NCBI RefSeq assembly: GCF_001457035.1
Contig: NZ_KQ758617.1
Location: forward strand, 186,001-250,000
From: Fictibacillus enclensis
GTDB lineage: Bacteria > Bacillota > Bacilli > Bacillales > Fictibacillaceae
Reading direction: 5' to 3'
DNA length: 64,000 nt
Shown here: positions 1 through 64,000 of the stretch, one piece after another
How the letters are laid out: each line of letters starts with the position of its first letter
Numbering within the stretch: position 1 is the first letter of the stretch
Translations under genes and position numbers: made by a program
The notes under the pieces: generated by a model
Databases searched by the model: none
What the model saw: the letters and a program-made list of their open reading frames with translations, nothing else
Told to the model about the DNA's origin: nothing

Positions 1-204
1 GTCAAAATTGATCGATTTGACGGAGAATATTTTGAGGTGAGCCAGCACTGGCTGATGGATATTGTGTGGAACAAATATCACATGCCGCTAAGGGACTTTT
101 TGGCTTCCTATGACAGAAGAGACAGCGACTATATACTTTCACTTGCGAATCACAACACGCTGGAGTTTGAATTGAAATATGATGAAAACCACTTGTTTCT
201 GTAA
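1..204 (+). CDS. C-terminal end of an unknown protein (partial)
   Basis: The frame is open from the first base of the window and ends at TAA 202-204, giving 67 visible residues that end in NHLFL. The visible part is acidic and aromatic-rich and shows no membrane segment or motif I recognise. The start lies upstream of the window. The stop codon is embedded in the terminator hairpin at 187-216, which supports a genuine gene end. No function can be assigned. Confidence 0.6.
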   Translation, partial: VKIDRFDGEYFEVSQHWLMDIVWNKYHMPLRDFLASYDRRDSDYILSLANHNTLEFELKYDENHLFL

Positions 205-216
205 GTGGTTTTTTTT
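187..216 (+). terminator. Intrinsic terminator overlapping a stop codon
   Basis: An 8-bp perfect stem AACCACTT / AAGTGGTT with an 8-nt loop is followed by a T run. The stop codon of the partial upstream gene falls at the loop/stem boundary. Confidence 0.85.
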
Positions 217-287
217 GTTTTTGCCCAGTGTCATCCTCTTTACCCGTTTCATATCATATGAAAGATGTGAGGCAAGGAGGAAGAAAA

Positions 288-509
288 ATGGCGAAAAAAC
301 CAGCGAAGAAAACGGCAAAAAAGACATCCAAGTATGATCAGGCGGTCAACAAGTATGCACATACAGTAAAAATGGTCACAAGCTCGACCTGTATTTCATG
401 CAAGACGCAGTGTGCGAGAGGGCTGTCATATATCGAAAAAATGAGCCATCCGGGAGCAGTGGGCCATGGAGTCCCTTGCCATCTGACAAAAGGAAAAGGA
501 ACCAAATAA
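288..509 (+). CDS. Small Lys-rich, three-Cys hypothetical protein
   Basis: This encodes 73 residues from ATG 288, chosen because AAGGAGG at 274-280 sits at ideal distance; an in-frame start at 228 has no such site. The first ~18 residues are almost entirely Lys, Ala, Pro and Thr (MAKKPAKKTAKKTSK). A cysteine cluster C-I-S-C-K-T-Q-C follows, and a fourth Cys lies near the C-terminus before a Lys-rich tail. The composition suggests a nucleic-acid-binding or metal-binding small protein, but this is inference from composition only and I do not recognise the family. It is monocistronic between two terminators. Confidence 0.75.
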   Translation: MAKKPAKKTAKKTSKYDQAVNKYAHTVKMVTSSTCISCKTQCARGLSYIEKMSHPGAVGHGVPCHLTKGKGTK

Positions 510-523
510 GATGGAATGGCATG

Positions 524-583
524 GGTCCCGCTTCATACCATTATGAGCCAGTTTCCTCATGGGTGAAGCGGTGACTCTTTTTT
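524..583 (+). terminator. Intrinsic terminator of the small Cys protein
   Basis: The imperfect stem CCGCTTCA / TGAAGCGG, with extra flanking pairs and a 24-nt internal part, is followed by TCTTTTTT. Confidence 0.65.
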
Positions 584-724
584 ATAAATGGATGATAATG
601 GCAAAAAAAGGTGTTTACACAACCGGTAACAAGGGAAAAGTTCAGAATAGTGTGAAGTTCTTTGGCTCTGGCCCATAAAGTAATAGAAAACATACACTTA
701 TACCCGAAAAGTCAGGTGATAAAG

Positions 725-2983
725 ATGAGCAGAGAGTGCAGAGAAAAACTGAGTTTAAATGGAATTTGGAAATGTGTGCAGGATGAAGATGACCAGCTGG
801 AAGGAAATATTCGAAATAAGCCGGTTTACCATGCTGAAGAGTTAACATGGACAGACATTCTTGTTCCTGCTCATTGGCAGAAAGCGGGTTATGAAGATTT
901 TCAGGGGGTGATGTGGTATAAGGCGACATTCCGGGCACCACCCAAAAAGTCCGATAAAATGTTTTATATTTGTTTTGACGCGGTAGATTATTATTCGGAA
1001 GTTTGGTTGAACGGTGTGTACTTGGGAACGCATGAAGGAGACTTTGATGCATTTGAATTCAATGTTTCCGATTTTCTCCATAATGGCGAGGAAAACATTC
1101 TGGTCGTTAAAGTGACCTCAGAATTGGATACGAGACCGGAGAGGAAAAAGATTGCCAAGGGCGGGCTTTATCATTGGGACTGTCTTCCAGTGAACCAGGA
1201 AGGGCTTACCGATTGCCCCGAGGTCCCTTCTTCTGTGAACGCTCACTATCCGAATCCACTCATCAACCCGGGCGGTATTTGGAAGGATGTTTATCTGGAG
1301 GAACGAGGCAAGGTACATATTGAGCATATCCAGATTACACCCTACTTGAAGGATGACTATAAGAAAGCCACCATCTACCTGGACGTTGAATTAAACAACA
1401 ACAACAGCAAGGAAGCAAGGATTGATGTGGAGGTCTCCTTTTTGCCTCATAATTTCAGGGGGAAAATATACAGATGGAAACGGCAAAGTTATTTCCAGAG
1501 GCCGGGAACAAGCAGTTACTCCATGACCGACCAGCTGTCCCAGCCAAAATTGTGGTGGACATGGGAGCTTGGTTTTCCCCATCTTTATAAAGCTGTGATT
1601 GAGGTTTGGGCAAACGGGGTATTGGTTGATAAAAAGATTCAAATATTTGGGATTAAAGAAATAAAAATGGACGAAAATTGGATCTTTTATCTCAATGGAA
1701 CGAGAGTTTTTATCAGAGGCAACAATTACTTGTCCGACCAGTTCCTTTCCCTGATGACCAAGGAATCCTACCAGCTCGATGTCCAGATGATGCTGGACGC
1801 CAATATGAACACCACCCGTTTGTTTGCGCATGCTGAACAGGAAGAGTTTTACCAGCTGTGCAATGAAAAGGGGATTATGGTGTTTCAGGACCTGCCCTTT
1901 CAGTGGGGCTATGAATCGACAGGTCTTTTTATAAAAAGAGCAGAGGATGTCGCCAGGCGTTTTATACGAATGCTGTATAACCATCCGTCCATCATTCTTT
2001 GGTCATGCCACAGTGAATCCCGCTATCATGATTACAATAAGCTGGATAATATGCTGCTGCGCGTGGTTAAGGAACTCGACAGCCTGCGCCCTGTAATAAA
2101 AAACTCAGTCCTTGTCTCTGAAGAAGATCTTCCACACTATTTTGAGACACTTGACGATTTTACAACTTATATAGGTACACATTTAAGTGTTCACTGGGTT
2201 GGATGGTACTGGGGGAAAATTGAGGACGCAGAATTCTATAATCCGATGTTTGTAACAGAATACGGCACTCAGTCCATTCCAAATGAAGATTCCTTAAAGA
2301 AATTTATGAATCAGGAGTCTCTCTGGCCGGTTAACTGGGAGATCTACCGCACATGGGGATTCCAGACGAACATTTACCAGACCATGATGGGATCTGTGAT
2401 GACCCAGTCGCTTCAGGATCTTATCAACATCACCCAGGATTACCAGGTGCAGTTTTACAAGGAACATACGGAGGCATTAAGAAGGAAGAAATACAATCAG
2501 GTAGGCGGACTGCTTCAGTTTCACTTTGTAAATACCGGACCTTCCATTGACTGGTCCATTATCGACTATTACCGCCAGCCGAAGAAAGCATACTTTGCCA
2601 TGGCAAAGGCTTTTGAACCGCTCCATCTGTCGTTCAACGGAGATATTACGGAAGGTGAACTTGGACGCACAGCCACGGTTATACCATGGATCATCAATGA
2701 TTATAATGTAGCTTTTGAAAATTATGAAGTGACCTACAAAGTGTTCCTGGAAGATGGAACGCTGGTGGATCAGCAAAAATTTTCCGTTCCATTGATTGAG
2801 AAAGATTCCGTCCAGTCGTTTGAATCGTTAACCCTTCCAGTTGCGAAAGGGGAGACGGTTACCGTAACAGGCCAACTGAAGGACATGAACGGTACATTGA
2901 TTATGGAAAATGACAAAGTGATCCGGTCGCTTCCATCTGAAGATGAGGTGCAGGATCCATTTAAATCACCCATACGTTTATAA
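725..2983 (+). CDS. Glycoside hydrolase family 2 enzyme
   Basis: This 752-aa exo-glycosidase of the beta-galactosidase/beta-mannosidase/beta-glucuronidase superfamily has an N-terminal jelly-roll sugar-binding domain (about 1-195), an Ig-like domain (about 195-310), a TIM barrel (about 315-600) and a C-terminal beta domain. The acid/base region reads HPSIILWSCHSE with Glu431; the usual Asn before it is Ser. The nucleophile region reads VTEYGTQS with Glu512. There is no signal peptide, so it is probably cytoplasmic. ATG 725 is preferred over an upstream TTG (662) because AGGTGAT at 714-720 precedes it. It starts an operon with a sugar ABC importer 17 bp downstream, so it probably cleaves the imported oligosaccharide or glycoside. 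The exact sugar cannot be read from the sequence. Confidence 0.88.
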   Translation: MSRECREKLSLNGIWKCVQDEDDQLEGNIRNKPVYHAEELTWTDILVPAHWQKAGYEDFQGVMWYKATFRAPPKKSDKMFYICFDAVDYYSEVWLNGVYLGTHEGDFDAFEFNVSDFLHNGEENILVVKVTSELDTRPERKKIAKGGLYHWDCLPVNQEGLTDCPEVPSSVNAHYPNPLINPGGIWKDVYLEERGKVHIEHIQITPYLKDDYKKATIYLDVELNNNNSKEARIDVEVSFLPHNFRGKIYRWKRQSYFQRPGTSSYSMTDQLSQPKLWWTWELGFPHLYKAVIEVWANGVLVDKKIQIFGIKEIKMDENWIFYLNGTRVFIRGNNYLSDQFLSLMTKESYQLDVQMMLDANMNTTRLFAHAEQEEFYQLCNEKGIMVFQDLPFQWGYESTGLFIKRAEDVARRFIRMLYNHPSIILWSCHSESRYHDYNKLDNMLLRVVKELDSLRPVIKNSVLVSEEDLPHYFETLDDFTTYIGTHLSVHWVGWYWGKIEDAEFYNPMFVTEYGTQSIPNEDSLKKFMNQESLWPVNWEIYRTWGFQTNIYQTMMGSVMTQSLQDLINITQDYQVQFYKEHTEALRRKKYNQVGGLLQFHFVNTGPSIDWSIIDYYRQPKKAYFAMAKAFEPLHLSFNGDITEGELGRTATVIPWIINDYNVAFENYEVTYKVFLEDGTLVDQQKFSVPLIEKDSVQSFESLTLPVAKGETVTVTGQLKDMNGTLIMENDKVIRSLPSEDEVQDPFKSPIRL

Positions 2984-3000
2984 AATGAGGAGGCAATTCT

Positions 3001-4284
3001 ATGAAAAAGGGAATATTGCTGCTGTTTTGCCTTATATTTGCATTTTCGATGGCTGGCTGTTCCAACGACAAGCAGGGAGCGTCCGGATCGGAGAAAGGCG
3101 GGGAGGTGCAGCTTAAGATGTGGGCGCACCAGGGCCAGCCCAAGGAAGTCGACTTTTATAAAAAGAGGATTGACGAGTTTAACAAAGAACACAAAGGTAA
3201 AATTAATGTAAAGCTTGATATTATCCCAAGCGGTACAGGTCATGCGTATGAAGATAAAATCAATGCAGCTGCCACCTCCAATGGACTGCCGGATGTTCTC
3301 GATATGGATGGTCCCTTTGTCGGAAACTATGCAGCTACCGGTATTCTTTCACCAATCGATGATTATGTGGAGAAGAGTGACAAACAGGATTTTGCCAAAT
3401 CCATCATCCAGCAAGGTACATATGACGGCAAGCTTTATGCACTTGGAGCGATGGAATCCTCCATTGTAGTTTTTTATAACAAAAAACTATTAAAAGAAGC
3501 GGGTATTCAGGCTCCTGAAACACTCGACAAAGCATGGACGTGGGACCAGTTCATGGAAGCCTCCAAAAAGCTGACAAAAGGTGATGTGCGCGGACTTACC
3601 ATGCACATGGATCTTGGGGTCGGTGAGTGGCTTACGTACATGGGTTCTGTATTCGTATGGTCAAATGACGGGCTCTTGCTAAACAAGGACAGAACGAAAG
3701 CAGAAGGCTATTTAAACGGGCCGGAATCGGTAGAAGCGTTGAATTATGTGAAAGGTTTATTTAAATCAAAGGTTGTAAGTGTTTCCAACGGACCTGCAGA
3801 TTTTGAAGAAGGAAAAGCCGCTATGATGATCGGCGGAGTATGGTTGATTCCTGGTTTTGAAGACTATAAAAATCTGGATTGGGGGATGACCTATTTCCCT
3901 TACAGCAAGAAGAAAGTGTCGCCTTCAGGCTCTTGGGCATTTGGTGTTTCCAGCCAATCTCAGCATCCAAAGGAAGCGGCGGAAGTTGTAAAATGGATGA
4001 GCAATAAGGATTCCGTCGTTGAAATCTCAAAGATTACCGGAATGCCCCCGGCGAGAGAATCCGCATTTAAGGAAATTAAAGAGTATGACAAACTTCCGAA
4101 AAAGGTAATCAAAGACCAGGTATTGAATACGGCAAAAGCCCGTCCGGCCACTCCAGCCTATCCAGTGCTGAGCGCCAAGTTTGCTGAAGCGTTCCAAGCA
4201 GCTGCGCTGGGACAGGATGTAAAGCCAGAACTGGATAAAGCAGCAAAGGACACTGACCGTGAGCTTCAGCGCTTTAAAAAATAA
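3001..4284 (+). CDS. Sugar ABC transporter substrate-binding lipoprotein
   Basis: This 427-aa extracellular solute-binding protein (family 1 type) captures a sugar ligand and delivers it to the two permeases encoded next. Residues 1-20 form a lipoprotein signal peptide ending in the lipobox M-A-G-C, so the mature protein is anchored through Cys20. The body shows family hallmarks such as VKLDIIPSG and the ligand-cleft region around GGVWLIPG. It lies 17 bp after the GH2 gene with a strong GAGGAGG site. A perfect 10-bp hairpin follows the stop, a common arrangement that keeps binding-protein mRNA more abundant than permease mRNA. Confidence 0.93.
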   Translation: MKKGILLLFCLIFAFSMAGCSNDKQGASGSEKGGEVQLKMWAHQGQPKEVDFYKKRIDEFNKEHKGKINVKLDIIPSGTGHAYEDKINAAATSNGLPDVLDMDGPFVGNYAATGILSPIDDYVEKSDKQDFAKSIIQQGTYDGKLYALGAMESSIVVFYNKKLLKEAGIQAPETLDKAWTWDQFMEASKKLTKGDVRGLTMHMDLGVGEWLTYMGSVFVWSNDGLLLNKDRTKAEGYLNGPESVEALNYVKGLFKSKVVSVSNGPADFEEGKAAMMIGGVWLIPGFEDYKNLDWGMTYFPYSKKKVSPSGSWAFGVSSQSQHPKEAAEVVKWMSNKDSVVEISKITGMPPARESAFKEIKEYDKLPKKVIKDQVLNTAKARPATPAYPVLSAKFAEAFQAAALGQDVKPELDKAAKDTDRELQRFKK

Positions 4285-4290
4285 GAAGGG

Positions 4291-4319
4291 AAAGGAGTGA
4301 TGATGTCACTCCTTTTCAT
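4291..4319 (+). terminator. Intra-operon hairpin after the binding-protein gene
   Basis: The perfect 10-bp stem AAAGGAGTGA / TCACTCCTTT has a 5-nt loop and is followed by only a short T-rich tail. It lies between binding protein and permease genes, so a leaky terminator or 3'-end stabiliser is more likely than a full stop. Confidence 0.7.
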
Positions 4320-4346
4320 ATATTTTTACGCGGAAAGGAGAAAAGG

Positions 4347-5279
4347 ATGGAACCAATTACCCAAAAAACAAACGTAAACAATCCGTTGCCCACAGTGAGC
4401 CCGAAGCAAAGAAAAAGAAAAAATTTGTTTACCAGCTATGGCTTTGTAGCTCCTGCCATAATCCTGCTCTTTGTATTTTTAATTCTTCCAGCTATTCTTG
4501 CGTTATATTTCAGCTTTACAAACTATTATCTTCTAACCCCGGAACAAACGAAATTTGTCGCATTTGAAAATTACAAGCGGCTTGCAGAGGATAGCCTCTT
4601 CCTGAAATCACTGGGCAATACAGCCATTTTCGTAGTGATTGTCGTTCCTGTACAAACGCTTGTTGCACTAGCCCTTGCGCTTTTGGTCAATCAAAAATTA
4701 ATGGGTATAAAATTTTTCAGGATGGCCTTTTTTGCACCTGTTGTGACATCGATGGTTATCGTATCCATCCTCTGGACCTTTATTTATAATCCTGACAATG
4801 GCTTGGCAAACTCCATTTTAAATATTGTCGGTCTGGGGCCGTTTCAATTTCTGACGGATAAAGACCAGGCAATGTACTCTATTATTTTTATGAGTATCTG
4901 GCAGGGTGCTGGCTATCAAATGATGATTTTTCTTGCGGGACTTCAGGATATTCCGGATCATCAATATGAAGCAGCATCCATCGACGGAGCAAATGCATGG
5001 CAAAAGCTGATTCATATTACTATTCCGGGAATCCGCAATATTCTTGCCTTTATTGCCATCGTTACAATGATTGCGGCAACAAAACTTTTTATACAGCCAT
5101 TCGTAATGACGCAGGGAGGGCCGCTTGATTCCACGAAAACGCTTGTTTATATGGTGTACGAAACCGGCTTTAAATTCCGGGATGTTGGTTATTCCTCCGC
5201 TATTGCCATTTTATTCTTTGTGATCGTATTGATTATTTCCATACTGCAGCGAAGGTTCATTAAAGAAAATACAGAATAG
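4347..5279 (+). CDS. Sugar ABC transporter permease, MalF type
   Basis: This 310-aa inner-membrane permease belongs to the binding-protein-dependent family. About six hydrophobic segments are visible after a polar 25-residue N-terminus (KQRKRKN). The EAA loop that docks the ATPase reads EAASIDGANAWQKLIHITIPG near residues 210-230. It is the first of two permeases, 62 bp after the binding-protein gene and 11 bp before its partner. No ATPase gene is present, so a shared MsmX-type ATPase elsewhere probably energises the system (inference). Confidence 0.92.
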   Translation: MEPITQKTNVNNPLPTVSPKQRKRKNLFTSYGFVAPAIILLFVFLILPAILALYFSFTNYYLLTPEQTKFVAFENYKRLAEDSLFLKSLGNTAIFVVIVVPVQTLVALALALLVNQKLMGIKFFRMAFFAPVVTSMVIVSILWTFIYNPDNGLANSILNIVGLGPFQFLTDKDQAMYSIIFMSIWQGAGYQMMIFLAGLQDIPDHQYEAASIDGANAWQKLIHITIPGIRNILAFIAIVTMIAATKLFIQPFVMTQGGPLDSTKTLVYMVYETGFKFRDVGYSSAIAILFFVIVLIISILQRRFIKENTE

Positions 5280-5290
5280 GAGGAGAATGT

Positions 5291-6127
5291 ATGAAAAAGA
5301 ATCGAATCATTGCACAAATCGGTTTGTATGTTGTTCTCATTTTGTTGGCCATTCTCTTTTTATTTCCTCTTGTTTGGATGGTGGTTTCGTCATTTAAAAC
5401 CGAGCCGGAAATTTTTGCGGATTTGAAATCATTTAGAGCCTTTGTTCCTTATACATTCTCATTGGACAACTATACGGGGGTATTTGAACGAATTCCCTTC
5501 ATCCGCTATTTGCTGACAAGTACGCTGTATGTATCCGTGATTGTTCTTCTCGGCTTGTTTGTGAACTCGCTTGCCGCTTACGCATTTGCCCGAATGCAGT
5601 TCAAGGGAAGAGATCTTTTGTTTTCAGCAGTGGTAGCTTTAATTATCATTCCGTTTGAAAGCATTTTGCTTCCGCTATATTTGATCATTGATGAGTTTGA
5701 CTGGCTCAATACGTATCAGGCGCTCATTATTCCGTTCATTGCCAATGCATTTAATATTTTTATGTTCCGGCAATTCTTCTTGAACCTGCCGAAGGAGCTT
5801 GAGGAATCGGCAAGGATGGACGGAGCATCGACCCTGAGAATCTTTTTTCAGATTGTGATTCCGTTATCGAAACCCGTATTTATTACGGTGGCTCTGCTGA
5901 CCTTCATTACCCACTGGGGAGACTTTATGTGGCCTTTGATTGCCACTACGGACGACAGTGTCAGACCGCTGCAGGTCGGGATGCAATTCTTTTTCCACCA
6001 GCCGCCTGTAAAGTATGGACATGTTATGGCAGCCCTCACGATGGCTACCATACCGCTGTTGATCATTTTTGTATTCTTCCAAAAGTATTATGTACAGGGA
6101 ATTGCTTCTGCCGGTATGAAAAATTAA
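5291..6127 (+). CDS. Sugar ABC transporter permease, MalG type
   Basis: This 278-aa six-helix membrane protein forms the heterodimer partner of the preceding permease. The EAA motif ESARMDGASTLRIFFQIVIPLSKP lies near residues 174-197. The start ATG has AGGAGG 6-7 nt upstream, just after the previous stop. It ends the plus-strand sugar operon, 32 bp before a bidirectional terminator. Confidence 0.92.
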   Translation: MKKNRIIAQIGLYVVLILLAILFLFPLVWMVVSSFKTEPEIFADLKSFRAFVPYTFSLDNYTGVFERIPFIRYLLTSTLYVSVIVLLGLFVNSLAAYAFARMQFKGRDLLFSAVVALIIIPFESILLPLYLIIDEFDWLNTYQALIIPFIANAFNIFMFRQFFLNLPKELEESARMDGASTLRIFFQIVIPLSKPVFITVALLTFITHWGDFMWPLIATTDDSVRPLQVGMQFFFHQPPVKYGHVMAALTMATIPLLIIFVFFQKYYVQGIASAGMKN

Positions 6128-6158
6128 TTCTGAATGGCTATGAAACATTCAACTTATA

Positions 6159-6195
6159 AAAAACGGGTATACCAGATGGCGGTATACCCGTTTTT
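6159..6195. terminator. Bidirectional terminator between convergent sugar operons
   Basis: The perfect 15-bp stem AAAAACGGGTATACC / GGTATACCCGTTTTT has a 7-nt loop, with A and T tracts on both sides. It ends the plus operon (stop 6127) and the minus operon (stop 6198). Confidence 0.93.
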
Positions 6196-6197
6196 TT

Positions 6198-7070
6198 TTA
6201 TCCTTTGGTTCCCGAGGTGATGTTGGAGCCTTCAATAAAGTACCGTTGAAAAAAGAAGAAGATGAGAATCACAGGTAGCAGGACAAGTACCGATGCTGAC
6301 ATCAAATAATGCCATTGGGTCTGCACCGTACCCTTGAAAGTCTGCAGTCCGATTTGAAGTGTATATAGCTTCTCATCATTAATGTAGAGCAATGGTCCAA
6401 GGAAATCATTCCATGCGCCATTAAAAGAAAGAATGGCCACAGTAATGACCGCGGGCTTCATGAGCGGCATCGCAAGCTTCCACCAGATCTGAAAATGGTT
6501 TGCGCCGTCAATTTTGGCTGCTTCAATCATCTCATCAGGAATGGTCTTGAAAAACTGGCGCAGCAGAAAAATGAAAAATGCATTTCCGAAAAATGCGGGA
6601 ACAATCAATGGTAAATACGTATTGATCCAGTGCAACTTTGAAAATAGCATATATTGGGGAATCATCATAACAAACCCCGGAATCAGCATGGTGGATAGAA
6701 CAAGTGTAAACAGAAGATTCTTTCCTCTGAACCGGATTTTAGCAAAACCGTAAGCTACAAAAGAGTTCACTACGACGTTTCCAATCACTACACATACTGT
6801 AATAAAAATGGTATTGAGGGCCCACCGGGTGAAGGGGGCCGTTTGCCAGGCTTTCACATAATTGCTCCATTGAAAGGATTCCGGCATAAATGAGGGAGGA
6901 TATTGGGCAATCTCTCCAGGAGTTTTCAAAGACGTAGAGATCATCCACCAAACGGGTGACAGGATAACGATACTGCCGAGAATCAGAAGAAAGAGAACAA
7001 AAGATTTCTTCATTTTTCTTCTAAATGACATGGTTTCATAGAACTTTGGTGTGTGCTGCCTCGTACTCAT
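6198..7070 (-). CDS. Sugar ABC transporter permease, MalG type (second system)
   Basis: This 290-aa permease has six predicted helices and the EAA motif EAAKIDGANHFQIWWKLAMPLMKP in the fourth cytoplasmic loop. Its ATG overlaps the stop of the upstream permease (ATGA, 7067-7070), so the two are translationally coupled. It is the last gene of a second binding-protein-dependent sugar importer on the minus strand. The protein differs clearly from the 5291-6127 permease, so this is a different transporter and not a recent duplication. Confidence 0.92.
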   Translation of the reverse strand: MSTRQHTPKFYETMSFRRKMKKSFVLFLLILGSIVILSPVWWMISTSLKTPGEIAQYPPSFMPESFQWSNYVKAWQTAPFTRWALNTIFITVCVVIGNVVVNSFVAYGFAKIRFRGKNLLFTLVLSTMLIPGFVMMIPQYMLFSKLHWINTYLPLIVPAFFGNAFFIFLLRQFFKTIPDEMIEAAKIDGANHFQIWWKLAMPLMKPAVITVAILSFNGAWNDFLGPLLYINDEKLYTLQIGLQTFKGTVQTQWHYLMSASVLVLLPVILIFFFFQRYFIEGSNITSGTKG

Positions 7071-8050
7071 TTTTCATCCCCTCCGCCATAATGAACCCAG
7101 TGTTTTCCGAATTTCAGGTTGATGACTGTTAAAACCAGTACAATGACGAACAGGAACCATGCCATCGCTGAAGCATATCCCATGTCAAAGACTTCAAATG
7201 CTTTGTTCCACATATGCAAATTATAGAACAGGAGGGAATTCACAGGACCTCCATCCCCATTTTCCGTCATGACGTACGCTTCCTGAAAGATTTGGAATCC
7301 TCCAATCAGGCTTGTTACAATATCAAAAAAGATCACGGGTGTGATCATGGGAAGCGTAATATGGAAAAACTTTCGAAAAGCACTCGCTCCATCAATATCT
7401 GCTGCTTCGTACATGGCTTTTGAAACACCTTGGAGGCTGGCAAGATACAAGAGCATACCGCCGCCAACGCTCCACATCTTCATGACGATCAATGCAGGTT
7501 TTGTCCACTCGGGATCAAACAGCCATGCAGGGCCCTTGATGCCGAACCAGCTCAGTGCAGTGTTGACTAAACCTGTTGATGGGCTGAGAAGCTGCATCCA
7601 TAGTAAATAAACAGCGACTCCCGATAGAACGGCAGGGAGATAATAAATAGTCCGGAACACTTTGATTCCGGGAATTTTTTGATTAAGAAGCACTGCCAAA
7701 AGGATAGCACCGGCCGTTGTCAATGGTACGGAAAAGGCTACGAAATATAAGGTGTTCCAAAGAGAGGTCCAAAACAATCCATCATTAAAAAACATATTAT
7801 GATAATTTTGTGTTCCCACAAAATCCATTTTCGATGTGATATTGTAATTGGTAAAACTGACATACAAAGAAAAAAGAAGCGGCCCCAATGTTAGTGCCAC
7901 AAACCCGATCAGCCATGGGGAAATAAATAAAAATCCTGATAATTCCTCACGTTTTCTTAAGGATTTTATCCTGTACTTTTTTACAGGTTCTGCAATGTCC
8001 TTTTGGGCAGCCTGTTTTCTTTTTTTTGCAGACTCATACGCTGTTTCCAT
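7067..8050 (-). CDS. Sugar ABC transporter permease, MalF type (second system)
   Basis: This 327-aa permease has a Lys-rich cytoplasmic N-terminus of about 35 residues (ESAKKRKQAAQK) followed by six membrane segments. The EAA loop reads EAADIDGASAFRKFFHITLP. I start it at ATG 8050 because the longer reading to TTG 8158 runs through the hairpin at 8121-8146 and has no ribosome binding site. It is the MalF partner of the downstream gene and is followed by it with a 4-bp overlap. Confidence 0.88.
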   Translation of the reverse strand: METAYESAKKRKQAAQKDIAEPVKKYRIKSLRKREELSGFLFISPWLIGFVALTLGPLLFSLYVSFTNYNITSKMDFVGTQNYHNMFFNDGLFWTSLWNTLYFVAFSVPLTTAGAILLAVLLNQKIPGIKVFRTIYYLPAVLSGVAVYLLWMQLLSPSTGLVNTALSWFGIKGPAWLFDPEWTKPALIVMKMWSVGGGMLLYLASLQGVSKAMYEAADIDGASAFRKFFHITLPMITPVIFFDIVTSLIGGFQIFQEAYVMTENGDGGPVNSLLFYNLHMWNKAFEVFDMGYASAMAWFLFVIVLVLTVINLKFGKHWVHYGGGDEK

Positions 8051-8120
8051 CACAACATCCCGCCCTTCATTTAATTTTTTGCCAGCTGTTTGGCTGCGAA
8101 TCCGCGTTTGGTTGAATAAA

Positions 8121-8146
8121 CGGCCTGTCTTTGTGGCGACAGGCCG
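8121..8146 (-). terminator. Intra-operon hairpin between binding protein and permease
   Basis: The 9-bp stem CGGCCTGTC / GACAGGCCG with an 8-nt loop lies 28 bp past the binding-protein stop, read on the minus strand and followed by TTTATT. It mirrors the hairpin at 4291-4319 in the other sugar operon, so both importers probably use transcript decay or attenuation to overproduce the binding protein. Confidence 0.7.
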
Positions 8147-8173
8147 CTTCTTTTTCAAAAGTAAAAGAGTACC

Positions 8174-9493
8174 TTATTTCTTTAGTGATTGTTCTACCTT
8201 TGACTGTGCTTTTTTCAGCGCATTTTCCGGTTTTTCTTTTCCTAAAAGAACGGCATCAATTAACGGATTGATTTTGTTTTGATAATCAGGAGCATCTGCC
8301 GGAACCGGATTCATTGTCGTTACTTGTAAATTATCAACGGCCTCCTTATAAACCATTTTGTCGTTGCCGCTTAATTTAGAAAGGGCATCTTCAGAAGCTT
8401 TCTTGTTTGCTACATTGTCAAAATTTTTGGACGCCCAATAGGTTTGTGCTTGTTCTCCTGTCAAATATTTGATGAATTCAAAGGATTCTTTTGGATGTTT
8501 GGCTCCCTTCGGAATTTCAGCAACAAATCCGCCACCGTCGCTCCAATGCTTGGCATCTGCGGTTTTCGCAGGCATTGGCGCCACCCCGAAATCCATATCT
8601 TTTCCAAAATCCCTGATCTGTGTATAGAAGGTGGCAACGTCCACCCACATACCGACTTTTCCGGCAATGAAAGGATTGGATTGTTCGCTTCCGAATTCGG
8701 CTTTGAAGGCATTTACATTTTCCTGGCCGATCCGGTCATTCCAGCTCTTAAGCCACTTTAGTCCTTCCAATTTTTCAGGTGTGTTGATTTGTACCTCATT
8801 GTCTTTAGACAGGAATCCTTTTCCGTTGTCGGCATTCATGAGCCAGCTTGGAGGCCCGAATGATCCCCATAACGGATAAAAACCGATTCTCTCATACCGG
8901 TCACCGCTTTTTTTATCGAGCTTTTTGGCATAAGCTTCAAGCTCGTCCCATGTCTTCGGAGGTTTATTTGGATCAAGGCCGGCTTCTTTAAACGCCTTTT
9001 TGTTATAAAAAAGAAGTCGTGTATCAGTGTTGAATGGCACGGCGTACGGATCATTTTTATACAGGACGGTATCCCACAGTCGTGGATAAAAATTTCCTTT
9101 AAAAGAGTCATCTTTTATATATTCAGATAAATTGGTAGATTGATTGTTTTTTGCGCGGTGCTGTACGGAATTAATGTCGTTAATGATGACATCGGGAGGA
9201 TTACCGGCAGAAATGGCCGCCAGGTTTTTTGTCCAGATATCACCAAATGGCAGGAATGTGTGTTTTACATAAATATCATCCTGTGATTTATTAAAATCAT
9301 TAATGATTTTTTCAATAACAGGACGTCTTGTTTCGGACCCCCAGAATGTCCAAAAATTCAACGTGACTTTCCCTTTTTGAGCAGAACTGTCGCCGGAGCT
9401 TTCTTCTTGCGGCCCCCCCGCACTCCCCGAGCAGCCGGCAAGCATGCCCAGCAAAATCAAAACAGAGATAAATAAGACAGAAACCCTTTTCAT
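8174..9493 (-). CDS. Sugar ABC transporter substrate-binding lipoprotein (second system)
   Basis: This 439-aa family 1 solute-binding protein has the signal peptide MKRVSVLFISVLILLGMLAGC, whose lipobox L-A-G-C marks it as a lipoprotein. The body is typical: TLNFWTFWGSETRRP near the mature N-terminus and VGMWVDVATF in the ligand cleft. The start at 9493 has TAGGAGGTAC immediately upstream; an in-frame ATG at 9532 lacks a site. It is the promoter-proximal gene of the minus-strand importer, and a palindrome at 9572-9586 lies in its upstream region. Confidence 0.93.
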   Translation of the reverse strand: MKRVSVLFISVLILLGMLAGCSGSAGGPQEESSGDSSAQKGKVTLNFWTFWGSETRRPVIEKIINDFNKSQDDIYVKHTFLPFGDIWTKNLAAISAGNPPDVIINDINSVQHRAKNNQSTNLSEYIKDDSFKGNFYPRLWDTVLYKNDPYAVPFNTDTRLLFYNKKAFKEAGLDPNKPPKTWDELEAYAKKLDKKSGDRYERIGFYPLWGSFGPPSWLMNADNGKGFLSKDNEVQINTPEKLEGLKWLKSWNDRIGQENVNAFKAEFGSEQSNPFIAGKVGMWVDVATFYTQIRDFGKDMDFGVAPMPAKTADAKHWSDGGGFVAEIPKGAKHPKESFEFIKYLTGEQAQTYWASKNFDNVANKKASEDALSKLSGNDKMVYKEAVDNLQVTTMNPVPADAPDYQNKINPLIDAVLLGKEKPENALKKAQSKVEQSLKK

Positions 9494-9819
9494 GTAGTAC
9501 CTCCTAGTAAATAAGTAACAGCTTCTATTCACAAAAAGCCGACCTTTTTAATTACCCAAATACTTTTGGACTGAAACCGATTTTCAACAATTTTTTTGAA
9601 AAAGTCTGTTTTTTTGATAAAAAGTTTGTTTATTTACTTGTTTTTATAGGGAAGAATGGAGAATTTGGGAAAATAGACGATTAAATACTGAGTTATTTTC
9701 ATAACTTAATCATCAATTTTCCCAATACACACCCCTCTTTTGTACTGATACAATTAGATTAATACAAGATTCGACAAAAACTGGTATGCCATTTGTACCA
9801 CAGAAATGGATGTGGACAC
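9494..9819. promoter_or_regulatory. 326-bp intergenic region between divergent genes
   Basis: This AT-rich spacer separates the minus-strand sugar operon and the plus-strand DJ-1-like gene. It contains the ribosome binding site of the binding-protein gene, the palindrome at 9572-9586 and several T-rich stretches. No open frame with a ribosome binding site and no RNA hairpin with a T tail was seen. A sigma-A promoter must lie here, but I could not choose one confidently. Confidence 0.5.
9572..9586. promoter_or_regulatory. Candidate LacI-family operator
   Basis: TGAAACCGATTTTCA has perfect 5-bp arms TGAAA / TTTCA around a CG-containing centre, the general form of LacI/CcpA-family operators. 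It differs from the cre consensus at the outer TG. It lies about 80 bp upstream of the sugar-binding lipoprotein start, a fitting place for catabolite or substrate control. No LacI-type regulator is encoded in the window. Confidence 0.4.
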
Positions 9820-10371
9820 ATGAAAAAGAGAGTGCTGGTTTATCTCTATCCCCAATTCAGGGAAGTAGAAATTGTGGTGGCGTTATCTGCCCTCAGCCGA
9901 CATTACGAAATTTTAAGTTTTTCATTGCCCCACGGGGGAATTACGAGTGAGTGCGGATTGCTTGTACATCCGACCATTAAATTGAAAAACATAAATCCTT
10001 TGGAATACGACCTGCTGCTGCTCCCTGGCGGAAGACAGGCAGCAAGCCAGTCAGATCCTCGCCTTATCAGGCTGATAAAGGGCTTCGACAGAGATGGAGT
10101 CCGTATTGCTGCTATTGGCTCAGGAGTGTTAATTGCCGGAAAAGCAGGGATACTGGAAAATAAAAGCTATTCAGCCCCTCATCTGGAGGAGGAAAACAGA
10201 AAAGTGAAGGAGTGGCTGACGGGGCGTGCCGTGAACCGGCAGGTAGTTGAAGACAAAAATATAATAACGGCAAAGAACAATGCATATATTGATTTTGGGC
10301 TGCTGATCGGGGACCGGCTGGGGTGCTTTTCCAGTATTGACGATTATAATCTGTATAAAGGCACATTGTAG
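9820..10371 (+). CDS. DJ-1/PfpI-like protein lacking the nucleophile Cys
   Basis: This 183-aa protein has the DJ-1/PfpI (class I glutamine amidotransferase-like) fold. MKKRVLVYLYPQFREVE is the first strand and acidic turn, and LLLLPGGRQ is the central GG loop. At the nucleophile elbow the family has A-I-C-x-G, but this protein reads A-A-I-G-S-G, with Gly100-Ser101 and no Cys. It is therefore unlikely to be a classical protease or glyoxalase; a sensing or structural role is possible (inference). I start at ATG 9820, although the ribosome binding site is weak. It stands alone next to a sugar operon promoter region. Confidence 0.8.
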   Translation: MKKRVLVYLYPQFREVEIVVALSALSRHYEILSFSLPHGGITSECGLLVHPTIKLKNINPLEYDLLLLPGGRQAASQSDPRLIRLIKGFDRDGVRIAAIGSGVLIAGKAGILENKSYSAPHLEEENRKVKEWLTGRAVNRQVVEDKNIITAKNNAYIDFGLLIGDRLGCFSSIDDYNLYKGTL

Positions 10372-10442
10372 AACGAAAGTCCATGGGATTCCGGATCCGC
10401 CCATGCTAAAATAAGGATTATCAAATAAAGGAGCTGTACATT

Positions 10443-10607
10443 GTGTCAACTCTTCTTATTACAATTTTGATTTCCGTTATTATTATTTTGTTTGTTCTTG
10501 TCGTATTTGTTTTGGCTATTTCAAGAGGATATGCGTATAAACACACAGTCGACAGCCTGGACGATAATCCCTATCTAGAAAAAAGAGAAAACTCGGGAGA
10601 CGCCTGA
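10443..10607 (+). CDS. ytzI: YtzI-like small membrane protein
   Basis: This 54-aa protein starts at GTG 10443, with AAAGGAG at about 10427-10433. One long hydrophobic helix (about residues 2-26, rich in Ile, Leu and Val) is followed by ISRGYAYKHTVDSLDDNPY and a charged C-terminus. The G-Y-x-Y/F-K-H-T-(V/I)-D segment after the helix is what I recall from the YtzI family of Bacillus single-pass proteins of unknown function. A terminator follows 20 bp after the stop, which supports an independent small gene. Confidence 0.7.
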   Translation: MSTLLITILISVIIILFVLVVFVLAISRGYAYKHTVDSLDDNPYLEKRENSGDA

Positions 10608-10627
10608 CCCGTCTGCCGCAAAGTGAG

Positions 10628-10657
10628 CACTGCTGAAGGATTCAGCGGTGTTTTTTT
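10628..10657 (+). terminator. Terminator of the YtzI-like gene
   Basis: The stem CACTGCTGAA / TTCAGCGGTG (one G-T pair) with a 3-nt loop is followed by seven T. Confidence 0.88.
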
Positions 10658-10793
10658 GTTGGAATATTTTTCACGATGAGTAGAAGGAATTGAAATTGGT
10701 ACTGGAAAGTTTGCGGGCAAGAAGAGATAATAAATATGTGAGCGCATACACGATGTGTTTTTCTTTACAAAAAAGAAGGATAAAGGAGAAATT

Positions 10794-11720
10794 ATGTTAA
10801 AAGTAATTAAACCTGCTTCACCCTTTGATTTCTCTAAAATGCTCCGAAGGGTGAAGAGTCATGGGAAAAATAACATTGTGAATGCTGATTTGGAGAGCCA
10901 GTCGTACAAACGGATGGTTCATGTTGGAAACCGGCCGGTATTACTTAATGTAAAGGCCAGCGGCAGCGTGGATGAGGCAGAACTTCTGATTGATCAGCCG
11001 GATGATCTGAACCAGGAGGAAAAGGCCAAACTGGATGTTATCGTCACACGCATGTTTTCAACGGACATTGATCTTAAGCAATTTTATACCCAATTTTCAG
11101 GACACAGGCAGATTGCGCCTCTTATCACGTCATTTTACGGCTTGCGTCTGGTGACGGATCCGGACCTGTTCGAATCGATGGTGAAAATCATCGTTGGACA
11201 ACAGGTGAATCTCACGTTTGCCGGTGTTCTGATCGATCGTCTCATTGATCTTGCCGGTGAGCATCTGGAAGTGAGCGGTGAACCTTTCTCTATTTTTCCG
11301 GCGGTGGAGAAGATGGCAGCTCTTGATTATCAGGAGCTGAGAGAACTTCAGTTCAGCCAAAGAAAAGCAGAATATATTATTGATTTTGCCAGGATGATTG
11401 CAGACGGGAAACTAGATGTTGATGCCCTCTGGGGGATGAGCGATGAAGAGGTAATGGAAACGCTGTTGCCGATCAGGGGAGTTGGACGTTGGACCATTGA
11501 GTGCCTTCTCATATTTGCCATGGGGAGGACGGATGTGCTCCCGGCTGCCGATATTGGTTTAAGAAACGGAGTTCGTAATGCATGGGGGCTGGATTACCAG
11601 CCAACAGAAGAAGATGTCAGAAGACTCGCGGAGGACTGGCACCCGTGGAGTACGTATATTACCTATTATCTGTGGGAAAGCCTTGCGGCTGAGCCCGTTG
11701 TAAAAGATTTGCAGATTTAG
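10794..11720 (+). CDS. alkA: DNA-3-methyladenine glycosylase II (AlkA type)
   Basis: This 308-aa base-excision repair glycosylase removes alkylated purines from DNA. The N-terminal ~110 residues form the AlkA-type beta domain. The HhH-GPD core follows: IIVGQQVNLTFA (about 131-142), then the hairpin LLPIRGVGRWTIECLLIFAMGR, then PAADIGLRNGV, where Asp is the catalytic residue. ATG 10794 has AAAGGAGAAATT just upstream; the longer ORF from 10755 lacks a site. No adaptive-response regulator (AdaA/AdaB) is nearby, so expression may be constitutive. The gene is followed 20 bp downstream by a CBS protein and may be co-transcribed with it. Confidence 0.9.
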   Translation: MLKVIKPASPFDFSKMLRRVKSHGKNNIVNADLESQSYKRMVHVGNRPVLLNVKASGSVDEAELLIDQPDDLNQEEKAKLDVIVTRMFSTDIDLKQFYTQFSGHRQIAPLITSFYGLRLVTDPDLFESMVKIIVGQQVNLTFAGVLIDRLIDLAGEHLEVSGEPFSIFPAVEKMAALDYQELRELQFSQRKAEYIIDFARMIADGKLDVDALWGMSDEEVMETLLPIRGVGRWTIECLLIFAMGRTDVLPAADIGLRNGVRNAWGLDYQPTEEDVRRLAEDWHPWSTYITYYLWESLAAEPVVKDLQI

Positions 11721-11740
11721 ATAGCTAGGAGGAAGGTATC

Positions 11741-12157
11741 GTGAACATTGCTTTTTTTCTTTTGCCGAAAGAACAGGTTGCTTTTTTGAAAACAAATTCA
11801 ACCGTCCGTCAGGCGCTGGAAAAACTCGAACACCATCGATACACGGCAGTCCCGGTGCTTGACGATAAAGGAAGATATTCTGAAACTGTCACTGAGGGGG
11901 ATCTTTTGTGGACGATCAAAAATACACCCGGACTGAACTTCGAAACAAGCCACCGGTTTTCCATATCGGGTATAAAAAAAGAGCGGTTGATCAAGTCGGT
12001 GTACATTAACGCTCAAATGGAAGATCTCCTGAGTTTGATAGCTACCCAGAATTTTGTTCCAGTGGTGGATGATAATGATGTATTCATCGGCATCGTCCGC
12101 CGCAGCGACATTATTGAATATTGCTCAAATCAGCTATTTGCGATAAAGGGGAGTTAA
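11741..12157 (+). CDS. CBS-domain pair protein
   Basis: This 138-aa stand-alone protein is made of two CBS motifs (about 8-60 and 78-132). VRQALEKLEHHRYTAVPVLDDKGRY is the first repeat and DLLSLIATQNFVPVVDDNDVFIGIVRRSDIIEY the second. Such pairs bind adenosine nucleotides and act as ligand-sensing modules. It starts at GTG 11741 with TAGGAGG upstream. It lies 20 bp after alkA and 5 bp before a GNAT gene, so the three are probably one operon. The ligand and partner are unknown. Confidence 0.88.
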   Translation: MNIAFFLLPKEQVAFLKTNSTVRQALEKLEHHRYTAVPVLDDKGRYSETVTEGDLLWTIKNTPGLNFETSHRFSISGIKKERLIKSVYINAQMEDLLSLIATQNFVPVVDDNDVFIGIVRRSDIIEYCSNQLFAIKGS

Positions 12158-12162
12158 CGAGT

Positions 12163-12726
12163 ATGGAAACAGTCTCTGTACTGCCTGTGTTTCCAGAACT
12201 TTCCACCACGCGATATCAATTGAGAGAAATCAAAGTGAAGGATGCACAGGAGCTGCATGAAGTATATTCTGATTCCGAGGTAGTAAAGTACTGGGGAGCG
12301 ATTCCGTTTGAATCCATCGAACAGACCGCTTCACTCATCCAGGATTTTCAGAACGGGTTCAGTTCTGGGGCAACCATCCGCTGGGGAATCGCCGAAAAAA
12401 CAAGTGGAAGAGTAATTGGAACCTGCGGTTTTCACAATTGGGCAAAAAAGAAACGGCGAGCGGAAGTCGGATATGAAATACGGCGCAGTGAATGGCGGAA
12501 GGGTGTCATGTCGGAGGTATTAGGTGTCATATTGCCTTATGGCTTTCATACAATGGAGCTTAACCGTATTGGCGCGCTTATCCATCCTGATAATCTCGGT
12601 TCTGCTAAACTGGCAGAAAAATTAGGCTTTCAGGCGGAAGGGCAATTAAGGGACTATCAGTTCGTGGATGGGGAATTTCAGGATTTGGTGATGTACAGCT
12701 TGCTGAAAAAAGATACGAAATGGTGA
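12163..12726 (+). CDS. GNAT acetyltransferase, RimJ/RimL type
   Basis: This 187-aa acetyl-CoA-dependent N-acetyltransferase resembles ribosomal-protein/alanine acetyltransferases. LSTTRYQLREIKVKDAQEL is the typical start. VGYEIRRSEWRKGVMSEVL carries the acetyl-CoA-binding Arg/Gly region, and LNRIGALIHPDNLGSAKLAEKLGF is motif B. ATG 12163 follows AAGGGGAG at good spacing. It is the last gene of the alkA-CBS-GNAT group, before a bidirectional terminator. The substrate is unknown. Confidence 0.88.
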   Translation: METVSVLPVFPELSTTRYQLREIKVKDAQELHEVYSDSEVVKYWGAIPFESIEQTASLIQDFQNGFSSGATIRWGIAEKTSGRVIGTCGFHNWAKKKRRAEVGYEIRRSEWRKGVMSEVLGVILPYGFHTMELNRIGALIHPDNLGSAKLAEKLGFQAEGQLRDYQFVDGEFQDLVMYSLLKKDTKW

Positions 12727-12740
12727 GCCTTATTATTTAC

Positions 12741-12780
12741 ATCAAAAAAAGATGGCGGGAAAACGCCATCTTTTTTTGAT
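12741..12780. terminator. Bidirectional terminator
   Basis: The 17-bp perfect stem ATCAAAAAAAGATGGCG and its complement enclose a 6-nt loop. It serves the GNAT gene (plus) and uppP (minus). Confidence 0.93.
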
Positions 12781-12789
12781 GCTTTATGA

Positions 12790-13602
12790 TTACAGCCAGA
12801 TAATTGCAGCCAAAACGGCAGCAAGGATGAAACGGTAATAGGCAAATGGTGTCAGCTTTACTTTAGCAATCAAACGAATAAAGAACAGGATAGCAACAAC
12901 CGCTACGATAAAGGCCGTAACAAATCCTGTAACAAAAAACGGGAGGTCGCTTGCGCTTAAGTAATCCCAGCTTTTATAGAGGTCGAGTCCGCTGGCCGCG
13001 ATCATGATCGGCACCGCAAGAATAAACGTAAAATCAGCCGCCGTTCGATGGCTTAAGCCCATCAAAACACCACCGGAAATGGTAGCACCCGACCGTGAGA
13101 AGCCCGGCCACAATGCAAGACACTGAAACAAGCCGATGATAAAGGCCTGCTTATACGTAATCTGGTCAAGAGTAGCCGCTGTAATCTTCTTTTTTTTCTT
13201 TTCAGCATAAATCATCAGCAGTCCGCCGACAATCAAGCTGAATACAACCGTACTTGTTGAGAACAAATACTTTTTTACGGCATCGTGAACAAGAAGTCCG
13301 ATCACAACTGCAGGCAGCATACCGCAAAAGATATGAATCAGATTCAAATGGCCCTTTTGCCCATCCTCAGATTCGATTTTGCCCACACCGAGAAGGCTCC
13401 ACAGCCTTTTCCAGTAAAGGACTACAACAGCCAGAATGGAACCAAGCTGTATCACAATTTCAAACGTTTTTGCTTTATCTCCTGTAAATCCTAAAAAGTG
13501 CCCTGCGATAATTAAATGTCCAGTGGAAGAAACCGGAAGAAACTCTGTCAGTCCCTCAACCAGACCCATAATAATGGCAATCCAAAGAAACAATACATTC
13601 AC
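12790..13602 (-). CDS. uppP: Undecaprenyl-diphosphatase
   Basis: This 270-aa polytopic BacA/UppP-type enzyme dephosphorylates undecaprenyl diphosphate to recycle the lipid carrier of cell-wall synthesis and gives bacitracin tolerance. The two signature regions are present: [19 protein letters not shown] (about 13-31) with the conserved Glu residues, and [15 protein letters not shown] (about 164-178) with the active-site Arg-Ser. About eight hydrophobic segments are visible. The ribosome binding site (CTGGTGA before ATG) is weak. It stands alone, facing a terminator shared with the plus-strand GNAT gene. Confidence 0.95.
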
Positions 13603-13678
13603 CAGCCTGTTCTAAATTAATCAAACACTTACCTATTATAAAAGAAAACCGCTAAAAAACATATAAAGATTATGTGAC

Positions 13679-13719
13679 AACGTAAGCTTAAAAAGCGGCC
13701 TAGCGGTCCGGCTCACGTT
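13679..13719. other. Hairpin-forming intergenic sequence
   Basis: AACGTAAGC (13679-13687) and GCTCACGTT (13711-13719) can pair at eight of nine positions, with a GC-rich inner part (CGG...CCG). It lacks a T tail and lies upstream of uppP on the minus strand. Its role is unknown; it could be a leader structure or operator. Confidence 0.3.
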
Positions 13720-13739
13720 AAACTGTTCGATGGAGCATC

Positions 13740-13768
13740 AAAAAAAGAGGCGGCAAGCGGCCGCCTCT
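13740..13768 (-). terminator. Terminator of the 3D-domain gene
   Basis: On the minus strand, the stem AGAGGCGGC / GCCGCCTCT with a 5-nt loop is followed by seven T. Confidence 0.9.
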
Positions 13769-13790
13769 CTTAATTAAAGGTTTTTTCTGA

Positions 13791-14702
13791 TTAATCAAGA
13801 ACAGTAACTTTAACTGTTTTTCTTCCCCATTGGTTGGCAGTATCGTTGGAAGGATAGAATACGTCGATTCGGTTGCCATTGATCGCTCCGCCAGTGTCAG
13901 CAGCTGTTGCATAGCCATATCCTTCAACATACACTTTGGAATTTAAAGGAATAACATCAGGGTCAACGGCAATGACTTTTGCATTAGGGTTAGATTTAAG
14001 GTTTGTCCCATTCGCCGTTACACCGCTGCAGCCGTTGCAGCTTGCTGTGTAAGCCGTTGATTCCACAGAAATGGTTTTACCCTGCTTTTTCTGTGCAGGT
14101 GCTTTTGTTTCTTGTGCTTCAGCTTTTGGAGCAGGAGCAGTTGCAGTTTTCTGTGCCGGAGCAGCAGATTGAACCTCTGTTTTTACACGAACGCCATTAT
14201 CGCTGTAGAGCGCCTTAATGGTTTGAGGTCCGGTGATTCCGTCAATACCGATTCCTTTAGCAGTCTGGAAAGCTTTAACCGCTCTTACGGTAACAGGTCC
14301 ATAAATTCCATCAACCGTATAGTTGTAGAAACCTTGGTCCTTTAATTCGCTTTGCAATCCGGAAACAGCATAGCCTTTGCTGCCCTGTTGCAAAAGATTG
14401 GATTTATTTAAAGAAGATTGAAGCAGCGTTTCTGCTGTTTGTTTTCCTGTAATCCCATCTACTTTGAGTCCGTTTTTCTTTTGAAAATCTTTCACGGAAG
14501 CCGTTGTGATATCTCCATAGTAACCTGTTGTATCCGTATAATGGAAATATCCTTTATCTTTAAGCGATTGCTGTAATTGGTGTACGTCTTTATCCCACAT
14601 GCCTTGTTTTAATGTATGGTCCCCTAACGCGGCTTCCCCTACTATTGGAGAACTCATGATTACTCCAGTGATCGCTCCTGTTGCAATTACTTTTTTTAAC
14701 AT
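13791..14702 (-). CDS. Secreted 3D-domain protein with two peptidoglycan-binding repeats
   Basis: This 303-aa exported cell-wall protein has a signal peptide (about 1-25, ending in GEAALG). Two PG_binding_1 repeats lie at about 33-93 and 100-165 (each with YGD/YGP then VKxFQ and KVDGITG/GIDGITG). A Gln/Ala/Lys/Pro linker and a C-terminal 3D domain (about 215-303) follow. The 3D domain carries STAYTASC, then D-P-D-V-I-P-L and AADTGGAINGNRIDVF, where the Asp residues give the family its name. This is the fold of lytic transglycosylase-like MltA/YocH/Rpf proteins, so muralytic activity is likely. The start has TAGGAGGTACAT upstream. Confidence 0.92.
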   Translation of the reverse strand: MLKKVIATGAITGVIMSSPIVGEAALGDHTLKQGMWDKDVHQLQQSLKDKGYFHYTDTTGYYGDITTASVKDFQKKNGLKVDGITGKQTAETLLQSSLNKSNLLQQGSKGYAVSGLQSELKDQGFYNYTVDGIYGPVTVRAVKAFQTAKGIGIDGITGPQTIKALYSDNGVRVKTEVQSAAPAQKTATAPAPKAEAQETKAPAQKKQGKTISVESTAYTASCNGCSGVTANGTNLKSNPNAKVIAVDPDVIPLNSKVYVEGYGYATAADTGGAINGNRIDVFYPSNDTANQWGRKTVKVTVLD

Positions 14703-14819
14703 ATGTACCTCCTAAAGTACGAAAAGTTTTAGTTAAAAAGGATATGATTTCCTTGATAGCCACAATTGTCATTGTACAGGTAGAGTATGACAGGCAGGTT
14801 AGAGGAAGGTAACAAAACC

Positions 14820-14836
14820 GTTACATAATTATTTCA
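14820..14836 (-). promoter_or_regulatory. Candidate WalR box
   Basis: Read on the minus strand the sequence is TGAAAT-N5-TGTAAC. The WalR (YycF) consensus is two TGTWAH hexamers separated by five bases; the second matches and the first has one mismatch. It lies about 118 bp before the start of a 3D-domain cell-wall protein, and yocH-type muralytic genes are known WalR targets. Confidence 0.4.
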
Positions 14837-14997
14837 AGATAGTAGTAAATTCATCCAGTTTTGAGAGAATTATCGGCTGTTTGTCCTACCAATAGGGGAT
14901 ATTTTGGATATTTCAAGCTGTAATTCTTTATAATATTTAGAAAACTGGTAAACTTGTACTGTACCTATTTTTCTAAAAAGAAAGGTGGAAAATGATT

Positions 14998-15948
14998 ATG
15001 GAATACCGTCGTCTTGGGAGTACTGGATTAAAAGTAAGCGAGATTTCTCTGGGAAGCTGGCTGACCACTGCGGGCTATGTAGCCCGGGAGAACGCAGAAG
15101 CCAGCATACATAAAGCATTTGACCTTGGAATTAATTTCTTTGATACCGCAAACGTATATATGCGCGGAGAAGCAGAAAAAGTCGTGGGAAGCGTTTTGAA
15201 AGGCTACCAGCGCGATTCATATGTTTTGGCTACAAAGGCATTCTGGCCAATGGGGGACGGCCCGAACGACCGGGGTCTTTCGAGAAAGCATGTGATTGAG
15301 CAGTGCAATGCCAGCCTCGAGCGGCTTGGATTGGATTATGTGGATATTTTTTATTGCCATCGCTATGACAAGGAAACTCCTCTGGAGGAAACGCTGCGGG
15401 CTATCGATGATTTGATCCGCCATGGCAAAGTGCTTTATGCCGGGGTGAGTGAGTGGACTGCAGAACAGATTTCAGAAGCGGTACACCTGGCGGATAAAAA
15501 ATTGCTGGACCGTATTGTTGTCAGCCAGCCTCAATACAATATGTTTGAGCGTTATATTGAAAAAGAAGTTATTCCGGTGAGTGAAAAACACGGCATCGGC
15601 CAGGTGGTATGGTCGCCGCTTGCGCAGGGCGTTCTGACTGGAAAGTATAAAATCGGGGAAGAGGCGCCAAAAGGAAGCCGGGCCGCGGACGAGAACAGCA
15701 AGAAAATGATATCCGGCCATCTGACCGAAGAAAAACTTCAAAAGGTGGAGAAATTAAAAGGAGTGGCAGAGGAGAATGGAATTACTGTCGCTCAGCTTGC
15801 ACTCTCTTGGATTCTTCGTCAGGACAATGTATCAAGTGCCATTGTGGGTGCAAGTTCACCGGATCAGCTGGAGGAAACCGTAAAGGCTTCAGGAGTCAAA
15901 CTCTCTGCCGAATCACTTGAACACATAGAGGAAATCCTTCAAAATTAA
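14998..15948 (+). CDS. Aldo/keto reductase, potassium-channel beta-subunit-like
   Basis: This 316-aa NADPH-dependent oxidoreductase has the (beta/alpha)8 AKR fold. The catalytic tetrad is visible: Asp and Tyr in FFDTANVY, Lys in LATKAFWP, and His in IFYCHRYD. The C-terminal cofactor segment ends with AIVGASSPDQLEE. EYRRLGSTGLKVSEISLGSW at the start places it with Kv-beta/YccK-like AKRs. ATG 14998 is preferred over ATG 14992 because AGGTGG at 14983-14988 is then nine bases away rather than three. It is monocistronic with its own terminator. The substrate is unknown. Confidence 0.9.
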   Translation: MEYRRLGSTGLKVSEISLGSWLTTAGYVARENAEASIHKAFDLGINFFDTANVYMRGEAEKVVGSVLKGYQRDSYVLATKAFWPMGDGPNDRGLSRKHVIEQCNASLERLGLDYVDIFYCHRYDKETPLEETLRAIDDLIRHGKVLYAGVSEWTAEQISEAVHLADKKLLDRIVVSQPQYNMFERYIEKEVIPVSEKHGIGQVVWSPLAQGVLTGKYKIGEEAPKGSRAADENSKKMISGHLTEEKLQKVEKLKGVAEENGITVAQLALSWILRQDNVSSAIVGASSPDQLEETVKASGVKLSAESLEHIEEILQN

Positions 15949-15974
15949 TAGGGGATTAATAGAAGATTATCATT

Positions 15975-16011
15975 AAAAAAACGGCGGGAAGTGGTCTCCC
16001 GCCGTTTTTTT
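15975..16011 (+). terminator. Terminator of the aldo/keto reductase gene
   Basis: The stem AAAAAAACGGCGGGA / TCCCGCCGTTTTTTT with a 7-nt loop is perfect over 15 bp. It could also serve the minus-strand Spo0E-like gene. Confidence 0.93.
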
Positions 16012-16037
16012 GCTTTTAAATTTTTGGGGTTGGTCCA

Positions 16038-16202
16038 TTATTGTCTTATCAAAGAATTTGGTTTTTCCTCTGTTCGGGAAAGCAGATTAAGCAAATGATC
16101 AAGTTCCTGGCTGCATTTCACAGTAACCTCTGCCGTCAAGCCATAGGTCTTTCCAAGACATAGCAAAACTTCCCGCTTTTTTTCAATCATTTGTAATAAC
16201 AT
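16038..16202 (-). CDS. Spo0E-family aspartyl-phosphate phosphatase
   Basis: This 54-aa protein reads MLLQMIEKKREVLLCLGKTYG, followed by LTAEVTVKCSQELDHLLN. The pattern Ile-Glu-x3-Arg ... GL(T/S) ... S-Q-E-L-D-x-L-L-N is diagnostic of the Spo0E/YisI/YnzD family, which dephosphorylates Spo0A~P and delays sporulation. The SQELD core contacts the receiver domain. The ribosome binding site before ATG 16202 is weak (GAAAG). The gene lies antisense between a terminator and the Na+/H+ antiporter promoter region. Confidence 0.88.
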   Translation of the reverse strand: MLLQMIEKKREVLLCLGKTYGLTAEVTVKCSQELDHLLNLLSRTEEKPNSLIRQ

Positions 16203-16228
16203 CTTTCATTCACGACTTTCATGAGGGA

Positions 16229-16264
16229 TTTTGTCACAAAAACAAGTATGAAGGAAAACGCCTT
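16229..16264 (+). promoter_or_regulatory. Shared promoter-like motif, copy 1
   Basis: TTTTGTC (16229-16235) precedes the 17-mer ATGAAGGAAAACGCCTT (16248-16264) by 12 bp. The same 17-mer occurs upstream of the PAS kinase at 25371-25387, again after TTTTGTC. TTTGTCACA is a 7/9 match to the Spo0A box TTTGTCRAA. Function is inferred only. Confidence 0.35.
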
Positions 16265-16397
16265 TGAAGGAAAGAGCTTTGCTAAAAATAGTCAAAAAGT
16301 TACAAAATACCTTTTCTCTCACGTTAAATCCGTTTAAAGGGACGCAAAATAGTAAATGGATAGAAATAAAAGCTTTTATAGGAAAAGAGGCAACGTC

Positions 16398-17958
16398 ATG
16401 GAAGAAAGGTTACATATTATTGTCATTCTTTTGGGTATTTCGGTGTTGGTGACGGCGCTGGCAAAAAAACTAAAAAGGCCATACCCTATTGCACTGGTTG
16501 TCGTAGGCGCTTTAATCGGTCTTATTCCCATTGAGAATTTGGAACCTATCAAAAATTTAACACAGGAAGGGGATATCTTCCAGTTTGTCATTATTTCTCT
16601 TCTCCTTCCCACGTTACTGGGAGAAGCTTCTTTGAAGTTGCCTTTTTCCCATCTGCTTGAAAATAAAGTGGCCATTGTCCTTTTGGCCCTGGTAGGTACT
16701 CTGATTACATGTGTGCTCGTGGGATTTAGTTCTTATTTATGGCTCGGCCTTGGTCTGCAGGCGGCTTTTGTATTCGGTGCCTTGATGAGTGCTACAGACC
16801 CCGTTTCAGTTCTTAGTATCTTTAAATCCATGGGCGTTAACAGAAAACTTTCTATCATTGTAGAGGGTGAAAGTTTGTTTAATGATGGAATGGCTGTCCT
16901 TTTTATTTACGATTGCTTCTGCATATCTGCCTGCTTACCTGAAAATGGGAGCGACTGGAGGACTGTACGGCTTTGGTATTTTTATAAAAGTCGCTCTTGG
17001 CGGTATTGCGATTGGAGCGGTAATGGGTTATATCTTTTCCAAGCTCACCAGCTTTTACGATGACTATCCGCTGGAAATCCTGTTTTCGGTTCTCCTTTTC
17101 TATGGAAGCTATTTGCTTTCAGAGTTTTTTGGTTTTTCAGGTGTTATTGCTGTTGTTACCAGTGGACTCATATTAGGGAACTACGGAGCCAAAATTGGTA
17201 TGAGCCCAATTACAAAGATGAATATCAACTCATTTTGGGACGTGACGTCACTTTTGGCCAATTCGATCGTTTTCTTGCTTGTCGGGCTTGAAATTGCAAA
17301 TATAAATCTTAATGACAAATGGGAAATCATAGGAATTGGAATCCTGATTGTATTAGTTTCGAGAGCCGTGGTTGTTTATGGAATGTTAATCTTTGTTAAG
17401 GATATCCCTTCCAAATGGAAACATGTGGTCAATTGGGGAGGCCTGCGTGGGTCACTGTCTATTGCGCTTGCATTAAGTTTAACCCAGGATTTTAAAGGAA
17501 GAGATGAAATCATTGTTCTTTCCTTTTCCATTGTATTCTTTTCCCTTCTTGTTCAGGGCACAACAATCAGCTATTTAATCAAGGCTTTGGGTATCCGTAA
17601 GCAGGCTCCAGCTATTCAGAAAAATGAAGTTTTGTTTACAAGCTATCATCGCTCACGCCGGGCTCTGAAACATCTTTACCGCTTACAGGATGATGCTGTC
17701 ATTACTCCTGTAACATTCAGAAAGATGAAGGAAAGCTATGAACAAACAATTAATGAAGCGAAAAATCAAATGGAAAAGCTCTTGCTCGATCATCCAGAGC
17801 TTGAGAAAGAACTGGAAGAAAAGGCGCTGGCAGAAGCATTGGCTGCCGAACATGAGGCAGTTGATATATTGGCCAGAAGACTTCTCATTTCAGAAGAACT
17901 GGCTGAAATAGAAAAAGATAAAATTCTGAACAGACTGGGAAAAAAGGATTTGGAATAA
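16398..17958 (+). pseudogene. CPA1-type Na+/H+ antiporter, interrupted by a frameshift
   Basis: Two overlapping frames together encode one NhaP/CPA1 cation:proton antiporter of about 519 residues. The first (from ATG 16398) covers the early helices and GALMSATDPVSVLSIFKSMG, whose TDP motif carries the transport Asp; it continues to GESLFNDGMAVL. The second resumes with FTIASAYLPAYLK and runs through the remaining helices to a ~115-residue cytoplasmic tail. The break is at the T5 run 16900-16904; removing one T restores an uninterrupted frame. It is either a real inactivating or phase-variable insertion, or a sequencing error. The protein would exchange Na+ for H+ across the membrane. Confidence 0.85.
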
Positions 17959-18031
17959 AACGGGCAAATGAATAAGCAAATCTAGTAAACTTCCATATAC
18001 TATTACAGCTTTGAGCAAAGGCGGTGATAGA

Positions 18032-18289
18032 GTGGATATCTTAACTTTTTTGCTTCAGTATTTGAATCAGCACTCATTATTTTTAATTCCGGCATTGCTG
18101 GTCATTGACTTTGGATTGAGGCGCGCACCTTTTCTAAAAAGGGAATACGTGTTTTGGGTGTTCCTGGGGATTTCGGTGCTCCTCTCCTTCTGGAATTTTG
18201 GAGTAAACATACATTCGTTTGTAAATGGTGTCACCAATGCAGGGGTGGTCCATTCGACATTATCATTGATAAAAAAAATCAACCTTTAG
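18032..18289 (+). CDS. Small holin-like membrane protein
   Basis: This 85-aa protein starts at GTG 18032, preceded by AAAGGCGGTGAT at 18018-18029. Three hydrophobic segments are visible (about 11-27, 38-55 and 58-75), ending with HSFVNGVTNAGVVHSTLSLIKK. The layout resembles small phage-holin-like proteins kept in Bacillus chromosomes. No endolysin or other phage gene is nearby, so a lytic role cannot be claimed. It has its own terminator 3 bp downstream. Confidence 0.65.
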   Translation: MDILTFLLQYLNQHSLFLIPALLVIDFGLRRAPFLKREYVFWVFLGISVLLSFWNFGVNIHSFVNGVTNAGVVHSTLSLIKKINL

Positions 18290-18291
18290 AA

Positions 18292-18319
18292 AATGGGCAG
18301 AAGTGTCCATTGTTTTTTT
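18292..18319 (+). terminator. Terminator of the holin-like gene
   Basis: The stem AATGGGCA / TGTCCATT (one G-T pair) with a 4-nt loop is followed by G and seven T. Confidence 0.8.
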
Positions 18320-18402
18320 GTTTTTGGCAAGAAAAAGCACAACATTGAATGGAACCTCCGGAATTTTGATATAATGGAGGATACTATGTTACGGAGGCTA
18401 AC

Positions 18403-20067
18403 ATGTTAAGTAAGCAAATCCCTAAAGACGTTGTGTTGAACCTTGGAAAAACGGTGTTGTTTCATTTTAGCAGTGAAGCGATCCAGGATGGCTATGCGCT
18501 TTATCAGAAAGGCGCTGTATATAATATAAATGTAAAAGAAGAAACGGTTGTGACCGGGCGTGTTTCGGAAGATGGGGAGCATGAGGTAAGCCTTAACCTT
18601 CACCGTTTTCTGGAGAGCAGCTGCAGATGCGGGCAACCGGAACCGTGTGCTCACATTATAGCTGTTTTCTTTCAGCTGTATGCTTCCTTTGGTCCTCCTT
18701 ATCAACTGATACTGGAATGGAAAAGCCAGCGCGGTAAACCGAAGGACCAAGAGCAGAGCAGTTTGGACCGACCGCCTATGGTAACAGAAGTCCCTCATGT
18801 TTCTGAAAAACAAGCAAAAAAGCGGATCCAAAATGTGCTTTCGGTGGAAGAATGGAAAAGTGTGTTTGATCAGCGATTTGAAGACTTTGAACGAATTAAA
18901 ATGCAGAATATGACCTTTAAAGAGCTGGAAAAGGGAGAAGGATATACATTTACGCATATTTATAGAGAATTCTATCCCGGTTTATTAAATTCTGCGACCT
19001 TTTTGGATGATGATATAGGTAAGCTGTATCGTTTCCATGCCCAGCTTGAAACATTTCTCAGACTGACGGAATATGAAAAACAATTTGGCATTCCTGATTA
19101 TTTACACTCTCACTTCCACTTGAATCTCAAACAGCTGGTGGATGGCATGTTCAAGACGGCCATGGAGATGGATGCTCTGCGCCTGAGGAGTGAGCATCTC
19201 GATTTGATTGAAGAAAGTTTACGAGAATTCCAGAATATCTTTAAGCTCCCTTCCCGATACTTTGATACCATCTTTCGGGTATTTCAGGTTGGCTGGGCGA
19301 CCATTTACCATGTGGAGAAATGGGCAGTGTCCTATGAAAAACAGCTGCTTGATGAGAAAGAAAAAGGCTCGCGGGCCCAATTCCTTGATATGGCGCTCGT
19401 TCATTTTGCCTTTCTGAGGGATGACCTGAAGGAGGCATTCAAGAGGATGGAGAGCACAGAGCAGTTTTCATCCCGCCATGCGTTAATTTGGCTTGAGCTT
19501 CTTTTCCATTGGGAAAAATGGGAAGCTCTTTTGAAATGGCTCCTTGCTCTGAAGCCTGAATTCTACCGGAAAACCAAAGATTATTACAAAGATGCTTCCG
19601 TACGGGAAGAATTTCATCAGTATATCGAGTTCTTTTGGAAGTATGCTCAGTATACAGGGGAGGAAAAAGAATATGAGGAGATGCTCGTTGATTGCCTTCC
19701 TGTCACCTTTTATGAATATAACGAGTTTTTGCATGTTCAGCAGGACTTCAAGCGGTGGGTGGAGCTTCAGCTGTTAATGGGCTATTCTCCCTCTCTGATC
19801 AATTCCGCAGATTTAAAAGATGTGGAGCAGCTGGAGATGGATGTCCTGTTGCCGATTTATCACCAATCCGTTGACCGGCTCATCCGCGAGAAAAACCGTA
19901 AATCTTACAAATTGGCCATTCGCTTTCTGAAAAAGCTGCAGTCCATTTATAAAAAATTGGATCGTTCATGGCAGTTTAATGAATATATTGAAAAGCTGTC
20001 TGCCCAATATGGACGGCTTCGTGCTTTTCAGGAAGAGCTGAGGAAAGGAAAATTCATTCATGATTGA
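18403..20067 (+). CDS. ywqB: SWIM zinc-finger protein, YwqB-like
   Basis: This 554-aa protein has a SWIM zinc finger near its N-terminus: Cys74-x-Cys76-x5-Cys82-x-His84 within SCRCGQPEPCAHI. The rest is helical, Trp- and Glu-rich, with no enzyme motif I recognise. Its stop overlaps the start of the SNF2 helicase gene by 8 bp. SWIM proteins are often partnered with SWI2/SNF2 ATPases, and B. subtilis has the same pair (ywqA and ywqB). A DNA- or protein-binding adaptor for the helicase is the likely role; the precise process is not established. Confidence 0.88.
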   Translation: MLSKQIPKDVVLNLGKTVLFHFSSEAIQDGYALYQKGAVYNINVKEETVVTGRVSEDGEHEVSLNLHRFLESSCRCGQPEPCAHIIAVFFQLYASFGPPYQLILEWKSQRGKPKDQEQSSLDRPPMVTEVPHVSEKQAKKRIQNVLSVEEWKSVFDQRFEDFERIKMQNMTFKELEKGEGYTFTHIYREFYPGLLNSATFLDDDIGKLYRFHAQLETFLRLTEYEKQFGIPDYLHSHFHLNLKQLVDGMFKTAMEMDALRLRSEHLDLIEESLREFQNIFKLPSRYFDTIFRVFQVGWATIYHVEKWAVSYEKQLLDEKEKGSRAQFLDMALVHFAFLRDDLKEAFKRMESTEQFSSRHALIWLELLFHWEKWEALLKWLLALKPEFYRKTKDYYKDASVREEFHQYIEFFWKYAQYTGEEKEYEEMLVDCLPVTFYEYNEFLHVQQDFKRWVELQLLMGYSPSLINSADLKDVEQLEMDVLLPIYHQSVDRLIREKNRKSYKLAIRFLKKLQSIYKKLDRSWQFNEYIEKLSAQYGRLRAFQEELRKGKFIHD

Positions 20068-22834
20068 TGTGACCGCCATTGTCATTCATACAAAATGGCT
20101 GGATGAAAAAAGAATGATGTTCTGGTGTGAAAAGAAGGGAAGCCGGATTCATGTCGATGATTGGATGCCGCTGTTGTTCGCATGGCATCATGAATCCTAC
20201 TACGGCACCTTTGTTGACCGGGATGATGAACAGAATATCTATGTTTCTGCTGAAGATGCCTTTCGCCTGTTCACCAATCACCCCCGATTTTTCCTGAAGA
20301 AGAGCAATTGGACGCAAGATGCTCAATCGATGATGGATGAAGCCGAATGGGTCCTTTCTTCATTGGAAGATAACGGGGTAAAGCCAAGTTTTACCGCTTG
20401 GAAGAAGGGGCTTTGGAAATGGGAAATCGAAGGCAGTTCAAGAGAGCTGTCAGATTGGGCCAATGCCGCCGTTGATGGGCTGGCGTTAACGGAACCGGAA
20501 AGGCTGGATGCGGATCCTGCCTTTTTTGACCGTTTCCCGTTTGAGCATCTTTTGGAAAAAAACGCTTTATACGAAAATCTTTCGGAAGAATCGTGGCTTG
20601 TCAAATTAGGATGGAAAAAGGATGAGAAACCGTTTGATTTGCTCTTTGAGCTGCAGGAACCTCCTGAAGATGACCGGTTTTGGAATTTACAGGTGATGCT
20701 GGAGGACAAAGAGAACGGTGAAGCCCATAAATGGAATGACGGCGAGCGACTTCCAAGAGAGAACTGGGCTGCCTACGAAGAACGGATCGGCGAGGATTTG
20801 GCGTTTGCGGGAACACTGGTGCCTTTTTTAAAAAAGAAGGATGGCTCCTTTAAACACAAACTGACCGAAAATGAAGCCTGGGATTTTTTAAATGAAAAAG
20901 GAGAATGGCTGGAAGAGGGAGGGTTTAAGATTCTCCTTCCGTCATGGTGGGAAGCACTAAAGGATCTCCAGCCTGACATTAAAGCCAAGGTGAAAAATTC
21001 GTCGGGCTATGCACCGTCCTTTTTGGGGCTGGATGCTATTGTTCAATTCGACTGGAAGGTATCGACCGGTGATATTGAATTAAGCGAAGATGAATTCATG
21101 GAGCTGGTTGACAGCAGACGTCGTCTGGTGAAAATCAAAGGCAAATGGTTTAAGCTGGATCCGGCTTTCATCCGTGAGGTCCGGCAAGTCATGAAAAGTT
21201 TCAACCGCAAGGGACTGCAGCTGAAGGATGTCCTTGAGCAGCATCTTCTTCAAAATCAAAAAAACGGCAGTCAGGAAGAGCCTTCCATGCTCCGGTATGT
21301 CAATATCGAGCTGAACAGTGATCTCTCCCGAATGGTGGAGCAGCTGTCTGAGGTAAGAGAAATTCCGATTCAGCCATTAGCTCCCGGGTTTAAAGGAAGT
21401 CTTCGTGACTATCAAAAAGTCGGCAGTTCCTGGCTGCAATTTTTAAGAAAGTTTGGCTTGGGTGGCTGTCTGGCTGACGACATGGGGCTTGGGAAAACCA
21501 TTCAGACCATCGACTACCTGCTTCATACCCGAAAAGGGAAACGAAGCGGTAAGCTCCCGGTGCTTTTGATCTGTCCCACGTCTGTTATTGGAAACTGGCA
21601 AAAAGAGCTGCAGCATTTTTCACCGAGCCTGAACGTTTTTCTTCATTATGGTTCATCGCGGGTCAGGGGAGAACACTTCATGGAGGCGATCAGGGACGCG
21701 GATGTGGTTTTAACGTCCTATACGACAGCACAGCTTGATCAGGATGAATTTCAGCCTGTGATGTGGGATGCCATTATTCTGGATGAAGCCCAAAACATCA
21801 AAAACAGTTTTACCAAACAGTCCAGGAGTATCCGGCGTTTGTCCGGACGTCATAAAATTGCGCTTACCGGAACACCTGTGGAAAACCGCCTTCTGGAGCT
21901 TTGGGCAATCTTTGACTTCCTTAATCCCGGTTACCTTGGCAGTGAAACGGCATTTCGTAAGAGGTTCGTTATTCCTGTTGAACGGGAGCATGACAATGAC
22001 CGGCTGAAGCAACTGCAAAGTCTCGTACAGCCCTTTCTGCTAAGAAGGACGAAGAAGGATCCCCACGCGTTGCTGAACCTGCCGGATAAACAGGAAATTA
22101 AAGAATACGTGCACCTTACAACTGAACAGGCAACTCTTTATGAACGGATTATTCAGGATACGTTTCAGCAGCTGGAGCAAGAGAAAGGAATGAAGAGAAG
22201 GGGATTGATTCTAGCCCTTCTTGGCAAACTGAAGCAAATTTGTGATCACCCGGTTCTCTATTTAAAAGAAGAGAAAAAAACAAGGCTTGAAGAACGATCA
22301 AGCAAATTCTCGAAACTGATGGAGCTTTTGGAGGCCATTAAGGAGAAGGATGAAGGCTGCCTGATCTTTACTCAATTTTTATTTATGGGAAATCTGATCA
22401 AGGATTACATCGAAAAGCGGTGGAATGAAGAGGTGCCTTTCCTGCATGGAGGGATTCCAAAAGCAAAACGCGATGAAATGATTGAACAATTTCAGGCCAA
22501 AAAGCATAACGTCTTCGTTCTTTCATTGAAAGCAGGCGGGACAGGGCTGAATCTTACAGAAGCCAACCATGTTATCCACTTTGACCGCTGGTGGAATCCG
22601 GCAGTGGAAAACCAGGCGACAGACCGAGCCCACCGGATCGGACAGAAAAAATTTGTGACGGTCCACAAAATGATTACGCTTGGAACGCTGGAAGAGCGCA
22701 TTGATGAAATGCTTGAAAGCAAAAAAGAATTAAGCGAAAAAGTCATCACTAGCGAAAATTGGATCACTGAACTATCCACCCAGGAATTACGGGAACTTTT
22801 TGTATTGCGAAAAGAATGGGTGGAAAAAGAATAA
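20060..22834 (+). CDS. ywqA: SNF2-family DEAD/DEAH helicase, YwqA-like
   Basis: This 924-aa SWI2/SNF2 ATPase has a long N-terminal region (about 1-440) of the bacterial SNF2-associated type. The two RecA-like lobes follow. Motif I is DDMGLGKT with Lys479, motif II is D575-E-A-Q, motif III is LTGTPVENRL, and motifs IV-VI include FLHGGIPKAKRDE, LKAGGTGLNLT and QATDRAHRIGQ. All residues for ATP hydrolysis are present, so it should translocate on duplex DNA and remodel bound proteins. It is coupled to the SWIM protein by an 8-bp overlap and ends at a bidirectional terminator. Confidence 0.95.
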   Translation: MIDVTAIVIHTKWLDEKRMMFWCEKKGSRIHVDDWMPLLFAWHHESYYGTFVDRDDEQNIYVSAEDAFRLFTNHPRFFLKKSNWTQDAQSMMDEAEWVLSSLEDNGVKPSFTAWKKGLWKWEIEGSSRELSDWANAAVDGLALTEPERLDADPAFFDRFPFEHLLEKNALYENLSEESWLVKLGWKKDEKPFDLLFELQEPPEDDRFWNLQVMLEDKENGEAHKWNDGERLPRENWAAYEERIGEDLAFAGTLVPFLKKKDGSFKHKLTENEAWDFLNEKGEWLEEGGFKILLPSWWEALKDLQPDIKAKVKNSSGYAPSFLGLDAIVQFDWKVSTGDIELSEDEFMELVDSRRRLVKIKGKWFKLDPAFIREVRQVMKSFNRKGLQLKDVLEQHLLQNQKNGSQEEPSMLRYVNIELNSDLSRMVEQLSEVREIPIQPLAPGFKGSLRDYQKVGSSWLQFLRKFGLGGCLADDMGLGKTIQTIDYLLHTRKGKRSGKLPVLLICPTSVIGNWQKELQHFSPSLNVFLHYGSSRVRGEHFMEAIRDADVVLTSYTTAQLDQDEFQPVMWDAIILDEAQNIKNSFTKQSRSIRRLSGRHKIALTGTPVENRLLELWAIFDFLNPGYLGSETAFRKRFVIPVEREHDNDRLKQLQSLVQPFLLRRTKKDPHALLNLPDKQEIKEYVHLTTEQATLYERIIQDTFQQLEQEKGMKRRGLILALLGKLKQICDHPVLYLKEEKKTRLEERSSKFSKLMELLEAIKEKDEGCLIFTQFLFMGNLIKDYIEKRWNEEVPFLHGGIPKAKRDEMIEQFQAKKHNVFVLSLKAGGTGLNLTEANHVIHFDRWWNPAVENQATDRAHRIGQKKFVTVHKMITLGTLEERIDEMLESKKELSEKVITSENWITELSTQELRELFVLRKEWVEKE

Positions 22835-22874
22835 AAAAAGAGGAGCTTACGCTGGTGTATGCTCCTCTTTTTTT
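22833..22874. terminator. Bidirectional terminator
   Basis: The 14-bp stem AAAAAAAGAGGAGC / GCTCCTCTTTTTTT with a 14-nt loop serves ywqA (plus) and the sigY-like operon (minus). Confidence 0.92.
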
Positions 22875-22878
22875 AACT

Positions 22879-23088
22879 TCACGACGACGTTCTGCGGAAT
22901 ATCCTTCTGGCAAAGATCAAATAAAAAAGAAGAGGGAGAGGACATTGAATCAGCCCCCACAGGGACCAAAACCAATAGCGGTATCCCCGTTTTCTGCCAT
23001 CAAGGAAGAGGAAGGTACTCTGGCACAGCAAAACGAAAATCAACAGGATGAGTAACCAAAGGGGCAGCCCATGAAACTCAGATGTCAT
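22879..23088 (-). CDS. yxlD: YxlD-like membrane component of SigY regulation
   Basis: This 69-aa protein has two hydrophobic segments (about 9-28 and 40-60) flanking LDGRKRGYRYWFW. The pattern 'helix, D-x-x-K/R-R-G-x-x-x-W, helix, R-R' matches my recollection of YxlD/YxlE, the small negative regulators of SigY in B. subtilis. The start overlaps the stop of the YxlC-like gene by 4 bp, so it is the third gene of the operon. I cannot separate YxlD from YxlE by reading. Confidence 0.65.
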   Translation of the reverse strand: MTSEFHGLPLWLLILLIFVLLCQSTFLFLDGRKRGYRYWFWSLWGLIQCPLPLLFYLIFARRIFRRTSS

Positions 23089-23396
23089 TCCACTTCACCT
23101 TCCTTTTTACGAGGATAGAACAGGAACAATACGGCAGCCACTAAAATCGGAACCTGCAGCAGCAAGAAGAAAACCGGAAGGCGTATGAGCATGACCGCGA
23201 CACAACATAAAATCACTGCGGCCGTCAGAGCGAAATAGAAAAGCTCCCTGATAAGCTGTTGGTGAATTCGCTTTTTTTCTTCAGCAACAAGCTGTTCAAA
23301 AAAGGCAAGGTCAGGTATTGGGGGATTTTCCCATTTTTCTAGTCTTGAAAGCTCCTCTGTGAGCTGGTGTTTAAGCTTCTCCTCGTTTTCTTTCAT
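23085..23396 (-). CDS. yxlC: YxlC-like anti-sigma component
   Basis: This 103-aa protein has a charged cytoplasmic N-terminus (about 1-45, with LTEELSRLEKWENPPIPDLAFFEQLV) followed by two membrane helices (about 47-68 and 72-93). It overlaps the sigma factor gene by 26 bp. The YxlC family has the same size and position after sigY and inhibits SigY; the PxIPDLxxFEQLV segment would be the sigma-binding part (inference). Confidence 0.75.
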   Translation of the reverse strand: MKENEEKLKHQLTEELSRLEKWENPPIPDLAFFEQLVAEEKKRIHQQLIRELFYFALTAAVILCCVAVMLIRLPVFFLLLQVPILVAAVLFLFYPRKKEGEVE

Positions 23397-23913
23397 GGTC
23401 TTCCAACTCCTCTCTGATGAATTTCACCCCGTTGTGAACCCTTGATTTCGCAGTTCCTGCCGGAATCTTCAGCATTCTGCCAATTTCGTCATACGTGTAC
23501 CCGTAATAGTGCTTCAGGATTAAGGGAATCCGGTTTTCTTCATTTAGTACGCATAAGGCATCTAGCAACTCCGACCACTCTTCGTTGCTGGCTGCTGCTT
23601 TCCATTTTAAGCTTCGGGCTTGCTTGATCTGCTCGTTGTATTTTTTCTCAGTCTTCTGTTTTCTGATCTGATCCATATACAGGTTAGAAGCAATAGAGAT
23701 CAGCCAGGAAGAGAATTTGGCTTTTTCCTCGTACAGTTCGATTTTTTGTATGCATTTAAGCATGGTTTCCTGCACAAGATCCTCAGTCACCGACCGGTTC
23801 AGGGTGATTTTTAAAAGGTAGTGAAACAAGATCGAATAATTTTGCTGCAGCAAAAGAGAAAGAGCGTTCTGGTTCCCTTTTTTTGCTTGTTTAATCAAGT
23901 CCTTTTCCTCCAT
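23371..23913 (-). CDS. sigY: ECF RNA polymerase sigma factor, SigY-like
   Basis: This 180-aa ECF sigma factor has region 2 (about 20-90, with ITLNRSVTEDLVQETMLKCIQKI and FSSWLISIASNLYMDQIRKQ) and region 4 (about 115-170, with YYGYTYDEIGRMLKIPAGTAKSRVHNGVKFIREEL as the helix-turn-helix). Length and operon order (sigma, YxlC-like, YxlD-like) match B. subtilis sigY, which responds to cell-envelope or nutrient stress. The upstream sequence TGAACG-N16-CGTC on the minus strand equals the reported SigY promoter form, so the operon is probably autoregulated. The later genes of the B. subtilis operon (yxlF/yxlG ABC transporter) are absent here. Confidence 0.88.
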   Translation of the reverse strand: MEEKDLIKQAKKGNQNALSLLLQQNYSILFHYLLKITLNRSVTEDLVQETMLKCIQKIELYEEKAKFSSWLISIASNLYMDQIRKQKTEKKYNEQIKQARSLKWKAAASNEEWSELLDALCVLNEENRIPLILKHYYGYTYDEIGRMLKIPAGTAKSRVHNGVKFIREELEDHERKRGEA

Positions 23914-23937
23914 AAATGGCTCTTTCCTCCTTGCTCC

Positions 23938-23957
23938 TTTAGATTCATGAATCTAAA
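23938..23957. repeat. 20-bp perfect palindrome in the sigY leader
   Basis: TTTAGATTCA followed by its exact complement TGAATCTAAA, with no loop. It lies just downstream of the SigY-type -10 element and upstream of the AGGAGG of the sigma gene. It may be a dimeric repressor operator or a leader hairpin. Confidence 0.6.
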
Positions 23958-23962
23958 GATAT

Positions 23963-23988
23963 GACGTGTATGGCACTCCATTCGTTCA
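23963..23988 (-). promoter_or_regulatory. SigY-type ECF promoter
   Basis: Read on the minus strand: -35 TGAACG, exactly 16 bp, then -10 CGTC. This is the known SigY autoregulatory promoter form and it sits 50-75 bp upstream of the sigY-like start at 23913. Confidence 0.8.
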
Positions 23989-24092
23989 CCAGAGCCATAA
24001 AAAAATGTAGTTCCAACTGAATGTGCTAAAATAAGAATGGTTTGATTATTGAAAAAACAATCGCGAGGTACTAATCAGAGAGGAAGATTCTA

Positions 24093-24863
24093 ATGTATTT
24101 GCCATCCTTTTCATTGATAGGAAAAACAGCGATGATTACAGGCGCCGGACGGGGAATCGGCAGGGCGCTGGCCATCGGTTTTGCGGAAGCCGGAGCAGAT
24201 GTTATTTTGGTCTCCCGTACACAGAAGGACTTGGACGAAGTGGCAGGCGTCGTTCAGGAGATGGGGAGAAAAGCGTATACGTATGCGGTCGATGTCACAC
24301 AAAAACTAGAAATACAGTCTTTGTACCATTCTCTGGATACAGACCGCATTCCTCTACATATTTTGGTTAATAATGCCGGTATGAATATCAGGAGCAAAGC
24401 ACTCGATGTGACAGAGGAAGAATGGGATACCATTATCAATACAAATCTTCGATCTGCTTTTTATTTTTCTCAGGAAGCAGGAAAGCGGATGAAGGAAGCC
24501 GGATATGGCCGAATCCTGAATATTTCCTCGGTCGGGGGCCATGTGGCATTGCGCACCGGGGTGGTTTATGCCTCTACCAAAGCCGCACTCATTCAAATGA
24601 CCAAAAACCTGGCACTTGAATGGGGAAGATTTGGAATCAACGTCAATGCAATCGGCCCCTGGTATTTCAAAACACCGCTGACCGAAAAGCTGCTTGCAGA
24701 TGAAACCTACTTTAACGATATCCTGTCCCGCACTCCGCTCAACAGAGTCGGTGAGCTGCAGGAGCTGGTTGGGCCGGCTGTTTTTCTCGCTTCGGATGCA
24801 GGTTCCTACTGTACGGGGCAAACCTTGTTCGTCGATGGCGGTATGACCGTATACGGATTTTAG
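24093..24863 (+). CDS. Short-chain dehydrogenase/reductase, gluconate 5-dehydrogenase-like
   Basis: This 256-aa classical SDR has the cofactor motif TGAGRGIG (about 17-24), NNAG (about 93-96), catalytic Ser in NISSVGG, and Tyr-x-x-x-Lys in YASTK. The C-terminal FVDGGMTVYGF is family-typical. The acidic-free, Arg-containing loop after strand 2 (VSRTQKDL) suggests NADP(H). Overall it resembles gluconate 5-dehydrogenase/KduD-type sugar-acid dehydrogenases, but the substrate cannot be fixed. It stands alone with its own terminator; AGAGAGGAAG precedes the start. Confidence 0.88.
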   Translation: MYLPSFSLIGKTAMITGAGRGIGRALAIGFAEAGADVILVSRTQKDLDEVAGVVQEMGRKAYTYAVDVTQKLEIQSLYHSLDTDRIPLHILVNNAGMNIRSKALDVTEEEWDTIINTNLRSAFYFSQEAGKRMKEAGYGRILNISSVGGHVALRTGVVYASTKAALIQMTKNLALEWGRFGINVNAIGPWYFKTPLTEKLLADETYFNDILSRTPLNRVGELQELVGPAVFLASDAGSYCTGQTLFVDGGMTVYGF

Positions 24864-24879
24864 CAGACTGAGAATCTCG

Positions 24880-24912
24880 AAACCCTGAGTATTATGGGCT
24901 CAGGGTTTTTTT
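24880..24912 (+). terminator. Terminator of the SDR gene
   Basis: The stem AAACCCTGAG / CTCAGGGTTT with a 9-nt loop is followed by a T run. Confidence 0.9.
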
Positions 24913-25015
24913 GCTTTCGAAGAAAAACAAGGAAACAATGTATAAAACATGAAGAAAGGTTAATAATGGTAGCAAATGCAACACATTTAATTGCTATTTT
25001 AGGAGGTCTTTTATC

Positions 25016-25294
25016 ATGAGAAAGCAAGATTTAGTCGACGCAGTAAAAGCGGCTACAAGTATGAATAAAAAGGAATCAACACTTGCGGTGGAAGCTGTAC
25101 TTGATGCCATCACCAATTCATTAAAGCAGGGAGAAAGTGTTCAGCTCATCGGGTTTGGAACCTTTGAAACTCGTAACCGAAACGCCCGAAAAGGACGTAA
25201 TCCTCTGACAGGCGAAGAGATTATGATTGCTGCAAGCAGTGTGCCGGCGTTCAAGCCTGGAAAGTCATTAAAAGAAGCTGTAAAAGCAGTATAA
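25016..25294 (+). CDS. hup: HU-type DNA-binding protein
   Basis: This 92-aa nucleoid protein begins [20 protein letters not shown] and has the beta-arm core [27 protein letters not shown] with the Arg-Asn-Pro tip that intercalates into DNA. Length and sequence are typical of HU (HBsu). It bends and compacts DNA as a dimer. Strong AGGAGG upstream and a strong terminator 4 bp downstream indicate an independent, well-expressed gene. Bacillus usually has one main hup; whether this is the main or an extra copy cannot be told from the window. Confidence 0.95.
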
Positions 25295-25297
25295 AAG

Positions 25298-25323
25298 AAC
25301 CCCCCATTCACGGGGGTTTTTTT
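25298..25323 (+). terminator. Terminator of the HU gene
   Basis: AACCCCC(C) pairs with (C)GGGGGTT around a 5-nt loop, followed by seven T. Confidence 0.92.
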
Positions 25324-25354
25324 CTTTTGTCATAAAAGAGCGATTTGTTCCTCA

Positions 25355-25387
25355 TTTTGTCGGTCGATTCATGAAGGAAAACGCCTT
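25355..25387 (+). promoter_or_regulatory. Shared promoter-like motif, copy 2
   Basis: TTTTGTC (25355-25361) precedes the 17-mer ATGAAGGAAAACGCCTT (25371-25387) by 9 bp, about 70 bp before the PAS kinase start. The identical 17-mer lies at 16248-16264. TTTGTCGGT is a 7/9 match to the Spo0A box. TAATATAA follows at about 25397 and could be a -10. Confidence 0.35.
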
Positions 25388-25457
25388 CTTTGTATCTAAT
25401 ATAAAGAGAGATTAATGACAGAAAACGACAGACTGAAAGTTGAGGGTGTGGACTTTT

Positions 25458-27308
25458 ATGATATTAACGGGTAATGAGCTTCTCCCAAAGCTTGGCGTAT
25501 TTAAGAAGTTAATTGATGTACTCCCGGAGTTCATCTGTTTGAAAAACGAGGAAGGCGAATGGCTTGTAGCCAATGAATTCGCGTTGCAAGTGTGCGGTGT
25601 CGACCGGAGTTCATATAAAGGACTGCGAGCTGAGGAGCTCTCGTGCTTCCTTACGCCTGATACCATCCGGCGCTGCCATGAAACGGACCAAAAAGCATGG
25701 GAAACGGGCCGGCCGATTAAAATCCAGGAGGAAGTGCTGCAAAAGGATGGTTCCTACATTATTCTTGAATTGATTAAACAAGCAACATTTGATGATGAGG
25801 GCAATCCTCTGTACCTGTTTGTAACTGGGCGTGACATCACTCAGCACAAAGCGAAGGAAGAGGAGCTCAGTGTGGCCCTTGAACTATTAGAATCGGTTCT
25901 TAAAGGAACGACCGATGCGATATTAATTGTGGATACAAAGGAAAATCCAATTAAAGTTAACCATTCATTTGAAAAATTATTTGGCTGGAAAGAAGACGAT
26001 CTGATTTCCGGAAGAGTGGATACTGATGTGATTATCCCTTCTGAATATAAACCAGAATCAAAAAGTATCATGAGCCTGCTGGCGGAAGGAAGTACTGTGC
26101 CTTCCTTTGAAACCCAGCGGGTATGCAAAGAAGGGACAAAGATCGATGTTTCGATTTCTTTCTCGGCCATTCGAAATATGCAGGGGCAAGTGATTGGCTT
26201 TTGTTTGATTTACCGGGATATCACGCCTCAAAAAAAAGCGGAGCGGGCTCTGCGGGAAAGTGAAGCCAAGTACCGGGTAATTGCTGAGCATTCCAAAGAT
26301 CTGATCGCTGTGGCTGATTCTTCGGGAAAACTTCTGTACTGCTCACCTTCACATGAAGGATTGCTCGGCTTGACCAATGGTATCGATGAACTGAATGAGG
26401 TCCTTTTTTCAAGAATTCATCAGGACGATTGGGAATTCTTGCGTGCCACGTTTGCCAAGGCAAGAAGCCAGAAGAAACCCTTCACGTTCGAGTTCCGGCT
26501 AAAAATAAGCAGCGGGGATTGGGTGGTCATGGAAACCAATGCCGTCCCGGTCTTGAACGAATGGGATGAGATAGAGAGCTTTGTAACCATTGCACGGGAT
26601 ATAACAGCAACCAAAGAAACCGAAGAGCTTATAAGGAAGTCTGAGAAGCTGTCTGTTCTCGGTGAGCTCGCGGCAGGAGTCGCCCATGAAATACGCAATC
26701 CCCTGACATCTCTTATCGGCTTTGCACAGCTGCTGAAGGAATCAGATGAAGAAATGAAAGACAAGTATATCGGAATCATGCTGACCGAATTAAAACGAAT
26801 CAATGATATTGTCGGTGAGCTGATGCTCGTGGCGAAGCCCCAGGCCGTTCATTTTGAAAACAGTTCACTCAAAGATATGCTCGAGAGCGTGGTACGGCTC
26901 CTGGATACGCAGGCCATTATAAAAAATGTCCAAATCCAACTGAACACATTCGGGGATATCCCACCGGTTTATTGTGTGGAAAACCAATTGAAGCAGCTTT
27001 TTATCAACCTGTTGAAAAATTCAATTGAATCCATGGACAAGGGAGGGCTGATCAGGCTGACTCTAATAAAAGCCAAAGGAAATGTGATGGTCGAAATTGA
27101 GGACCAGGGTTCCGGTATCCCTAAAGACCGGCTTGAAAAACTGGGTGAACCCTTTTATACGACAAAGGAAAAAGGAACAGGCCTTGGGTTAATGGTCTGC
27201 TATAAAATCGTTAAAGAGCATTTTGGTCAAATCCAATTTGAGAGTGAAGAAGGAAAAGGGACGAAGGTTCAGGTGAAATTGCCCATTTACCCCCTTTCCG
27301 TCGTTTAA
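25458..27308 (+). CDS. Soluble multi-PAS sensor histidine kinase, KinA/KinE-like
   Basis: This 616-aa protein has three PAS domains (about 14-125, 140-260 and 268-385), a HisKA domain with the phospho-acceptor His410 in AAGVAHEIRNPLTSL, and a HATPase with the N box LFINLLKNSIESM and the G boxes DQGSGIP and KGTGLGL. No membrane segment is seen, so it senses intracellular signals. No response regulator gene is adjacent. An orphan multi-PAS kinase in a spore-former is typically a Spo0F/Spo0A phosphorelay kinase (inference). GAGGGTG precedes ATG 25458; the longer start at 25440 lacks a site. Confidence 0.9.
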   Translation: MILTGNELLPKLGVFKKLIDVLPEFICLKNEEGEWLVANEFALQVCGVDRSSYKGLRAEELSCFLTPDTIRRCHETDQKAWETGRPIKIQEEVLQKDGSYIILELIKQATFDDEGNPLYLFVTGRDITQHKAKEEELSVALELLESVLKGTTDAILIVDTKENPIKVNHSFEKLFGWKEDDLISGRVDTDVIIPSEYKPESKSIMSLLAEGSTVPSFETQRVCKEGTKIDVSISFSAIRNMQGQVIGFCLIYRDITPQKKAERALRESEAKYRVIAEHSKDLIAVADSSGKLLYCSPSHEGLLGLTNGIDELNEVLFSRIHQDDWEFLRATFAKARSQKKPFTFEFRLKISSGDWVVMETNAVPVLNEWDEIESFVTIARDITATKETEELIRKSEKLSVLGELAAGVAHEIRNPLTSLIGFAQLLKESDEEMKDKYIGIMLTELKRINDIVGELMLVAKPQAVHFENSSLKDMLESVVRLLDTQAIIKNVQIQLNTFGDIPPVYCVENQLKQLFINLLKNSIESMDKGGLIRLTLIKAKGNVMVEIEDQGSGIPKDRLEKLGEPFYTTKEKGTGLGLMVCYKIVKEHFGQIQFESEEGKGTKVQVKLPIYPLSVV

Positions 27309-27328
27309 AAGAGGCTAAAGGGGACATA

Positions 27329-27616
27329 ATGGTTGTTAAAAAGGCAGGAACCTGTATGTCTCCTTATCGTATTTTTTTCGTTTACCGCATTCATGATTTA
27401 AATTACCTTCATGTACATGGAATGGAAATGGCCACGAAGAAGCTGTTTACAGTTCTCTTATATTCGCCAAACGATGCCATTGATCTAACCGTTCAGACCA
27501 GCCACTTGCCAGCAGAGCTCCTGAGCGTTTTGGAGGAAGAAAAGGCCAGGATTGATCAGGGATATTATGATCTGGCACAGTGGGAGTACCAATCGTACAA
27601 TGAACAACTTCATTAG
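27329..27616 (+). CDS. Hypothetical protein downstream of the PAS kinase
   Basis: This encodes 95 residues from ATG 27329 with AAAGGGGACA just upstream, 20 bp after the kinase stop, so probably co-transcribed. No membrane segment or Cys/His motif is clear. The C-terminal half (LPAELLSVLEEEKARIDQGYYDLAQWEYQSYNEQLH) is acidic and probably helical. I do not recognise the family. Its position suggests a kinase-associated role, but nothing in the sequence proves it. Confidence 0.65.
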   Translation: MVVKKAGTCMSPYRIFFVYRIHDLNYLHVHGMEMATKKLFTVLLYSPNDAIDLTVQTSHLPAELLSVLEEEKARIDQGYYDLAQWEYQSYNEQLH

Positions 27617-27636
27617 AAGTTCCAGCCGGAAGTGGA

Positions 27637-27677
27637 AACCAAAAGCGTCTTGTTAATAAGGCACTTTTGGTTTTTTG
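27637..27677 (+). terminator. Terminator of the kinase operon
   Basis: AACCAAAAG pairs with CTTTTGGTT, with an interior of about 18 nt, followed by six T. Confidence 0.8.
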
Positions 27678-27764
27678 TGCCCCATTTCTCTTGAGTGGAT
27701 TTTTCATTTATAATGGCTTTGCTCACGGGGGATAAACGCCGTTATCTTTAAACGTGGCAATCAT

Positions 27765-28055
27765 TTAGAGCGCCTGCCTTTCAATCGTTTTGTTTAAAGC
27801 GTGTTCTATAGCAGTCAGTTCGACCGGAATGATCGCTTCAATATCTTCATACCTTTGAAAGTTGTTTCCTTTTAAATCAGGAAGAATATCCTGCCGAATG
27901 AAGTTACTGTCCACCATGGAAAAAAAGTAACCCACGTAGTAAGGCGTTAAACTCTCTTCATGACTTAAATAATGGAAATCACTTGACTGTTTGAACTGCT
28001 CAATAACAGAGTTGAAACTTTTGCACGGTTTGCCTTTACTCTTAAACCATTTCAT
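27765..28055 (-). CDS. Hypothetical protein, possibly a GerA-type N-terminal fragment
   Basis: This encodes 96 residues from ATG 28055, chosen because GGGTGAT lies five bases upstream. The segment HEESLTPYYVGYFFSMVDSNFIRQDILPDL resembles, weakly, the N-terminal cytoplasmic domain of spore germinant receptor A subunits, where a short strand ends in D-x3-I-x-x-x-I-L-x-P-L. The rest of such a protein (about 400 residues with a membrane domain) is absent. It may be a truncated remnant or an unrelated small protein. No membrane helix is seen. Confidence 0.5.
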   Translation of the reverse strand: MKWFKSKGKPCKSFNSVIEQFKQSSDFHYLSHEESLTPYYVGYFFSMVDSNFIRQDILPDLKGNNFQRYEDIEAIIPVELTAIEHALNKTIERQAL

Positions 28056-28109
28056 CTTTATCACCCGGATTTCTTGTTTCATTCTTTTTATTTTCAGACC
28101 AAGGTTATC

Positions 28110-28143
28110 CAAAAAAGACCCCTTCCGAGGCGGAAGGGGTCTT
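28110..28143 (-). terminator. Terminator of the 22-aa peptide gene
   Basis: On the minus strand the 13-bp stem AAGACCCCTTCCG and its complement, with a 3-nt loop, is followed by six T. It lies 6 bp after the 28149 stop and directly before the 27765-28055 gene. Confidence 0.9.
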
Positions 28144-28148
28144 TAAAC

Positions 28149-28217
28149 TTATCTTCTTCTTTTTACAAACAGGTAAATGAGAATGACAATGAGTATTAGA
28201 ATGATTAGAGTTTTCAC
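28149..28217 (-). CDS. 22-aa membrane peptide
   Basis: GTG 28217 is preceded by AAAGGATC at good spacing. The product is MKTLIILILIVILIYLFVKRRR: a single hydrophobic helix of about 16 residues ending in a basic Lys-Arg-Arg-Arg anchor. The strong terminator 6 bp downstream makes it a compact, self-contained gene. It is too short for family assignment; it could be a regulatory or stress membrane peptide. Confidence 0.55.
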   Translation of the reverse strand: MKTLIILILIVILIYLFVKRRR

Positions 28218-28281
28218 GAATGAGATCCTTTCATGAGTAATTTTTACTCTATCTTTACCCAACTCATCCTCTCTTTAACCT

Positions 28282-29658
28282 TTAAAATAAAACCTTGCCC
28301 GGATTCATGATGTTGTTTGGATCAAACTGCTGCTTGATCATTTTCATCAGCGGTAAAGTGTCACTATGCTCCTGCTGTAAGTATTTCATTTTTCCGATAC
28401 CTATTCCATGTTCTCCGGAACAGCTTCCTTTTTTGGAAAGTGCATATTCTACAATTCTTTCGTTGATCCGGTTCGCTTTATTTGTTTCTTCCTGGCTATT
28501 TTTATCAAACATGAGAATGGAATGGAAATTGCCATCTCCTACATGGCCGAGCACTCCGCCAGGGAGGCCCTCACTTTCAATCAGTTCACGTGCATAAATG
28601 ACTGCGCCGGTTAATTCCGAAAGCGGCACCACCACATCCGTCAGCATCATTTCCCTTCCGGAAAAGCCATGCTTGAATGCATAAGCCAGGTGATGGCGAG
28701 CTTCCCAAAGCTTTGCTTTTTTGATGGAATCAGTTTCGAAAATCAGTTCTTCTGAACCATTGGCCGAGAGCAATTCTTCTGCAAAGGCTACATCCTGGGC
28801 AATTCCGCCTTCATTGCCATGAAACTCAAGAAACAGGGTGGGTTTCTCCGGATAGGAAGTATCGCTGTGCATGTTCACCTGACGGATGGAGGGCTCATCC
28901 ACAAGCTCTACACGTGCCAGAGAATTCCCGGAAGACAAAAGGGAGACCGCTCCGTCAACTGCTTCTTTCACGCTAGGGAAAACGGCCCTGCCTGCCACGG
29001 TTGTTTCCGGAATGCCGTATACCTTTAGTGTGAGCTCTGTAAATACGCCAAGGGTTCCTTCCGATCCCACAAACAAGCCTGTGAGATGATAGCCCGATGA
29101 AGATTTTGCCGCCAAACCTCCTGTATGAATGATGGAGCCGTCGGCAAGAACCACTTCGAGATCTCTGACCTGTGGACGCATGATGCCGTAGCGGACGCTT
29201 GTTGTGCCGCTTGCATTCGTGGCGGCCATTCCGCCCAGGGTAGCATCCGCTCCCGGATCTACCGGAAAGAACAGTCCGTATTTTTTTAAAGCCTGATTCA
29301 GCTGTGTTCTGGTTACTCCCGGCTGTACTTTAACCAGAAAATCTTCGGGCCTGACCTCCACTACCTGGTTCATATTTTGAAAGTTAATGGAGATGCCGCC
29401 TTGAAGTGGGATGCAATGACCTTCAAGGCTCGATCCCACGCCAAACGGAACAACAGGAATTCTATGTTCATTGGCGAATTTTACTATAGAAGAAACTTCT
29501 TCGGCTGAGTTTGGAAACACCACGACTTCCGGAAGCACGGGAGAATGATGAGATTCGTCTTTGCTGTGCTGGCGAAGAATGGTTTCATTGCTTGTGGCTC
29601 TTTTTTCATCCGTTAGTTTTCTCATTTCTATAAGTAAATCCTCATGTGTTGCCTGCAT
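28282..29658 (-). CDS. glcD: FAD-linked glycolate/lactate oxidase subunit, GlcD type
   Basis: This 458-aa flavoprotein has a PCMH-type FAD-binding domain (about 30-215; VVPFGVGSSLEGH, VDPGADATLGGMAATNASG, GLFVGSEGTLGV) and an FAD-oxidase C-terminal cap (about 220-455; GHVGDGNFHSIL, CSGEHGIGIGK). It oxidises a 2-hydroxy acid such as glycolate or D-lactate at the membrane surface. GGGAGGA precedes ATG 29658. No GlcE/GlcF (LutABC-like) partner is adjacent, so it may act alone or with partners elsewhere. Confidence 0.9.
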   Translation of the reverse strand: MQATHEDLLIEMRKLTDEKRATSNETILRQHSKDESHHSPVLPEVVVFPNSAEEVSSIVKFANEHRIPVVPFGVGSSLEGHCIPLQGGISINFQNMNQVVEVRPEDFLVKVQPGVTRTQLNQALKKYGLFFPVDPGADATLGGMAATNASGTTSVRYGIMRPQVRDLEVVLADGSIIHTGGLAAKSSSGYHLTGLFVGSEGTLGVFTELTLKVYGIPETTVAGRAVFPSVKEAVDGAVSLLSSGNSLARVELVDEPSIRQVNMHSDTSYPEKPTLFLEFHGNEGGIAQDVAFAEELLSANGSEELIFETDSIKKAKLWEARHHLAYAFKHGFSGREMMLTDVVVPLSELTGAVIYARELIESEGLPGGVLGHVGDGNFHSILMFDKNSQEETNKANRINERIVEYALSKKGSCSGEHGIGIGKMKYLQQEHSDTLPLMKMIKQQFDPNNIMNPGKVLF

Positions 29659-29787
29659 GTAAAAATCCTCCCTTAGGTGTATGTTGATTATTCTCTTCTT
29701 AGGGTAATTTATAGATGAAAAGCGAAAATCCTTTTTATTCTGTTAAAAAAACAAAAATCAGCCAACACTATTAGGTGAGGTGATGAC

Positions 29788-30300
29788 ATGAAAAAATGGC
29801 TGTTGATACTCAGCTTTACATTGCTTTTGGGCGGATGCGGAACAACAGAAAAAAATGAAGCGGACAAGGGGGAGCCAGTCATGGGAGACGGGAATAAACA
29901 GGAGCAGCACCAGGACAAGCCCGGCAGAGACCACAGCGGGGGAATCGTTGCGGGAGCTATTGAACCAAAGCTTTCGGTTATGGAGCAAAACACTGGCAGC
30001 ACGCTCTTGCGTTATGAACTAAAAAACCAGACTGAACAAATAAAAACCTTTGAATTTACAAGCGGCAAAAAGTTTGATTACATCGTCAAAGATGAAAGCG
30101 GGAAAAAGGTATATCAATATTCACACGATCACATGTTTACCCAGTCTCTTTCCAAGATCACCCTGAAACAAGGTGAAACGTTCACGCAGGACATTATGGT
30201 AAAAAACTTGCCAGCGGGCACTTATACGATCGAGATATGGCTTACGGCGAAAAACGAAGAAAACGATTATCGGCAGAAAAAAACATTTGAAATACAGTGA
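29788..30300 (+). CDS. BsuPI-domain lipoprotein
   Basis: This 170-aa protein has a lipoprotein signal peptide (MKKWLLILSFTLLLGGCG; Cys17), a polar, charged linker (about 18-55) and a BsuPI-type immunoglobulin-like domain (about 60-168). The domain shows FEFTSGKKFDYIVKDESGKKVYQYSHDHMFTQ and LKQGETFTQD, the signature of the intracellular proteinase inhibitor fold. Such exported proteins may act as protease inhibitors or chaperone-like modules; the target is unknown. It is monocistronic with a terminator. Confidence 0.88.
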   Translation: MKKWLLILSFTLLLGGCGTTEKNEADKGEPVMGDGNKQEQHQDKPGRDHSGGIVAGAIEPKLSVMEQNTGSTLLRYELKNQTEQIKTFEFTSGKKFDYIVKDESGKKVYQYSHDHMFTQSLSKITLKQGETFTQDIMVKNLPAGTYTIEIWLTAKNEENDYRQKKTFEIQ

Positions 30301-30302
30301 GA

Positions 30303-30328
30303 ATCCGCTCTTATGGAGCGGGTTTTTT
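30303..30328 (+). terminator. Terminator of the BsuPI lipoprotein gene
   Basis: The stem (A)TCCGCTC / GAGCGGG(T) with a 4-6 nt loop is followed by seven T. Confidence 0.85.
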
Positions 30329-30449
30329 TATGCAGCAAGGGGAAATGCAGATTGTTTGATTTTTTATTTATTACGGAGTACACTCATAAAAATAATCAAA
30401 ATTAAACGTACTTTAAATAAGCAAATATAAATTTTTTTGAGCAAAGGAC

Positions 30450-30478
30450 TTGAAAGTCAAAGAAGGTCAAAGTATAAT
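30450..30478 (+). promoter_or_regulatory. Sigma-A promoter of clpE
   Basis: TTGAAA (30450-30455), a 17-bp spacer, then TATAAT (30473-30478). The spacer is filled by a CtsR operator, so repressor binding would block RNA polymerase directly. Confidence 0.88.
30455..30471. promoter_or_regulatory. CtsR operator 1
   Basis: AGTCAAAGAAGGTCAAA is a direct heptad repeat in the form RGTCAAA-NAN-RGTCAAA, matching the CtsR heat-shock repressor consensus. It lies between the -35 and -10 of the clpE promoter. Confidence 0.9.
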
Positions 30479-30488
30479 ATGGACATAA

Positions 30489-30505
30489 GGTCAAAGATAG
30501 TCAAA
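30489..30505. promoter_or_regulatory. CtsR operator 2
   Basis: GGTCAAAGATAGTCAAA is a full match to the CtsR heptad repeat, just downstream of the -10. A further half-site GTCAAAC follows at about 30506-30512, so more than one repressor dimer can probably bind. Confidence 0.9.
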
Positions 30506-30545
30506 GTCAAACAACGACCTAACATTCTGAAGGAGGACATGCTTT

Positions 30546-32705
30546 ATGAAATGTGAACAGTGTAAAGTGAATCCTGCGACAATTCAAATGAACGTTTCTT
30601 TTAATCAACATAAACAACAGTTAACACTATGTGCAGATTGCTATCATAAAATTACTCAGTCTATGAATACAACAGGAGGTATGAATCCGATGAACCAATT
30701 TTCATCCTTCGATGATTTCTTTAAACAAATGATGAATAACGGCATGAACTCAGGGTTTTCAGGCCAGCAACAATCCCAGCAGGCTCAGCAGCAAGGTGGC
30801 GGAAGAGGCAGGGGCGGAGGCTTCCTTGACCAATTCGGCCGCAACATCAGCCAGGCCGCAAAAACCGGTCTTATTGACCCTGTGATCGGCCGTGAGGAAG
30901 AAATAAACCGTGTGATTGAAATTTTGAATCGAAGAAACAAAAACAATCCGGTTCTTATTGGGGAACCAGGGGTTGGTAAAACAGCCATTGCTGAAGGATT
31001 GGCATTGAAAATTGCCGAAGGTACAGTACCGTCCAAACTTCTTTCCAAGGAAGTCTACTTGCTTGATGTAGCTTCTCTTGTAGCAGATACAGGTATTCGC
31101 GGACAATTTGAAGAGAGAATGAAGCAGTTGATTGCTGAGCTGCAAAAGCGTAAAAACATCATTTTGTTCATTGACGAGATCCACCAAATCGTCGGTGCAG
31201 GATCCGCCGAGGGATCAATGGATGCCGGCAACATTTTAAAACCGGCACTTGCCCGCGGTGAACTTCAACTGGTGGGTGCAACGACACTGAAAGAGTATCG
31301 CAAAATCGAAAAAGACGCGGCATTGGAGCGCCGATTCCAGCCGGTTATCGTTAACGAGCCAACTCCTGAAAAGGCATTTGAAATTCTTAAGGGACTTGCT
31401 TCCAAATATGAGCAGTACCATGAAGTGACGTTTTCAGAAGATGTTTTAAAAGCGTGTGTAACCTTGTCTCACCGCTATATCCAGGACCGTTTCCTTCCGG
31501 ATAAAGCGATCGATCTTATGGACGAAGCCGGTTCCAAAATCAACTTGCTTCATTCAGGCAATGATACTTCTTCCATTGAAGAGCGTTTAGAAGAAATTTC
31601 AAAAGAAAAAGAACAGGCAGCAATGAATGAAAACTATGAGCTTGCTGCAAAACTTCGCCAGGAAGAGCTTCAATTGGAGGCAAAATTGAACGAGAACGAA
31701 GGCAAAGAAAAAGCAGCCGTTACCCTTGAAGACATTCAATCCATCGTAGAGCAGAAAACAGGTATTCCAGTTAAAAAGCTTCAGGAAGACGAACAGGCGA
31801 AAATGAAGGACTTGGCGAAAAACCTTTCCCAAAAAGTCATCGGACAGCAAGAAGCGGTTGAAAAAGTATCGAAAGCCATCCGCAGAAGCCGTGCGGGTCT
31901 GAAAGCGAAGAACCGTCCAATCGGATCCTTCTTGTTTGTCGGTCCGACAGGGGTAGGTAAAACCGAATTGACCAAGTCACTCGCAGAAGAATTGTTTGGT
32001 GATAAGGAAGCCATGATTCGTCTGGACATGAGTGAATACATGGAGAAACATGCCGTGTCCAAGCTTATCGGTTCACCTCCTGGATATGTCGGCCATGATG
32101 AAGCCGGACAATTGACTGAAATGGTCCGCCGCAAGCCTTACAGTATTATTTTGTTGGATGAAATTGAAAAGGCGCATCCGGATGTACAGCATATGTTCCT
32201 GCAAATCCTTGAGGATGGCCGCTTAACCGACAGCCAGGGCCGTACTGTATCCTTTAAAGATACAGTCATCATCATGACGAGCAATGCCGGCAGTGGTGTA
32301 AAGCAAACCAAAAAGTTAGGATTTACCAACGAAATCGCGGAAGTACAAAAAGAAACCAATATTCTTGATGCCATCGGTTCCTACTTCAAACCGGAATTCC
32401 TGAACCGGTTTGACAGCATTGTACAGTTCCAGTCTCTAAAGGAAGATGACCTTGTACAAATTGTTGAACTGATGCTTGCCGATCTGAAAGAAAACCTTGT
32501 AGATCAGGGAATCACGATCGAGTTTACCGATGAAGCGAAGAAGAAAATTGCTGAATTGGGCTACCATCCTGCATTCGGTGCAAGACCGTTACGCAGAGTA
32601 ATCCAGGAAAAAGTAGAAGATGCCGTAGCAGATGTATTACTGGATCAGGAAGAAAACAAAGCGTTAAAAGTGGATGTTCGTGAAAATGAATTAGTCGTAG
32701 AATAA
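30546..32705 (+). CDS. clpE: ATP-dependent Clp protease ATP-binding subunit ClpE
   Basis: This 719-aa Hsp100/ClpC-type AAA+ unfoldase works with ClpP. The N-terminal zinc finger of ClpE is present (MKCEQCK, then LTLCADC). AAA-1 carries GEPGVGKT and [17 protein letters not shown]-like coiled middle region (about 335-400) follows. AAA-2 carries GPTGVGKT and [14 protein letters not shown]. The linker is Met/Gln/Gly-rich (about 45-95). It degrades misfolded proteins during heat stress. Two CtsR operators in the promoter show regulation; ClpE is the most strongly CtsR-repressed Clp gene in B. subtilis. AAGGAGG precedes ATG 30546. Confidence 0.97.
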
Positions 32706-32740
32706 AAAAGAGCCATGCGTACAGACGCATGGCTTTTTTG
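32706..32740. terminator. Terminator of clpE
   Basis: The stem AGCCATGCGT / ACGCATGGCT with a 4-nt loop is flanked by A and T tracts. It can also end the minus-strand toxin-like peptide gene. Confidence 0.92.
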
Positions 32741-32759
32741 TATAATTATGTGGGTAGAC

Positions 32760-32843
32760 TTAATCGTTGTCCTTGGAGCGAATAATGGTCAGCACTAGCA
32801 TGGAAAAACCAATCATCAACGACATTGCTTCGAATACTGTCAT
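32760..32843 (-). CDS. 27-aa holin-like toxin peptide candidate
   Basis: ATG 32843 is preceded by GGGGAGGGAATGG. The product MTVFEAMSLMIGFSMLVLTII ends with RSKDND: a short N-terminus with 'x-x-F/Y-E-A/S-x-x-L-M-I', one hydrophobic helix and a charged tail. This is the pattern of the Firmicute putative holin-like toxins (Hol_Tox family) related to type I toxin-antitoxin peptides. It lies convergent to clpE. A matching antitoxin RNA would be expected from the opposite strand, but I could not identify one with confidence. Confidence 0.65.
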   Translation of the reverse strand: MTVFEAMSLMIGFSMLVLTIIRSKDND

Positions 32844-33153
32844 ACCATTCCCTCCCCATGATTGTTGGGCTAGAACGTTTTATTCGAATGAGCCGCAGTC
32901 CCTGTCTTATATATTCCTATTTTATCCCGATTGCCAATATATAACAAGAATCGTTATAACTATTTCAAAACTTTCCCAATAGTTCGATGGTACCGATTTA
33001 CCAACCAAGAAATCAGTAAATTCAGATAAATTAAAGATTTGATATGATTTCGGGACTTTTTTACCATTACCGATTTCTGGCTAATTCTGCTGCGATACGA
33101 CTGGCGGGAATTCTGGATGTCCGTTTGTTACAATAGAGCGGGGAGGAATGCCT
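32844..33153. other. 310-bp intergenic region
   Basis: This AT-rich stretch lies between the toxin-like peptide (minus) and the 33154 gene (plus). It holds the ribosome binding sites of both flanking genes. GATGGTACCGATTTACC and similar short repeats occur, but no convincing ORF, hairpin with T tail or clear promoter pair was found. Confidence 0.4.
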
Positions 33154-33420
33154 ATGCTGAAATATAAGCTGAACGTACTGGATGTTTTTGAGGTAAAGGA
33201 GCATTATATTGAAGGAACGAAGGAAGTGCACATTGACACAGTGATTCTGAATGAAGATGGAAGCGATTTTTACCGGGGAACCACAGCTGTCAGGTTTAAC
33301 ACGCATGGCATTTACCCGCAATTGGACACCTTAAAAGGAATTTTTGAAGATAAAAACAGTTTTATGGATTTTGTCAGTTATTTGCGCCGCTACATTAAAC
33401 AGCAGGTGCGGTATTTGTAG
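33154..33420 (+). CDS. Hypothetical protein (88 aa)
   Basis: ATG 33154 has GGGGAGGAATG at ideal distance; ATG 33148 is too close to it. The product has an alternating beta pattern (YKLNVLDVFEVKEHYIEG, VHIDTVILNEDGSDFYRGTTAV) followed by a basic helix SYLRRYIKQQVRYL. There is no signal or membrane segment. I do not recognise the family. It lies 14 bp before the GGCT-like gene and is probably co-transcribed with it. Confidence 0.7.
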   Translation: MLKYKLNVLDVFEVKEHYIEGTKEVHIDTVILNEDGSDFYRGTTAVRFNTHGIYPQLDTLKGIFEDKNSFMDFVSYLRRYIKQQVRYL

Positions 33421-33434
33421 GAAGGAGTAACAGC

Positions 33435-34064
33435 GTGAAGTATGTATGGTATGCAAGCTATGGATCAAACATGAATAAAGACAGGTTTTCCTGTTACATA
33501 GAAGGAACGCAGGCTGAAGGAAGCTCAGAACCGGAAAGAGGGTGCAGGAACTGCAATCCTCCACTGGAAGATCGTTCGGTTGAAATGGAATATCCGCTTT
33601 ATTTTTCAAAGCAGGAAAGCAAATGGGGAGCAGGAGGGGTGGCCTTTATCGGGCATCAGCCTGCTGCTTCTTCAAAAACCATCGGCCGAATGTACTTAGT
33701 CACCGAGGAGCAGTTTATGGATGTTGCTTCACAGGAGAATGGAATTGACGGGCTAGAGTTCGATTTTGAAAAGATTAAAGAAGCCCGTTTTCTTCCTTTG
33801 ACAGAGGGCTGGTATGGCACCATTGTTTATCTTGGAGATTGTGATGGCTACCCGATTTTCTCTTTTACCTCCAATCATAATATGGGGGAGGAAGAATACG
33901 TGGCTCCAGCTCCTGGGTATCTTCGTACCATTGCCAAAGGATTGAAGGCCATGGGAATGACCGATGATGACATACTGGATTACCTGGGGGAGAAAAACGG
34001 CCTTAAGAGCGTTAAAACGAGAGAGCAGATCAAGAAGGATTCGGGACTAGCGGAAAGGTCTTAG
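33435..34064 (+). CDS. Gamma-glutamylcyclotransferase-like protein
   Basis: This 209-aa protein starts at GTG 33435, with AAGGAG upstream. Its N-terminus WYASYGSNMNKDRF carries the YGSN(M/L) motif typical of the GGCT fold, which normally binds a glutamyl substrate. A conserved acidic residue would be the general base. The middle contains two close Cys (CRNCNPP). The activity on gamma-glutamyl amines or related compounds is inferred from the fold only. It follows the 88-aa hypothetical gene in one transcription unit. Confidence 0.8.
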   Translation: MKYVWYASYGSNMNKDRFSCYIEGTQAEGSSEPERGCRNCNPPLEDRSVEMEYPLYFSKQESKWGAGGVAFIGHQPAASSKTIGRMYLVTEEQFMDVASQENGIDGLEFDFEKIKEARFLPLTEGWYGTIVYLGDCDGYPIFSFTSNHNMGEEEYVAPAPGYLRTIAKGLKAMGMTDDDILDYLGEKNGLKSVKTREQIKKDSGLAERS

Positions 34065-34102
34065 TTATATTGGTCTGTTATTGAATGTTAATGGTAAAAT
34101 AG

Positions 34103-34208
34103 GCACCAAGACGCAAGTCTCTGGATGCTTACGAAATGGGGGAATAGGTGAGATAATGTAATCCCCTATACATATGAGATGCCTTGACCAGGGCATCTCT
34201 ATTTTTTT
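34103..34208 (+). ncRNA. Candidate structured small RNA
   Basis: A strong hairpin GCACCA.AGAC-GCAA-GTCT.TGG(A)TGC (34103-34128) with a GNRA tetraloop is followed by a GGGGG...CCCC pairing (34138-34166) and a perfect terminator, stem GAGATGCC / GGCATCTC (34176-34199), then TATTTTTTT. There is no coding potential. TGGTAAAAT just upstream could be an extended -10, but its start point would fall inside the first hairpin. It may instead be the 3' part of the GGCT-gene transcript. I cannot match it to a named RNA family. Confidence 0.45.
34176..34208 (+). terminator. Terminator after the GGCT-like gene/RNA candidate
   Basis: The 8-bp stem GAGATGCC / GGCATCTC with an 8-nt loop is followed by TATTTTTTT. 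Confidence 0.88.
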
Positions 34209-34220
34209 GCCAATACCAAT

Positions 34221-34256
34221 AAGCACTGTCCCAAATGAGGACAGTGCTTTCATTTT
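34221..34256. terminator. Hairpin between convergent genes
   Basis: The 11-bp stem AAGCACTGTCC / GGACAGTGCTT with a 7-nt loop abuts the stop of the minus-strand SGNH gene (34250-34252). In the plus direction it is followed by TCATTTTT, so it can act as a second plus-strand terminator and protects the minus transcript's 3' end. Confidence 0.75.
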
Positions 34257-35077
34257 TGCTGATAAGGTGCTTCTAATGTTTTAATCATTTGCTTAGCAAT
34301 CATTTCATGCCCTTTATCATTGGGATGAATGGCATCGTAAATCCATTCCTTTCTGTTTTCAGGTTTCAATACCTCACTGCTCGGGATGACAATCGATGGT
34401 TTATTGTTGGCTGTGGTTTCGTAGGCGATCAGATTCCAGTCATTCAATAACTTTCTCGTGGCAGGAAAAAAGGTCTCCTCTGAGTCCACCGCGTTGTACA
34501 ATTCGTTGTAAACAAGGATGGCGTCAGGATTTTCTTTTCGAATGATGGAAAAGATCTCAACCAGATTATTCTGATAGGATGATTTAACATTGGCATAATC
34601 CTGCAGCGCTTTAACCGGACCTTCCTTTAATGCGAGTGTAACGAGATCATTGCCCCCAATATTGATCGTTATCAAATCTGCCGAATGAATCCGCTCCTTC
34701 ATATCAGGGGTGGATAAAAATCTGAGCAGGTCTCCGCTTGTTGCCCCGGATATACCCTGGTTATCCAGAATCGCTTTCTTTCCGGTAAGCGAGGATATTT
34801 CATCGTTGGCTATTTTGATAAATCCACCTTCCGTCGATCCCCGTCCCTGTATGACTGAATCTCCCAGGGCAAGATGATGAATGGCCTTCCCGGGAAGATT
34901 TCTTAGGTGGCCGATATAGGAAACATTATGGGATTCAGGCTTATCGGCTGAGTCCTGTATAGCGGCATTTTGTGCTTTCAAACGGTCAATTTTAAATTGA
35001 GGATAATAATACCATCCTCCGACAGAGACAACTATCAAACCTAAAAGGATGAGCGCCAGCCATAGCCATTTCTTCAT
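34250..35077 (-). CDS. Membrane-anchored SGNH/GDSL hydrolase
   Basis: This 275-aa esterase/acylhydrolase has an N-terminal signal anchor (MKKWLWLALILLGLIVVSVGGW) followed by a short coiled segment. Block I is LALGDSVIQGRGS with the nucleophile Ser in GDS, block III is NIGGNDL, and block V is DAIHPNDKGHE with the catalytic Asp and His. All catalytic blocks are present. The active domain should face outside the membrane and cleave ester bonds in lipids or cell-wall acyl groups. AAAGGAGG precedes the start. Confidence 0.9.
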   Translation of the reverse strand: MKKWLWLALILLGLIVVSVGGWYYYPQFKIDRLKAQNAAIQDSADKPESHNVSYIGHLRNLPGKAIHHLALGDSVIQGRGSTEGGFIKIANDEISSLTGKKAILDNQGISGATSGDLLRFLSTPDMKERIHSADLITINIGGNDLVTLALKEGPVKALQDYANVKSSYQNNLVEIFSIIRKENPDAILVYNELYNAVDSEETFFPATRKLLNDWNLIAYETTANNKPSIVIPSSEVLKPENRKEWIYDAIHPNDKGHEMIAKQMIKTLEAPYQQK

Positions 35078-35180
35078 ATGCTGCCTCCTTTCAAGGTCCC
35101 CATTTTAAACCATTTCTCCCTCTCCTATCAATATATTAGCATGAAAGAAACATATGAGAGCGGTCTCACACCGGATCAAT

Positions 35181-35222
35181 AAAACAACATCCCGGCTCTT
35201 TTGTGCCGGGATGTTGTTGTTT
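35181..35222 (-). terminator. Terminator of the DUF1206 gene
   Basis: The 14-bp stem AACAACATCCCGGC / GCCGGGATGTTGTT with a 7-nt loop lies directly after the 35222 stop on the minus strand. Confidence 0.88.
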
Positions 35223-36076
35223 TAAGGGTCGAGCCTTCTGAAGCGTGCTTCAAAGAGCAGGTAAACGCCGTAGGCAACGAGACCGAGAGCTACTATGGTC
35301 AGGAGAACCTGCCCATAGGGCTGTTTAACAAGCTCCGCAAGTGCCCCGTCCAGTCCTTTCGTTTCATCAGGGTCTGCCTGGACGGCTGCACGGATGAGAA
35401 AGATGCCCATAATGGCAAAGACGATTCCGTGGGCGGAAATTCCAAATTTGCCAATGTAACGTGCTGTTTTCCATTCTTTTTGATTCATTTCTTCGCGCTT
35501 CAGTTTGTTTAAATATTTTTCCTTATAGGCCTTATAAAAATTAAAGATTCCTACCCCGATCAGAATGGCGCCAAGGAGCCCAATGATGAACTGGCCAAAA
35601 GGCTGAGCAAGAACTTTGGCTGAAAGTGTCTGGTATTTCTCGCTGGAGGAACCACTGCTAGCTCTGAATATAATCTTGATGGCACTTCCGCATAAGCCGA
35701 AATAGACACCTGCAACAATGAGGTAGCTTATGCGTGCCATCCATCCTTTTGCATCCTTCCCTTTGTGCTCGGGATCAAAGATTGCCATGATGACTTCCCA
35801 CAACGCATAGCCGGCAAGCCCGACAGCGAGCACTGCAAGCAGAATGGAGCCAAAAGGCTGCTTGGCGATCGTGTAAAGTGCACCAGAGGAAGTAGCGAGT
35901 TTCCCCTCCAAACCGAATGCAGTCATAACCGCAAGTACTCCAATGAGAATGTAAACGGCACCTTTCGACAGGTGGCCAAACCGGGCCATGCGAACAATCC
36001 ATGGCTCGGCTTCTTCTTTGTATTCTTCAGCTTTTCTTTCAGCGTGCTCTTTGTGCTGTGACAAATCTTTATCCAT
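35222..36076 (-). CDS. DUF1206 membrane protein
   Basis: This 284-aa protein has a charged N-terminus (QHKEHAERKAEEYKEEAEP) followed by six hydrophobic segments arranged as three tandem two-helix repeats. Each begins with a form of 'GxxxxGxVYxxxGxxA' (FGHLSKGAVYILIGVLAV, YLIVAGVYFGLCGSA, FGISAHGIVFAIMGIFL) and each later shows QPFG/QPYG. This threefold repeat identifies DUF1206, a family of unknown function. AAAGGGG precedes the start. It is monocistronic. Confidence 0.88.
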   Translation of the reverse strand: MDKDLSQHKEHAERKAEEYKEEAEPWIVRMARFGHLSKGAVYILIGVLAVMTAFGLEGKLATSSGALYTIAKQPFGSILLAVLAVGLAGYALWEVIMAIFDPEHKGKDAKGWMARISYLIVAGVYFGLCGSAIKIIFRASSGSSSEKYQTLSAKVLAQPFGQFIIGLLGAILIGVGIFNFYKAYKEKYLNKLKREEMNQKEWKTARYIGKFGISAHGIVFAIMGIFLIRAAVQADPDETKGLDGALAELVKQPYGQVLLTIVALGLVAYGVYLLFEARFRRLDP

Positions 36077-36224
36077 ATGGGTGCCCCTTTCAAAGGTTCT
36101 ATGTACTTAGTACCCATTTTCTCCAATTCATCAAACTAGCAGACAGCTGTCCAAACCCATATTCCATAATTTGCATACCATAGAAAGAAACCTTATGCAA
36201 TTTAATCTAAAGGGAGGGTTATAT

Positions 36225-36614
36225 ATGAAAGAACATTATTATGGGTTATGCTGTCAATATATGGGTCAGGATGTTGAAATCACCACCACCGATGGAAATC
36301 GATACGTAGGAACCATCCAAAATGTTGATGCGGAAAATGTGTATTTGCTTCCCCATCAGGATGATGGAACAGGAAGGTTCTTTCCGTTATTGGGTGCAGG
36401 GCTGATCGGTCTTGGACTCGGTACGATTGCCGGATTTGCACTCGCTCCGCGTCCGACAGTTGCCTTTGGCTACGGTTATGGGTACGGTGGTGTGGCTCCC
36501 TTTCCAGGCGCTTATGGAGGCGTACCGGGAGGATTTGGCGGCTACCCTGGTTATTATGGAGGCTACCCTGGTTATTATGGCGGCTTTCCGGGTGGCGGCT
36601 TTGGGGGCTTCTAA
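36225..36614 (+). CDS. Sm-like N-terminus with Gly/Tyr/Pro-rich tail
   Basis: This 129-aa protein starts at ATG 36225 (GGGAGGGTT upstream). Residues 1-50 look Sm-like: QYMGQDVEITTTDGNRYVGTIQNVDAENVYLLP. A Gly-rich hydrophobic segment (LLGAGLIGLGLGTIAGFAL, about 56-74) follows. The tail has tandem GGYPGYYGGYPGYYGGFPGG units. Gly/Tyr tails are common in spore coat and surface proteins of Bacillus, so a spore or surface location is possible (inference). The nucleotide repeat of the PGYYGGY unit could expand or contract. It ends at its own terminator. Confidence 0.75.
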   Translation: MKEHYYGLCCQYMGQDVEITTTDGNRYVGTIQNVDAENVYLLPHQDDGTGRFFPLLGAGLIGLGLGTIAGFALAPRPTVAFGYGYGYGGVAPFPGAYGGVPGGFGGYPGYYGGYPGYYGGFPGGGFGGF

Positions 36615-36625
36615 TGCACGTATGA

Positions 36626-36665
36626 AAAACTCATCTGCAAAAACGATGAGTTTTCTTTTTTTTAC
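36626..36665 (+). terminator. Terminator of the Gly-rich gene
   Basis: The 10-bp stem AAAACTCATC / GATGAGTTTT with a 9-nt loop is followed by CTTTTTTTTT. Confidence 0.9.
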
Positions 36666-36699
36666 TGAACAGAATAAAAGTTCTGGATACCGTACAGAC

Positions 36700-36728
36700 T
36701 TGACATTATGGCGGAAAAACTGTACTAT
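36700..36728 (+). promoter_or_regulatory. Sigma-A promoter of the glyQS T-box operon
   Basis: TTGACA (36700-36705), a 17-bp spacer, then TACTAT (36723-36728). This fits transcription start about 36735, at the head of the T-box leader. Confidence 0.85.
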
Positions 36729-36734
36729 TTTTTC

Positions 36735-36966
36735 CATAATCGAAGATCATAACGCAATGACAGACCAATAGTATCTGAGCCTCTTTAGAATGAAGCGAAC
36801 CGGGGATGGTGAAAGCCCGGTCAAATGTTCAGAGAAACGGAAGTCTCGAGCCATTAATTGACCAAAGCGGATGCAATAGTGATTGCATCAATTGGGGTGG
36901 AACCGCGTGAGTACAGCTCTCGTCCCTGGACAAACAGGATTTGTCTATGGGCGGGGGCTTTTTTGG
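36735..36966 (+). promoter_or_regulatory. T-box leader of glyQS
   Basis: The leader contains the AGTA element (about 36769-36772), the apical GGATGGTGAAAGCCC region of stem I, and the T-box core GGTGGAACCGCG (36896-36907). A terminator follows with stem AGCTCTCGTCC / GGGCGGGGGCT and TTTTTT (36915-36966). The bulge reads TGGA, which would pair with a UCCA acceptor end; tRNA-Gly has discriminator U, so the fit to glycine is direct. The specifier codon could not be placed with certainty. Confidence 0.92.
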
Positions 36967-37003
36967 TTTTCAAAAAGCAAATGCGAATAAAGGAGAGAAT
37001 GAC

Positions 37004-38386
37004 ATGAGTGTGACAATGGAGCAAGTCGTCAACATGGCGAAACAGCGCGGATTTATTTTTCCGGGATCTGAAATCTACGGAGGACTTTCAAATACTTGGG
37101 ATTATGGCCCGCTCGGTGTGGAGCTGAAAAACAATGTAAAAAAAGCCTGGTGGAAAAAGTTTGTTCAGGAGTCCCCTTACAATGTAGGTCTCGATGCTGC
37201 AATCCTGATGAATCCACAAACATGGGTGGCTTCAGGACACATTGGAAACTTCAATGACCCAATGATAGACTGTAAACAGTGTAAAGCACGCCACCGTGCG
37301 GACAAGCTCATTGAAGATGCGCTTTCCGAAAAAGGCATTGAAAAGATTGTGGATGGATTGTCATTTGATGAAATGGAAAAATTGATTGAAGAACATAACA
37401 TTGCCTGTCCTGAATGCGGAGCACATGATTTTACTTCCATCCGCCAATTTAACCTGATGTTCAAGACATTCCAGGGGGTAACAGAGTCCAGTACGAACGA
37501 AATCTATCTTCGCCCTGAAACAGCGCAGGGGATCTTTGTAAACTTTAAAAACGTTCAGCGTACCATGAGGAAAAAGCTGCCGTTTGGTATTGCACAAGTA
37601 GGCAAAAGCTTCCGAAACGAAATCACGCCAGGAAACTTTACATTCCGTACTCGGGAATTTGAACAGATGGAACTTGAATTCTTCTGCAAACCGGGAGAGG
37701 AATTGAAATGGTTCGATTTCTGGAAGCAATACGCCCATGATTTCCTATTGAATCTTGGCATGAAGCAGGATAAGCTTCGCCTTCGTGATCATGAATCCGA
37801 AGAGCTTTCTCACTACAGCAACGCGACGACAGATTTTGAATATCAGTTCCCATTTGGATGGGGCGAGCTCTGGGGAATTGCTTCCCGCACCGACTTTGAC
37901 TTGAAGCGCCACAGCGAACATTCCGGAGAAGATTTCAATTATATTGATCAGGAAACGAACGACCGCTATGTTCCGTATTGCATCGAACCATCGCTTGGAG
38001 CAGATCGTGTCACCCTTGCCTTCTTGATTGATGCTTATGAAGAGGAAGAGCTGGAAGGCGGAGACACACGAAATGTGCTTCATCTGCACCCTGCCCTTGC
38101 GCCGTTTAAAGCAGCGGTACTGCCACTTTCCAAAAAATTATCCGAGGAAGCGCGTGAAGTGTTCGCAGGTCTTGCCAAGGACTTTATGGTGGATTATGAC
38201 GAAACCGGATCAATCGGAAAACGGTACCGCAGACAAGATGAAATCGGAACGCCGTTTTGTATCACGTATGATTTTGATTCGAAGGAAGACCAGCAAGTAA
38301 CAGTTCGTGACCGTGATACAATGGAACAGGTGCGTATGCCGGTATCCGAATTGCGTGCGTTTCTCGAGCAAAAAATCAGCTTCTAA
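37004..38386 (+). CDS. glyQS: Glycyl-tRNA synthetase, single-chain class II
   Basis: This 460-aa homodimeric synthetase charges tRNA-Gly. Motif 1 and the substrate region include [18 protein letters not shown] and [12 protein letters not shown]. The Cys-rich insert has CKQCKARH and CPECGAHD. Motif 2 is [30 protein letters not shown] and motif 3 is [14 protein letters not shown]. The C-terminal anticodon-binding domain spans about 360-460. ATG 37004 follows AAAGGAG; the longer ORF start at 36941 lies within the terminator. It is controlled by the upstream T-box. Confidence 0.96.
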
Positions 38387-38390
38387 TCAC

Positions 38391-38418
38391 TTTACATTTT
38401 TTTCGCTCGTGGTAAGAT
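38391..38418 (+). promoter_or_regulatory. Sigma-A promoter of the thiazole operon
   Basis: TTTACA (38391-38396), a 16-bp spacer, then TAAGAT (38413-38418), just upstream of the first TPP riboswitch. Confidence 0.7.
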
Positions 38419-38441
38419 GAAAATAACTTCATATTATAGCA

Positions 38442-38529
38442 ACACTGGGGGAGCCTTCCTGGCTGAGACTGAACGCATTGTTCTAAACCCTTTGAACCTG
38501 ATCTGGATGATGCCAGCGTAGGGAAGTGC
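38442..38529 (+). promoter_or_regulatory. TPP riboswitch (THI box) of tenI-thiOSGF
   Basis: P1 closes with CACT (38443-38446) and AGTG (38525-38528). The conserved blocks are GGGGAGCC...GGCTGAGA and ACCCTTTGAACCTGATCTGGATGATGCCAGCGTAGGGAAG, diagnostic of the TPP-sensing aptamer. A terminator follows at 38583-38613, so TPP would stop transcription. Confidence 0.96.
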
Positions 38530-38582
38530 CACTGCACAGCTTTGACAGCTGCTGCAGCTGATTTGAAAAAACAGTGAATCAG

Positions 38583-38613
38583 CCACTCTTTCTACGCAAA
38601 GAGTGGTTTTTTT
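38583..38613 (+). terminator. Riboswitch-controlled terminator 1
   Basis: The 9-bp stem CCACTCTTT / AAAGAGTGG with a 6-nt loop is followed by seven T. It ends 22 bp before the tenI start. Confidence 0.93.
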
Positions 38614-38634
38614 GTATGGAAATGAGGAATGGAA

Positions 38635-39267
38635 ATGTACCCATTGGAGTTCCATGTCATCACGGACGGCAAACAGAGCGAAGACCGTATTCTTTCAGTG
38701 TCATCCATCCTTGCCCCCCATGTGACAGCAATACATATCAGAGAAAACAGCCAGGCTGCAGGCGACATTTACAGTTTGTCCGAAAAGCTGAAGCAATGTG
38801 GGATACAAAACGAAGCCATTTATATGAATGACCGTGTGGATGTTGCGGTAGCTGCAGGACTCGGCGGCATTCATTTAAAGGAAAGCAGTCTTGCGCCAGA
38901 TGTGGTCAGGCATCATTTTCCTTCTTTTAGAATCGGTCAGTCAGTCCATTCGAGGGATGGGGCGATCCAGGCGGAACAGAAGGGGGCGGACTATCTTTTC
39001 TTTGGTCATGTTTTTTCAACCGAAAGCAAAAAGGATAAAGAGCCAAGGGGACTTGATCAATTGCAGGAGGTGGCCGAAGCGGTCAGCATTCCGGTTCTCG
39101 CCATAGGAGGAATTTCTCCGGAGAGAGTTGGCGCCATTGTCAGCGCAGGAGCATCGGGCATTGCTGTCATGTCAGGAATCTGGAAGGCGGAAGATCCAGT
39201 TTCGATAGCCAAACAGTACAAAGCAGTTTTAATGAAAGAGAGTGATCAGGATGCGCAAACATTATGA
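38635..39267 (+). CDS. tenI: Thiazole tautomerase TenI
   Basis: This 210-aa TIM-barrel protein of the ThiE/TenI fold converts the ThiG product to the aromatic carboxythiazole phosphate. MYPLEFHVITDG, YMNDRVDVAVAAGLGGIHL and FGHVFSTESKKD are visible, and SIPVLAIGGISPERV near the C-terminus is the phosphate-binding loop. The missing ThiE-specific pyrimidine motifs and the operon position favour TenI over ThiE. ATG 38635 is preferred to 38629 because TGAGGA (38623-38628) directly abuts the latter. It overlaps thiO by 17 bp. Confidence 0.92.
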   Translation: MYPLEFHVITDGKQSEDRILSVSSILAPHVTAIHIRENSQAAGDIYSLSEKLKQCGIQNEAIYMNDRVDVAVAAGLGGIHLKESSLAPDVVRHHFPSFRIGQSVHSRDGAIQAEQKGADYLFFGHVFSTESKKDKEPRGLDQLQEVAEAVSIPVLAIGGISPERVGAIVSAGASGIAVMSGIWKAEDPVSIAKQYKAVLMKESDQDAQTL

Positions 39268-40381
39268 TGTCATCATCGTCGGCGGAGGGGTCATTGGCAG
39301 TTCGATCGCCTACTTTCTTCGCCGTCACACCCCTTACAACGTTCTTGTATTGGAACGAAACAAAATTGGAAGTGAAGCCTCTTCTGCGGCGGCCGGCATG
39401 CTCGGAGCCCAGGCGGAGATTCATGAAGCAGGCCCGCTGTATGAGATGGCCAGACAGAGCAGGCAGCTTTTTCCGGAACTAAGTTATGAACTTAAGGAAA
39501 TCAGCGGTGTGGATATGGAATGGGTGGATAAAGGATTGTTTAAAACAGCCAAAGACAGCTGTGAGGCTGAAAGGCTGCAGGATTTGGCTGCCTTTCACAG
39601 GGCTAACGGACAGCCCGCCGAGTGGATGGACGTGGATGAACTTTGTAAAAAGGAACCAAACGCATCAGCGGAGCTGGCGGGCGCCCTGTTTTTGCCGAAG
39701 GACGGTCAGGTGAATGCTCCCAAGCTGACTCAGGCCTACGCCCAGGCCGCTGTAAAGCTGGGTGCCGATTTTATGGAGTATACAGAGGCTGTTGGCTTCG
39801 AATTTGCCCAACTGGGAACAGGCGTGCAAACCAGCGCAGGCACGTTTTATGGGGAAAAACTGGTGCTGGCTTCAGGCGTATGGACAGGGAGACTTGCTGC
39901 CCAGACAGGCCTTCATATGCCGGTCTTTCCCGTAAAAGGAGAATGTCTGTCACTGAATTTTATGGAGCCTGTCATTACCTCAAGCATCATTTCAAAAGAC
40001 TGCTACCTTGTGCCGAAACAGGGAGGCAGACTGGTGATCGGCGCGACGATGCGTACGGGAACCTATGACCGGAAAGTAACCGCTGAAGCCGTCGGGCAAT
40101 TGCTTGAGGGTGCGATAAAGGTGGTTCCCGGCATCCGTAATGGAGAATGGGAGAAGGCGTGGAGCGGCTTTCGTCCGCAAACACCGGACGGCCTGCCGTA
40201 TATGGGGAAACATCCCAACCATTCCAACATTTATTTTGCAGCCGGGCATTTCAGAAACGGAATTCTTTTGAGCCCGATTACCGGGCAATGGATAACCGAG
40301 CTGGTTTGCGGAAGGAAAGAGGAGCAAAGTCTGAATGAGTTTGCTCCCGAACGGTTTGTACTTGAACAAATGAAAGGATGA
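39251..40381 (+). CDS. thiO: Glycine oxidase ThiO
   Basis: This 376-aa FAD flavoprotein oxidises glycine to iminoacetate (dehydroglycine), the thiazole precursor in Bacillus. The N-terminal Rossmann motif is VIIVGGGVIGSSIAYFL (about 8-24). NKIGSEASSAAAGMLGAQ is a DAO-family signature. A GEK-LVLASGVWTG segment and the C-terminal FRPQTPDGLPYMG and FAAGHFRNGILLSPITG complete the fold. The start codon is uncertain: ATG 39251 or GTG 39242. It is translationally overlapped by tenI and followed 6 bp later by thiS. Confidence 0.94.
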   Translation: MRKHYDVIIVGGGVIGSSIAYFLRRHTPYNVLVLERNKIGSEASSAAAGMLGAQAEIHEAGPLYEMARQSRQLFPELSYELKEISGVDMEWVDKGLFKTAKDSCEAERLQDLAAFHRANGQPAEWMDVDELCKKEPNASAELAGALFLPKDGQVNAPKLTQAYAQAAVKLGADFMEYTEAVGFEFAQLGTGVQTSAGTFYGEKLVLASGVWTGRLAAQTGLHMPVFPVKGECLSLNFMEPVITSSIISKDCYLVPKQGGRLVIGATMRTGTYDRKVTAEAVGQLLEGAIKVVPGIRNGEWEKAWSGFRPQTPDGLPYMGKHPNHSNIYFAAGHFRNGILLSPITGQWITELVCGRKEEQSLNEFAPERFVLEQMKG

Positions 40382-40387
40382 GGGGAC

Positions 40388-40588
40388 ATGAAGCTGATCG
40401 TAAACGGAAACACAATGGAAGTTGCCCGGGTTCAGACGGTTGATGATTTAATCAAAGAGCTAAAGCTGGCTGGCAAGGGGGCGATCGTAGAGCTTAATGA
40501 AGAAATCTTGAACAAAAGCCAGCATGCCGAAACGGTATTGGCCAACGGAGATAAAGTAGAGATAGTCCATTTTGTAGGAGGAGGATGA
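40388..40588 (+). CDS. thiS: Sulfur carrier protein ThiS
   Basis: This 66-aa ubiquitin-like protein begins [12 protein letters not shown], has the loop EIVHFVGGG, and ends in Gly-Gly-Gly. The terminal Gly-Gly is adenylated by ThiF and converted to a thiocarboxylate that supplies sulfur to ThiG. Length and C-terminus are exactly as expected. It lies 6 bp after thiO and precedes thiG. Confidence 0.96.
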
Positions 40589-40593
40589 GCATT

Positions 40594-41358
40594 ATGCTTA
40601 AAATTGGAAACCATGAATTTTCTTCACGTCTTCTTTTGGGAACGGGAAAATTCCCGGATTTTGATGTTCAAAAAGAAGCGGTTAACGTATCAGGTACAGA
40701 GATTCTGACATTTGCAGTCAGGAGAATGAATATTTTTGATCCGGAACAGCCAAATTTTTTAGAAAAGCTGGATGCGTCGAAATATACTCTGCTTCCCAAT
40801 ACGGCGGGTGCCAAAACAGCAGAAGAAGCGGTCAGGATCGCAAAGCTGGCAAAAGCATCAGGTTTATGTGATATGATTAAGGTAGAAGTTATAGGAGATT
40901 TCAAGACCCTTCTGCCTGATCCGGTAGAAACGCTGAGAGCGTCGGAGATCTTGCTGAATGAAGGATTTACGGTTCTGCCTTATGCTTCTGATGATGTACT
41001 TCTTGCAAAGAAATTAGAGGACCTTGGCGTGCATGCCATTATGCCCGGAGCTTCACCCATTGGTTCGGGCCTTGGAATCATCAACCCCTTAAATATCAGC
41101 CTGATCGTCGAGCAGGCAACGATACCGGTTATTGTGGATGCCGGGATCGGATCGCCGGCAGATGCCGCGTTGGCGATGGAACTCGGCGCTGATGGTGTGC
41201 TGCTGAACACAGCCGTCTCGGGCGCAGAGGATCCTGTGAAAATGGCAAAAGCGATGAAGCTTGCGATCGAAGCGGGAAGGCTTGGTTATGAAGCGGGACG
41301 AATTCCGAAGAGACGGTATGCCACGGCAAGCAGCCCGCTGGAGGGAATGAGTGTTTAA
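40594..41358 (+). CDS. thiG: Thiazole synthase ThiG
   Basis: This 254-aa TIM barrel joins dehydroglycine, deoxyxylulose 5-phosphate and ThiS-thiocarboxylate. Signatures are [41 protein letters not shown] and the Schiff-base Lys96 in [42 protein letters not shown] is the phosphate-binding part. ATG 40594 is chosen because GGAGGAGG (40577-40584) abuts the alternative ATG 40585. The stop overlaps the thiF start by one base. Confidence 0.97.
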
Positions 41359-42380
41359 TGAACGATCGCTACTCCAGGCAGATCTTATTTGATCCGATCG
41401 GAGAAGGGGGCCAGGAGCTCCTGGCCAATAAGCATGTACTGATCATTGGTGCTGGGGCACTGGGCACTGGAAATGCAGAAGTTCTTGCCCGTGCGGGCGT
41501 TGGGAAGATCACAATCGTCGACCGGGATTATGTGGAGTGGAGCAACCTGCAGCGGCAGCAGCTGTTTTGCGAGGAAGATGCAAAATACCGGATGCCCAAA
41601 GCGGTGGCGGCAAGAGAACGGCTGGAACAGCTTAACTCTGATATCCAGGTCGAAGGGCTTGTTATGGATGCAGGTGCCGAAGAGCTGAGGGAGCTGACAG
41701 AATTTGTCCACCTCATCATTGATGCCACGGATAATTTTGATACAAGGCTTCTGATTAATGATATTTCTCAGGAAACCAAGATCCCATGGATCTATGGTGC
41801 CTGTGTGGGAAGCTATGGCCTTTGCTATACCATTATACCGGGAGAGACTCCTTGTCTTAGCTGTTTGCTGGAAAAGGTGCCGATGGGCGGAGCTACGTGC
41901 GATACAGCAGGCATTATAGCACCCGCTGTACAGACGGTTGTAGCCCATCAGACAGCGGAAGCGTTAAAGTTGTTAACCGAAAACAAGGAAGCACTCCGGA
42001 ACAAACTGGTTTCCTTTGACCTATGGAACAATTATTACATGGCGATGGATGTAAGGAAGTTAAAGAAACAGGATTGTCCTTCCTGTGGAAATCATCCAAC
42101 GTATCCTTTTTTGAATCCCGAAAACCAGACAAAAACAGCCGTGCTCTGTGGAAGAGATACCGTGCAAATCCGTCCCTCTGAGCATGGGGAACGGGATCTG
42201 GAGGAGCTTTCCGGGGTGCTGGCACGATTGGGAGGCAGGATTGAACAAAATCCGTATTTGCTCTCCTATCGGGCGGATGAACAGCACCGGCTTGTTTTCT
42301 TCAAGGACGGACGAGTTTTAATCCATGGTACGAAAGATATAGCTGAAGCGAAAAATCTGTACTATAGTTTGATAGGATAA
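41358..42380 (+). CDS. thiF: ThiS adenylyltransferase ThiF
   Basis: This 340-aa E1-like enzyme adenylates the C-terminus of ThiS. RYSRQILFDPIGEGGQELLANKHVLIIGAGALGTGNAEVLARAGVG is the ATP-binding N-terminus, followed by RDYVEWSNLQRQQLF. A zinc site is formed by CLSC (about 171-174) and CPSC. The C-terminal ~80 residues are a short extra domain. The gene overlaps the thiG stop (TAATG) and ends the thiazole operon. No thiD follows, unlike B. subtilis. Confidence 0.95.
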   Translation: MNDRYSRQILFDPIGEGGQELLANKHVLIIGAGALGTGNAEVLARAGVGKITIVDRDYVEWSNLQRQQLFCEEDAKYRMPKAVAARERLEQLNSDIQVEGLVMDAGAEELRELTEFVHLIIDATDNFDTRLLINDISQETKIPWIYGACVGSYGLCYTIIPGETPCLSCLLEKVPMGGATCDTAGIIAPAVQTVVAHQTAEALKLLTENKEALRNKLVSFDLWNNYYMAMDVRKLKKQDCPSCGNHPTYPFLNPENQTKTAVLCGRDTVQIRPSEHGERDLEELSGVLARLGGRIEQNPYLLSYRADEQHRLVFFKDGRVLIHGTKDIAEAKNLYYSLIG

Positions 42381-42392
42381 TTGAATAGCACT

Positions 42393-42480
42393 CTGCTAGG
42401 GGAGCCGGAAACGGCTGAGACTGAACCTTTGTTCTACACCCTTGGAACCTGATCTGGATGATGCCAGCGTAGGGAAGCAG
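42393..42480 (+). promoter_or_regulatory. TPP riboswitch (THI box) of the thiamin salvage operon
   Basis: P1 is CTGCT (42393-42397) / AGCAG (42476-42480). Inside are GGGGAGCC...GGCTGAGA and ACCCTTGGAACCTGATCTGGATGATGCCAGCGTAGGGA, as in the first TPP aptamer. It starts only 12 bp after the thiF stop, so read-through from the thiazole operon also passes through it. A terminator follows at 42518-42549. Confidence 0.96.
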
Positions 42481-42517
42481 GCTTGCGAAACGGTTTTTAG
42501 ACGAATCGATCATACAG

Positions 42518-42549
42518 CCGCCTTCCTCATCTGGGGAAGGCGGTTTTTT
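42518..42549 (+). terminator. Riboswitch-controlled terminator 2
   Basis: The 9-bp stem CCGCCTTCC / GGAAGGCGG with an 8-nt loop is followed by six T. Confidence 0.92.
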
Positions 42550-42704
42550 ATATGCATAAGGATCAGCGATAAAAATCCTCATTGATATGTTGATTGGAGT
42601 GCAAGGTGCGAGATCCTCGAAAATGAACTTCACATTTTCTTCGTGCGATGTAACGCTGCTGAAGCGTTCCTTGTCCAGCGGGATATGCGTGACAGGTGAG
42701 AGCA
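42550..42704 (+). other. Spacer between TPP terminator and repeat array
   Basis: About 155 bp without an ORF that has a ribosome binding site. It leads directly into the 22-bp repeat array. Together with the array it separates the TPP riboswitch from ylmB by about 450 bp, an unusually long leader. Confidence 0.4.
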
Positions 42705-42932
42705 GGTAGGCGTTTTACGCCGGCAAGGTAGGCGTTTTACGCCGGCAAGGTAGGCGTTTTACGCCGGCAAGGTAGGCGTTTTACGCCGGAAAGGTAGGCG
42801 TTTTACGCCGGCAAGGTAGGCGTTTTACGCCGGCAAGGTAGGCGTTTTACGCTGGCAAAGGCAGGTATTTTACGCCGGCCAATGGGGAGCTTGCGCCGCG
42901 GGGCTCATAAGTAGGCACTTGCGCCGGTCAAA
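42705..42932 (+). repeat. 22-bp tandem hairpin repeat array
   Basis: Seven near-identical 22-bp units start at 42705, 42727, 42749, 42771, 42793, 42815 and 42837. The unit begins GGTAGGCGTTTTACGCCGGC and ends AA, and its core GGCG-TTTTA-CGCC is a small inverted repeat. Unit 4 ends in GGAAA, and unit 7 has GCTGGC. An eighth unit from about 42859 reads GGTATTTTACGCCGGCC, and two diverged units (TTGCGCC cores) continue to about 42932. Repeats are contiguous without unique spacers, so this is not a CRISPR array. The unit length is not a multiple of three, so it is not a coding repeat. Confidence 0.92.
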
Positions 42933-43003
42933 GCGAGCATCCTGAAACGGAAAGCAACTGCTTTCAAGAGCAACAAAGGTTCAGCAGATAAAGGAGGGTG
43001 AGC

Positions 43004-44293
43004 ATGAGCAGTATTCAGGACAAGATTAATAAGTTGGCAGATGAAAGAAAAGAGGATTTGATCGAGATTCTTCGGTCGCTTGTGGCCTTCCGGACAGAAA
43101 GCCCGCCGGCCAGAAATACTGAGGAAGCCCAGCATTATATCAAATATCTTCTTCGGGACCTCGGGTTTGAGACAGAAGAGTGGGGGCTGTTTCCGGGTGA
43201 CACGATAGTGGCTGGAACCAAACCCGGGAGAAACAGTGAACAGTATCAAAGTCTTATCCTCAATGGGCATATCGACGTGGTAGCGGCAGGAGATGAAGAT
43301 GAATGGGAGCATACGCCGTTTGAATTAAGGAAAGACGGAGATTTTTTGTATGGAAGAGGCACAGCTGATATGAAAGGAGGAATGGCCTCCACACTTTTTG
43401 CGCTGCAGCTGTTACGGGAATTAGGCGTCGAACTGGATGGCGATTTATATTTTCAATCCGTAACAGGAGAAGAAGCCGGTGAAGCTGGAACAAAATCATG
43501 CGTCGACCGCGGCATGCAAGCTGATTTTGCCGTTGTGGCGGATACATCCGATCTTGCCATCCATGGGCAGGGCGGTGTGATTACAGGCTGGATCACGATA
43601 AAAAGCAAAACCACTCATCATGATGGCCTCCGTTCCCGATTGATTCATGCCGGCGGAGGCATTGTTGGTGCAAGTGCCATTGAAAAGATGATGAAAGTCA
43701 TACAGGGGCTGCAGGAGCTTGAGCGTCACTGGGCCGTAACCAAAGTCTATCCCGGGTTTTTGCCGGGCAGCACAACGATCAATCCTTCGGTTATTGAGGG
43801 GGGAAGGAATGCGGCCTATATTGCGGATGAGTGCAGGCTTTGGATTACCGTCCATTTTCATCCGAACGAGACTTATAAAGAGGTTGCGGAGGAAATTCAG
43901 CAGCATGTCCTTGCCGTTGCCCAAGGAGATCCTTGGCTCAAAGAAAATCCGCCTTCCTTTGACTGGGGCGGAAAATCGATGATCGAAGACAGAGGAGAGA
44001 TTTTTCCTGCTATTGATATTGATGAAAATCATCCGGGGCTCGTCATGCTGAAGAATCAGCATCACCAGGTATCCAAGCAGGAGGCTGTCGTTTCCATGTC
44101 ACCGACAGTGACAGACGCGGGCTGGCTGGGACAAGCCGGGATACCCACTGTGATTTACGGCCCCGGAAAACTGGAGGAAGCCCATTCGCTAAATGAGAGA
44201 GTAGAGCTTCAGCAGTTAATCCATCATGCAAAAGTTCTCGCCGGGTTTATTGAAAAATGGTGCAATACAGAAAGGAGCACTTTAAATGGTTAA
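43004..44293 (+). CDS. ylmB: Formylaminopyrimidine deformylase YlmB (M20 family)
   Basis: This 429-aa M20 amidohydrolase hydrolyses N-formyl-4-amino-5-aminomethyl-2-methylpyrimidine, a breakdown product of thiamin. Metal-binding motifs are LNGHIDVVAAGDEDEWEH, LYGRGTADMKGGM and SVTGEEAGEAGT, with a late His in PGKLEEAHSLNERVE. The family also includes acetylornithine deacetylases, but the neighbours tenA and thiZXY identify the salvage role. AGGAGG (42992-42997) precedes ATG 43004 by six bases; a GTG at 42998 is too close. It overlaps tenA by 8 bp. Confidence 0.9.
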   Translation: MSSIQDKINKLADERKEDLIEILRSLVAFRTESPPARNTEEAQHYIKYLLRDLGFETEEWGLFPGDTIVAGTKPGRNSEQYQSLILNGHIDVVAAGDEDEWEHTPFELRKDGDFLYGRGTADMKGGMASTLFALQLLRELGVELDGDLYFQSVTGEEAGEAGTKSCVDRGMQADFAVVADTSDLAIHGQGGVITGWITIKSKTTHHDGLRSRLIHAGGGIVGASAIEKMMKVIQGLQELERHWAVTKVYPGFLPGSTTINPSVIEGGRNAAYIADECRLWITVHFHPNETYKEVAEEIQQHVLAVAQGDPWLKENPPSFDWGGKSMIEDRGEIFPAIDIDENHPGLVMLKNQHHQVSKQEAVVSMSPTVTDAGWLGQAGIPTVIYGPGKLEEAHSLNERVELQQLIHHAKVLAGFIEKWCNTERSTLNG

Positions 44294-44975
44294 GAGTAGC
44301 CAGCAGGACCGATTTACCCGCCAGCTCCATGACCGGGTATTGCAGGTATGGGAGCAGATCCACCGCCATCCTTTTGTTCAGGGAATTAAGGATGGCTCCC
44401 TGCCGATGGAGCGCTTTATGTTTTACATGAAACAGGATTATGTATTTTTGAAGGATTACGCCAAGCTGTTCGCACTTGGAGCGGTAAAAGCAGAAGATAC
44501 TGAAACAATAAAATGGTTCTCCGGCCTTCTGCATGAAACGCTGCACACAGAGATGGATCTTCACCGCAGTTATTGCAAAGAAATCGGCATCGGTGAGGAG
44601 GAACTGGAGAACGAAAAGGCGACGCCTATAAATCTCGCGTATACGAGGTATATGCTGGCAGCGTCCCAGCAGGGGAGCCTGGCCGAACTGGTCTCTTGCC
44701 TTTTGCCATGCATGTGGAGCTATCACGAGATCGGAACCATGTTGAAAAGGGAAGCAGGAAACCTGTCCGGCCATCCTTATGGCCCTTGGATTGAAATGTA
44801 CGCTTCTGAAGACTTCGGCAGTCTTTCACGTTGGCTGAAGGATAAGCTTGATGAATGGGCGGAAGGAAAAACCAATCAGGAGCTAGAGGCTTTGCAAAAC
44901 CATTTTCTAACTACGTCACGATTTGAGTTCATGTTTTGGGACATGGTTTATTACGGGCATGAATGGCCGGTATAG
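44286..44975 (+). CDS. tenA: Aminopyrimidine aminohydrolase TenA
   Basis: This 229-aa all-helical enzyme converts aminomethylpyrimidine to hydroxymethylpyrimidine (HMP), the step after YlmB; it also has thiaminase II activity. Active-site features are YMKQDYVFLKDYAKLFA, the catalytic Cys142 in SCLLPCMWSYHEIG, and the late Glu in FEFMFWDMVYYG. It starts 8 bp inside ylmB and precedes thiZ by 23 bp. In B. subtilis tenA sits with the thiazole genes; here it sits with transport and YlmB. Confidence 0.95.
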   Translation: MVKSSQQDRFTRQLHDRVLQVWEQIHRHPFVQGIKDGSLPMERFMFYMKQDYVFLKDYAKLFALGAVKAEDTETIKWFSGLLHETLHTEMDLHRSYCKEIGIGEEELENEKATPINLAYTRYMLAASQQGSLAELVSCLLPCMWSYHEIGTMLKREAGNLSGHPYGPWIEMYASEDFGSLSRWLKDKLDEWAEGKTNQELEALQNHFLTTSRFEFMFWDMVYYGHEWPV

Positions 44976-44998
44976 TCCTGCAAAAGGAGAGCGAATGA

Positions 44999-45748
44999 AT
45001 GACATTCATGATGAAAAATGTTTCTTACAGCATGAAACAAGGCGGGCAGTACAGACCCATCTTAAAGAACATAAATCTCTCAGCGGCGGCAGGAGAATTT
45101 GTCTCCATTATTGGCAAAAGCGGCACAGGAAAAAGTACAATGCTTAAACTCGCATGCGGTCTGGAGAAGCCGGATGAAGGGGAAATCCTGATTCAAAATG
45201 AGCCATCCGTCCCGGGGGCAGCAGGCTATATGCCTCAAAAGGACCTTCTTCTTCCCTGGCGTACGGTCATGGATAACCTGCTTCTGTCACCAGAGGTTCA
45301 AATGCAAAAAAAGGAAAAGAGAAAAGAGGCGGAAGCTCTCCTGGAACGGGTGGGACTGTCCGCATTTGAGAAAGCCTATCCACATGAGCTGTCCGGGGGA
45401 ATGCGTCAGCGAATCGCTTTTTTGCGCACATTGTTGACGGGAAAAGAGGTGCTTTTTCTGGACGAACCATTTGGCGCTCTTGATGCCATGACCAAAAAGG
45501 ATATGCACCAATGGATGGCTGCGCTATGGAGAGAACTGAACAAAACCATCGTACTGGTCACACATGACCTCCACGAATCGGTTTTTTTAAGTGACAGGAT
45601 TATTGTTCTCCACCCATCCGGTGAGACGGAAGAAATCATGGTTCAGCTGCAAAGGCCGAGAGAGACATATCTATCCCCTGAAATAACAGAGCTGATCAAT
45701 ACATTGGAGAGCAGAATTACACATGAATCGTATCAAAGCATTTTTTAA
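44999..45748 (+). CDS. thiZ: Thiamin-precursor ABC transporter ATPase (ThiZ)
   Basis: This 249-aa nitrate/taurine-type ABC ATPase has Walker A SIIGKSGTGKS (about 36-46), signature LSGGMRQR, Walker B VLFLDEPFGALDAMT, and the H loop VTHDLHES. It energises uptake of formylaminopyrimidine through ThiX with ThiY as binding protein. The stop overlaps the thiX start by 26 bp. AAAAGGAGA precedes the start at 44999. Confidence 0.9.
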   Translation: MTFMMKNVSYSMKQGGQYRPILKNINLSAAAGEFVSIIGKSGTGKSTMLKLACGLEKPDEGEILIQNEPSVPGAAGYMPQKDLLLPWRTVMDNLLLSPEVQMQKKEKRKEAEALLERVGLSAFEKAYPHELSGGMRQRIAFLRTLLTGKEVLFLDEPFGALDAMTKKDMHQWMAALWRELNKTIVLVTHDLHESVFLSDRIIVLHPSGETEEIMVQLQRPRETYLSPEITELINTLESRITHESYQSIF

Positions 45749-46523
45749 GGATTATTATTTATTTTTGATGGCAGCCATCCTCCTGCTTGGTGCATGGGAA
45801 TGGCTTGTGGATACCGGCAGGCTGCCGTCTTTTATTCTGCCGGCACCGTCAGGCATCCTACTGTCTCTTTTTGAGAACAAGGACATATTGCTTTTTCATG
45901 CATGGGCCACGTTTAAGGAAACGATCCTTGGCTTCGTTATAGCGGCAGTGGCTGGTGTTTCACTTGCGGTTGCCATGTTTTTTTTCAAATCGTTACAACG
46001 AACAATTTATCCCGGGGTATTGATTTCCCAGACCATACCGATTATCGCGCTGTCACCGATTTTTGTCCTTTGGTTTGGCTACAGCATATGGAGCAAAGTC
46101 GCGGTTACTGTTTTGATCGCTTTCTTCCCCATTGTGGTGAGCACCTATGACGGTCTGAACCATCATGATCGGGATTATGTGGATCTTTTGCGTTCCATGG
46201 GAGCAAGAAGATGGCAGATCTTTAAAAAAGTACAGATGCCCATGGCACTTCCCTCATTCTTTTCGGGCATCAAACTTGCTGCTGTATTTTCAGTCGTGGG
46301 TGCAACAATCGGTGAATGGCTCGGGGCAAGTGAAGGGCTCGGCTACTATTCCAGAAGAATGTCAGGCAGTCTGAACGCAGAAGGTGTCTTTTCCGCCATC
46401 TTCCTTTTGTCCCTGCTTGGCATGTGTTTCTTTGGGGCAGCAGCACTTGCGGAAAAACGAATGTTCAGATGGAAAGAAATCAGAAAGGATGTACAACATG
46501 AAAAAGTGGATAAAACACAGTAA
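45723..46523 (+). CDS. thiX: Thiamin-precursor ABC transporter permease (ThiX)
   Basis: This 266-aa membrane protein has about six helices of the TauC/SsuC type. The EAA-like loop reads LLRSMGARRWQIFKKVQMPMALPSFFSGIK. Starting 26 bp inside thiZ and ending 26 bp into thiY, it is translationally coupled on both sides. Substrate assignment rests on the operon (ylmB, tenA, thiY) and the TPP riboswitch. Confidence 0.9.
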   Translation: MNRIKAFFKDYYLFLMAAILLLGAWEWLVDTGRLPSFILPAPSGILLSLFENKDILLFHAWATFKETILGFVIAAVAGVSLAVAMFFFKSLQRTIYPGVLISQTIPIIALSPIFVLWFGYSIWSKVAVTVLIAFFPIVVSTYDGLNHHDRDYVDLLRSMGARRWQIFKKVQMPMALPSFFSGIKLAAVFSVVGATIGEWLGASEGLGYYSRRMSGSLNAEGVFSAIFLLSLLGMCFFGAAALAEKRMFRWKEIRKDVQHEKVDKTQ

Positions 46524-47508
46524 ATGGCTGCTTGCAGGGTGTCTGCTTCTCGCACTTGGTGCCTGTTCCTCTTCCGCGACTAAAAGCGGGGAAGGGAAAG
46601 ATAGATTGAAGAAAGTGAGCGTGATGCTCGACTGGTACCCGAACGCAGTGCATGCCGGAATTTATGATGCCATTGAGAAAGGTTATTTTAAAAAGGAAGG
46701 CATTGAGGTGGACGTGAAAATGCCGGCTGAAACCAATGATCCGTTAAAGCTTGTGGCAGCCGGGCGTACGGACCTTGCATTGACCTACCAGCCGCAGGTT
46801 GTGCTTTCACGTGCCGAAAACATTCCGGTGGTTTCTCTTGGAGCGATGGTGAGGCATCCGCTTAATCATCTGATGGTGCCAGAGAAAAGCAGCGTTCACA
46901 CACCTAAAGATCTTGAAGGAAAGAATGTAGGTTATCCGTCTATTCCGATTAATGAAGCTATTGTTAAAACGATGGTAAAACATGACGGGGGAAATCCGGA
47001 TAACGTAAAAATGACGGATATCGGATGGGATATCATTCCGGCGATGGCTTCTAAAAAAGTTGACGGCATCTCCGGTGGCTATATCAACCATGAACAAATT
47101 TTGCTGAAAAAAGAGGGGCACCCTGTCCGATCCATCGATCCAGTAAAATACGGAGTGCCTGATTATTATGAGCTGGTACTTGTTTCGAGCGAAGATGGAT
47201 TGAAGAAAAACAGGAAGCTTTACCAAAAATTTTGGCGGGCTCTTTCAAAAGGACAAAAGGATGTACAAGAGCATCCGGAGAACGCGTTGAATATTTTATT
47301 TCAGCATGAAAACAAAGAGTTTCCCCTGGATCAAAAGGTAGAAAAGAAAAGCCTTCGAATTCTTCTGCCCTTGATGGACAGTGGCAGCAAACCCTTTGGG
47401 TATCAGGATCAAAAGTCGTGGAATAAGGTTTCAGAGTGGCTTTATGAGACAGATATGATCAAAAAGAAAATAGATACCCAAAAAGCCTATATTAATCTGG
47501 AAAAATAA
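46498..47508 (+). CDS. thiY: Formylaminopyrimidine-binding lipoprotein (ThiY)
   Basis: This 336-aa NMT1/THI5-type binding protein has a lipoprotein signal (KHSKWLLAGCLLLALGACS; the lipobox is L-G-A-C, Cys23). The mature start VSVMLDWYPNAVHAGIYDAIEKGYF matches the thiamin-pyrimidine-binding family, where the DWYPN segment lines the pocket. AAAGGATG precedes ATG 46498, which lies inside thiX. It closes the salvage operon; no clear terminator follows within 50 bp. Confidence 0.92.
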   Translation: MKKWIKHSKWLLAGCLLLALGACSSSATKSGEGKDRLKKVSVMLDWYPNAVHAGIYDAIEKGYFKKEGIEVDVKMPAETNDPLKLVAAGRTDLALTYQPQVVLSRAENIPVVSLGAMVRHPLNHLMVPEKSSVHTPKDLEGKNVGYPSIPINEAIVKTMVKHDGGNPDNVKMTDIGWDIIPAMASKKVDGISGGYINHEQILLKKEGHPVRSIDPVKYGVPDYYELVLVSSEDGLKKNRKLYQKFWRALSKGQKDVQEHPENALNILFQHENKEFPLDQKVEKKSLRILLPLMDSGSKPFGYQDQKSWNKVSEWLYETDMIKKKIDTQKAYINLEK

Positions 47509-47565
47509 CAGAGTAGACTCCGCCTTGTTTGGTTATGTTAAGTACCAGGCAAGGAGGTGTCCGGC

Positions 47566-47706
47566 ATGGCCAAAAATGAAAAAATCCGCAAGCAAAACGC
47601 GGAGCAGCGAAAAGGAAAGGCGGATATTCCGAAGGGAACGTTTGCTGATCCAATTGCCAATCAGGATGATATCGCCGAAATCAAGAACAACAAGGACAGC
47701 CAATAA
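47566..47706 (+). CDS. Small hydrophilic hypothetical protein (46 aa)
   Basis: ATG 47566 is preceded by CAAGGAGGTG. The product MAKNEKIRKQNAEQRKG continues with KADIPKGTFADPIANQDDIAE and a Lys/Asn-rich end. It is highly charged, with no Cys, Trp or membrane segment, the style of small spore or cytosolic stress proteins. I do not recognise the family. A terminator lies 5 bp downstream, so it is an independent unit or the last gene after thiY. Confidence 0.7.
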   Translation: MAKNEKIRKQNAEQRKGKADIPKGTFADPIANQDDIAEIKNNKDSQ

Positions 47707-47710
47707 CGAA

Positions 47711-47743
47711 GAACACGCCCTGATTTCAGGAGCGTGTTTTTTT
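47711..47743 (+). terminator. Terminator of the 46-aa protein gene
   Basis: The stem GAACACGC-CCTGA / TCAGG-A-GCGTGTTT is followed by T tract. Confidence 0.88.
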
Positions 47744-47784
47744 GATTTTGTTGTATGCTAGAAAGAAGAATAGGGGGTGCGGGA

Positions 47785-48141
47785 ATGCTGATATGGGAAC
47801 AGAGCGGGCTGGAGAAAGTGATGGATGAACTAGAGATTATGAACTCCAATCCATTTTATAATGAGCTGTTTTACGGGAAAGGCAAAGTGGACCCGAAGGA
47901 TGGCAAGCCGTGGCTGGGTTTCCTGATGGTTGCCAAATCCTGTCAAAACCAGGGATTGGCAGAAAAGCTTTATACGGAATGCGAAAATGAGTTAAGAAAG
48001 ATGAAGCTCCACGTATTGCGGCTCGGAATCTTAACGGGTAATGCTCCTGCGTTGAGCTTTTGGAGCGGAATGGGCTTCAGAGAAATCGAAATTAAAGAAA
48101 ACGAGGGGGGGAAAATACATATTTTTGAAAAACAATTTTAA
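47785..48141 (+). CDS. GNAT-type acetyltransferase
   Basis: This 118-aa protein starts at ATG 47785 (TAGGGGGTG upstream). VAKSCQNQGLAEKLYTECENELRK is the acetyl-CoA-binding motif A (the usual Arg/Gly-x-Gly-x-Gly/Ala is degenerate: Q-N-Q-G-L-A), followed by LRLGILTGNAPALSFWSGMGFREIE, a standard motif B. The N-terminus is shorter than in most GNAT proteins (about 150), so it may be an incomplete or minimal family member. The substrate is unknown. Confidence 0.8.
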   Translation: MLIWEQSGLEKVMDELEIMNSNPFYNELFYGKGKVDPKDGKPWLGFLMVAKSCQNQGLAEKLYTECENELRKMKLHVLRLGILTGNAPALSFWSGMGFREIEIKENEGGKIHIFEKQF

Positions 48142-48303
48142 CCCTTCTGATGCTCCTCCCTTTTTCCTAAACTGCCAATTATCCACATATTGATGGTCAG
48201 GCGTGCATATCTTCATTGGTATGAAAAAAAGTTAAACTGCCTTAATATGTGCTTAATCATTGCGGGTTAAAATGGCAGGGAAAAGGAATAGGAGTGGAAA
48301 GGT

Positions 48304-48555
48304 ATGAAGACATACTGCTTTTTGCAGGAAAAAATGAATTCCAGAACAATATCAAAGCTTGTTCATAAAGCGAACGAATTTGAAGAGTGTCAAATCTATT
48401 TCGAATTCGATAACTGCCAGATGAATGCCAAAAGCATGTTAAGCATGAGTAAACTCTCAGGCATGGCTGGCTTGTGCTGTATAACAGCGCAAGGACAGGA
48501 TCAGCAGGATGCCCTTGAAGGAATACGTGAGATTTGTGCAGGAAAATTAGTGTAG
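48304..48555 (+). CDS. HPr-like protein without the phospho-acceptor His
   Basis: This 83-aa protein aligns over its length with HPr. The segment equal to G-I-H15-A-R-P-A reads K-M-N-S-R-T-I, so the PTS-phosphorylated His is Asn, while the following Arg is kept. The Ser46 region K-S-I-M-G-V reads K-S-M-L-S-M with Ser44 kept. It cannot act as a PTS phosphocarrier at His, but could, like Crh, be a regulatory partner phosphorylated by HPr kinase (inference). AGGAGTGGAAAGG precedes ATG 48304. Confidence 0.75.
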   Translation: MKTYCFLQEKMNSRTISKLVHKANEFEECQIYFEFDNCQMNAKSMLSMSKLSGMAGLCCITAQGQDQQDALEGIREICAGKLV

Positions 48556-48588
48556 CCTTATGCGCCTGAAAATTCCTGGGACCCTTTA

Positions 48589-48747
48589 ATGGCTTTGGCC
48601 ATCACTTTTACAGATTTTGCTTTTCATATCGCTGCGAGTGAAAGTTTCAGTGGAACGGTAATCACCAAATCCTTCATCATGGCTCTGGTGCCTTCACTGC
48701 TGATTATGTTTTATCTTGAACGGAAAAATAGGTCCAGGAGCGGTTGA
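48589..48747 (+). CDS. Possible small membrane protein (low support)
   Basis: The 52-aa ORF MALAITFTDFAFHIAASESF continues with a hydrophobic helix (FIMALVPSLLIMFYLE) and a basic end RKNRSRSG. It is in the same frame as the HPr-like gene, 33 bp after its stop. No convincing ribosome binding site precedes it. The composition looks like real protein, so it may be the remnant of a larger gene or a small peptide translated weakly. The end overlaps the promoter of the SAM riboswitch leader. Confidence 0.35.
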   Translation: MALAITFTDFAFHIAASESFSGTVITKSFIMALVPSLLIMFYLERKNRSRSG

Positions 48748-48772
48748 CGCTCTTCTTCCTCCATGATAAAGT
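48744..48772 (+). promoter_or_regulatory. Sigma-A promoter of the SAM-riboswitch/hom leader
   Basis: TTGACG (48744-48749), 17 bp, then TAAAGT (48767-48772), about 20 bp before the first S-box. Confidence 0.75.
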
Positions 48773-48790
48773 AAGACTAATTTAAAAAAG

Positions 48791-48897
48791 CTTATCCAGA
48801 GCGGTGGAGGGAAAGGCCCGATGAAACCCGGCAACCTTCAGGCAGATTGTCTGAAAAGGTGCCAAGTCCTTCAAAGGTACAACTTTGAGCGATAAGA
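48791..48897 (+). promoter_or_regulatory. SAM-I riboswitch (S-box), copy 1
   Basis: P1 is CTTATC (48791-48796) / GATAAG (48891-48896). Conserved blocks AGAGCGGTGGAGGGAAAGGCCCGATGAA, CCCGGCAACC and GGTGCCAAGTCC are present. Its terminator lies at 48914-48944. SAM should promote termination. Confidence 0.95.
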
Positions 48898-48913
48898 GAT
48901 GAAACCGGAATGT

Positions 48914-48944
48914 AACTCTCTTATCATCGATAAGGGAGTTTTTT
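48914..48944 (+). terminator. S-box 1 terminator
   Basis: The 12-bp stem AACTCTCTTATC / GATAAGGGAGTT with a 3-nt loop is followed by T tract. It shares CTTATC-type sequence with P1, as required for a mutually exclusive antiterminator. Confidence 0.92.
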
Positions 48945-48993
48945 AGTACTAAAAAAGTCATTTGCTACATAACATGTTTCAATCTCATATGTA

Positions 48994-49101
48994 CTCTTAT
49001 CCAGAGCGGCGGAGGGAAAGGCCCTATGAAGCCCGGCAACCTACAGGCATATTGCCTGAAAAGGTGCTACTACCTGCAGGAGAAATCCTGGATGATAAGA
49101 G
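48994..49101 (+). promoter_or_regulatory. SAM-I riboswitch (S-box), copy 2
   Basis: P1 is CTCTTATC (48994-49001) / GATAAGAG (49094-49101). The blocks CCAGAGCGGCGGAGGGAAAGGCCC, GCCCGGCAACC and AAAAGGTGCTA are clear. The P4-side region (CTGCAGGAGAAATCCTG) is unlike copy 1. It has its own terminator at 49112-49140 and directly precedes hom. Confidence 0.93.
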
Positions 49102-49111
49102 GAGGCCGTGA

Positions 49112-49140
49112 CGCCCTCTTCTTAGGAAGGGGGCTTTTTT
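49112..49140 (+). terminator. S-box 2 terminator
   Basis: GCCCTCTTC pairs with GGAAGGGGGC around a 3-nt loop, followed by six T. Confidence 0.85.
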
Positions 49141-49199
49141 CATTTCGGAGCTATTCTCGAGAGGTAAGCTTATCCAATCAAACAAAGGGAGAGATATCA

Positions 49200-50435
49200 T
49201 TGAGTGAAATTAAAATTGCATTGCTGGGACTGGGAATTGTGGGAACCGGGGTATATTCCTCATTGTTAAAAAGAAAACCTGAGATTGAACAGTTGCTGGG
49301 AAAAAAGATCCGTCTGTCAGGAATATTGATTAAAAATCCGGCAAAACCGAGGTCCGACTTTCAGAAAGCGCCATTATACTCAGAGTTTGAAAAAATTCTG
49401 GGTAAAGAGGCGCCAGATGTGGTCATTGAAGCCATCGGGGGAATTGAACCGGCCAAAACGTACATTACCCGGTCACTGGAAGCAGGGTGCCATGTAATTT
49501 CCGCCAACAAAGACCTGATTGCCCGTCATGGGGAAGAGCTAACAAGCCTTGCGAAAGCAAGAGGAGCACGCTTTGTATATGAAGCAAGTGTAGGCGGCGG
49601 CATCCCGGTGTTAAGGACACTGAGGGAGCTTTTGCGAATCAATAAAGTACAGCACGTGGAGGGAATATTGAATGGAACGTCCAATTTTATTCTCTCGCAC
49701 ATGAGAACAACTGGATCTACGTTCCCGGAAGCTCTGGAACTCGCCCAGCAAAAGGGATATGCAGAACCTGACCCGACGAATGATATTGAAGGGCTGGATG
49801 CTTTTTATAAAGCCATGGTGCTGAGTAAGTGGATTTATGGTGAACAGCCGTTATGGGAGGAAGCCGAGGTAAAGGGAATTGGAAATGTGCGTCTTGAGGA
49901 AATACAGCTCGCAGAACAGCTTGGACTGCGCCTAAAACATCTGGTGCTCCTGGATGACAGTCTCGAGCTGAAGGTGAAACCGGTGTTGGTAGACAGTGAA
50001 CATCCGCTTTATGGAGTGGAAGGAGTGGACAATGCGGTCCGTATTCAGACGGATCTTCTTGGCTGTTTAACCTTACAGGGACCAGGTGCAGGGGCTGAAG
50101 CAACAGCAAGTGCCATCGTGGAAGATTTTTTATCCCTGTATGAGACGGGCAGCGTTTATCAGGACAAACCGGCCGTATCTGAAGTCGTTCATAAGAAACA
50201 GTCCAAAGAGGGAACAACCTATCTTTTGTTTGGTGAAAAAGAACACATTTCGGGAGAAACAATTTCTGCACTGCAGCTTCAAGGAGCAGTACTTGATACG
50301 GTTTCCCTGCCGGATTCCTCTCTCATCGCGTTCCTGTACGCTGGAGATTTGCCTGTAAGCACATTGCATTTCACCAGCATTTATCCTGTGAGACTCTCGG
50401 CTGCAAGCGAGGTTGCTGAGGAAGTTCTATTATAA
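49200..50435 (+). CDS. hom: Homoserine dehydrogenase
   Basis: This 411-aa enzyme reduces aspartate semialdehyde to homoserine. The N-terminal Rossmann motif is IALLGLGIVGTGVYSSL (about 6-22). EAIGGIEPAKTY and SANKDLIARHGEEL are typical. The catalytic core has VYEASVGGGIPVLRTLRELL and LNGTSNFILSHM, then GYAEPDPTNDIEGLDAFYKA with the substrate Asp/Lys. A short C-terminal domain (about 330-411) replaces a normal ACT domain. The start is TTG 49200 after AAAGGGAGAG. Tandem S-boxes upstream suggest control by SAM rather than by threonine. Confidence 0.95.
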   Translation: MSEIKIALLGLGIVGTGVYSSLLKRKPEIEQLLGKKIRLSGILIKNPAKPRSDFQKAPLYSEFEKILGKEAPDVVIEAIGGIEPAKTYITRSLEAGCHVISANKDLIARHGEELTSLAKARGARFVYEASVGGGIPVLRTLRELLRINKVQHVEGILNGTSNFILSHMRTTGSTFPEALELAQQKGYAEPDPTNDIEGLDAFYKAMVLSKWIYGEQPLWEEAEVKGIGNVRLEEIQLAEQLGLRLKHLVLLDDSLELKVKPVLVDSEHPLYGVEGVDNAVRIQTDLLGCLTLQGPGAGAEATASAIVEDFLSLYETGSVYQDKPAVSEVVHKKQSKEGTTYLLFGEKEHISGETISALQLQGAVLDTVSLPDSSLIAFLYAGDLPVSTLHFTSIYPVRLSAASEVAEEVLL

Positions 50436-50440
50436 AAAAA

Positions 50441-50478
50441 TAAAAAGATCCAGGCGGACAACCGCCTGGATCTTTTTT
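50441..50478. terminator. Bidirectional terminator after hom
   Basis: The 15-bp stem AAAAGATCCAGGCGG / CCGCCTGGATCTTTT with a 4-nt loop is flanked by A and T tracts. Confidence 0.94.
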
Positions 50479-50491
50479 GCTGCTTGAACGA

Positions 50492-50728
50492 TTAGCAGCT
50501 GCTGCTGCTTTCACAGCCGCCGTGGCCGTGACCGGACCAGCATGAACAGCCGATGATGATCAAGAGGATGAACAATACGATGATGATCGCAAATCCTCTT
50601 CCGCCGCCATAACCGTAACCGCCGTAACCGCCGCATCCGCCGCCATAACCATACCCATAAGAAGCCGTTGACACAGGTACGTTTAACGGAGCGTTAATTG
50701 GTGCATTAATCGGTGAGTTTGCATACAT
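50492..50728 (-). CDS. YjcZ-type Gly-rich membrane protein
   Basis: This 78-aa protein has an N-terminal Asn/Pro repeat ([14 protein letters not shown]), a Gly/Tyr stretch ([20 protein letters not shown]), and a hydrophobic helix [15 protein letters not shown] that is the hallmark of the YjcZ/sporulation protein family. It ends in a Cys/Ser/His-rich tail ([18 protein letters not shown]). The Cys/His tail is unlike the usual short YjcZ end and could bind metal (inference). AAAGGAGGAATTT precedes ATG 50728. Confidence 0.8.
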
Positions 50729-50881
50729 TTAAAATTCCTCCTTTAATATCCAATTCCAACATTCTCGATACAGTATATGTAGGAGGCATCACTCGGTCTG
50801 GACGTTTGCCTTGTTGGCAAGCCTAATTACCGTGCAATGAAAAACGCACACTTTAGGGGAAACCAAAAGCGTGCGTGCAGA

Positions 50882-51364
50882 TTACTGCGCGAGCTGTGCT
50901 TCTATTTCTTTTTTCATATCCTTCGGTGAGGTTTGAGGAGAATGGCGGGATACGACTGCTCCTTGTTTGTTCACCAGGAATTTGGTGAAGTTCCATTTAA
51001 TTGCCTTTGATCCTAAAATCCCGGGTGCTTCTCTGGTTAAGTAGGTAAAGAGAGGGTGTGCATGATCGCCTTTTACATCCACCTTGGCAAACATCGGGAA
51101 GGTCACTCCGTAATTCAACTGGCAAAATTCCTGGATTTCCTCTTCATTTCCAGGTTCCTGGCCAGCAAACTGGTTGCATGGGAACCCCAGGATCTCAAGA
51201 CCCTGATCTTTGAATTCATCGTAAAGCGCCTGAAGTTCCTTATATTGCGGAGTAAATCCGCACTTACTGGCTGTATTGACGATAACCAATACCTTACCTT
51301 CATACTCCTGAAGTGATTTTTCCTCGCCCATGATTGTCTTCGCATGATATTCGTAAACAGACAT
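50882..51364 (-). CDS. bsaA: Glutathione peroxidase-like thiol peroxidase
   Basis: This 160-aa thioredoxin-fold peroxidase of the GPx/BsaA type reduces hydroperoxides with a thiol donor. The peroxidatic Cys is in VNTASKCGFTPQY. The resolving region GFPCNQFAGQEPG carries the conserved Gln, and IKWNFTKFLV carries the Trp and Asn of the catalytic site. ATG 51364 follows GGGAGGATGCT; the longer start at 51397 is less likely. It is monocistronic. Confidence 0.92.
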   Translation of the reverse strand: MSVYEYHAKTIMGEEKSLQEYEGKVLVIVNTASKCGFTPQYKELQALYDEFKDQGLEILGFPCNQFAGQEPGNEEEIQEFCQLNYGVTFPMFAKVDVKGDHAHPLFTYLTREAPGILGSKAIKWNFTKFLVNKQGAVVSRHSPQTSPKDMKKEIEAQLAQ

Positions 51365-51606
51365 AGCATCCTCCCGTATGTACGTATTAACATTCATAGT
51401 AATAGTGTAGTAGTTTTATGGCCGAAAAGAAAATAAAACGCTTTCTTTTTCAGGGACTAATAGCATGGGACCAGGGTTGCTATTTAGTTACATGGAATCA
51501 TTTTATGGTCAACAAACAATAAAAGACAAAATATTCCTTCAATTCACTTTATACTGTAACTAACTTACATATTTTGCATAACAGTCGATTATTGGAGGCG
51601 ATAAAA

Positions 51607-53997
51607 TTGAAAAGTCGAAAGACAAAGAAAAAGCTCATAGCTGTGTCGATGGCTGCTGCCATTCTGCTGCCTTTGCAGCTAGCTACCGTCCATGCGGCCA
51701 GCCCTTCCACAACGGCAAAGAATGAAGCCATGGTGGTAAAAATCCATCTGAAGAACCGTGCGGACCTGGACAAACTACTAAGCTATGGAATTGATCTTAC
51801 GGAAAACCTTAACCAGCATGCAGGCCAGGGAATGGAAGCTGACGCTATCCTGACCAAAGAAGAGATTGAAATTTTGCAATTAAGAGGGTACAAGACGGAT
51901 GTTATTTCCACCCAGCATGAAATTCAAACCTTGAGGCAGGAGCGCCAATTTACGGTACAGCAGGAAAAAGACCTGGCAGCAGCCAAGGACAAGGTTACCA
52001 TTTTACGAGCCAACTATTTTACAAGCCAGGGCGGCAAATTCCTGTATGTCGAGGCGAAGACGGATGCAGGCTCTCTCAACTCAACCGTACTTACCGCAAC
52101 ATGGGACAAAGGAAAGAATACGGCATCTGGATCAGGTGGAACAGCAGCGCTTGAACGAATAGAGGACGCGGATGTCTATATGTATCATTCGATGCTGCTG
52201 CCAGTGGACACCCGTCCTTCAACCGTTAACATTACGAGCAGTCTTGGCGGCACCATGGAAGCAAAAGTGACTGATTGGATCGGTGGCAAAAAACCAACTC
52301 CAGGTAAACATTATGTATCGGATTTTACAGACCATTATATGACCCCAACCGAGCTCGATCAGCGGATCACCAAGCTGGCAAAGCAATTTTCCAGTATTGC
52401 GGAAATTGTGGAGCTGCCATATGAGACCAATGGTTACCGCAGAAAGGCACAGACAATAATTGGAGATCAGGCGAATCCCGCTTCGGCTGTCGTCATTACC
52501 TCGAAAAAGTGGGGCCATGAAGGCGGAAACAGCATCAGCCTCCAGGCAGTAAAGCAGGAGGGCGCAAATCTTCCGCTGTCCATTGATACAAAGGAAAACA
52601 CGATTGTTGTCAAACTGGCGACTGATCCCGCCGGACAAAGTTCGAGTAAAGCAAAAGACGTCATTCAAAAAATTAACGCAGAGGCAGGAAGTCTCGTTAC
52701 CGCCACCTCCTTTAGAGGCAGCAGTGGAGAAGGTCTTGTAGCCTCAACGGAAAAATTGAAGCTCACGGATGGCTTAAAAGCGCCGGAGTCGATTTCGCGC
52801 GAACCGCATACAATGAAAGCAATTCGGATCGGAAAACATCGGGATGGCTCGAAAGCCGGCGTTCTCCTTTATTCACAGGAGCATGCCCGTGAGTGGGTGA
52901 CACCGCTCGTATCCGTGGAAACGGCGGAAAGATTGCTCAGAAACTACAGTACAGACAAAGCGACACGCAAGTTGGTGAATAACCTTGATATTTTTATCGT
53001 CCCTTCTGTCAACCCGGATGGAGCCACCTATTCTTTTTATGATTATAACTGGCAACGAAAGAACATGACCAATCATTGCGGCCCCGAGAAATCGGACCCG
53101 GCTCTCCGCAATACATGGGGTGTCGACCTGAACCGCAATCACGGAACCGGTTCGGTGTATGATGGGTATCTTGGCTCTTCGACAGATTGTCAAAGCTCGG
53201 TTTACGGAGGACCTACAGAGCAGTCAGAACCCGAAGCCAAAAATTTGATCAGGCTGGCCGATGAAAATCCAAATGTGAAGTTTGCCATGAATGTCCACAG
53301 CTACGGCGGCTATTTCATGTGGCCTCCGGGAGCGTACAAAGCTCTTGGGAGGGAAACATTGCCGCGTCCGACTGCCGGACAGGAAGCCTTCTTCTGGAGC
53401 GCGTCGGAGCGGATTCTGCAGCAAATAAAGGAGTATCGCGGAACGACCATTTTGCCAGGACGCACGGGTCCTGTACCGGATGTGTTGTATTCTGCAGCTG
53501 GAAACTCGGCAGATGCCCTGTGGTATAACAATCGCATTTATGCATGGGATTTTGAGGTGGGCGCCGATTTATGGAACGCCCAGGAGAGAAAATGGGAGCC
53601 CGTGGGATTTCAGCCGCCTTTTGAGGAAGGACATGAAGAGGCAATGGAATTTGCCAACGGCCTGATCGGAATGCTGGATGTTGCCTATGATTACGAGCAT
53701 GACAAAAAAGCGCCAACTTCCAAGCTCCACGTGAAGCGCAGTATGGAAAATGCAACGCTTGAATTTTCGACGTCTGAACCCGCAACGATTTACTATACGA
53801 CCAATAACAAGCGGCCGACTTTCTCATCCAAAAAAATAAAAATCAGCGGTATTCGTGAAGGTGCAGAAAAACCGGTTCTTGAGCAGACGGCAACGGTGAA
53901 ATGGTTTGCCGTAGATGCGAGCGGCAATATCGAAAATCATTATAAACCTGAGGGAAAAAAAGATAACTACCGCTCCGAAACGGTGAAAGTCAAATAG
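51607..53997 (+). CDS. Secreted M14 zinc carboxypeptidase with inserted domain
   Basis: This 796-aa exported metallopeptidase starts at TTG 51607 (TGGAGGCGAT upstream). It has a signal peptide (KKKLIAVSMAAAILLPLQ, then VHAASP) and a prodomain-like N-terminus. The M14 domain has Zn ligands His426 and Glu429 in QEHAREW and His564 in MNVHSYGG, and catalytic Glu650 in WDFEVGAD. A ~115-residue insertion (about 285-400; TSKKWGHEGGNSISLQAV, ATDPAGQSSSKAKDVIQKINAEAG) splits the peptidase near its first strand. A C-terminal chitobiase/hexosaminidase-like beta domain (SEPATIYYTTNNKRPTF) is probably for substrate binding. It releases C-terminal residues from extracellular peptides. Confidence 0.92.
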   Translation: MKSRKTKKKLIAVSMAAAILLPLQLATVHAASPSTTAKNEAMVVKIHLKNRADLDKLLSYGIDLTENLNQHAGQGMEADAILTKEEIEILQLRGYKTDVISTQHEIQTLRQERQFTVQQEKDLAAAKDKVTILRANYFTSQGGKFLYVEAKTDAGSLNSTVLTATWDKGKNTASGSGGTAALERIEDADVYMYHSMLLPVDTRPSTVNITSSLGGTMEAKVTDWIGGKKPTPGKHYVSDFTDHYMTPTELDQRITKLAKQFSSIAEIVELPYETNGYRRKAQTIIGDQANPASAVVITSKKWGHEGGNSISLQAVKQEGANLPLSIDTKENTIVVKLATDPAGQSSSKAKDVIQKINAEAGSLVTATSFRGSSGEGLVASTEKLKLTDGLKAPESISREPHTMKAIRIGKHRDGSKAGVLLYSQEHAREWVTPLVSVETAERLLRNYSTDKATRKLVNNLDIFIVPSVNPDGATYSFYDYNWQRKNMTNHCGPEKSDPALRNTWGVDLNRNHGTGSVYDGYLGSSTDCQSSVYGGPTEQSEPEAKNLIRLADENPNVKFAMNVHSYGGYFMWPPGAYKALGRETLPRPTAGQEAFFWSASERILQQIKEYRGTTILPGRTGPVPDVLYSAAGNSADALWYNNRIYAWDFEVGADLWNAQERKWEPVGFQPPFEEGHEEAMEFANGLIGMLDVAYDYEHDKKAPTSKLHVKRSMENATLEFSTSEPATIYYTTNNKRPTFSSKKIKISGIREGAEKPVLEQTATVKWFAVDASGNIENHYKPEGKKDNYRSETVKVK

Positions 53998-54003
53998 CAA
54001 GGG

Positions 54004-54037
54004 AAAAGGCAGTGCACGACAAGTGCACTGCCTTTTT
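54004..54037. terminator. Bidirectional terminator
   Basis: The 14-bp stem AAAAGGCAGTGCAC / GTGCACTGCCTTTT with a 5-nt loop ends the carboxypeptidase gene (plus) and the MFS gene (minus). Confidence 0.93.
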
Positions 54038-55205
54038 AACCTGCTTCTGAAAAACGTTCAGCCCGGGCCCGATAGACCTGGTAAAGAACCAGGGCAATGA
54101 TTGATAACACGATACCTGAGATATAAGGCAGCCCTGCGGCTTTGGCAAACAGCCAGCCTCCAAGGGGGGGACCGATAATCCGCCCGAGTGAATCGAAGGA
54201 AGACAGCAGGCCGGTAACACTGCCGTGCCCCGAGGTGGAGGTTTTTGTCAGAAGGGCCGATACACTTGGCCGAATGACGCCATTGCCAATTCCGAAAATG
54301 GAAAGGAAAATAGCAGCAGTCGTGAAGCTGTGGACAAGAAGAATTAAGCCGAATCCGACTGCGGAGAGAACAATTCCCCCCTGAATGACCTTTCCTTCTC
54401 CATACTTTTTGGTTAAACGGCCAACAAGTCCCCCTTGCACAAGAGCGCCGGCAAACCCCATGATCATGAAGATGTATCCAAGGTGATTCGTATCAAGTCC
54501 CGCTTTCTTTGCGGCGAAATAAGCAAAGGTCGCTTCGAGCCCTGATAAAGAAAGTGAAATAAACAGCTGCAGAACAAAGAGAATCGAAACCTCGCCCTTG
54601 AACGCTTCCCACCTGGATGCGCCTTTTACATTTCCGGTTGTTCTCATGTCTTTCGGAAGTGATTCCTTTAATACAAAAAGAACCAGAAAGAACGTAATGA
54701 GCGAAGAAGCTCCGGCAAGATAAAAGGGAGTGTTCAGACTGGACTCGGAAAAAATACCGCCAATAGCCGGTCCGAAAATGAACCCAAGGCCAACGGCAGC
54801 TCCGACGATGCCCATGCCTTTCCCCCGGTTTTCAGGGGTTGTAATATCGGCCACGTAGGCCATCGTTGTCGGCATATTCGCTGAAGACAGAAGTCCTCCG
54901 GCAATGCGGGCCGCAAAAAGCATCCAAAGCTGGCTGGAGACAGCCATTAAAAAGAAAGAAACAGCTAATCCTGCAATCCCGATCAGCATAACCGGCTTTC
55001 GTCCAATCCGGTCGGAAATCCTGCCCCATACCGGGGCAAACAACAGTTGCATCAAAGAATATACAGCCATCAAAAAGCCGAGCTGAGCAGGACTTGCTCC
55101 AACCTTTTCCGCAAAAAAAGGAAGGACAGGAATAATGATCCCGAATCCAACCATTACTAAAAACATCACTAAAAATAAGATTGGCAACGCTTTTTTATTT
55201 TCCAA
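54036..55205 (-). CDS. MFS drug-efflux-type transporter
   Basis: This 389-aa proton-driven antiporter has twelve helices. VGFGIIIPVLPFFAEKVGAS is the DHA1-type TM1, FAPVWGRISDRIGRKPVMLIG carries motif A, and LGFIFGPAIGGIFSE carries the antiporter motif C. It belongs to the TetA/Blt-like group; the exported compound is unknown. The start is TTG 55205 with AGGGGGGATT upstream, since the longer ORF (55232) lacks a site. It is monocistronic and convergent to the carboxypeptidase. Confidence 0.88.
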   Translation of the reverse strand: MENKKALPILFLVMFLVMVGFGIIIPVLPFFAEKVGASPAQLGFLMAVYSLMQLLFAPVWGRISDRIGRKPVMLIGIAGLAVSFFLMAVSSQLWMLFAARIAGGLLSSANMPTTMAYVADITTPENRGKGMGIVGAAVGLGFIFGPAIGGIFSESSLNTPFYLAGASSLITFFLVLFVLKESLPKDMRTTGNVKGASRWEAFKGEVSILFVLQLFISLSLSGLEATFAYFAAKKAGLDTNHLGYIFMIMGFAGALVQGGLVGRLTKKYGEGKVIQGGIVLSAVGFGLILLVHSFTTAAIFLSIFGIGNGVIRPSVSALLTKTSTSGHGSVTGLLSSFDSLGRIIGPPLGGWLFAKAAGLPYISGIVLSIIALVLYQVYRARAERFSEAG

Positions 55206-55302
55206 TCTCAGAATCCCCCCTGATGAGATCATCCATCTTTTCTCTGATCTTTTATTAACTCTATTAACGTACCTCTTTTGTTTCTTTTAATCAACTTACT
55301 GC

Positions 55303-56217
55303 CTATACATTTTGAGGAACAGAGGCTTCTTTTATGTGTTCGGGAACCCTGCTTGTTTTTAAGAAAAGGTACAAGCCGGTGCAAACCAGAAAACCGCCGG
55401 CTCCCTGAAAAAGGGAGATGCTTTCATTCAGCATGAAATAAGCCAGGATGCTTGCCCCCACAGGTTCACCAAGGATATTGACGGAAATGGTGGTTGCACT
55501 CACATAATTCATCAGCCAGTTGAACAGGACATGCCCGAATACAGTTGGGATAATGGCCAGCAAACAGAAGATGAGCCAGTCGTGGCCACCATATCCAGTC
55601 ATGGGAATGCCGGCTGCCCCGTTATACAAAGCAAACACAAGGACAGCTGAAATAAACACGGCAAGACTGTAGAAAAAAGAAGGAATATGACGCAATAAGT
55701 GCTGTCCGATAAGCATATGTACAGCTACGGCAAGCGTTCCGAAAAGGGAAAGTAAGTCTCCTAGCAAGTTTTCCGCAGAAATCCCGATATCCCCCCATCC
55801 AATAAGAGCGGCCCCGCAAATTGCAATCGCCATTCCCATAAGGGAGGCAGAGGATGTGCGTTCTTTAAACAAGAAAAAAGCCCCGATTAAAACAAACACC
55901 GGCTGCAATGCCAGAATAATGGTAGAACTGGCCACCGTAGTCAGCTTGAGGGAGCCCATCCACAAAAGGAAATGAAGGGCAAGGAACGTTCCGGATAAAA
56001 AAAGAAGCAGCCAATGTTTTGGCTGAATCAGTTTAGCCTTCTTCCATTGATTTTTTGTAAATGGAAGCATGAAAAGAATCGTAAACAGCAGCCGGTACAT
56101 GCCCTGTACAGACACAGGGGCATCAGAGAGTTTCACAAAAATAGAAGAAAATGAAACGGCAATAATGCCGACAATGAGCGGAATAAAAACCGGAATGGGA
56201 CATTTTGTTTTTTCCAT
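55303..56217 (-). CDS. EamA-family (DMT) transporter
   Basis: This 304-aa membrane protein has ten helices in two EamA repeats (about 8-145 and 158-295). PVSVQGMYRLLFTILFMLPF, TTVASSTIILALQPVFVLIGAFF and YVSATTISVNILGEPVGASILAYFMLNE are typical of the drug/metabolite transporter superfamily. ATG 56217 has GGAGGCCTCC upstream. Such proteins export metabolites or amino acids; the substrate cannot be told. Confidence 0.88.
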   Translation of the reverse strand: MEKTKCPIPVFIPLIVGIIAVSFSSIFVKLSDAPVSVQGMYRLLFTILFMLPFTKNQWKKAKLIQPKHWLLLFLSGTFLALHFLLWMGSLKLTTVASSTIILALQPVFVLIGAFFLFKERTSSASLMGMAIAICGAALIGWGDIGISAENLLGDLLSLFGTLAVAVHMLIGQHLLRHIPSFFYSLAVFISAVLVFALYNGAAGIPMTGYGGHDWLIFCLLAIIPTVFGHVLFNWLMNYVSATTISVNILGEPVGASILAYFMLNESISLFQGAGGFLVCTGLYLFLKTSRVPEHIKEASVPQNV

Positions 56218-56324
56218 GGAGGCCTCCAGCATATACGCATTGATCTATAAGACTATAAGAAGTATACAAGATTTCTGCGAAAAAATATCATAAATACGAA
56301 AAGATTTTCCATCCGATCCAAATA

Positions 56325-56354
56325 AAGGCCGGCTCCACACGTGGAACCGGCCTT
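56325..56354. terminator. Hairpin next to the TspO-like pseudogene
   Basis: AAGGCCGG-TCCAC pairs with GTGGA-CCGGCCTT around a 2-4 nt loop. The T tail on either strand is poor, so termination strength is uncertain. Confidence 0.6.
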
Positions 56355-56373
56355 CTGGCGTTTCAGGAACTAT

Positions 56374-56870
56374 TTATTGTGCTCGTTGTTTATAAGAAAA
56401 GTTTCTCGTGAAAAGGCGGTAAAGCACATGAACGGCAAGTACGCCTGCGACCAGCAGGGCAGAAAGGCAAACATCCTTAAGTTCCGTCCGTTTCACAGCG
56501 ATCCCGATGAACGCCCATACAAAAACGAGTGAATAGAAATTGTCTCTGTTTCTTGAGGTGAAATAAAAGGGCAAGACGATCCCAACGATGAGCATGATAA
56601 CGGTCCAGGTAACATCGCTGAAGCCCTAACCGTTCGAATTATGAGAAACCAGGAACACGCCCGTATTGACGATTGTAGCTACAGACACCCAGCCGATATA
56701 AATCGAGAATGAAAGCCGGGTCCAAACGGAGAAGCAAAGTGGCCAACAGACCAAACATGATCAGCAGAGACAAGCCGACTTGCTCGTAATGCCAGGCAAA
56801 AATCCAGGCTGAATTAAAAAGGGAGTCCTGCCGCGCTGGCAATTAAACGTATCGTATCTGATTTCATCAT
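56374..56870 (-). pseudogene. Decayed tryptophan-rich sensory protein (TspO/MBR-like)
   Basis: The pieces on the minus strand are N-terminal MMKSDTIRLIASAAGLPF (from ATG 56870), then FNSAWIFAWHYEQVGLSLLIMFGLLATLLL in another frame, then VWTRLSFSIYIGWVSVATIVNTGVFL in a third. A TAG at 56628-56626 interrupts before GFSDVTWTVIMLIVG and a C-terminal SRNRDNFYSLVFVWAFIGIAVKR. Compared with the family of about 265 residues, roughly 80 residues are missing after the N-terminus. At least two frame changes, one stop and one deletion make it a pseudogene. Confidence 0.85.
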
Positions 56871-57011
56871 TAGTCTCTTTTCAGATGGCTGAGCATGTCT
56901 AAGTAGTACCCTTTTCAAAAAGGTTCAAGCGGATTCAAGGAATAAAGCATCCAAAAGAGAATATGTACTTCAGGCATGAAGTTAAAAAGGAAAGAGCAGG
57001 AGGGAAAATGT

Positions 57012-57746
57012 ATGAGAAAACTCGCAAATGGTGCAGCCATGCTCGATGTGAATGTGAACGGAATGTTGATTCATCCCGTCCTTGTATGGGACGAGAAGTC
57101 AGCCGTTTTGATCGACACAGGTGTGCCCGGCCAACTGCAGAACCTACGGAATGAAATGGAAACAGCAGGCGTTCACTTCCAAAATCTCACGCATGTTATT
57201 CTGACGCATCAGGATATTGACCATATCGGCAGCCTCCCGGAACTGCAGGAAGCACTTGGACAATCTCTTATTGTATACGCACATGAGACCGAACAGCCCT
57301 TTATTGAAGGCGATAAGCCTTTAATAAAAACCGATCGCAGCCGGCTGACTGATGAAGAATTTGAGGCTCTTCCCGAGATGGCAAAAGCGTTCTATGAAGT
57401 TCCGGCACCAGCTTCCAAGGTGCATATTCCGTTAAAAGGCGGAGAGGAACTTGAATTGGCAGGAGGCATATCTGTTATTTTTACCCCGGGGCATTCACCT
57501 GGCCATATCAGCCTCTATTTGAAAAAAAGTAACGTGTTGGTTGCAGGAGATTCAATGTACAGCATGAATGGTGTATTGTACGGGCCCCACAAGGAAACGG
57601 CGCTCGACTTGGAAGAGGCCGAGAAATCCATCCAGCACTACGCCGCTTATCATGTGGAACAGGTTGTTTGTTATCATGGGGGGCTCTGCAATGAAAATGC
57701 AGGGGAACAGCTCCAAAAATTGATCCATCAAACCCCAAGAGTATAA
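57012..57746 (+). CDS. MBL-fold metallo-hydrolase
   Basis: This 244-aa metallo-beta-lactamase fold hydrolase has the metal motif THQDIDHIGS (HxDxDH), TPGHSPGHISLY (His) and VAGDSM (Asp). All zinc ligands of the glyoxalase II-like branch are visible. GGAGGGAAAATGT precedes ATG 57012. The natural substrate is unknown; lactonase, thioesterase and glyoxalase-like activities are possible within the fold. It has its own terminator. Confidence 0.9.
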   Translation: MRKLANGAAMLDVNVNGMLIHPVLVWDEKSAVLIDTGVPGQLQNLRNEMETAGVHFQNLTHVILTHQDIDHIGSLPELQEALGQSLIVYAHETEQPFIEGDKPLIKTDRSRLTDEEFEALPEMAKAFYEVPAPASKVHIPLKGGEELELAGGISVIFTPGHSPGHISLYLKKSNVLVAGDSMYSMNGVLYGPHKETALDLEEAEKSIQHYAAYHVEQVVCYHGGLCNENAGEQLQKLIHQTPRV

Positions 57747-57786
57747 AAAAGAGCAGTCAGGGTCTTGGCCCTGGACTGCTTTTTTA
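57745..57786. terminator. Bidirectional terminator
   Basis: AAAAAAGAGCAGTC(A)GGG pairs with CCC(T)GGACTGCTTTTTT. It serves the MBL gene (plus) and the 57784 gene (minus). Confidence 0.88.
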
Positions 57787-58575
57787 ATTCGCTTTGTGGA
57801 CACTGCTGCTGACAAGTTCCCATTGCATAAATTTATATTTCCAGATCGAGTCGGCAAAGGCTACAGAATCGCCATTGGCAATTCCAGATATGCGCTGGAC
57901 GCCCCGCAGTTCAAATACACCGTCTCCGTTTACATCCACAGGGGTCAGCATACTGAATTTATTCGCCGAGACTTTAATCGGTTTAATGAGCGTTCCGTTT
58001 TTATACACCTCGGACGTTTCATATTTTTGTCTTCGTTCAGCCAGATTGATGGACGTAATTTTACCGGTGTTTTTAACCAAAATGGTAGCGTAATAACCGT
58101 CCGTAAACCGCCCGCTGATCCCGAGTGAAGAAGGAACCGGAATTTCCACTACATGATTGTTCTTTGATGAAACCAGATGAAAGACGGAAGTACCGCCCCT
58201 TCCGCCGGTTTCAGCTGAAATATAGGTTTCCGGAATACGGTCGCCATTAAAATCAAAGAATTGAATGTTTGGGTGATATCCTCCATCGTTTAAATTTAAC
58301 GTGGTAAAACGGCGGGTAGCCCCGTCTTGAAAGATCAGGAAAAGATTTTCCGAATATATATTTTCCTGCTTTTCCTTCTCACCCATTAGCGTAACAGTAT
58401 CGGGCTGTTTGTCTCCCGTCACATCCATTTTCCGCTGATCGATTACGAAAATGGATGATCCGCTTTTACTATCAATGTTTTCTGTCTGTGGGTCGAGCGG
58501 TGTGGCATGTATGGGTGAACCCGCAGTAATCAGCAGGATGAGGAAAAGAAGCAGATTAAAAAAGATGGACTTCAC
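57784..58575 (-). CDS. Exported protein with calcium-binding-like repeats
   Basis: This 263-aa protein starts at GTG 58575 (GGAGGCAAC upstream). The signal peptide is MKSIFFNLLLFLILLITAGSP, ending near IHA. Three D-x-(T/N)-G-D-x-x-x-(D/E) loops are visible: DVTGDKQPD, DFNGDRIPE and DVNGDGVFE, a pattern of FG-GAP/VCBS-type calcium-binding repeats. The rest is beta-rich. It is an extracellular protein of unknown function, common in spore-formers. Confidence 0.8.
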   Translation of the reverse strand: MKSIFFNLLLFLILLITAGSPIHATPLDPQTENIDSKSGSSIFVIDQRKMDVTGDKQPDTVTLMGEKEKQENIYSENLFLIFQDGATRRFTTLNLNDGGYHPNIQFFDFNGDRIPETYISAETGGRGGTSVFHLVSSKNNHVVEIPVPSSLGISGRFTDGYYATILVKNTGKITSINLAERRQKYETSEVYKNGTLIKPIKVSANKFSMLTPVDVNGDGVFELRGVQRISGIANGDSVAFADSIWKYKFMQWELVSSSVHKAN

Positions 58576-58729
58576 GTGTGTTGCCTCCTTTTTGCCTTCT
58601 TGGCTTTAATATGCGGAAAACATTGGCATATCATACCGGGATCAGTTGTTTTATGTAAAAAAAATGAAATGTATTTTACGGGTTAACCGAAGATCGAACT
58701 GGGTATAGAAGCGTAAGGAGGTTATAACA

Positions 58730-59002
58730 ATGAAACAAACAGCCAGTATGAAACCATGGATCCTAGTTGGGCTGGGCACCTCTGCAGCAGCGGTTTGGTT
58801 ATCAGCCAAGCCGAACAGAATCCGCACGAAATTAGCATTCAATAGCATCAAAAGAAAAATAAGGCCAGACTATTCCAGTAAAACAAAAGTGTTGCCTGTT
58901 GATAAAGGCGGCCATCCGGATCCGAGTGACTATGAAGATTCAAAAATGGTTTCCGAAGGTTCTGCCTATGGGGTCCAATATTTTAATGAAAAAAAGCAGT
59001 GA
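58730..59002 (+). CDS. Small membrane-anchored hypothetical protein
   Basis: This 90-aa protein has AAGGAGG upstream of ATG 58730. A single hydrophobic helix (PWILVGLGTSAAAVWLSA, about 9-26) is followed by a basic stretch (KPNRIRTKLAFNSIKRKIRPDY) and a polar tail rich in Asp, Ser and Glu. I do not recognise the family. It lies 107 bp before the next secreted protein gene. Confidence 0.7.
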   Translation: MKQTASMKPWILVGLGTSAAAVWLSAKPNRIRTKLAFNSIKRKIRPDYSSKTKVLPVDKGGHPDPSDYEDSKMVSEGSAYGVQYFNEKKQ

Positions 59003-59056
59003 AATAGTACAAAACCATTACGTTTTATTACAGCATCATGACATCAGCTAAGTTCG

Positions 59057-59101
59057 CCTCATCCGTATGTTATATTATGTTGAAATAATATACGGATGAG
59101 G
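59057..59101. promoter_or_regulatory. Inverted repeat that encloses the ribosome binding site
   Basis: CCTCATCCGTAT (59057-59068) and ATACGGATGAGG (59090-59101) are perfect 12-bp arms, with TATTAT/ATAATA extra pairing inside. The right arm contains the GAGG of the ribosome binding site before ATG 59110. It can act as an RNA hairpin hiding that site or as a dimeric repressor operator. Confidence 0.75.
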
Positions 59102-59109
59102 TGATTTAT

Positions 59110-59490
59110 ATGAAAGCAAAAATTTTCATCTTAACTGCAGTTTTTTTGCTGGTCACTTGTACGGCGTATGCAGCCGATTCCATCAGCTTGAAATCATCTG
59201 GCGGCGATAAAACATCATCTTCTGCTGCATTTGATGGCTCCTATGCTACCATTTCCATTAAAAAGACTTCGGGTAGCGGAAAAATCAAGCTGGAGCTTTG
59301 GAAAAAGCACTTATTCTTCATGGATGAAAAAGTTGGACAGACGGCATGGGTAAGTAGTAACGGAGTAGGTTACCAAAAAGTTTATAATCTCGAGGATTCC
59401 GGTAATTATTATCTTAAAGTAGTAGATTCTGGTAAAGCAGGCGGCAGTGGAATTGCCGTCAATTATAAAGCCACCTCATTTTTGCAATGA
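59110..59490 (+). CDS. Small secreted beta-rich protein
   Basis: This 126-aa protein starts at ATG 59110 with GAGGTGATTTAT upstream. The signal peptide is MKAKIFILTAVFLLVTCTAYAA. The mature part is Ser/Gly/Lys-rich with alternating hydrophobic strands (IKLELWKKHLFFMDEKVGQTAWV; YYLKVVDSG). No Cys bridges or known motif is seen. It is flanked by an inverted repeat over the ribosome binding site and a 40-bp perfect palindrome as terminator. Confidence 0.75.
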   Translation: MKAKIFILTAVFLLVTCTAYAADSISLKSSGGDKTSSSAAFDGSYATISIKKTSGSGKIKLELWKKHLFFMDEKVGQTAWVSSNGVGYQKVYNLEDSGNYYLKVVDSGKAGGSGIAVNYKATSFLQ

Positions 59491-59501
59491 GATACTTAGA
59501 A

Positions 59502-59545
59502 AAAACGGAAGCGAAGGTCTGCAGACCTTCGCTTCCGTTTTGTAG
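59502..59545. terminator. Terminator with 40-bp perfect palindrome
   Basis: AAAACGGAAGCGAAGGTCTG (59502-59521) is followed directly by its exact complement (59522-59541), with no unpaired base. It serves the secreted protein gene (plus) and could also serve the 59608 gene (minus). Confidence 0.9.
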
Positions 59546-59607
59546 TTGCTGACAAGAAGATTGGAAAAATGACAAAAGAAGAATATATCACTGTAATCTC
59601 TAGTCCG

Positions 59608-59985
59608 TCATCTTTCTCCAGGGTAAAATTTTTCACCCAGTTCCCAAGATTCTACAAGCTTGTAGGCTGCTTGCTGCGGATAGCCCATCCCATACAAATA
59701 AGCCATGGCAGCCGTCTCCCGCAAAGCATGTTCATAGGAGGTTTTTGGCGCCTCGGCCAACCCCCGCTGAACAAACCATTCGACTGACGTCATGGTAGAT
59801 AATTTTAAGGGATTGTTGTATGGTGTGTAGTAACTTCCTCCGGGCATCCCCGGGTATCCTGCACCGGCTCCTGTCATTCCTCCAGGCATAGCCCCTGTCA
59901 TTCCACCAGGCATTGCGCCAGGCATTCCACCAGGCGCTGCTGGAAAGGGCATGGGACCGGGGTAAGGTGGATATGGATAAGGCAT
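59608..59985 (-). CDS. Pro/Gly/Met-repeat protein
   Basis: This 125-aa protein begins MPYPYPPYPGPMPFPAAP, then has a repeat of PGGMPGAMPGGMTGAMPGGMTGAG, and a C-terminal helical part (STMTSVEWFVQRGLAEAP, then YGMGYPQQAAYKLVESWELGEKFYPGER). ATG 59985 or GTG 59988 is used after AGAGGTGA. The collagen-like Gly-x-Met/Pro repeat is unusual. I do not recognise the family; a coat or surface role is only a guess from composition. Confidence 0.7.
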   Translation of the reverse strand: MPYPYPPYPGPMPFPAAPGGMPGAMPGGMTGAMPGGMTGAGAGYPGMPGGSYYTPYNNPLKLSTMTSVEWFVQRGLAEAPKTSYEHALRETAAMAYLYGMGYPQQAAYKLVESWELGEKFYPGER

Positions 59986-60172
59986 CACGTTCGATTCACC
60001 TCTTCTGTAAATGGCCTTCACGACATTGTAGTGTATGCCAACGCCTACTAAACGGTGCGGGTCGGATGTTTTTCCAACCGAAACACAATGATGCAGAATA
60101 TTTAACCTAATGTAAATTTTAAGTATAATGGAATGGGTACGATAATATGAGCGCAAAGGCAGGGAAAGCTGA

Positions 60173-60718
60173 ATGAAAATTTTAGTCATGAACGGCAGCC
60201 CGACGGCTGAATCACGAACAAGAGGAATAGCTGAATATGCAGCAAACGTTTTGCAGGAAAAAGGGGTGGAAGTGACGTTTTTCGACGCTGGCAAGGATCG
60301 TCTTCCATTGTATACAGGTGATACAGCGGAACAGGAAAACGAAGCGGTTCAGAAGTTGATCCAGGCGGCGGATGAAGCACAGGGCTTCTTCATTTGTACA
60401 CCGGAATACCACAACGGCATGAGCGGGGCGCTGAAGAATGCGCTTGACTTCCTCACAGGCAATCAATTTAAAAACAAACCTGTGGTGATTACTGCGGCTG
60501 CCGGCGGAGGAAAAGGCGGTATCAACGCACTGAATAACTTGCGTACTGTTATGAGAGGACTCTATTCGTTGGTCATAGCTGACCAGTTTGTCGCTGATCC
60601 TATTCATTTTAATGACGAACGCGAGCTTACAGAAGAACTCGCAACACTTCGTGTGAATTCGTTGATCGATCAACTGATGGACCTTACAAAATTGGTATCA
60701 TCCAATTCTAAAAACTAA
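60173..60718 (+). CDS. NADPH-dependent FMN reductase / azoreductase-like
   Basis: This 181-aa flavodoxin-like enzyme has MKILVMNGSPTAESRTRG as the FMN-phosphate loop, TPEYHNGMSGALKNALDFL as the second FMN-binding segment, and TAAAGGGKGGINALNNLR. This is the NADPH-dependent FMN reductase (YhdA/ArsH-like) family that reduces azo dyes, quinones or chromate with bound FMN. AGGGAAAG precedes the start. It is followed by a bidirectional terminator. Confidence 0.9.
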   Translation: MKILVMNGSPTAESRTRGIAEYAANVLQEKGVEVTFFDAGKDRLPLYTGDTAEQENEAVQKLIQAADEAQGFFICTPEYHNGMSGALKNALDFLTGNQFKNKPVVITAAAGGGKGGINALNNLRTVMRGLYSLVIADQFVADPIHFNDERELTEELATLRVNSLIDQLMDLTKLVSSNSKN

Positions 60719-60722
60719 AAAC

Positions 60723-60764
60723 AAAAAAGAGGCAGCTTCCCATTGGAACTGCCTCTTTTTTTTT
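60723..60764. terminator. Bidirectional terminator
   Basis: The 13-bp stem AAAAAAGAGGCAG / CTGCCTCTTTTTT with a 13-nt loop is flanked by A and T tracts. Confidence 0.93.
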
Positions 60765-60766
60765 GA

Positions 60767-60856
60767 TTATTTAAACCAGCTTGAAAGCTCAAAGTACCAG
60801 ATGACGCCAAGAAAAAGGAATCCAAGCGACAAAACGATGTATTTGACGTATTTCAC
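60767..60856 (-). CDS. 29-aa membrane peptide
   Basis: GTG 60856 is preceded by ATAGGAGAAT at good spacing. The product MKYVKYIVLSLGFLFLGVIW ends with YFELSSWFK: a single hydrophobic helix with Lys at both ends and a Trp/Phe-rich C-terminus. It abuts a strong terminator. It is a self-contained, very small gene of unknown family. Confidence 0.6.
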   Translation of the reverse strand: MKYVKYIVLSLGFLFLGVIWYFELSSWFK

Positions 60857-61052
60857 GAAGATTCTCCTATCTTTTTTATCAGTATGGCCCAAAAAACCAG
60901 AGAATAAAAAAGAGTTGGCGTGAAACTTTGTATAGTTTTGTAACTTTATCACTTCTTTTGTTGAATCCCTTCTCAAATGCTTGGTTTTTATAGATAATAT
61001 CTCTGTGTATCGAATGATGATGTTGGAATTGATAGAAAAGGAGAGCTTGTGC

Positions 61053-61220
61053 GTGAGTACTACAGAATATCGGTTAAAAGGACTGTTGGAATCAATTGGA
61101 GCAAAGAAGGAAGAGCTGATCAGGCTGGCTTTTCTCAGAGGGTTTACGAATCACGAGACGGTTCAATGCAGCCAGGAGCTGGATGGCCTGTTGAACGAAT
61201 ATCAAAGAAATTGCTGTTAA
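61053..61220 (+). CDS. Spo0E-family aspartyl-phosphate phosphatase (second copy)
   Basis: This 55-aa protein starts at GTG 61053 (AAAAGGAGAGC upstream; TTG 61047 is the alternative). The core has LLESIGAKKEELIRLAFLRGFTNHETVQCSQELDGLLNEYQ, matching the Spo0E family: two antiparallel helices with S-Q-E-L-D-x-L-L-N-x-Y. It should dephosphorylate Spo0A~P. It overlaps the stop of the minus-strand 61217 gene by four bases. Confidence 0.9.
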   Translation: MSTTEYRLKGLLESIGAKKEELIRLAFLRGFTNHETVQCSQELDGLLNEYQRNCC

Positions 61221-61405
61221 GACAAACTGACAAGCTGCTGGGTTAAAAGGTCAACCCGCGTCAGGATAGCCCGTTTGATCAAGACCGGGTGATCATTCCT
61301 GAATTCGCTGAGCAGTCCCCGGATTTCGGTGACCAGGTCCATCTCGCTTTCGAGAAAAGCACCCGGGTTTACTTGCCTGGGGAAGTTAATGACATTATTT
61401 TTCAT
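61217..61405 (-). CDS. Hypothetical protein (62 aa) convergent to a Spo0E-like gene
   Basis: ATG 61405 has CGGAGGTGTTTTG upstream. The product MKNNVINFPRQVNPGAFLES continues with two helices (EMDLVTEIRGLLSEFRND, HPVLIKRAILTRVDLLTQQLVSLS). It has no Cys, membrane segment or known motif. The two-helix layout is like Spo0E proteins, but the SQELD signature is absent, so I do not place it there. Its stop overlaps the Spo0E-like stop on the other strand. Confidence 0.65.
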   Translation of the reverse strand: MKNNVINFPRQVNPGAFLESEMDLVTEIRGLLSEFRNDHPVLIKRAILTRVDLLTQQLVSLS

Positions 61406-61653
61406 CAAAACACCTCCGCGTAACATACTTCTATTTGCATATATACATTCCATAAAAAAAGCAACATCCCTGCATGAAATTGTAAATGTTTTCAAAAACG
61501 TAATTCCAGACTCCATCAGTAAGCAACTAGATTGGCTATAACCTATGGTTTTTTGCCTTTTTCAAAAAAGGGATCCGGGCAAATGTATATGTTTTGCTGC
61601 GACCATTATTAAAGGTAAAATGTTGATATGCTTAAAACCTGCGGGAGGGATAC
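61406..61653. other. Intergenic region
   Basis: About 250 bp without an ORF that has start and ribosome binding site. It holds the upstream region of the 61405 gene. No hairpin with T tail was seen. Confidence 0.4.
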
Positions 61654-62099
61654 ATTGTTAAAACCCTGTTTTGGCTTGGGAGTACATAAGATAGAATAAG
61701 GGATGAAGTCTGCCAATCAATAAAATCCGCCCTTAGCAAAGTATACAAGAGCATTGATACAGCAGCGGTCTACGGTAATGAAGAAGGCGTAGGACGTGAG
61801 ATTGTACCTATGGTCAACCAGGTGGAGTACCATCCGGGGCTTGCGCAAATAGAGCTTCTAGCGTTCTGAAAGGAAAGCTGCATTCAGATGGAAGCCTGGA
61901 GTCCTTTGATGCAAGGGGAATTCTTGAACCATCCAGTTCTTGCTGAAATTGCAGAAAACCAGGCAAGTCTTTGGCGCAGGTTTATTCTTCGGTGGGATCT
62001 TCAAAACGGAGTGGTAACCATTCCGAAATCCGTCAAGGCCCACCGTATCCGGGAAAATTCCTAGGTTTTTAATTTTGAACCTCCCTGACAATTTTGATT
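61654..62099 (+). pseudogene. Decayed aldo/keto reductase (YvgN/YtbE-like)
   Basis: Fragments read, in different frames: a start like 'PVLGLGVHK', then SIDTAAVYGNEEGVGRE (the AKR Tyr segment), then after a deletion MVNQVEYHPGLAQIELLAF, a TGA at 61866-61868, and CIQMEAWSPLMQGEFLNHPVLAEIAENQ, LRWDLQNGVVTIPKSVKAHRIREN. The catalytic Lys and His segments are missing through deletion of about 90 residues. Several frame changes and stops make it non-functional. It was a glyoxal/methylglyoxal reductase-type enzyme. Confidence 0.85.
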
Positions 62100-62114
62100 T
62101 TTAAGAATTGGATA

Positions 62115-62163
62115 GCATAGAAAAGAGCCGCCGGTAATGATACCGGTTGGCTCTTTTCTATGT
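62115..62163. terminator. Bidirectional terminator
   Basis: The outer stem CATAGAAAAGAGCC / GGCTCTTTTCTATG and inner stem CCGGTA / TACCGG form one long hairpin. It ends pepD on the minus strand. Confidence 0.9.
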
Positions 62164-62166
62164 TTA

Positions 62167-63636
62167 TCAGTTGTAATAAGCTTTCATTTCTATGAGTGCA
62201 GAAACAAGATATTCCCAAGTACGAATAGTTGAAGGAATGCTGAGATGTTCTTCTGGTGTATGAACATCAAACATATCGGGACCCAGGGAAATAGCGTCAA
62301 TATGCGGCAGTTTTTCGGCAAAAATCCCGCATTCCAGCCCGGCGTGGATTGCTACAATTTCTGGGCGTTTTCCGTAACGTTCTTCATACACTTCTTCAAA
62401 AAGCTTCTGAACCTTTGAATCCTTGCGATACGGCCATTCGGGATAATCCGCCTGAGTCGTGAAAGAGGAACCTGTCACCCGGGCTATGACCTCGTTTTGC
62501 TTCAGAATCTGCTCTTTTAAGCTTTTTACTGAGCTTCGGATTTCGCTGATAAATGTGATGGTTGATGCGGTGCTTGATACCACACCAAGATTGGTGGAGC
62601 TTTCGGTAAGTTCCGCAATCTCCTGGCTCATGGATTGTACTCCGTTTGGAATCAGCATGAGCGAATGGATGACACATCGGGTGGTTTCATCTGAGTAAAC
62701 CCTTTCCGGCAGGTCGTCAACTTTCTCTACTGTTATTTTAACTTTAGGATCCGATGTTCTTAGTTCCTTTTTGAAAGTGACTTCCCACGCGGCTGCCACC
62801 TCCGGAACGCGTGTGGCATGCGCTGCCGGCACATGAATAACAGCCTCTGCTTCACGAGGAATTGCATTGGATTTTAATCCGCCGGAAATGGAAGACAAGT
62901 TGAAATCGAACTCTTCAGAAAGGCCATTCAGAAGCCGGCCGAGAAGTTTATTGGCATTTCCCCTGCCCTTATGTATGGACATGCCGGAATGGCCGCCAAA
63001 AAGACCGCCAATCTGAACATGGAAAACGTTTGTGTGCTCCGGCAGAGAATCCCGCTGAATGGGCAAACCTTGAGCAGCTGTGATGCCGCCTGCGCTGCTG
63101 ACCAGAAGCTTGCCTTCTTCTTCAGAATCCAGGTTAATGAAGATCTCCCCTGAAAAATGTTCAGGGCTTACTTCCAGAGCTCCTTTCATTGTTGTCTCTT
63201 CTTCTGTAGTAATAACCACCTCGAGAGGGGGATGAGAAATATCACTGGCATCAAGGAGGGCAAGCGCATAGGCAACAGCAATGCCGTTGTCCGCTCCAAG
63301 GGTAGTGCCGTTCGCATACAGCATGTCCCCTTTGATCTGCAATTCAAGTGGGTCTGTGTCAAAGTTATGGACGGTTCCTTTGTTCTTTTCACAGACCATA
63401 TCCATGTGACCTTGAAGAATAATGGCCGGAACATGCTCATAACCTTCTGTGGCTTCTTTTTTAATGATTATGTTGAGGGCTTCATCCTGAATCACATTAA
63501 GATTTCGTTTCGTTGCAAAATCCAGAAGATAATCGCTGACTCCTTTTTCATTACCTGAGCCCCGGGGGATGGAAGAAAGTTCTGCGAAATAATGAAATAC
63601 GGGGTGTTTTTTTAATTCTGTCAATGTCATGTCCAT
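62167..63636 (-). CDS. pepD: Aminoacyl-histidine dipeptidase (PepD)
   Basis: This 489-aa M20C metallopeptidase hydrolyses Xaa-His and other dipeptides in the cytoplasm. Metal ligands are in ILQGHMDMVCEKN (His, Asp), TLGADNGIAVAYALAL (Asp), TTEEETTMKGA (Glu) and LDSEEEG. A lid domain with GGLFGGHSGMSIHKGRGNANKLLGRLL and a C-terminal His motif (near AIHAGLECGIF) complete the fold. It starts at ATG 63636 with AAAGGATG upstream. It is monocistronic. Confidence 0.94.
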   Translation of the reverse strand: MDMTLTELKKHPVFHYFAELSSIPRGSGNEKGVSDYLLDFATKRNLNVIQDEALNIIIKKEATEGYEHVPAIILQGHMDMVCEKNKGTVHNFDTDPLELQIKGDMLYANGTTLGADNGIAVAYALALLDASDISHPPLEVVITTEEETTMKGALEVSPEHFSGEIFINLDSEEEGKLLVSSAGGITAAQGLPIQRDSLPEHTNVFHVQIGGLFGGHSGMSIHKGRGNANKLLGRLLNGLSEEFDFNLSSISGGLKSNAIPREAEAVIHVPAAHATRVPEVAAAWEVTFKKELRTSDPKVKITVEKVDDLPERVYSDETTRCVIHSLMLIPNGVQSMSQEIAELTESSTNLGVVSSTASTITFISEIRSSVKSLKEQILKQNEVIARVTGSSFTTQADYPEWPYRKDSKVQKLFEEVYEERYGKRPEIVAIHAGLECGIFAEKLPHIDAISLGPDMFDVHTPEEHLSIPSTIRTWEYLVSALIEMKAYYN

Positions 63637-63824
63637 TCATTTCATCCTTTGTCTTCATTTTTCTGTAATCACATATGTCTAGAGTAGAGAAAGCTGCCGA
63701 AATAATCAATGGCACAACACGGTAAACAAATGAATCTTAGTTGCTTGACTCTATTCATTTCCTCTTGTAGAATTATCAGGTAAAGAAGATTACGAGTGCG
63801 TAGTTACACCAAGAACAGCATATT

Positions 63825-63900
63825 GGCTCCGTAGCTCAGTGGATAGAGCGTCGGTTTCCTAAACCGTGCGTCGCAGGTTCGATTCCTGCCGGGGCCGCCA
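63825..63900 (+). tRNA. tRNA-Arg (anticodon CCT)
   Basis: The 76-nt cloverleaf includes encoded CCA. Acceptor GGCTCCG pairs with CGGGGCC (G-T tolerated), D-arm GCTC...GAGC, anticodon loop TTCCTAA with CCT at 34-36, and T-arm GCAGG-TTCGATT-CCTGC. CCT reads AGG (Arg). The outer pair of the anticodon stem is T-T. A terminator follows at 63919. Confidence 0.96.
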
Positions 63901-63918
63901 CTAGATAAAAACAATACT

Positions 63919-63942
63919 GGCAGCGCGGTGCTGTCTTTTTTT
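63919..63942 (+). terminator. Terminator of tRNA-Arg
   Basis: GGCAGC pairs with GCTGTC (one G-T) around a 5-nt loop, followed by seven T. Confidence 0.85.
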
Positions 63943-64000
63943 ATGCTTTTACCGGCATAATTTGAACGTTTTCTGAACACTGTAAGAACTTAATGTGACA

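Follow-up and report, generated by a model that had tools for sequence, protein, structure and literature searches.

A palindromic hairpin array in the ylmB leader of Fictibacillus enclensis is most likely the expanded tip of an old MITE copy

As described in PMC3049150, the BOX repeats of Streptococcus pneumoniae have a module on either flank and, in between, a tandem middle module in varying number. The predicted fold of the middle module is largely self-contained, so that its number can vary, and the repeats are over-represented between convergent genes. The account of the BrickBuilt MITE of Porphyromonas gingivalis in PMC4596501 presents a 23-nt minisatellite accompanied by a leader and a tail with IS-like inverted ends; these ends are of the IS5 type, the target duplications are irregular, and the 19 copies include no complete repeat-free one. 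Among the Bacillaceae, Bhal-1 of Bacillus halodurans and bcr1 of the B. cereus group are described in PMC2267715 as short stem-loop repeats present in tens of copies; the entries there give Bhal-1 as 74 nt long with 36 copies and list Bhal-2 as containing CRISPR repeats. Bacillaceae-1 RNA (RF01690) is, in the description of PMC2864571, a 67-nt RNA of two hairpins with an unknown role. A term search of the main text of a review of prokaryotic MITEs (PMC10969869) found mention of neither Bacillus nor IS1595. Literature searches by topic and by sequence words yielded no description of the Bacillales element family considered below among the matches listed.

The window analysed here is a stretch of 64,000 nucleotides of Fictibacillus enclensis (contig NZ_KQ758617.1, positions 186,001 to 250,000 of the forward strand), in which a first-pass annotation had singled out 22-bp hairpin repeats upstream of an ORF that we take, following the name given there, to be YlmB and to act in thiamin salvage. 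TRF reports the array at 42704-42879 with period 22, 8.0 copies, 94% matches and a score of 308, the top of the seven TRF rows in the window. Seven 22-bp units, a diverged eighth and two further hairpins are confirmed, as are the decay at the 3' edge, the TPP riboswitch, its terminator with a 13-pair stem and a T run, the start of the ylmB ORF at 43004 and, by position, the place of the array inside the ylmB leader. We found that the array sits within an interspersed repeat whose core spans 42589-42958. This element is a MITE made of a long covarying hairpin, usually with one small hairpin at its tip, and we consider it very probable that the array is the expanded hairpin tip of an old copy, a passenger rather than a part of thiamin regulation. 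The leader and the copy that it holds are laid out as follows:

42388..42492, + strand: TPP riboswitch aptamer of the ylmB leader (context, outside the element; Rfam RF00059, 77.2 bits)
42516..42549, + strand: the riboswitch's intrinsic terminator (context; stem of 13 pairs, then a T run; string match 42518-42549)
42575..42588, + strand: decayed 5' subterminal part ATCCTCATTGATAT (compare CTTCATTGACAA elsewhere, from the flanks of 54 collected copies)
42589..42616, + strand: 5' arm of the core, starting GTTGATT; its partner in the consensus structure is the 3' arm
42617..42676, + strand: optional inserted module of ~60 nt, present in some copies only (by eye, similar at the same site in L251 and L258, reversed in L253)
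42677..42703, + strand: 5' strand of the upper stem (AGCGGGATATGCGTGACAGGTGAGAGC)
42704..42857, + strand: seven near-identical 22-bp hairpin units AGGTAGGCGTTTTACGCCGGCA
42858..42880, + strand: diverged eighth unit
42881..42907, + strand: hairpin GGAGCTTGCGCC (~42881-42901), by comparison with canonical copies probably what is left of the ancestor's single apical hairpin, and the start of the returning strand, GGCTCA
42908..42929, + strand: one hairpin unit (GTAGGCACTTGCGCCGGT, ~42911-42928) at a second insertion point, before AAAGCGAGC
42930..42958, + strand: 3' arm of the core (AAAGCGAGCATCCTGAAACGGAAAGCAAC)
42959..42979, + strand: 3' subterminal repeat (TGCTTTCAAGAGCAACAAAGG), past which the outer end known from relatives cannot be recognised
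42990..43000, + strand: ribosome-binding site of ylmB (context)
43004..44293, + strand: ylmB, an M20-type deacylase (context; ORF, NCBIfam NF006370 named acetylornithine deacetylase, 684.8 bits)

The exact units begin at 42704, 42726, 42748, 42770, 42792, 42814 and 42836, with a GGAA variant at 42770 and a GCTGG variant at 42836, and the 13-mer GGCGTTTTACGCC occurs six times in the source genome, every time within this array. Other copies have a CACGCCCTGCGG strand that this one lacks, and the second insertion point before AAAGCGAGC is also used in L057, L063, L066, L067, L069 and L070. Each unit could fold on itself, but the minimum-energy fold of the RNA from 42682 to 42902 (z = -3.0 against dinucleotide shuffles) is not a row of small hairpins; it pairs the units with one another along a single long arm.

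A simple scan of 42380-43010 found no promoter-like site; hence, the copy in the ylmB leader is probably transcribed only when the terminator is read through. When so transcribed, a stable structure of almost 400 nt would separate the attenuator from the ribosome-binding site and may affect how long the RNA lasts or how well it is translated, and a passive effect on the ylmB mRNA is possible; the array would be a near-neutral passenger with at most a modest effect on the stability or folding of the leader RNA. We also noted a perfect 13-nt complement between the TPP aptamer (42421-42433) and a stretch just before the ribosome-binding site (42972-42984). This pairing is probably due to chance and was dropped: its second part consists mostly of the 3' subterminal repeat common to the element's copies, and F. 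solisalsi and F. fluitans have other letters in the aptamer.

Within the F. enclensis genome, 52 BLAST and 35 covariance-model matches merge to at least 48 places, 27 of them found by both methods; as only part of the candidates was scored (40 of 57 for BLAST and 150 of 1125 for the model), this number is a floor by count, and three of the places rest solely on E-values of 0.007-0.01. The 48 places, with the locus fetched and examined for 41 of them, show the many intergenic, gene-free and interspersed copies of a MITE. These 41 copies lie in tandem gaps in the sense (18) or antisense (7) orientation, in convergent gaps (14) and in divergent gaps (2), the gap types coming from a rough ORF caller and the counts standing without a genome-wide baseline; within these bounds, the scarcity in divergent gaps fits a tolerated insertion, and the 14 convergent against 2 divergent copies recall the placement of BOX between convergent genes (as given in PMC3049150). 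Across relatives, a 127-nt copy, which as a query biases the fetched copies to the one-hairpin form, matches 55 of 100 genomes including the source genome, and 24 of 59 genera. An even sample of the phylum searched under stricter filters gave model matches in 4 of 398 genomes, namely the source genome, two further members of its order and one more from its class. The plasmid carriers, 16 of 72,556 records, belong to Priestia, Peribacillus, Bacillus, Paenibacillus, Cytobacillus and Niallia; 14 of these records have no annotated feature under the match and 2 have a 'hypothetical protein' (the gene table being incomplete). The 50,697 phage records gave no match. Going by its description in PMC2267715, Bhal-1 could belong to the same family.

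The canonical core of ~127 nt forms one long hairpin with a single small hairpin (GGCGC-loop-GCGCC) at its tip, and reads in order GTTGATTGGAGTG..AAGGTGCGAGACTCC TGCGGGA..AGCGGGACAGGTGAGACC, the hairpin GGCGC-NNN-GCGCC, and GGCTCACCGCACGCCCCGCGG AAAGCGAGC..CCTG.AACGGAAATCAAC. The copy L093, for instance, folds into one long hairpin with z = -6.1. Our first alignment (A1) comprised 26 of the 29 copies of 120-132 nt among 54 collected. The second (A2), with 73 copies fitted to the model and a few odd rows (e.g., both strands of L113), has 94.8% of its cells in pairs, with two-sided changes in 29 of 37 pairs and a covariation score of 0.232 as against 0.100 when shuffled and at most 0.045 with the partner slid. 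Five of seven elements from the order-mate G050 were matched by the model (L243 and L253 were unmatched). The covariation might point to a function of the core itself, and the two-sided changes might also come from repair copying between the hairpin arms.

The core accepts inserts at fixed points, recognised by eye except for the model and Rfam scores. The 5' arm has the ~60-nt module of the window copy (42617-42676), with a similar one in L251 and L258 of G050, or a longer insert in two copies of G009 (L305). The 3' arm takes its inserts before AAAGCGAGC: Fictibacillus copies have one small hairpin there, many G050 copies a module of 67 nt, and the G491 copies L276 and L279 another hairpin-forming sequence, i.e., three unrelated-looking inserts at one point. 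The tip, finally, bears hairpin arrays in Fictibacillus and Bacillaceae-1 RNA in an element-like copy at L111:2867-3053 (minus strand; model match of 45.5 bits), where RF01690 matches at 63.8 bits over L111:2924-2991, at the apex of the element-like long hairpin. This sole Rfam match inside an element-like copy is a single case, placing the RNA described in PMC2864571 where Fictibacillus has its arrays; in contrast, no Rfam covariance model matches over the window element itself. As a separate observation, the ~60-nt module is seemingly common to copies from different families, and in L253 it lies reversed near the tip, as if modules could move between the hairpin arms.

The outer ends of the element start with GGCT. 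Exact 8-bp target duplications flank 15 of the 17 end-paired elements of G050, a set fetched via paired 12-bp ends, while the remaining two agree at 6/8 and 2/8. Elsewhere, a duplication of at least 7/8 is found at 9 of 36 copies with loosely recognised ends, one of the nine also belonging to the G050 set, as against a mean of 0.58 and a maximum of 4 in shuffles. Intact copies of relatives have both the terminal inverted repeats and the fixed-length target duplication of a MITE. Neither outer ends nor a target duplication could be recognised in the window copy or in the other source-genome copies put through the same test; hence, these copies look old.

Turning to the probable source of the ends, we found six loci with a match to the IS1595-family transposase (DDE_Tnp_IS1595, PF12762) in 6 of 35 genomes, 5 of them above the cut-off. 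Element-like inverted ends are present at four of the six (L175 and L179 are without them), and all seven ends tested at these four agree with element ends at 20-22 of 26 positions, with none of 5000 shuffles as high for each; here, the seven element ends were hand-picked and the shuffles ignore the choice of GGCT-starting IS ends. The right end of L177, a locus with an inner stop, was unscored, and the open frame of L178 has just 87 aa. Flanking 8-bp repeats agree at 8/8 in L178 and at 7/8 in L174 and L176. Thus, the element resembles the IS1595 family in its outer ends and flanking repeats, whereas it is itself without a transposase and has the ends alone in common. The source genome has no match to PF12762, PF01610 or PF01797, and so no partner transposase was found there by the PF12762 search; the element would have been transposed by an IS1595 transposase. 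An ISL3-type origin, suggested by the GGCT start and the 8-bp duplication, was dropped because two ISL3 ends reach 14/26 and the source genome has no ISL3 match. When the 12-bp G050 ends were sought as an IS-sized pair, short elements or single ends were all that came up, and a plasmid search with an element end gave no lead. Two G050 loci, L291 and L299, have the same GGCTCTGTTAAA end around a different interior and are perhaps further MITE families with the same ends.

Core and ends also differ in their degree of likeness. In a comparison of six copies, core identity among three end types is 84-91% between types and 93-94% within a type, and the 26-bp 5' ends agree at 9-16 of 26 positions between types. 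As two ends of the same type agree at just 15/26, a faster drift of the ends could suffice, and exchange is not needed. L265, which has the most diverged core, resembles the others at 70-75%, and its end agrees at 13-18/26. The interior was either kept as useful, or captured, or is merely slower-evolving. A bolder reading, which we hold to be doubtful and offer tentatively, would make the core a selected structured scaffold (of RNA or single-stranded DNA) that is set between IS1595-type ends and carries exchangeable modules. If it were true, the copy number at the tip would be tunable, affecting for example the lifetime of the RNA or the binding of a protein, and the array at ylmB would be one extreme. 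The likeness of the core across end types and the inserts at fixed points are the part most worth specialist attention, and a conserved core with changing ends and inserts makes selection on MITE interiors testable.

How the tip came to be an array can be read from the sister copies. TRF arrays of period 20-22 occur in 10 of the 41 source-genome places, with at least four units in six of them. Among 34 units extracted by pattern, identity is 0.948 within copies (85 pairs) and 0.840 between them (476 pairs), and none of 500 label shuffles is as high; the loop is TTTTA at ylmB, TTTA in L055, L056 and most of L059, TTCA in L057 and CTTG in L058. Since the units are alike within a copy and different between copies, the pattern is that of local amplification after insertion. 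The first-pass annotation had suggested a recent expansion, and this likeness within copies now speaks for it, together with orthologous sites in two relatives that have one and three hairpins. In the Fictibacillus genomes G006 and G003, 2 of 7 and 4 of 9 paired copies, respectively, have at least two small tip hairpins; outside the genus, this holds for none of 6 paired copies of G009 and, by eye, none of 17 G050 elements, the rarity there being drawn from 17 end-chosen elements and 6 G009 copies taken from 400 kb.

In terms of architecture alone, this arrangement resembles BOX, as pictured in PMC3049150, in being a composite interspersed repeat with a variable tandem module, and differs from it in that the unit is a 20-22-bp apical hairpin and that intact copies have IS1595-like ends with 8-bp duplications. 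With BrickBuilt, on the account in PMC4596501, it shares a minisatellite within an intergenic MITE with IS-like inverted ends; here, however, arrays are exceptional and one hairpin is the norm among the copies sampled.

The orthologous leaders in Fictibacillus differ from one another. The closest named ylmB loci are those of F. solisalsi (92%) and F. fluitans (85%). In F. fluitans, the leader has this insertion as well, with a pair of diverged hairpins at the tip and a third, likewise diverged, at the second point. That of F. solisalsi (L016/L045) has the element in reverse orientation with one tip hairpin and no array; whether this reflects an inversion or an independent insertion at the same intergenic site cannot be told. 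The element is absent at ylmB from three congeners (L018-L020), and a sixth, G001, has no close ylmB (best 37%). Thus, among the five congeners with a close ylmB, the element or array is inverted, shortened or absent, and ylmB and the riboswitch are retained across the orthologous loci despite the differing orientation and unit number; neighbour species manage without the ylmB array. Upstream of ylmB, L018, L019 and L020 have GGTGCCAGGCACC-like palindromes in the place of the element, which are another repeat.

We accordingly picture the following course of events. In the clade formed by the source strain, F. solisalsi and F. fluitans, a copy would have inserted downstream of the TPP-riboswitch terminator and ahead of ylmB, after which its outer ends would have decayed. 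In the source lineage, the palindromic tip would then have been copied head to tail from a local founder with the five-base TTTTA loop, probably via replication slippage at the hairpin or unequal recombination; of these, we infer slippage at hairpins as the likely cause of growth. Any number of palindromic units should still fold, as a row or as a longer arm, and expansion would thus be tolerated.

Three other explanations deserve to be weighed against a passenger tip. The array might be a functional part of the thiamin-salvage leader, its hairpins stabilising the read-through mRNA, slowing the ribosome or binding a protein and thereby tuning ylmB-tenA. Its position on the sense strand between the attenuator and the ribosome-binding site, its probable transcription on read-through given that 42380-43010 is without a promoter-like site, and a folding energy below that of shuffles would all suit such a role. 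Nevertheless, we regard it as quite improbable: the arrangement is not conserved, with an inverted copy in F. solisalsi, three hairpins in F. fluitans and no element in three congeners, and the same element occurs at 48 places in varied gene contexts. The specific role in thiamin salvage proposed for the array therefore finds no support, given that the element is scattered genome-wide with sister arrays at other copies, that the F. solisalsi copy is inverted and array-free, and that three congeners are without the element at ylmB. It had been stated in advance that arrays scattered over many intergenic sites would make that role unlikely; the element and its sister arrays are indeed scattered, but the exact unit is unique to ylmB.

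The periodicity of the array invites a different thought, that of double-stranded, iteron-like operator sites for a DNA-binding regulator, with perfect inverted half-sites GGCG/CGCC recurring every 22 bp, i.e., about two helical turns. The units of other loci, however, differ in loop length and letters and have periods of 20, 21 and 22, and no link to a single pathway was noticed, which leaves operators a very remote prospect. Equally hard to credit is a REP origin, with GTAG-tagged palindromes mobilised by a REP-associated tyrosine transposase (RAYT). Many units do consist of GTAG followed by a palindrome, like the GTAG REPs described in PMC3733652, but the tag is missing from the units of L058 and some of L055, 30 of the 31 places with GTAGGCGNNNNCGCCGG fall at known element places, and the source genome has no match to Y1_Tnp (PF01797). 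The combination of a GTAG tag and a RAYT gene is thus not found; in contrast to the REPs of that description, the units sit in a MITE with other ends, in a genome without a tyrosine transposase match.

With the array read as an expanded MITE tip, an apparent regulatory oddity becomes an example, with BOX and BrickBuilt as parallels, of a transposon-borne hairpin that gives rise to a minisatellite within the leader of a gene. Naming the element family would prevent false gene and leader calls.

The window holds a few further features of note. The TPP riboswitch of the ylmB leader (42388-42492) and another at 38437-38541 flank a run of thiamin-type ORFs, one of them ThiF-like. Two SAM riboswitch aptamers lie in tandem at 48789-48898 and 48994-49101, with 95 nt between them. 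Finally, the ORF at 36171-36614 has a C-terminal repeat rich in Gly, Pro and Tyr (GGYPGYYGGYPGYYGG), matched by tandem DNA at 36536-36585, and is possibly a spore or surface protein.
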